Assembly (NCBI GenBank): GCA_902796875.1
Contig: CADBQT010000156.1
Span: 1 to 15,671, forward strand
Origin: an uncultured Eubacteriales bacterium
GTDB lineage: Bacteria; Bacillota; Clostridia; Peptostreptococcales; Anaerovoracaceae
Reading direction: 5' to 3'
DNA: 15,671 nt
Under the pieces are notes generated by a model, which saw only the letters and a list, made by a program, of their open reading frames with translations, ran no database searches and was not told the DNA's origin. Made by a program: the position numbers and the translations under genes. Shown one piece after another: positions 1-15,671 of the stretch. Numbering within the stretch: position 1 is the first letter of the stretch; every line of letters begins with the position of its first letter.

Positions 1-852
1 AGCCTGATCAATGTCGCCCTGGTCATCCTGATGCTGGTCATCGGCCTGAACATCGGGATGAGTCCCCAGGTCATGGATAATCTGGGGAGGATCGGGTTCA
101 ACTGCGTGGCTCTGTCCCTGCTTGGGATCTTCGCCAGTGTTTTTCTCGTGGTCATTTGCGAAAAGACCGTCCTGCCTTTGGAAGAGACGAAGAAGCGGTT
201 CACCGCCGATCCGGAGCAGGAGAGCAAAGGCAAAGAAAGCGGGTTTTCCCCTCTGCTGATCATCATGCCCACCTGCATCGCCATCGGCATCATCGCAGGA
301 TATTTCGTCCTGACCGATTTTCCCCGGGACGTTTTGGACTGGGTCCTTACCATATCCCTGGTGCTGCTCTATGTGGGCGTGGGGGTAAGTCTTGGGGAGA
401 ACAAGTCCGTCTTCCGGTACATCCGGGAGCTGGGCTTTCGGCTTTTGCTCCTGCCTCTGGCCATCTTTGTGGGGAGCATCCTGGGCGGTTTTCTTGCCGG
501 GCTGATCTTTCGGATCCCCATGGCCTACGCCGTGATCTCCGCCAGCGGAATGGGATACTACAGTCTGACGGGGGCGACCATGACCGACTACTTCGGCATC
601 GAGGCCGGGACCTACGGGTTCATCGTCAATGTGATCCGGGACGTTCTGACCATCGTGCTCATGCCTTTGCTGGTCCGGATCAGCAAGGGGAGTCCCATCG
701 CAGCGGGAGCATCAGGATGCATGGACACCATGCTGGTCCCCGTCACCAGAGCGGTGGGTACCGAGCTGGGGATCGTCGCTTTGATCAGCGGCACCATCCT
801 CACCTTCGTGGTTCCCGTGTGGCTGCCCATCTCCCACGTGATCTTCGGGTGA
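1..852 (+). CDS. lysO: LysO-family L-lysine exporter, 5'-truncated by the window edge
   Basis: Inner-membrane exporter of the LysO (YbjE, DUF340) family, which removes L-lysine and toxic analogues such as thialysine from the cell. The frame is open from base 1 (283 codons visible). An ATG at 31 lies inside the conserved N-terminal half, so the real start is almost certainly upstream; compared with the roughly 299-residue E. coli protein about 30 residues are missing. Visible family hallmarks are the hydrophobic segments of both halves separated by a hydrophilic linker (KKRFTADPEQESKGKESG), the ASGMGYYSLTG motif, the NVIRDVLTIVLMP segment and the late [13 protein letters not shown] motif followed by a last membrane span ending at VIFG. 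It converges on the YkvI-like gene, and its last 141 bp are antisense to that gene. No terminator fits between them. Identity is strong; substrate is by family. Confidence 0.88.
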   Translation, partial: SLINVALVILMLVIGLNIGMSPQVMDNLGRIGFNCVALSLLGIFASVFLVVICEKTVLPLEETKKRFTADPEQESKGKESGFSPLLIIMPTCIAIGIIAGYFVLTDFPRDVLDWVLTISLVLLYVGVGVSLGENKSVFRYIRELGFRLLLLPLAIFVGSILGGFLAGLIFRIPMAYAVISASGMGYYSLTGATMTDYFGIEAGTYGFIVNVIRDVLTIVLMPLLVRISKGSPIAAGASGCMDTMLVPVTRAVGTELGIVALISGTILTFVVPVWLPISHVIFG

Positions 853-1917
853 GGGACGGCCTCTGGTGAAGAAGCGATACACCACGCAGCCGGAAAAGAC
901 GAGACCGATGTAGCCCAGGACGGTGTAGACCCCGCCCACCAGACCGGAAAAGGGAAGAAGACCGAGAAGAAAAGCCGCCAGACAGACCGACGAGGCGAAC
1001 AGGCGGCTTTTTCCTGTTCCCTGGGTCACGAATTTCTCGCTGATGGTCCAGAGCATGGCGCTGCAGGAGGAGAAGATCCCCATGATCAGGATCAGGCTGA
1101 ACACCGCTCCCAGAGCGAAGGAGATCTTCCTGGCCAGGAAGAGAGTGGGGACTTCGAGGACCGCCGTGTGATCGATATCCGTGAGCATGGCGCCGTTCAT
1201 GAGGAGGATGGAGACCATGAGGGCGCAGGTGCCCAGGATCCCTCCGTACACCGCCTCCCGGGACGTTGCCGCGGTCATCCCCAGGGCCGAATAGTATTTG
1301 GATCCGCCGCACAGGTTGTAGGAGATATACAGAAGCCCGGAGAGCCACCAAAAGGGCACCGGCTGCCTGGCCGGCGACTGGTGAGCGTACGTGAGTCCTT
1401 CTCCGTCCCGAAGGAGGGTGATGGCGGCGACGACGAGAGTGAAGGCGATGATCAGCGGACCGATGAAGGAAACGATCCGGACGAACCGCTGAAATCCGAT
1501 GAAGTATGCGGACAGGGCCAGAGCGGCCATGAGCAGGGCTCCCGCATAGTGGTTGAGCCCGTAGTATTCCTCCAGGGTGGCCCCCGATCCGGAGATCAGG
1601 ATCACCATCCCGGCGAACATGCTGAAAGGAAGAAACCAGGAATAAAAGGTCCCAAGTTTTTCTCCGCAGAAGAAACGGAAATGATCGTAACTTGGGTCAT
1701 CTTTATGGAGACGGCCCTGCCTTAAGATCTCCGGGCCGATGATGAGAAATCCTGCCAGATTCCCCGCCAGCAGGATGAAACTGTAGAAGCCATAGCTGGT
1801 GAAAAACTGGAGGATCTCCTGCCCTGTGGCGAAGCCTGAACCCATGACCCAGGCCACGTATGCGCCCGCCGTGCGAACGACGGTTTTCCCATTTACCTGC
1901 TGAACGTCCGATCTCAT
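712..1917 (-). CDS. YkvI-family polytopic membrane protein with an overprinted C-terminal tail
   Basis: Predicted transporter-like membrane protein of 401 residues, related to Bacillus YkvI and distantly to the APC superfamily; its substrate is unknown. The N-terminal membrane segment carries the typical [16 protein letters not shown] motif, and about ten hydrophobic segments follow up to residue ~350 ([16 protein letters not shown]). YkvI proteins usually end near here (about 350 residues). In this copy the frame stays open through the end of lysO, adding about 50 residues rich in Gly, Asp, His and Gln (from [17 protein letters not shown]) that look like antisense translation rather than a folded domain. 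The ATG at 1917 has no Shine-Dalgarno: a TATAAT ends six bases before it, suggesting a leaderless mRNA. No alternative ATG, GTG or TTG lies before the first membrane span. Family call is good; the tail may or may not be functional. Confidence 0.8.
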
Positions 1918-1923
1918 GAAAGG

Positions 1924-1932
1924 ATTATACCA
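1924..1932 (-). promoter_or_regulatory. Extended -10 promoter of the YkvI-family gene (leaderless start)
   Basis: On the minus strand TGGTATAAT (extended -10) occupies 1932-1924. The T of the -10 is followed by CCTTTC and then the ATG at 1917, so the normal initiation distance of 7 nt puts the first transcribed base on the A of the start codon. There is no recognisable -35; the extended TG may compensate. No purine-rich ribosome binding site is present. Confidence 0.6.
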
Positions 1933-1946
1933 TAACCGTCAGATGG

Positions 1947-1954
1947 GGTATAAT
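1947..1954 (+). promoter_or_regulatory. -10 element for yjbQ, mirror image of the divergent promoter
   Basis: GGTATAAT at 1947-1954 contains a perfect TATAAT; initiation near 1961 gives a leader of about 30 nt before the yjbQ start. The element is the exact inverted copy of ATTATACC at 1924-1931, with 15 bp between the arms, so the two divergent -10 elements face outward and each lies about where the other's -35 would sit. No good -35 is visible. Confidence 0.55.
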
Positions 1955-1990
1955 GGGAAGGTAATGAGATCAAATCCAAAGGAGGAAACC

Positions 1991-2407
1991 ATGAAGTCAT
2001 ACAAAAAAGAACTGCATTTCAACGTTCCCACCCGACGGGCCCTGGTGAACATCACCAGTCAGGTCCAGGAGGCCATCGACGAGAGCGGCGTGAAAGAGGG
2101 GCTCTGTCTGATCAACCCCATGCACATCACCGCCAGCGTGATCATCAACGATGATGAAGCGGGACTGCACCGGGACTACGAGCGTCTGCTGGAGCGGCTG
2201 GTTCCGGAAAAGCCCTACGAACAGTACGACCACAACGGGTTTGAAGACAATGCGGATGCCCATCTGAAGCGGAGCCTCATGGGACGGGAATCCGTGGTGG
2301 CCATCACCGACGGCCGGCTTGATTTCGGCACCTGGGAACAGATATTCTATTACGAGTTCGACGGCAAGCGGGACAAGCGGCTGCTGATCAAGATCATCGG
2401 GGAGTAA
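1991..2407 (+). CDS. yjbQ: YjbQ / UPF0047 family protein
   Basis: Small soluble protein of 138 residues from the widespread YjbQ (COG0432, UPF0047) family. Members have been linked to a weak, secondary thiamine-phosphate synthase activity; the physiological role is unsettled. The family's conserved metal/ligand-site motifs are all present: [35 protein letters not shown], and the C-terminal [20 protein letters not shown] followed by [11 protein letters not shown]. Length is normal for the family. The start at 1991 is chosen because AAAGGAGG (1978-1985) sits at ideal spacing and the protein starts right before the conserved first strand. An in-frame upstream ATG at 1916 would begin within the divergent promoter and is rejected. 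The gene has its own promoter and no clear terminator before the ncRNA unit downstream. Family identification is secure, biochemical function is not. Confidence 0.9.
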
Positions 2408-2479
2408 AGCAGATCCCGGTGAAGGGACTCGCAGAAAAAGGAGATACATAAAAACAACAATATACATGAGCAAACCCCC

Positions 2480-2507
2480 TTGATTTATTCAGATGAAGTG
2501 CTAAACT
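2480..2507 (+). promoter_or_regulatory. Promoter of the putative non-coding RNA
   Basis: TTGATT (-35, 2480-2485), 16-bp spacer, TAAACT (-10, 2502-2507) directly preceded by TGC, making an extended -10. An AT-rich stretch upstream (2443-2467) could act as an UP-like element. Initiation is predicted near G2514. Confidence 0.6.
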
Positions 2508-2513
2508 ATAGTT

Positions 2514-2885
2514 GCGAGAGGGGGAAGCCCCCTCGATGAAATAGATCCAGCCGGAGGCTGGGGGCCATCCACCGAAGAGCCCGATAAGACAGGAGAGGAT
2601 CTCTGGACGGAAACAGGCGAGCAGGAGCCTGAGGGAAGTGGGAGAGAAGGCCGGTCGACGGGAGGTAAGTGAAGAACAGAGAGTGGTGCGGGGTGGCAAG
2701 GACAACTGAATAGAGAAGCCGAAAACACAGATGGAAACGGCGGCGATGGCGGTGCGCAAGGCAGCGGGGCGCCGGAGCAGAGAAGCCGGGACGACGGAAA
2801 GGAAGTGATTGATGTGAGGGTGTTGATGGTAGATAAGTAAGGGGCTGCGGTGTACTGGATAGTAGGTCGCAGCCCTTGTTTTTTT
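2514..2885 (+). ncRNA. Putative ~370-nt structured non-coding RNA, family not recognised
   Basis: This fills most of the 583-bp gap between yjbQ and the next gene. It is bounded by an extended -10 promoter upstream and a strong intrinsic terminator at its end, and no plus-strand ORF longer than about 25 codons with a ribosome binding site lies inside. The predicted RNA opens with a GC hairpin (GAGGGGG-AAG-CCCCCTC, 2518-2534), followed by CCAGCC-GGA-GGCTGG (2547-2561), AGAG-GAT-CTCT (about 2594-2604) and CAGGC-N8-GCCTG (2614-2631). The part from about 2630 to 2840 is strikingly purine-rich with few pyrimidines, and GACGGAAA occurs twice (starting near 2606 and 2793). I looked for RNase P RNA core motifs (GAGGAAAGTCC, ACAGAAA), a tmRNA tag and acceptor end, and the SRP GGAAGGAAGCAGC loop and do not see them. 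It could be a divergent member of a known large bacterial RNA class or a new one. The non-coding assignment is inference from promoter, terminator and lack of ORFs. Confidence 0.55.
2839..2885 (+). terminator. Rho-independent terminator of the ncRNA
   Basis: The stem GGGCTGCG (2842-2849) pairs with CGCAGCCC (2868-2875). Inside it, TACT-GGAT-AGTA (2853-2864) forms a second stem joined through G-U pairs, so the whole is an almost continuous hairpin. It is followed by TTGTTTTTTT (2876-2885). Confidence 0.88.
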
Positions 2886-2913
2886 GCTGTTTAGGAGAAG
2901 AGTCAATTACAAC

Positions 2914-2942
2914 TTGGCAAACGGTGGAAAATATCGTATAGT
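2914..2942 (+). promoter_or_regulatory. Promoter of the 51-residue membrane protein gene
   Basis: TTGGCA (2914-2919), 17-bp spacer, TATAGT (2937-2942): a near-consensus sigma-A promoter placed just after the ncRNA terminator. Initiation near 2949 leaves a leader of about 42 nt before the ATG at 2991. Confidence 0.75.
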
Positions 2943-2990
2943 ATGGCATGTAGTGAGAAACAGTAAAGAACTGCAGGAACGGAGGACGAG

Positions 2991-3146
2991 ATGAGCAGTA
3001 AGAAAACCAGGAAGAATACCAGAAACGAAAACGATTATGAATTTCGGAGCCACCATTCGCCGGTGAAGGTGTGGGTGGTTCGGATCGTGGTGGTCCTGCT
3101 CTGTGTCGCCGTCGCCGTCACTCTGATCCCGTCGGTGTTCTTCTAA
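2991..3146 (+). CDS. Small basic single-pass membrane protein (51 aa), function unknown
   Basis: A 51-residue ORF starts at an ATG preceded by GGAGG (2981-2985) with 5-nt spacing and has its own near-consensus promoter. The protein has a strongly basic N-terminus (MSSKKTRKNTRN), a short polar stretch (ENDYEFRSHHSP) and one hydrophobic segment at residues 27-50 (VWVVRIVVVLLCVAVAV...), ending TLIPSVFF. By the positive-inside rule the basic end should face the cytoplasm, with the membrane segment at the extreme C-terminus. It has no signal-peptidase site or lipobox. I do not recognise a family. It is monocistronic or nearly so: the next intrinsic terminator is at 3265-3294. A role with the flanking RNA or the Crp-like regulator is possible but not shown. 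Confidence 0.7.
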   Translation: MSSKKTRKNTRNENDYEFRSHHSPVKVWVVRIVVVLLCVAVAVTLIPSVFF

Positions 3147-3174
3147 AGAGACGTGATTCAGGAAAAAACATAAA

Positions 3175-3213
3175 ATGTTGTCATGCCAACATACAAACGA
3201 CAGATCATTCGTT
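3175..3213. promoter_or_regulatory. Two adjacent 18-bp palindromes, the first like a Crp/Fnr operator
   Basis: ATGTTGTCATGCCAACAT (3175-3192) is palindromic at 8 of 9 positions (arms ATGTTG/CAACAT, with inner CATG) and has the TGT-N10-ACA form of Crp/Fnr-family sites. AACGA-N8-TCGTT (3196-3213) is a second palindrome of the same length. Their centres are 21 bp apart, two helical turns. The first is centred about 41-45 bp before a start that would follow TATAGT (3216-3221) or TAGTAT (3213-3218), which have no -35. They may alternatively fold as RNA hairpins in the 3' UTR of the 51-residue gene. Confidence 0.45.
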
Positions 3214-3264
3214 AGTATAGTGGCGAAGGACGATTGATTATTGACTTTTACGACTTGCAGCAGG

Positions 3265-3294
3265 AGGGCGGGAGATGACCCGCTCTTTTGTTTT
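3265..3294 (+). terminator. Intrinsic terminator before the Crp-like gene
   Basis: AGGGCGGG (3265-3272) pairs with CCCGCTCT (3279-3286) around the loop AGATGA, followed by TTTGTTTT. It would end transcripts of the 51-residue gene or of a short RNA starting near 3225. Unusually, the left arm overlaps a Shine-Dalgarno-like AGGAGGG and the loop contains an ATG. Confidence 0.7.
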
Positions 3295-3322
3295 GACAAT
3301 CGCGACCCATCGAGTATACTAA
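3275..3322 (+). CDS. Possible 15-residue leader peptide upstream of the Crp-like gene
   Basis: AGGAGGG (3262-3268) lies 6 nt before an ATG at 3275 that opens a 15-codon frame (MTRSFVLTIATHRVY) ending at TAA 3320-3322, four bases before the Crp-like start. Both the ribosome binding site and the ATG are inside the terminator hairpin, and the frame runs across the crp promoter. It could allow read-through mRNA to couple translation into the regulator gene, which has no ribosome binding site of its own. It could equally be chance, because G-rich terminator stems resemble Shine-Dalgarno sequences. Confidence 0.2.
   Translation: MTRSFVLTIATHRVY
3293..3320 (+). promoter_or_regulatory. Consensus promoter of the Crp/Fnr-family gene (leaderless start)
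   Basis: TTGACA (3293-3298), 16-bp spacer, TATACT (3315-3320), then AAAGCC and the ATG at 3327. Initiation at the usual distance falls on the A of the ATG, predicting a leaderless mRNA. The -35 overlaps the T-tract of the preceding terminator. Confidence 0.75.
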
Positions 3323-3326
3323 AGCC

Positions 3327-3986
3327 ATGGATTATCTGGAACTTGTAAAAACAAGCGGACTCCTCCGTTATGTGAAGGAAGGGGATCACAAGGAGGCTCT
3401 GGGACAGTTCGACATCATCGAGCGCAGTTACCCCAAGGGCAAGGTGGTGTTCGGCGAGGACGATGTGATCGACCGGATCTGCATCGTTGCTCACGGAAGC
3501 ATCCGCTCGGAAAAGACCTATCCCGACGGGGACGTGCACATCGTTTCCGTCTTTCAGGAGGGGGAGATCTTCGGCCTGGAAGTGTTCATGTCCCAGAAGA
3601 AGACCGCCCCGGTGGACTTTCTGGCCAACGAGGTCTGCAGAGTGCTCTTCCTGTCCGTCCGTGAAGACCGGTCGGGTCCCCATATGGTGGCTCTTCGCCG
3701 GGCTCTGGCGGAGCAGCTTGCCGACGACAATATCCGCAAAGCCCACAAGATCGAGATCCTGGCGGAGCGGGGACTTCGTGACCGGGTGATGGTGTACCTG
3801 GATATCCTGGCCAGAAAGTCGGGCTCCAACGAGATCACCGTGCCCATGAGCCGGGAACAGCTGTCCCAGTATCTCTGCGTCAACCGCAGCGCTCTTTCCA
3901 ATGCACTGAACCAGATGAAGCGGGAAGGGATCATCGATTTTCGAGGGCACACCTTCCGGATCCTCAAAAAAAGTAGATATATATAG
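3327..3986 (+). CDS. Crp/Fnr-family transcriptional regulator
   Basis: Cytoplasmic DNA-binding regulator of 219 residues with the Crp/Fnr layout. Residues ~20-115 form the cyclic-nucleotide-binding-like beta-roll (FDIIERSYPKGKVVFGEDDVIDRICIVAHGSI, then GEIFGLEVFMS), followed by the long dimer helix (~115-150). A C-terminal winged helix-turn-helix comes last, with recognition region MSREQLSQYLCVNRSALSNA (from residue ~174) and wing GIIDFRGHTFRIL. The three cysteines are scattered and the N-terminal Fe-S cysteine cluster of FNR is absent; the cAMP-pocket arginine motif is not clear either, so the ligand is unknown. The start is fixed by the promoter ending six bases upstream; there is no ribosome binding site. 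It ends 75 bp before pyc on the same strand, suggesting but not proving control of pyc. Two palindromes of suitable shape lie upstream, so autoregulation is plausible. Confidence 0.87.
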   Translation: MDYLELVKTSGLLRYVKEGDHKEALGQFDIIERSYPKGKVVFGEDDVIDRICIVAHGSIRSEKTYPDGDVHIVSVFQEGEIFGLEVFMSQKKTAPVDFLANEVCRVLFLSVREDRSGPHMVALRRALAEQLADDNIRKAHKIEILAERGLRDRVMVYLDILARKSGSNEITVPMSREQLSQYLCVNRSALSNALNQMKREGIIDFRGHTFRILKKSRYI

Positions 3987-4004
3987 GAAATAATGGTAAA
4001 ATAG

Positions 4005-4010
4005 TATAAT
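4005..4010 (+). promoter_or_regulatory. -10 element for pyc
   Basis: A perfect TATAAT sits 51 bp before the pyc start, but the -35 region (about 3982-3988) overlaps the end of the regulator gene and does not resemble TTGACA, and there is no TG extension. Initiation is expected near 4017. A weak -35 fits an activator-dependent promoter. Confidence 0.45.
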
Positions 4011-4013
4011 CTA

Positions 4014-4032
4014 CGCACTATTTTTTTGTGCG
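4014..4032. repeat. Inverted repeat with T7 loop at the pyc transcription start
   Basis: CGCAC (4014-4018), a 9-base loop TATTTTTTT, then GTGCG (4028-4032). The T-run is in the loop, not after the stem, so this is a poor terminator for the upstream gene. It straddles the predicted pyc start site and might be an operator. Confidence 0.3.
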
Positions 4033-4061
4033 CGCAGGATAAGGATAAGAGGAGAGTCAAG

Positions 4062-7000
4062 ATGGGAGACATCAGAAAGTTCAAGAGAGTACTGGTCGCC
4101 AATCGGGGCGAGATCGCCATCCGGATCTTCAGAGCCTGTAAGGAACTGGGCATCCGAAGCGTGGCCATCTATTCGGAGGAGGACAAGAACACCCTTTTCC
4201 GGACCAAGGCGGACGAGTCCTATCATATCGGCCGGGGCAAGGCGCCGGTGGACGCCTATCTGTCCATCGATGAGATCATCGAACTTGCCCGTTCCAAAGG
4301 GATCGAGGCCATCCATCCCGGATACGGATTCCTTTCGGAGAATACGGCTTTTGCCAAGGCCTGCGAGGAGGCGGGGATCGTCTTCATCGGCCCGGACTAC
4401 CGGATGATGGATCAGCTGGGGGATAAGGTCAAGTCCAAGATCATCGCCAATTCCGTCGGAGTGCCCACCATCCCGGGCAATACGGAAACGGTTCCCGATG
4501 CGGAGACGGCCATTGCCTTTGCAGAAAGCTGCGGATACCCGGTGATGCTCAAGGCGGCAGCCGGCGGCGGCGGACGGGGAATGCGGATCGTGCGCAGCCG
4601 GGAGGAGATGGTGGATCAGTTCACCAGCGCCAAGAGCGAAGCGGCCAAGGCTTTTGGGATCGACGACATCTTCATCGAAAAATATCTGGAGAAACCCAAG
4701 CACATCGAGGTCCAGGTCCTGGGGGACAACTACGGCAACGTGGTCCATCTCTACGAGAGAGACTGTTCCATCCAGCGGCGCCACCAGAAGGTGGTGGAGT
4801 TCACCCCTGCCCTGAACATCTCCGATGAGCTGAGGGAAAAGCTCTGCGCCGATGCGATCCGGATCGCAAAGGCAGTGGATTACCGGAGCGCCGGTACGGT
4901 GGAGTTCCTCATCGATCAGGAGGGCAAACACTATTTCATCGAAATGAACCCCCGGATCCAGGTGGAGCATACGGTGACGGAGATGACCACGGGGATCGAC
5001 ATCGTTCAGTCCCAGATCCTCATCGCCGAAGGATATGCTCTGGATTCCGACGAGGTGAATATCAAGGGCCAGGATCAGATCAGACCTGCGGGCCACGCCA
5101 TCCAGTGCCGGGTGACCACGGAAGACCCCATGAACGGTTTTGCGCCGGATACGGGAGTCATCACCAAGTACAACAGCCCCGGCGGCTACGGGATCCGTCT
5201 GGACGCTGGCAACGCCTTTGTGGGCGCGGAGATCTCCCCCTACTACGACAGCCTGCTGGTGAAGGTCACCTCCTGGTCCAGAAACTTCGACGATGCGGCC
5301 AGTAAGGCGGGAAGAGCCCTGAAGGAGATGAACGTCAAGGGAGTCAAGACCAACCGGACCTTCCTGCTGAACGTGCTCAACCATCCGGTCTTCCGGGCCG
5401 GAGGCTGCGATACGGGATTCATCGCCGACAATCCGGAACTGCTCAATGTCCAGCCCAAGGAGGATAAGGAACTGAAAGTCCTCACTTTCCTGGGAGAGAA
5501 ATACGTCAACGGCAACCGGGGACAGAAACCTCAGTTCAACGTGCCCGTATTCCCCAGGATCAAGCCCAATGAGATCGCGCCCCTGCGGGGCACCAAGCAG
5601 CTCATGGACGAGAAGGGGCCCAAGGGGGTCGTGGAGTGGATCGGTCAGCAGGAGAAACTGCTCATGACGGATACCACCATGCGGGATGCCCAGCAGTCCC
5701 TGATGGCCACCCGGGTGCGGACGGTGGATATGGAGAAGATCGCTCCGGCGGTCGCCCTCTACGGTCAGAACCTGTTCTCCCTGGAGATGTGGGGCGGAGC
5801 CACCTTCGATACGGCTTTCCGTTTCCTCAACGAATCTCCCTGGGAGCGGCTGGAGACCCTGAGAAAGAAGATCCCCAACATCATGTTCCAGATGCTGATC
5901 CGGGGAGCCAACGCGGTGGGATACAAGAACTATCCCGACAACGTGATCCGTCGGTTCGTCAAGGAGGCGGCGGCTTCCGGCATCGACGTGTTCCGGATCT
6001 TCGACTCCCTCAACTGGATCCAGGGAATGGAAGTGGCTCTGGACGAGACCCTGAACCAGGATAAGCTTGCGGAGGCATGCATCTGTTACACGGGGGACAT
6101 CCTGGACGAGACGAGGGACAAATACAGTCTGAAATACTATGTGGATATGGCGAAGGAACTGGAGCGGAGAGGGTCCCACATCCTGGGCATCAAGGACATG
6201 TCCGGACTGATCAAGCCCATGGCCGCCCGGAAGCTGATCACCGCTCTGAAAAACGAGATCAGTATCCCCATCCATCTCCATACTCACGATACCAGCGGCA
6301 ACGGAGTAGCGACCCTGATGATGGCCGCAGGCGCCGGAGTGGATATCATCGACTCCGCCTTCAACAGCATGTCCGGACTGACCAGCCAGCCGGCCTTAAA
6401 CTCCATCGCCGCCGCACTGGTGGGGGATGAGCGGGATCCGGGACTGGATCTGGACGGCATCCAGAAGATCTCCGATTACTGGGCGGATGTCCGCCCCGTA
6501 TACCGGGAGTTCGAGTCCGACATGCAGACCGGATCGGCGGAGATCTACAAGTACGAAATGCCGGGAGGACAGTATTCCAATCTGAAATCCCAGGTGGAAA
6601 GCTTCGGTCTTGGGCACAAGTTCCAGGAAGTGAAGGACATGTACAAGACGGTCAACGAGATGCTGGGGGATATCGTCAAGGTAACGCCCTCCTCCAAAGC
6701 CGTTGGCGACATGGCCATCTTCATGGTGCAGAACGACCTGACGCCGGAGAATATCTACGACAAAGCCAAGGACATCGACTTCCCCGACTCCATCGTTTCC
6801 TATTTCGAGGGCATGATGGGACAGCCGGTGGGCGGCTTCCCGGAGAAGCTGCAGAAGCTGGTGCTCCACGGCAAGGAACCCATCACCTGCCGTCCGGGAG
6901 AACTTCTCCCCGACGAGGATTTCGACGGGATCAAGAAGATGCTCCGGGAGAAGCACGGCCTGGAGGGCACGGAGCAGGAGGCCCTGAGCTACGCTCTGTA

Positions 7001-7505
7001 CCCCAAGGTGTTCGAGGACTATCTGGACGCCCTCGACAAGAAGGGGAACTTCCGCCTCATGGGCAGCGACATCTTCTTCCACGGACTGGCTGAAGGGGAG
7101 ACCTGCGAGGTCAAAGTCCGGGAGGGCAAGGAACTGGTCATCCGGCTTTCCAACGTCCGGGATGTGGACGAGGAAGGCTTCCGGGATGTGGTGTTCGAAG
7201 TCAACGGCCTGAGAAGCGCCGTCAAGGTCAAAGATCAGGCGGCATCCATCGCCCAGACCGCATCTCAGATCACCTATGCCGACGCGGAAGACCCGGCGGA
7301 GATCGGCGCCAATATCCCCGGCAGCATCCTGAAGGTCCTGGTGGCCGAAGGGGATGAGGTAGAGGAGAAACAGCCTGTCGCCGTCATCGAGGCCATGAAG
7401 ATGGAGACCAACATTCTGGCCTCCATGAAGGGCACCGTGGACAAGATCTACGTCCATGAGGGCCAGCAGGTCAAGGCGGGCGAGCTGATCGTCAAACTGA
7501 AATAA
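4062..7505 (+). CDS. pyc: Pyruvate carboxylase, single-chain biotin enzyme
   Basis: ATP- and bicarbonate-dependent carboxylation of pyruvate to oxaloacetate, the anaplerotic entry to the TCA branches and aspartate-family synthesis; cytoplasmic homotetramer. The 1147 residues match the usual ~1145-1150. Biotin carboxylase domain (1-~455): KRVLVANRGEIAIR, HPGYGFLSEN, ATP-grasp glycine loop AAAGGGGRGM (165-174), ERDCSIQRRHQK and FIEMNPRIQVEH. Carboxyltransferase domain (~530-800): DTTMRDAQQS (537-546), the lysine in LGIKDMSG (711) and metal-site HLHTHD (738-743). PYC_OADA region (~800-1000), then the C-terminal biotinyl domain with EAMKMET, biotinylated Lys 1113. The start at 4062 is preferred because GGAG (4051-4054) precedes it at 7 nt and the conserved domain begins at once; an in-frame ATG at 4026 lies in the leader. 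It follows the Crp-like regulator and is co-transcribed with the 65-residue gene. Confidence 0.97.
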   Translation: MGDIRKFKRVLVANRGEIAIRIFRACKELGIRSVAIYSEEDKNTLFRTKADESYHIGRGKAPVDAYLSIDEIIELARSKGIEAIHPGYGFLSENTAFAKACEEAGIVFIGPDYRMMDQLGDKVKSKIIANSVGVPTIPGNTETVPDAETAIAFAESCGYPVMLKAAAGGGGRGMRIVRSREEMVDQFTSAKSEAAKAFGIDDIFIEKYLEKPKHIEVQVLGDNYGNVVHLYERDCSIQRRHQKVVEFTPALNISDELREKLCADAIRIAKAVDYRSAGTVEFLIDQEGKHYFIEMNPRIQVEHTVTEMTTGIDIVQSQILIAEGYALDSDEVNIKGQDQIRPAGHAIQCRVTTEDPMNGFAPDTGVITKYNSPGGYGIRLDAGNAFVGAEISPYYDSLLVKVTSWSRNFDDAASKAGRALKEMNVKGVKTNRTFLLNVLNHPVFRAGGCDTGFIADNPELLNVQPKEDKELKVLTFLGEKYVNGNRGQKPQFNVPVFPRIKPNEIAPLRGTKQLMDEKGPKGVVEWIGQQEKLLMTDTTMRDAQQSLMATRVRTVDMEKIAPAVALYGQNLFSLEMWGGATFDTAFRFLNESPWERLETLRKKIPNIMFQMLIRGANAVGYKNYPDNVIRRFVKEAAASGIDVFRIFDSLNWIQGMEVALDETLNQDKLAEACICYTGDILDETRDKYSLKYYVDMAKELERRGSHILGIKDMSGLIKPMAARKLITALKNEISIPIHLHTHDTSGNGVATLMMAAGAGVDIIDSAFNSMSGLTSQPALNSIAAALVGDERDPGLDLDGIQKISDYWADVRPVYREFESDMQTGSAEIYKYEMPGGQYSNLKSQVESFGLGHKFQEVKDMYKTVNEMLGDIVKVTPSSKAVGDMAIFMVQNDLTPENIYDKAKDIDFPDSIVSYFEGMMGQPVGGFPEKLQKLVLHGKEPITCRPGELLPDEDFDGIKKMLREKHGLEGTEQEALSYALYPKVFEDYLDALDKKGNFRLMGSDIFFHGLAEGETCEVKVREGKELVIRLSNVRDVDEEGFRDVVFEVNGLRSAVKVKDQAASIAQTASQITYADAEDPAEIGANIPGSILKVLVAEGDEVEEKQPVAVIEAMKMETNILASMKGTVDKIYVHEGQQVKAGELIVKLK

Positions 7506-7519
7506 AGGAGGCGCAGAAT

Positions 7520-7717
7520 ATGTTCGATGGAGTGATCGGCAAGATCATAATGTTCTGGATCTTCATGATCGGCGCCCTGTTTTTCGCTAAGATCCTGGGC
7601 CTTACGGGAGACACGAAGACCATGGTGATCTTCCTGGTCGCCTGCGCTCTGGTCTACGTGGTGTGGGCCGTGGCCAGGACTCTGGGCAAACGCAAAAGAG
7701 AACGGGAAGAAGAATAG
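7520..7717 (+). CDS. Small two-TM membrane protein (65 aa) in the pyc operon
   Basis: A 65-residue ORF begins 14 bp after the pyc stop with an excellent AGGAGG (7506-7511) at 8-nt spacing, so it is almost certainly co-translated from the pyc mRNA. It has two hydrophobic segments (about residues 7-27, IGKIIMFWIFMIGALFFAKI, and 34-53, TMVIFLVACALVYVVWAV) joined by a short GLTGDTK turn, and a charged cytoplasmic-looking tail GKRKREREEE. The sodium-pumping decarboxylases that share the pyc carboxyltransferase fold have small membrane gamma subunits (OadG), but those have one TM segment and a proline/alanine-rich linker, which is not seen here. I do not recognise a family. A link to pyruvate carboxylase is inferred from operon position only. 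The transcript ends at the terminator just after this gene. Confidence 0.75.
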   Translation: MFDGVIGKIIMFWIFMIGALFFAKILGLTGDTKTMVIFLVACALVYVVWAVARTLGKRKREREEE

Positions 7718-7748
7718 AAGAGGAAAAGAACGAAAGAAGAATAAAAAG

Positions 7749-7778
7749 AAGCCCCCGATATTCGGGGGCTTTTGCTTT
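7749..7778. terminator. Bidirectional terminator between pyc operon and L,D-transpeptidase gene
   Basis: AAGCCCCCGA (7749-7758), loop TAT, TCGGGGGCTT (7762-7771), followed by TTTGCTTTT on the plus strand. On the minus strand the same stem is followed by CTTCTTTTTAT, so it can stop both convergent transcripts. Confidence 0.92.
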
Positions 7779-7799
7779 TGCCTTTGGACCGGCGGCGGA

Positions 7800-9197
7800 T
7801 CAGTAGTGGATCAGCACCGGGGTGTTGTATTCCACCAGATCGAAGAGTTCCGGCATCCGATCCGGCGGCACGTTGACGCAGCCGTGGCTTCCGTTGGAGA
7901 TCCAGATGTCTCCGCCGAAGCTGGACCGCCAGTTGGCGTCGTGCATGCCGTAGGAAGAGCCCAGGAAGGCCATCCAGTACCGGACGAAGCTGGTGTACTT
8001 GCTGCCGTCGATGTTACGGCCCTTCAGGGACACGTTGGTGCCTTTGTTCAGCACGGAGAAGAGTCCGATGGGGGTGGTGGTTCCCGCGTTCCGGCAGCCG
8101 GTGACCACATCGGTGGTGAACTTCTTCTGGCCGTTCCGGTAATAGGTCAGGGTCTGAAGAGACACGTCGATGTCCACATAGGTGTTGCCGACACCCTGGG
8201 AATATTTACCAAGTCCCTGGGTCGCCCAGACAGGCTCTCTGGACACATCCTTGTGGCTGTTGATGTCCTCGATCAGCTGTTTGGTCTCGCCCTCCTGGTC
8301 AACGGACCAGCCGTAGGTGCTCTGTTCGATCTTGACCGTCTTGCCGGCCAGGGTGGTGATGGTCCGCTTCTCCGCCTCGATATTGTCGTATTTCTTGGCG
8401 ATCTTCTCGACGAACTTGGCTACCGCATCTTCGTCCGCATTGCCGGAGAGATCATCGTCCAGCATGTCGAGAAGCTCTTCCTGGGAGATGGTGTAGGGAT
8501 CCTCCATATCATAGGTGATCTTCTGATTCAGATTGTCCCGGCAGAACTTCTGATAGGCCAGAAGCTCCGGATCATCGCTCTTGACCTTGGGTTTGGCGAT
8601 GTAGTCCTCTTCGTTGAACTGGAACCGGGTCTGGCCCAGCTCGATGCACTCCAGGATGTCATCGAAGAAACGCTCCGGATCCGGGTTGTTGCCGTAGACC
8701 TCCGGCACGATGGGGAAGTCCGGCTTGGTCATATCCACATAGGCGTCCTTGGTCTGGGCTACGTTCTCCCGCTTGAGAAAGTCCAGATCGGTGATGGATT
8801 CTTTGAAATCCACGCTGCAGGTATCCACCTTCATGGGGATCTGGACGGAAATGGGGATGTTCAGATAGTGGTTCAGGGCGCCCAGAACGGGGTGATCCTT
8901 TTTGACCCGGGCCACCTGATCGTCGATCTTGTAGGTGCAGTCGTACTCGGAAAGGACGGCCAGAGGCTCATCCATGGTGCCGACGACGAGGATGTCCCTG
9001 GCGTTCCACTCGGACGTGATCTTCTTCACGGCATCGCCGTAGCTCATGTCGTAGCAGCGCACACCGTTGATGATGTACCCTTCATCGAAGTGGTAGCTGG
9101 TGTAGTCATCGGTCTGTTTATACTGTGCCGTCATAACCCCCAGGCCCACGATGACGAGGATCGCCAGCGTGCCCAGGAAAATGAGTGCTTTGTTCAT
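7800..9197 (-). CDS. Membrane-anchored L,D-transpeptidase (PG_binding_4 + YkuD)
   Basis: Extracytoplasmic enzyme forming 3-3 cross-links in peptidoglycan or otherwise exchanging D-amino acids on stem peptides. The 465 residues comprise an N-terminal uncleaved anchor (residues ~4-24, ALIFLGTLAILVIVGLGVM), a region of VanW-associated PG_binding_4-type repeats (~40-325, for example DFLKRENVAQTKDAYVDM and AGKTVKIEQSTYGWSVDQE), and a C-terminal YkuD catalytic domain (~340-465) starting YVDIDVSLQTLTYYRNG. Catalytic residues are visible: His 419 in GMHDANW, and SHGCVNVP with His 438 and nucleophile Cys 440. The start has AGAGGTG (9202-9208) at good spacing. The gene stands alone, convergent with the pyc operon through a shared terminator and divergent from dnaE. 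YkuD enzymes are typically insensitive to most beta-lactams except carbapenems (family knowledge). Call is secure; the exact cross-link is not determined. Confidence 0.94.
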   Translation of the reverse strand: MNKALIFLGTLAILVIVGLGVMTAQYKQTDDYTSYHFDEGYIINGVRCYDMSYGDAVKKITSEWNARDILVVGTMDEPLAVLSEYDCTYKIDDQVARVKKDHPVLGALNHYLNIPISVQIPMKVDTCSVDFKESITDLDFLKRENVAQTKDAYVDMTKPDFPIVPEVYGNNPDPERFFDDILECIELGQTRFQFNEEDYIAKPKVKSDDPELLAYQKFCRDNLNQKITYDMEDPYTISQEELLDMLDDDLSGNADEDAVAKFVEKIAKKYDNIEAEKRTITTLAGKTVKIEQSTYGWSVDQEGETKQLIEDINSHKDVSREPVWATQGLGKYSQGVGNTYVDIDVSLQTLTYYRNGQKKFTTDVVTGCRNAGTTTPIGLFSVLNKGTNVSLKGRNIDGSKYTSFVRYWMAFLGSSYGMHDANWRSSFGGDIWISNGSHGCVNVPPDRMPELFDLVEYNTPVLIHY

Positions 9198-9246
9198 CTT
9201 TCACCTCTAGAACGTCGGTAGTCTGTTGTCTCGACGCACTACATAT

Positions 9247-9275
9247 AGTATATTTTATTTGCCTGGAATTTTAAA
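9247..9275 (-). promoter_or_regulatory. Probable promoter of the L,D-transpeptidase gene
   Basis: On the minus strand TTTAAA (9275-9270), 17-bp spacer, TATACT (9252-9247), giving a leader of about 42 nt. The -35 matches four of six consensus bases. Several overlapping TATA-like hexamers in this AT-rich stretch leave the exact register open. Confidence 0.45.
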
Positions 9276-9284
9276 GATAAATTT

Positions 9285-9318
9285 ACGATCGGGAAGAAAA
9301 ATATAGATTGACGATCGG
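9285..9318. repeat. Direct repeat of palindrome-containing ACGATCGG before dnaE
   Basis: ACGATCGG occurs at 9285-9292 and 9311-9318, 26 bp apart, in an otherwise AT-rich intergenic region. Each copy contains the palindrome CGATCG. They flank the upstream part of the dnaE promoter and could be operator half-sites; chance is not excluded. Confidence 0.25.
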
Positions 9319-9321
9319 TTT

Positions 9322-9330
9322 TGGTATAAA
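9322..9330 (+). promoter_or_regulatory. Extended -10 promoter of dnaE
   Basis: TGGTATAAA (9322-9330) is an extended -10 (TG-N-TATAAA). Initiation near 9337 gives a leader of about 20 nt to the preferred ATG at 9357. TTGACG at 9308-9313 is only 11 bp upstream and is too close to serve as its -35. Confidence 0.55.
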
Positions 9331-9356
9331 ATATCGGAATGAAGGAGCAAACGAAT

Positions 9357-12300
9357 ATGGCCTTTACCCATCTTCACGTACATACGGAATACAGCCTTCT
9401 GGACGGAGCCTCCCGGATCCCTGATCTGGTGTCCCGGGCGAAGGAACTGGGTATGGACTCCCTGGCCATCACGGACCACGGGGTCATGTTTGGCGTGATC
9501 GATTTCTATAAAGAATGCAAAAAGCAGGGGATCCGCCCCGTCATCGGATGCGAGATCTATACGGCCCCCAGGACCCGTTTCAATAAAGACACGGAAAAGG
9601 ACAAGCACATGAACCACCTGGTCCTTCTGGCGGAGACGGATCAGGGCTACCGGAACCTGATGAAGATCGTCTCCGAGGGCTACCGCAACGGCTTCTATTA
9701 TAAGCCTCGCGCGGACAAGGACCTGCTCCGGGAGTATTCGGAAGGGCTCATTGCCTTAAGCGCATGTCTGGCCGGTGGCGTCCAGTCCCGGCTTCTGAAC
9801 GGGGATTATGCCGGTGCAAAGGCAGAGGCCCTGGAGCTTGCCGATATCTTCGGGGAGAACAACTTCTTTCTGGAGGTCCAGAACCAGGGCCTTGAAGAGG
9901 AGGCCAGGATCCTTCCCGACATGATCCGGCTCCATGAGGAGACGGGACTTCCCATGGTGGCCACCAACGACGTCCACTACGTCCGCAGGGGGGATGCAAA
10001 GGCACAGGATGTCCTCATGTGCATCCAGATGGGCAGCACCCTGGAAGAAACGGACCGGATGCGCTTCACCAACGATCAGTTTTATCTGAAATCCGAGGAG
10101 GAGATGGCAGAGCTCTTCGACGGAGTTCCCGGGGCTTTGGAAAACGCCTGGAACATTGCCCAGCGGTGCGACGTAACTTTCGATTTCGACTCCCGGCACC
10201 TGCCGGACTATCAGGCGCCGGACGGGTTGACCAACCGGGAATACCTGAGAAAACTCTGTGAGGAAGGCCTTCGGGAGCGGTATGAAGATCCCGGAGAGGA
10301 CCTGAAAGAGAGGCTGGATTTCGAGCTGACCACCATCGAAAACATGGGGTTTGTGGAATACTTCCTCATCGTCTGGGACTTCATCAACTACGCCAAGACC
10401 CGGGGGATCGTCGTCGGCCCCGGCAGAGGTTCGGCAGCGGGAAGCATCGTGGCCTACTCGCTTCGGATCACCGATGTAGACCCCATCAAATACGGGCTGA
10501 TCTTTGAGCGGTTCTTAAATCCGGAGCGTCGGACCATGCCGGATATCGACATCGACTTCTGCTACGAGCGCAGGGGCGAGGTCATCGACTACGTGACGGA
10601 AAAATACGGAGAGAACAACGTTTCCCAGATCATCACCTTCGGGACCATGAAGGCCAAGCAGGCGGTCCGGGACGTGGGCAGAGTCATGAACGTCAGCTAT
10701 CAGGAGACGGATGCCATCGCCAAGGCCATCCCCTTCGCTTTGAATATGACCATCGACCGGGCCCTTGAAATGAGCCCGGATCTGAAGAAGAAATACGACG
10801 AGGAGGAGACCACCCGGCAGGTCATCGATATGGCCCGGGCCATCGAAGGCATGCCCCGCCATGCATCCACCCATGCGGCAGGTGTGGTGATCGCCAAAAG
10901 GGAACTGGACGAGTACGTCCCTCTGTACCTGACGGATAAGGGGCTGGCCACCCAGTTCAACATGGTCACCATCGAGGAACTGGGCCTGCTCAAGATGGAC
11001 TTCCTGGGTCTGAGAAACCTGACCATCATTCGGGACGCCCTGAAGATGATCGAGGACAACCACGGGGTGAAGATCGACTTCTCCCGGATGGAATACGACG
11101 ATCCGGCGGTCTACGAGACCATCTCCGCGGGAAACACCATGGGGATCTTCCAGCTGGAAAGCGGAGGGATGACCGCCTTCATGAAAAACCTGAAGCCGGA
11201 CTGCTTCGAGGACATCATCGCGGGGATCGCCCTTTACCGGCCGGGACCCATGGCGTCCATCCCCACCTACATCGAGAACAAGAAGAATCCCGCTCATGTT
11301 TCCTACATCCACGAGGCCCTGCGCCCCATCCTGGACGTGACCTATGGATGCATGGTCTATCAGGAGCAGGTCATGCAGATCGTCCGGGATCTGGCCGGAT
11401 ACACCTACGGCCGGTCCGACGAGGTGCGCCGGTACATGAGCAAAAAGAAAATGGCCAAGATGCTGGAGGAGAAGGAGTACTTCATCCACGGCAAGACCGA
11501 AGACGGAGAGGTGCTCATCCCCGGATGCATCCGAAATGGTGTTCCGGAAGGAGCGGCGGAGGAGATCTATAATCAGATGATCAGCTTTGCCGAGTACGCC
11601 TTCAACAAGTCCCACGCGGCGGCCTACGCCGTGCTGGCCTACGAGACGGCTTACCTGAAGACCCACTATCCCGTGGAGTTCATGGCGGCGCTGATGACCA
11701 GCGTCATGGGGGAAGCCTCTCATATGAGCAACTACATCCACAACTGCCGGGAGATGGGGATCCCCGTGCTCCCGCCGGACGTGAACGAGAGCAGCGAGAA
11801 ATTTACCGTGGTCTACGACGAGGAGGATGTGGACCGCAAGAACGGGAAGATCCGGTTCGGTCTTCTGGGGGTCAAGAACCTGGGCCATGGGGCCATCGAG
11901 GCTATCATCGAAGCCCGGGAGGAAAAGGGAGAGCCCCGGGACATCTTCCAGTTCATCGAGCAGCTGGACGTGCGCAGAGTCAACCGCAAAGGCCTGGAGA
12001 GCCTGATCCGGGCAGGTGCTCTGGATCAGATGAATCCCAACCGGGCCGCCCATCTGGCGGTATACGAGTCTTTGCTGGACTCCGCCCAAAACAGCGCCAG
12101 AAACAACCTGGAGGGGCAGCTTTCCCTGTTCCAGACCAATGCGGAGGCGTTGGGGTCGCCGGACAGAAACCAGCGGCTCCCCGATGTGAAGAACTTCGAC
12201 AGCGATATGCTCATCGCCATGGAAAAGGAAATGCTGGGGATCTACATCACCGCTCATCCTCTGGAGAAGTACGCCGATCTCATCGGCCGGATGGCCACGG

Positions 12301-12926
12301 TGGATGCCGCCCAGCTTGCGGCGGTGCTGGACAGTGAAGAGGAGGGGCTCGATCCTCTCGGCGGGCCTGCCGGAGCGCCGGAGGTGACCGACGGGATGAC
12401 CGCCACCATGGCCGGCATCATCACCGGTGTGAAGACTCTGGTGACGAAGAACAACAAAATGATGGCCTTTGTGGATATGGAAGATCTGCGGGGCACGGTG
12501 GAAGTGGTGGTATTCCCCAACATCTACGAGGAGAACATTTCCCTGATCGAGGAGGACCGGATCGTGGCCGTCACCGGCCGAATCAACTTCAAGGAAGGGG
12601 AGGTGCCCAAACTGCTGGCGGACCGTCTGGTGGACCTGCGGCAGATACAAAAGGAAGAATCCCCGGCGAAGCCTCAGGGTCTGGTGAAGATCCGGGTGCC
12701 GGGAGAGCTTGCGGGGGGTCTGGGAGAGATCCTGGGGAAGATCAAGGAGATCATGGGCAGATATCCGGGAGGACATCAGGCCATCATCTACCTGCCGCCG
12801 TCGACGGACCACCCCAAGGGGTCCTCTCTTCGGACGGGACCGGAGCTTTGGGTGGATCCGGGGGAGGATTTCCGCCGGGAGATCGTCGCCCTGACAGGAG
12901 AAGAAAACTATAAATCGGAAGGATAA
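9357..12926 (+). CDS. dnaE: DNA polymerase III alpha subunit, DnaE type
   Basis: Replicative family-C DNA polymerase, 1189 residues. The N-terminal PHP domain begins immediately (FTHLHVHTEYSLLDGASR; then ITDHGVMFG and GIRPVIGCEIY). The palm contains GPGRGSAAGSIVAY and the catalytic aspartates in PDIDIDF (Asp 398 and 400) and in KMDFLGLRNLT (Asp 548). Finger and HhH regions include SFAEYAFNKSHAAAYAVLAYETAYLK, and the C-terminal OB fold is around GIITGVKTLVTKNNKMMAFVDMED. Clostridia often carry this enzyme beside PolC. The start at 9357 follows GGAG (9344-9347) at 9-nt spacing and leaves the usual one or two residues before the PHP motif. An in-frame ATG at 9339, only about 2 nt after the predicted transcript start, would add six residues. 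pfkA follows after 7 bp, an arrangement common in Firmicutes, so the two are one operon. Confidence 0.96.
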   Translation: MAFTHLHVHTEYSLLDGASRIPDLVSRAKELGMDSLAITDHGVMFGVIDFYKECKKQGIRPVIGCEIYTAPRTRFNKDTEKDKHMNHLVLLAETDQGYRNLMKIVSEGYRNGFYYKPRADKDLLREYSEGLIALSACLAGGVQSRLLNGDYAGAKAEALELADIFGENNFFLEVQNQGLEEEARILPDMIRLHEETGLPMVATNDVHYVRRGDAKAQDVLMCIQMGSTLEETDRMRFTNDQFYLKSEEEMAELFDGVPGALENAWNIAQRCDVTFDFDSRHLPDYQAPDGLTNREYLRKLCEEGLRERYEDPGEDLKERLDFELTTIENMGFVEYFLIVWDFINYAKTRGIVVGPGRGSAAGSIVAYSLRITDVDPIKYGLIFERFLNPERRTMPDIDIDFCYERRGEVIDYVTEKYGENNVSQIITFGTMKAKQAVRDVGRVMNVSYQETDAIAKAIPFALNMTIDRALEMSPDLKKKYDEEETTRQVIDMARAIEGMPRHASTHAAGVVIAKRELDEYVPLYLTDKGLATQFNMVTIEELGLLKMDFLGLRNLTIIRDALKMIEDNHGVKIDFSRMEYDDPAVYETISAGNTMGIFQLESGGMTAFMKNLKPDCFEDIIAGIALYRPGPMASIPTYIENKKNPAHVSYIHEALRPILDVTYGCMVYQEQVMQIVRDLAGYTYGRSDEVRRYMSKKKMAKMLEEKEYFIHGKTEDGEVLIPGCIRNGVPEGAAEEIYNQMISFAEYAFNKSHAAAYAVLAYETAYLKTHYPVEFMAALMTSVMGEASHMSNYIHNCREMGIPVLPPDVNESSEKFTVVYDEEDVDRKNGKIRFGLLGVKNLGHGAIEAIIEAREEKGEPRDIFQFIEQLDVRRVNRKGLESLIRAGALDQMNPNRAAHLAVYESLLDSAQNSARNNLEGQLSLFQTNAEALGSPDRNQRLPDVKNFDSDMLIAMEKEMLGIYITAHPLEKYADLIGRMATVDAAQLAAVLDSEEEGLDPLGGPAGAPEVTDGMTATMAGIITGVKTLVTKNNKMMAFVDMEDLRGTVEVVVFPNIYEENISLIEEDRIVAVTGRINFKEGEVPKLLADRLVDLRQIQKEESPAKPQGLVKIRVPGELAGGLGEILGKIKEIMGRYPGGHQAIIYLPPSTDHPKGSSLRTGPELWVDPGEDFRREIVALTGEENYKSEG

Positions 12927-12933
12927 AAAGAAC

Positions 12934-13893
12934 ATGAAAAGAATTGGAGTACTGACCAGCGGGGGAGATGCCCCGGGAATGAATGCGGCCTTAAGAGCTG
13001 CGGTGAGAACGGGACTTTCCCACGATATGGAGGTCTACGGGATCCGGCACGGATACGAAGGACTTCTGGACGGAGAGATCGACCGGATGAACTGGAGCTC
13101 CGTGGGTGAGATCCTCCACCGGGGAGGGACCATCCTCCGGACGGCCAGGAGCAAGCGGTTCATGGAGCCGGAATGGCAGGACAAGGCGGTGAAGATCCTG
13201 GAGACCTTCGGGATCGAGGGCCTGGTGGTCATCGGCGGAAACGGTTCATTTCAGGGCGGTCTGGCCCTTGCGGAGAGGGGGATCTCCGTCATGGGCGTTC
13301 CCGGGACCATCGATAACGACCTGGGATATACGGACTACACCATCGGTTTCGATACGGCGGTGAACACGGTGCTGGACATCATCTCCAAGATCCGGGACAC
13401 TTCCACCTCTCATGAGCGGGCCACGGTGATCGAGGTCATGGGCCGTCACTGCGGCGATATCGCCCTTCACGCCGGTCTCGGCGGCGGGGCCGACGGGATC
13501 CTGATCCCGGAGATCGAGCTGGACGTGAAGCAACTGTGTATGGACGTGCTGAAAGGCCAGAATGCAGGCAAGGGCCACAGCCTGATCATCAAGGCGGAGG
13601 GGGTGGACATCACCACCGACGAACTGGTGAAGACCCTGGAAGACGTCACGGGACGGGAAACCAGAGCGGTGATCCTGGGCCACATCCAGAGGGGAGGAAG
13701 CCCCAGTCAGAGAGACCGGATGCTGGCATCCATCACGGCGGCCAAGGCGGTACAGCTTCTCTACAACGACAACTCCAGCAAGGCGGTAGGCGTCAGCGGA
13801 GGAGAACTGGTGGCCTACGACCTGAAAGAAGCCCTGGAAATGACCAGAGATTTCGACAGAAGGCTCTACGACCTGGCCGTGACATTGTCCTGA
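12934..13893 (+). CDS. pfkA: 6-phosphofructokinase, PfkA family
   Basis: Glycolytic phosphorylation of fructose 6-phosphate to fructose 1,6-bisphosphate, the committed step; cytoplasmic homotetramer in this family. 319 residues, the standard short bacterial PfkA length. Motifs in order: nucleotide-binding GVLTSGGDAPGMNAALR (5-21), RGGTILRTAR (63-72), VVIGGNGSFQGG (98-109), the catalytic loop PGTIDNDLGYTDYTIGF with Asp 127 and Asp 129, SHERATVIEVMGRHCGD, and ETRAVILGHIQRGGSP. Gly 104 is the residue associated with ATP rather than pyrophosphate use. Unusually, position 103 is Asn where E. coli and Bacillus PfkA have Asp (GGDGS), a residue that helps handle Mg-ATP. The gene starts 7 bp after dnaE, with a GGAAGG (12917-12922) at a somewhat long spacing, so it may rely on translational coupling. 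A promoter for the next genes lies across its stop codon. Confidence 0.95.
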   Translation: MKRIGVLTSGGDAPGMNAALRAAVRTGLSHDMEVYGIRHGYEGLLDGEIDRMNWSSVGEILHRGGTILRTARSKRFMEPEWQDKAVKILETFGIEGLVVIGGNGSFQGGLALAERGISVMGVPGTIDNDLGYTDYTIGFDTAVNTVLDIISKIRDTSTSHERATVIEVMGRHCGDIALHAGLGGGADGILIPEIELDVKQLCMDVLKGQNAGKGHSLIIKAEGVDITTDELVKTLEDVTGRETRAVILGHIQRGGSPSQRDRMLASITAAKAVQLLYNDNSSKAVGVSGGELVAYDLKEALEMTRDFDRRLYDLAVTLS

Positions 13894-13907
13894 TTCTGTG
13901 TTAGAAT
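13879..13907 (+). promoter_or_regulatory. Promoter across the end of pfkA driving the downstream operon
   Basis: GTGACA (13879-13884), 17-bp spacer, TAGAAT (13902-13907) preceded by TGT, an extended -10. The -35 lies in the last pfkA codons. Initiation near 13914 gives a 48-nt leader to the 48-residue ORF. No terminator separates pfkA from it, so read-through from dnaE-pfkA is also likely. Confidence 0.65.
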
Positions 13908-13961
13908 GGACCGGGACCGGGAAGAAGAGATCAAGACTACGATATTGGAAGGAAAGCTGAA

Positions 13962-14108
13962 ATGTTTTGCAAACTGAACCGCAAACTGAGAAAGATGATC
14001 GCCGCCGCCGGGGCGGTGTTTCTCCTGATGAGCCTGGTGGCCAGAATGGGAGAAGAAGAGGACAATGACGACGGATTCCAGACCAAGGAATTCGATGATA
14101 TCTGGTAG
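13962..14108 (+). CDS. Small acidic-tailed membrane peptide (48 aa), function unknown
   Basis: A 48-residue ORF starting at an ATG with AAGGAAAG (13949-13956) upstream and sitting 48 nt after the predicted start of transcription. It has a basic N-terminus (MFCKLNRKLRKM), one short hydrophobic segment at residues 13-27 (IAAAGAVFLLMSLVA), and an acidic C-terminal tail (MGEEEDNDDGFQTKEFDDIW). It could be a one-pass membrane protein with the acidic tail outside by the positive-inside rule. The segment is short for a full span, so membrane insertion is likely but not certain. I do not recognise a family. It ends 15 bp before the DUF308-like gene, so the two are co-transcribed. Confidence 0.62.
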   Translation: MFCKLNRKLRKMIAAAGAVFLLMSLVARMGEEEDNDDGFQTKEFDDIW

Positions 14109-14123
14109 GAAGGACCTGTATAT

Positions 14124-14828
14124 ATGCGATCGTTAACGATATTCAGCGGAATACTGATGCTGGCGACGGGAGCGTTCTGTTTCATCAATACGGGACAGAC
14201 CTTCCTGACCCTGGCGTTTATCGTCGGGCTGGTGATGGTGATCAACGGGATCATCCATACACTGGCCTTTCTGGTGGGCAGAGGCCTGAACAACCGGGGG
14301 GACAACAACGGTTGGATCCTGGTGGACGCCCTGATCACACTGGTTCTGGGGATCCTGGTCCTCTGCAACCAGCTGGTGGTGGATGTGGCCATTCCCATGG
14401 TCTTCGGCATGTGGGTGCTGGTCTCCGGGATCCTGCGGGTAGAGGCCGCCTCCCGGATCAATAAAGAAAAGAAGATGGCCAACTTCAAGTCCACAATGGC
14501 CACCGGCATCCTGACCATCATCGTCGGGCTGTTTGGCTTCATCAACCCCCTGGTAGCATGGGTCTCAACCGTGTTTTTACTGGGGATGTTCCTCTGCATG
14601 CAGGGGATCAACGTCATCGAACTGGGCGTGAACATGCCTCACGAAAAACGGGATTATGTCAAGATCTATCGCCGGCGGCGTGACCCGGTGAAGATCACCC
14701 GTGAGGACGAGACGCCCGAGGCGGTAGCCGAGCGCCTTGAGGCCAGAGAGGATGAGCAGGCCCAGGCAGAGGCGGAAGCGGAGCGTCTGGAGACCATAGG
14801 AGCGGTCATCGATGAACCGAAGGTTTGA
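14124..14828 (+). CDS. DUF308 / HdeD-like integral membrane protein with a charged coiled tail
   Basis: Membrane protein of 234 residues in the DUF308 (HdeD-related) family; molecular function unknown, though E. coli HdeD is tied to acid resistance. About six hydrophobic segments cover residues 1-170 in the family's repeated two-helix pattern: ILMLATGAFCFINTGQTF, LAFIVGLVMVINGIIHTLAF, LVDALITLVLGILVLCNQ, VFGMWVLVSGILRVEAA, TMATGILTIIVGLFGFINP and TVFLLGMFLCMQGINVIELG. The last ~60 residues are hydrophilic and highly charged (KIYRRRRDPVK, then an E/A/R-rich stretch AERLEAREDEQAQAEAEAERLE) and could form a cytoplasmic helix or coiled coil; this tail is not part of the core family. The ATG follows AGGAAGGA (14107-14114) at 9 nt. 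The last 17 bp overlap the flavoprotein start. Confidence 0.82.
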   Translation: MRSLTIFSGILMLATGAFCFINTGQTFLTLAFIVGLVMVINGIIHTLAFLVGRGLNNRGDNNGWILVDALITLVLGILVLCNQLVVDVAIPMVFGMWVLVSGILRVEAASRINKEKKMANFKSTMATGILTIIVGLFGFINPLVAWVSTVFLLGMFLCMQGINVIELGVNMPHEKRDYVKIYRRRRDPVKITREDETPEAVAERLEAREDEQAQAEAEAERLETIGAVIDEPKV

Positions 14829-15671
14829 CGGTGTGATCATCGGCGCCGGCGCGGCGGGTCTTGCCGCGGCGGTGAGCATGGAGGCAGGTCTCGACATCTG
14901 CCTGATGGATAAAAACGAAATCCCGGGTCGTAAGATTCTGGCTACAGGCGGCGGTCGGTGCAATCTGACCAATGAAGCCTGCGCAGGCAGATCGGCGACT
15001 CTGGATTTTTTTCATTCTCTCGGCCTTGAGACCCGCAAAACCAACGAAGGACTCTATTATCCCTACTCGGGATGCGCATCCGATGTGGTGAAGGTCCTGA
15101 CGGACCCCTTAAAGGACAAAGTCGAGATGCTTCTGGGGACTACGGTCCGGCAGATCAGGAAGACTCAGGACGGATTTATCGTCGCTTTTAACCATGGCGG
15201 GGAGGACTCCCCCTGTGAGGAAGTCTCCTGCCGGGCGGTGCTTCTGGCCTGCGGAGGCAAGGCGGCGCCCCAGTTCGGCACCACAGGGGACGGATACGGC
15301 CTGGCCCGATCTCTGGGCCACACCGTCACCCGGACCTATCCCATCCTCACCGGGATCCGGTGCGGAGATTTCCAGGATCTTAAGGGGATCCGGGCCATGG
15401 GCCAGGTCACTCTCCTCAAGGATGGACGGGAGTTGGCCCGGGAAAAGGGAGAGATCCAGTTTACAAGCGACGGGATCTCCGGGATCTGCGTGTTCAACCT
15501 GACGCCCCTCATCCAGGCGGAGGAGGGAGAGGACTTCCGGGAAGCTCTGACGCGCTTTACCCTGAGTCTGGATCTGGCCGCAGATCTCGATCCGGAGGAA
15601 GTGGCCGGACGAAAAAGCTCCTTTGGGATCGTCACCCAGGCTCTGGCCGACCGGATCCCGCCGGAAAGCCT
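14812..15671 (+). CDS. HI0933 (YhiN)-family NAD(P)/FAD-dependent oxidoreductase, 3'-truncated by the window edge
   Basis: FAD-binding flavoprotein of the HI0933/YhiN family, to which the BaiN enzymes also belong; the substrate is unknown for most members. 286 codons are visible with no stop before the window ends, out of a usual 400-420. The N-terminal Rossmann fold (FDGVIIGAGAAGLAAAVSMEAG, residues 5-26) binds the ADP part of FAD. The family signature GRKILATGGGRCNLTN follows at about residues 39-54, then YYPYSGCASDVVKVL, and the second FAD-binding strand AVLLACGGKAAPQFGTTGDGYGLARSLGH. Later comes the TYPILTGIR segment. The ATG overlaps the DUF308-like gene by 17 bp in another frame and has AGGAG (14798-14802) at 9-nt spacing, so translational coupling is likely. 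Family membership is secure; a bile-acid role is not implied by the sequence. Confidence 0.92.
   Translation, partial: MNRRFDGVIIGAGAAGLAAAVSMEAGLDICLMDKNEIPGRKILATGGGRCNLTNEACAGRSATLDFFHSLGLETRKTNEGLYYPYSGCASDVVKVLTDPLKDKVEMLLGTTVRQIRKTQDGFIVAFNHGGEDSPCEEVSCRAVLLACGGKAAPQFGTTGDGYGLARSLGHTVTRTYPILTGIRCGDFQDLKGIRAMGQVTLLKDGRELAREKGEIQFTSDGISGICVFNLTPLIQAEEGEDFREALTRFTLSLDLAADLDPEEVAGRKSSFGIVTQALADRIPPES

Follow-up and report, generated by a model that had tools for sequence, protein, structure and literature searches.

Genes and features at the locus

The window (the whole stretch of DNA that was analysed, 15,671 nucleotides) contains a predicted transcript between a gene of the UPF0047/yjbQ family and a 51-codon frame. 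The coordinates are collected in Table 1. The 51-codon frame had no Pfam match; the C-terminal half of its product is hydrophobic, and a promoter-like sequence precedes it.

Table 1. Positions in the window of the transcript, its parts and its neighbours
Feature	Position	Strand	Basis
UPF0047/yjbQ family gene, upstream neighbour	1991..2404		Pfam
Conserved upstream box TACATAAAAACAACAATA	2445..2462	+	pattern matches in genus; possible UP element or regulator site
Promoter: -35 TTGATT (2480-2485), 16-nt spacer, TGC extended -10, TAAACT (2502-2507)	2480..2507	+	read from sequence
Predicted transcript, ~372 nt	2514..2886	+	positions of promoter and terminator
5' hairpin GAGGGGG-AAG-CCCCCUC	2518..2534	+	folding; predicted in 13-sequence alignment
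Second hairpin CCAGCC-GGA-GGCUGG	2547..2561	+	sequence and folding
Repeated sequence GACGGAAA	2606 and 2793		
Conserved motif ACAACTGAATA	2702..2712	+	exact in 9/13 short-form copies
Putative Shine-Dalgarno sequence AAAGGAAG	2798..2805	+	purine-rich; near-constant spacing across aligned copies
Eight-codon frame MRVLMVDK-stop, GTG start	2814..2840	+	peptide-level conservation, synonymous changes
Intrinsic terminator, stem GGGCUGCG/CGCAGCCC, loop, T-run	2841..2886	+	folding, covariation
Promoter-like TTGGCA-N17-TATAGT	2914..2942		
51-codon frame, downstream neighbour	2991..3146		no Pfam match

The sequence-only reading had described a self-contained, purine-rich, non-coding transcription unit with an extended -10 promoter, GC hairpins near the 5' end, a G/A-rich stretch, a repeated sequence and a strong terminator hairpin with a T-run. 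These elements were found again on inspection. The promoter was read directly in the sequence, and a similar layout recurs in relatives behind the upstream box; the window promoter itself scores under the cut of a consensus promoter scanner. The purine content of the body is 0.71, the peak of the 15.7 kb in 280-nt sliding windows on either strand. The window terminator was not listed by a terminator scanner, which counts only loops of 3-8. The box pattern (at most one mismatch) occurred in 25 of 49 genomes of the genus, at 34 places vs 11 for a control read backward, and 16 of the 18 exact matches precede a copy of this RNA.

Folding of the whole unit gave a z score of -3.2 (0/100 shuffles as low), and the window body without its terminator gave -2.9 (0/60). 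Excess folding was clear in few copies: no shuffle was as low for 3/13 short-form bodies, the window's included, and none of five long-form bodies was clear, four being no better than shuffles and the fifth having 1/25 as low. In the 13-sequence alignment, the 5' hairpin showed one both-sided change at each of 3/5 pairs, with up to four sequences broken. In eight sequences the 5' end was predicted to pair over a long distance with the Shine-Dalgarno region, without covariation. As judged from its promoter, its covarying terminator and its conservation, the stretch from about 2514 to 2886 looks like a promoter-to-terminator RNA unit kept in relatives, self-contained as had been proposed.

Distribution of the RNA

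The nucleotide search in relatives that the earlier reading had suggested found copies in 9 of 41 genomes, the window's own included, all of one genus. A frame-based pattern matched 24 stretches among the genomes of 84,980 species, all of them uncultured MAGs (Clostridia, Clostridiales, Eubacteriales, Firmicutes, Bacillota). An order-wide pattern search matched 14/393 genomes, 13 of them in the genus; the only match outside it, in G077, had two mismatches and was judged to be chance.

A covariance model built from 25 copies matched 29 of the 49 genus genomes at E <1e-14, at 33 places and at most two per genome. Two further genus genomes, G404 and G023 (E 0.0095), gave weak matches, and that of G404 held no such frame on reading. 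Since 20/49 genus genomes, some of them nearly complete, were without a strong match, the RNA appears to be dispensable. In one of these, G288, a possible copy is cut off by a contig end. In a family-wide search with the model, 43/296 genomes matched: 12 genus genomes with strong matches and 31 genomes with weak ones, the best at E 3e-6. The frame was looked for at 19 of the weak loci, one of them in the genus itself. The single look-alike, MRVQIINEK at L115, was taken as chance: it follows another gene's end, and neither an RNA body nor a clear Shine-Dalgarno sequence was seen there. Matches outside the genus were weak and, among those seen, terminator-like. Judged from these searches, the RNA family appears restricted to one genus, with no convincing copy outside.

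An origin from phage, plasmid or virus was also considered and set aside: no copy was found in phage or plasmid collections (window sequence, blastn) or in viral contigs (frame pattern).

Terminator and eight-codon frame

Covariation analysis of the copies gave a divided result: the terminator covaries in relatives, and outside it and the repeats described below covariation is scant. In the aligned copies 98.2% of 274 terminator cells were paired, 26 cells had both sides changed and the covariation score was 0.33 vs 0.16, each reached by 0/500 shuffles, which ignore the kinship of the copies here and for the repeats. Pairs changed on both sides numbered 5/11, as many as in 18/500 shuffles, and the pair types were reached by 69/500. 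When the partner was slid along, pairing fell to 31-46%.

The frame surfaced when the DNA-similar copies were lined up: eight codons preceded by a Shine-Dalgarno sequence, with the stop touching the terminator stem. The sequence-only reading stated that the unit is not filled by any coding frame with a ribosome binding site; this is literally true, but a frame of eight codons with such a site lies inside and had been overlooked. In the window it reads GTG AGG GTG TTG ATG GTA GAT AAG TAA. Twenty-five of 28 reference copies were aligned; L022 (no start codon) and L023 and L031 (near-duplicates) were omitted. L022 (genome G016) appears to be a remnant, in which the start codon reads AAG and no promoter box was found; its upstream sequence looks, by eye, like the tail of a protein gene. 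The consensus of the aligned copies was MR[VK]L[MQR][VIFG][DN][KR], with 22 distinct frames and 12 peptides. The start codons were ATG (13), GTG (9) and TTG (3), and the stop codons TAA (23), TAG (1) and TGA (1). L112 encodes MRVLRLDN, with DN at the end, and L113, read by eye, has one additional in-frame codon (MWRVLQIDR). The peptides may resemble the start of response regulators (MRVLVVDD) and macrolide-linked peptides.

Among the 22 distinct frames, 473 of 942 codon differences (50%) were synonymous; column shuffles gave a mean of 18% and a maximum of 46% (0/3000 as high as 50%). With all 25 copies the count was 606/1211 in the frame, and 92/1119 and 148/1292 in the other two frames. Because several of the 25 copies had been found by a pattern that fixed AGG and the codon families at positions 4, 7 and 8, the test was repeated on 15 copies found without the frame as query (located through DNA similarity, the promoter box or the covariance model), which gave 43% synonymous differences vs 16% in shuffles (5/5000 as high). 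By this comparison the frame is selected at the peptide level and, as the codon pattern indicates, translated, which goes against the description of the unit as non-coding. UGAGG at the frame start is invariant in the alignment, where some of the copies had been found by a pattern that favours it, and this would suit a purely non-coding RNA whose apparent frame is no more than a conserved motif read by chance. We consider that reading very improbable, given the codon-wise pattern of change, the in-frame insertion and the interchange of start and stop codons.

The codons of the frame tend to be rare. The AGG codon is constant in the aligned copies, though the search pattern demanded it for part of the set. 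Leucine is encoded by TTG, TTA or CTA in 23/25 copies, and these make up 10/255 leucine codons in five genes of the window. The codon-usage percentile of the frame, with the neighbouring genes as the only control, was at most 0.026 in 8/14 copies and 0.09-0.41 in the other six. This bias could be explained by low structure near the start codon.

Short and long forms of the RNA

The copies have two architectures, which share the frame and terminator and mostly the promoter box. The short form, to which the window copy belongs, is about 300-370 nt long, with the 5' hairpin and a CCUG/CAGG hairpin without covariation, and 9/13 copies contain ACAACUGAAUA. The long form repeats one hairpin at a spacing of about 55 nt, 7-11 times in the ten copies that have a promoter box (L051, L053, L037, L035, L033, L036, L054, L055, L066 and L057). 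At L051:5830-6555, L037:5600-6400 and L035 (minus strand) the RNA consists mostly of head-to-tail repeats with a conserved loop, AGAAUNGNAGAA. The motif YTTGAAAA (CTTTGAAAA or CCTTGAAAA) was present at 7/9 long-form 5' ends and in 0/2 other copies compared.

The repeat units were chosen by their loop, AGAATNGNAGAA, so the invariance of the loop is built in. When units were chosen again by flank and 5' stem in eight copies, 62/77 matches carried the loop and the other 15 read as the 3' arms of the preceding hairpin. In 58 distinct units, 94.8% of the stem cells were paired and 39 cells were changed on both sides (each 0/500 shuffles as high). Only two of the four pairs covary, and the innermost is broken in 12 units; neither changed pairs nor pair types were more numerous than in shuffles (389/500 and 491/500 as high). 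As far as such comparison goes, the hairpin repeats show selection on the RNA in the long form, and they hint that this RNA may have a separate function, by base pairing or protein binding.

These bodies bear on the reading that the unit is a plain peptide gene, its eight-residue peptide (a signal or the precursor of a small modified peptide) being the sole product and the rest a long 5' UTR. The peptide is well conserved and the body varies in length and kind, as that reading would have it. The covarying repeats, however, speak for selection on the RNA too, and of the genes compared or scanned none for a modifying enzyme or exporter consistently accompanied the RNA; we regard a plain peptide gene as unlikely.

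Control of expression

A CodY-like operator (AATTTTCWGAAAATT, 12-14/15 matches) was found in the promoter region of 10 of the 15 copies without repeats. Nine of these sites were matched by at most 3/300 shuffles and that of L060 by 12/300, the ten copies being related and not ten independent cases. In L110 and L112 the box is missing; their promoter regions were delimited by hand, and short-form status was assumed. The gene for CodY is present in 46/49 genus genomes. Given these sites and the presence of CodY, a number of copies are probably induced by starvation. The window copy, which had no CodY-like site (9/15 matches, 227/300 shuffles as good), is probably controlled otherwise. The site was also absent from L002, L003, L018 and L020 (8-10/15) and from ten further copies, mostly of the long form (8-11/15). 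G288 has two CodY genes (C4 and C31). CodY scores were lower in several long-form genomes (G004, G007, G013, G014, G019 and G020 among them) and not in G003, G006 and G017.

The box TACATAAAAASAACAA also precedes the gene of a 68-aa protein (MSVKDRMEQAELEAER...) in G002 (L067:1190-1518, minus strand) and the start of a similar-looking gene in G375 (L069, minus strand), and from these occurrences it may mark a small regulon. A search for the 68-aa protein in the 49 genomes found only G002 itself and a weak, stop-ridden match in G021, and for this reason no regulon was built around the box.

Genomic surroundings and possible attenuation

At 18 copies a downstream frame, in each case among the longest there, was scanned against Pfam, and 15 had a match over the cut-off. 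These were of 14 kinds: PALP, POR_N, ABC transporter (two copies), disulphide reductase with TusA and rhodanese, PNPOx, TGT, CpsB, LysR, DUF1848, amino-acid permease, 4HBT, CmpB, MFS and PHP. Ten of the 15 genes are co-directional with the RNA and five convergent. Long-form copies share one neighbourhood, flanked on one side by a gene for a class IV aminotransferase and on the other by a gene pair for an amino-acid kinase and an aldehyde dehydrogenase, probably proB-proA; there the RNA and box have one orientation in L053, L066 and their kin and the reverse in L035 and L037. Such mixed neighbours and orientations would fit a gene that acts in trans, and read-through into co-directional neighbours could occur as well. 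Control in cis of one pathway was dismissed, the downstream genes being unrelated, as was a type III toxin-antitoxin RNA, no downstream gene being constant among those scanned.

The main rival is attenuation of the downstream genes by a leader peptide. A ribosome finishing the frame would cover the terminator stem and allow read-through; slowing at the rare AGG and UUR codons would let the terminator form. The geometry fits, as the stop codon adjoins the stem in the aligned copies, and so do the rare codons of the eight copies with the lowest percentiles; the excess of co-directional neighbours is also what a cis role would give. Against it, the downstream genes have no evident common function or pathway, a third of them are convergent, and a body of 300-850 nt with repeats is superfluous for attenuation. 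Several co-directional neighbours also show a separate extended -10 directly after the T-run, a weak argument because its score was matched by at most 10/200 shuffles in 4/13 only. On balance we hold attenuation to be rather improbable.

Unlinked positions between species and the inverted orientation at the shared locus would also be expected of a non-autonomous mobile element that carries a promoter and a terminator. Yet there are only one or two strong places per genome and none in the phage, plasmid and viral collections, and the window copy has at its two ends an inverted repeat of just 8 nt, which was not found by eye in L037. This reading is unsupported, and we give it hardly any credence.

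Proposed function

Comparison among relatives demonstrates the unit, its copies, the covarying terminator and selection on the peptide. The RNA has what marks a dual-function sRNA: a promoter and terminator of its own, as judged from sequence and conservation, and a conserved frame with a ribosome binding site under selection. We lean, with some reserve, towards a stand-alone, genus-restricted RNA gene of a new family that encodes a peptide and has a dual function. This reading was put first because selection acts on the peptide in both forms and on the RNA hairpins in the long form.

For such a dual-function RNA the following course can be proposed. The RNA would be made, in a number of relatives, upon release of CodY, i.e. 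under nutrient limitation. Its purine-rich body would fold, in some relatives into an array of near-identical hairpin-loop sites, and the YTTGAAAA motif of the long form, which is boxA-like, could carry polymerase through the untranslated RNA. Ribosomes would bind at the Shine-Dalgarno sequence and translate the eight codons, some of them rare, as far as the stop. By the geometry of the alignment and the size of a ribosome footprint, the 5' arm of the terminator stem would then be covered. The body together with the peptide, or with the ribosome held there, may then act in trans. A starvation-linked RNA of this kind, with a hairpin array and an eight-codon frame that holds a ribosome at the terminator, would be a ribosome-coupled scaffold or decoy, with the octapeptide as part of the switch. 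We offer this more specific version tentatively and think it unlikely; if it is true, the octapeptide is among the shortest conserved free-standing coding sequences.

Frames so short are usually ignored by gene finders. The genus-wide comparison shows eight residues under selection within an RNA that one would otherwise take for non-coding; their geometry to the terminator is fixed and the body is swappable. This offers a concrete case for the minimal size of a conserved coding sequence and for RNA-peptide genes in uncultured gut bacteria.

Comparison with known RNAs and peptide genes

The family had been called unrecognised, and this was borne out by Rfam: no family, raiA, OLE, ROOL, 6S and SRP included, reached the gathering threshold in the window, and none did so on the RNA at 25 loci of relatives. 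A permissive scan of 2350-3000 (up to E 10) gave a single match, to a snoRNA at 2414-2467; it lies outside the transcript and is put down to chance. At the relatives' loci, a lysine riboswitch and a piece of a group II intron lay elsewhere than on the RNA, and a sub-threshold mir-7 match (E 0.49) at L076 lay on the strand opposite to the RNA copy. RNase P RNA was rejected as a candidate, with no type A or B match at the locus; type A was over the cut-off in 36/49 genus genomes, and this RNA is present in many of those too. Neither type was found in the draft genome of the window itself, probably through an assembly gap. tmRNA was rejected likewise, with no match at the locus and the tmRNA of this genome elsewhere (G000:C115). 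With the large RNAs of Firmicutes (raiA, OLE, ROOL, 6S, RNase P and tmRNA) the unit has in common its size class and its isolation as a transcription unit.

CsrB/RsmZ-type RNAs are sponges of repeated hairpins with GGA loops. Like them, the long form repeats one hairpin many times, keeps the loop conserved and ends in an intrinsic terminator, but its loop is AGAAUNGNAGAA and not GGA. A CsrA sponge, which the GGA-rich sequence had suggested, was rejected: CsrA is present in 1/49 genus genomes, and not in the window's own.

The boxA of rRNA operons is an antitermination motif, and the YTTGAAAA of the long-form 5' ends may resemble it. The short form differs in having ACAACTGAATA in mid-RNA. TTGAAAACTGAATA occurs in an L. 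delbrueckii PCR primer (PMC4739695). This primer probably sits in the rRNA spacer.

The sRNA peptides and frames compared are longer than the present one: VcdP has 29 residues (PMC8672173), and a survey gives sRNA frames of 10-50 residues (PMC5521070). Nearest in size to the eight-codon frame, among what was found in the literature, is the microcin C gene mccA, with 7 codons (MRTGNAN) and among the shortest known (PMC11241378). The two genes are of similar size and share the MR start; they differ in sequence beyond MR, and the C-terminal residue here is mostly K or R, not N. An adenylating enzyme of the mccB type was absent among the downstream genes scanned. Searches of the accessible papers showed no description of this element and none of the four peptide strings sought.

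Like the dual-function sRNAs SR1/SR1P, SgrS/SgrT, VcdRP and RNAIII/hld, the unit stands alone between a promoter and a terminator that belong to it and contains a small conserved frame preceded by a Shine-Dalgarno sequence. It differs from them in that the frame has eight codons and abuts the terminator, and in that the body is variable, with a hairpin array in some relatives. Peptide-encoding sRNAs are a known kind, and a genus-conserved eight-codon frame locked to a terminator is an extreme of that kind.
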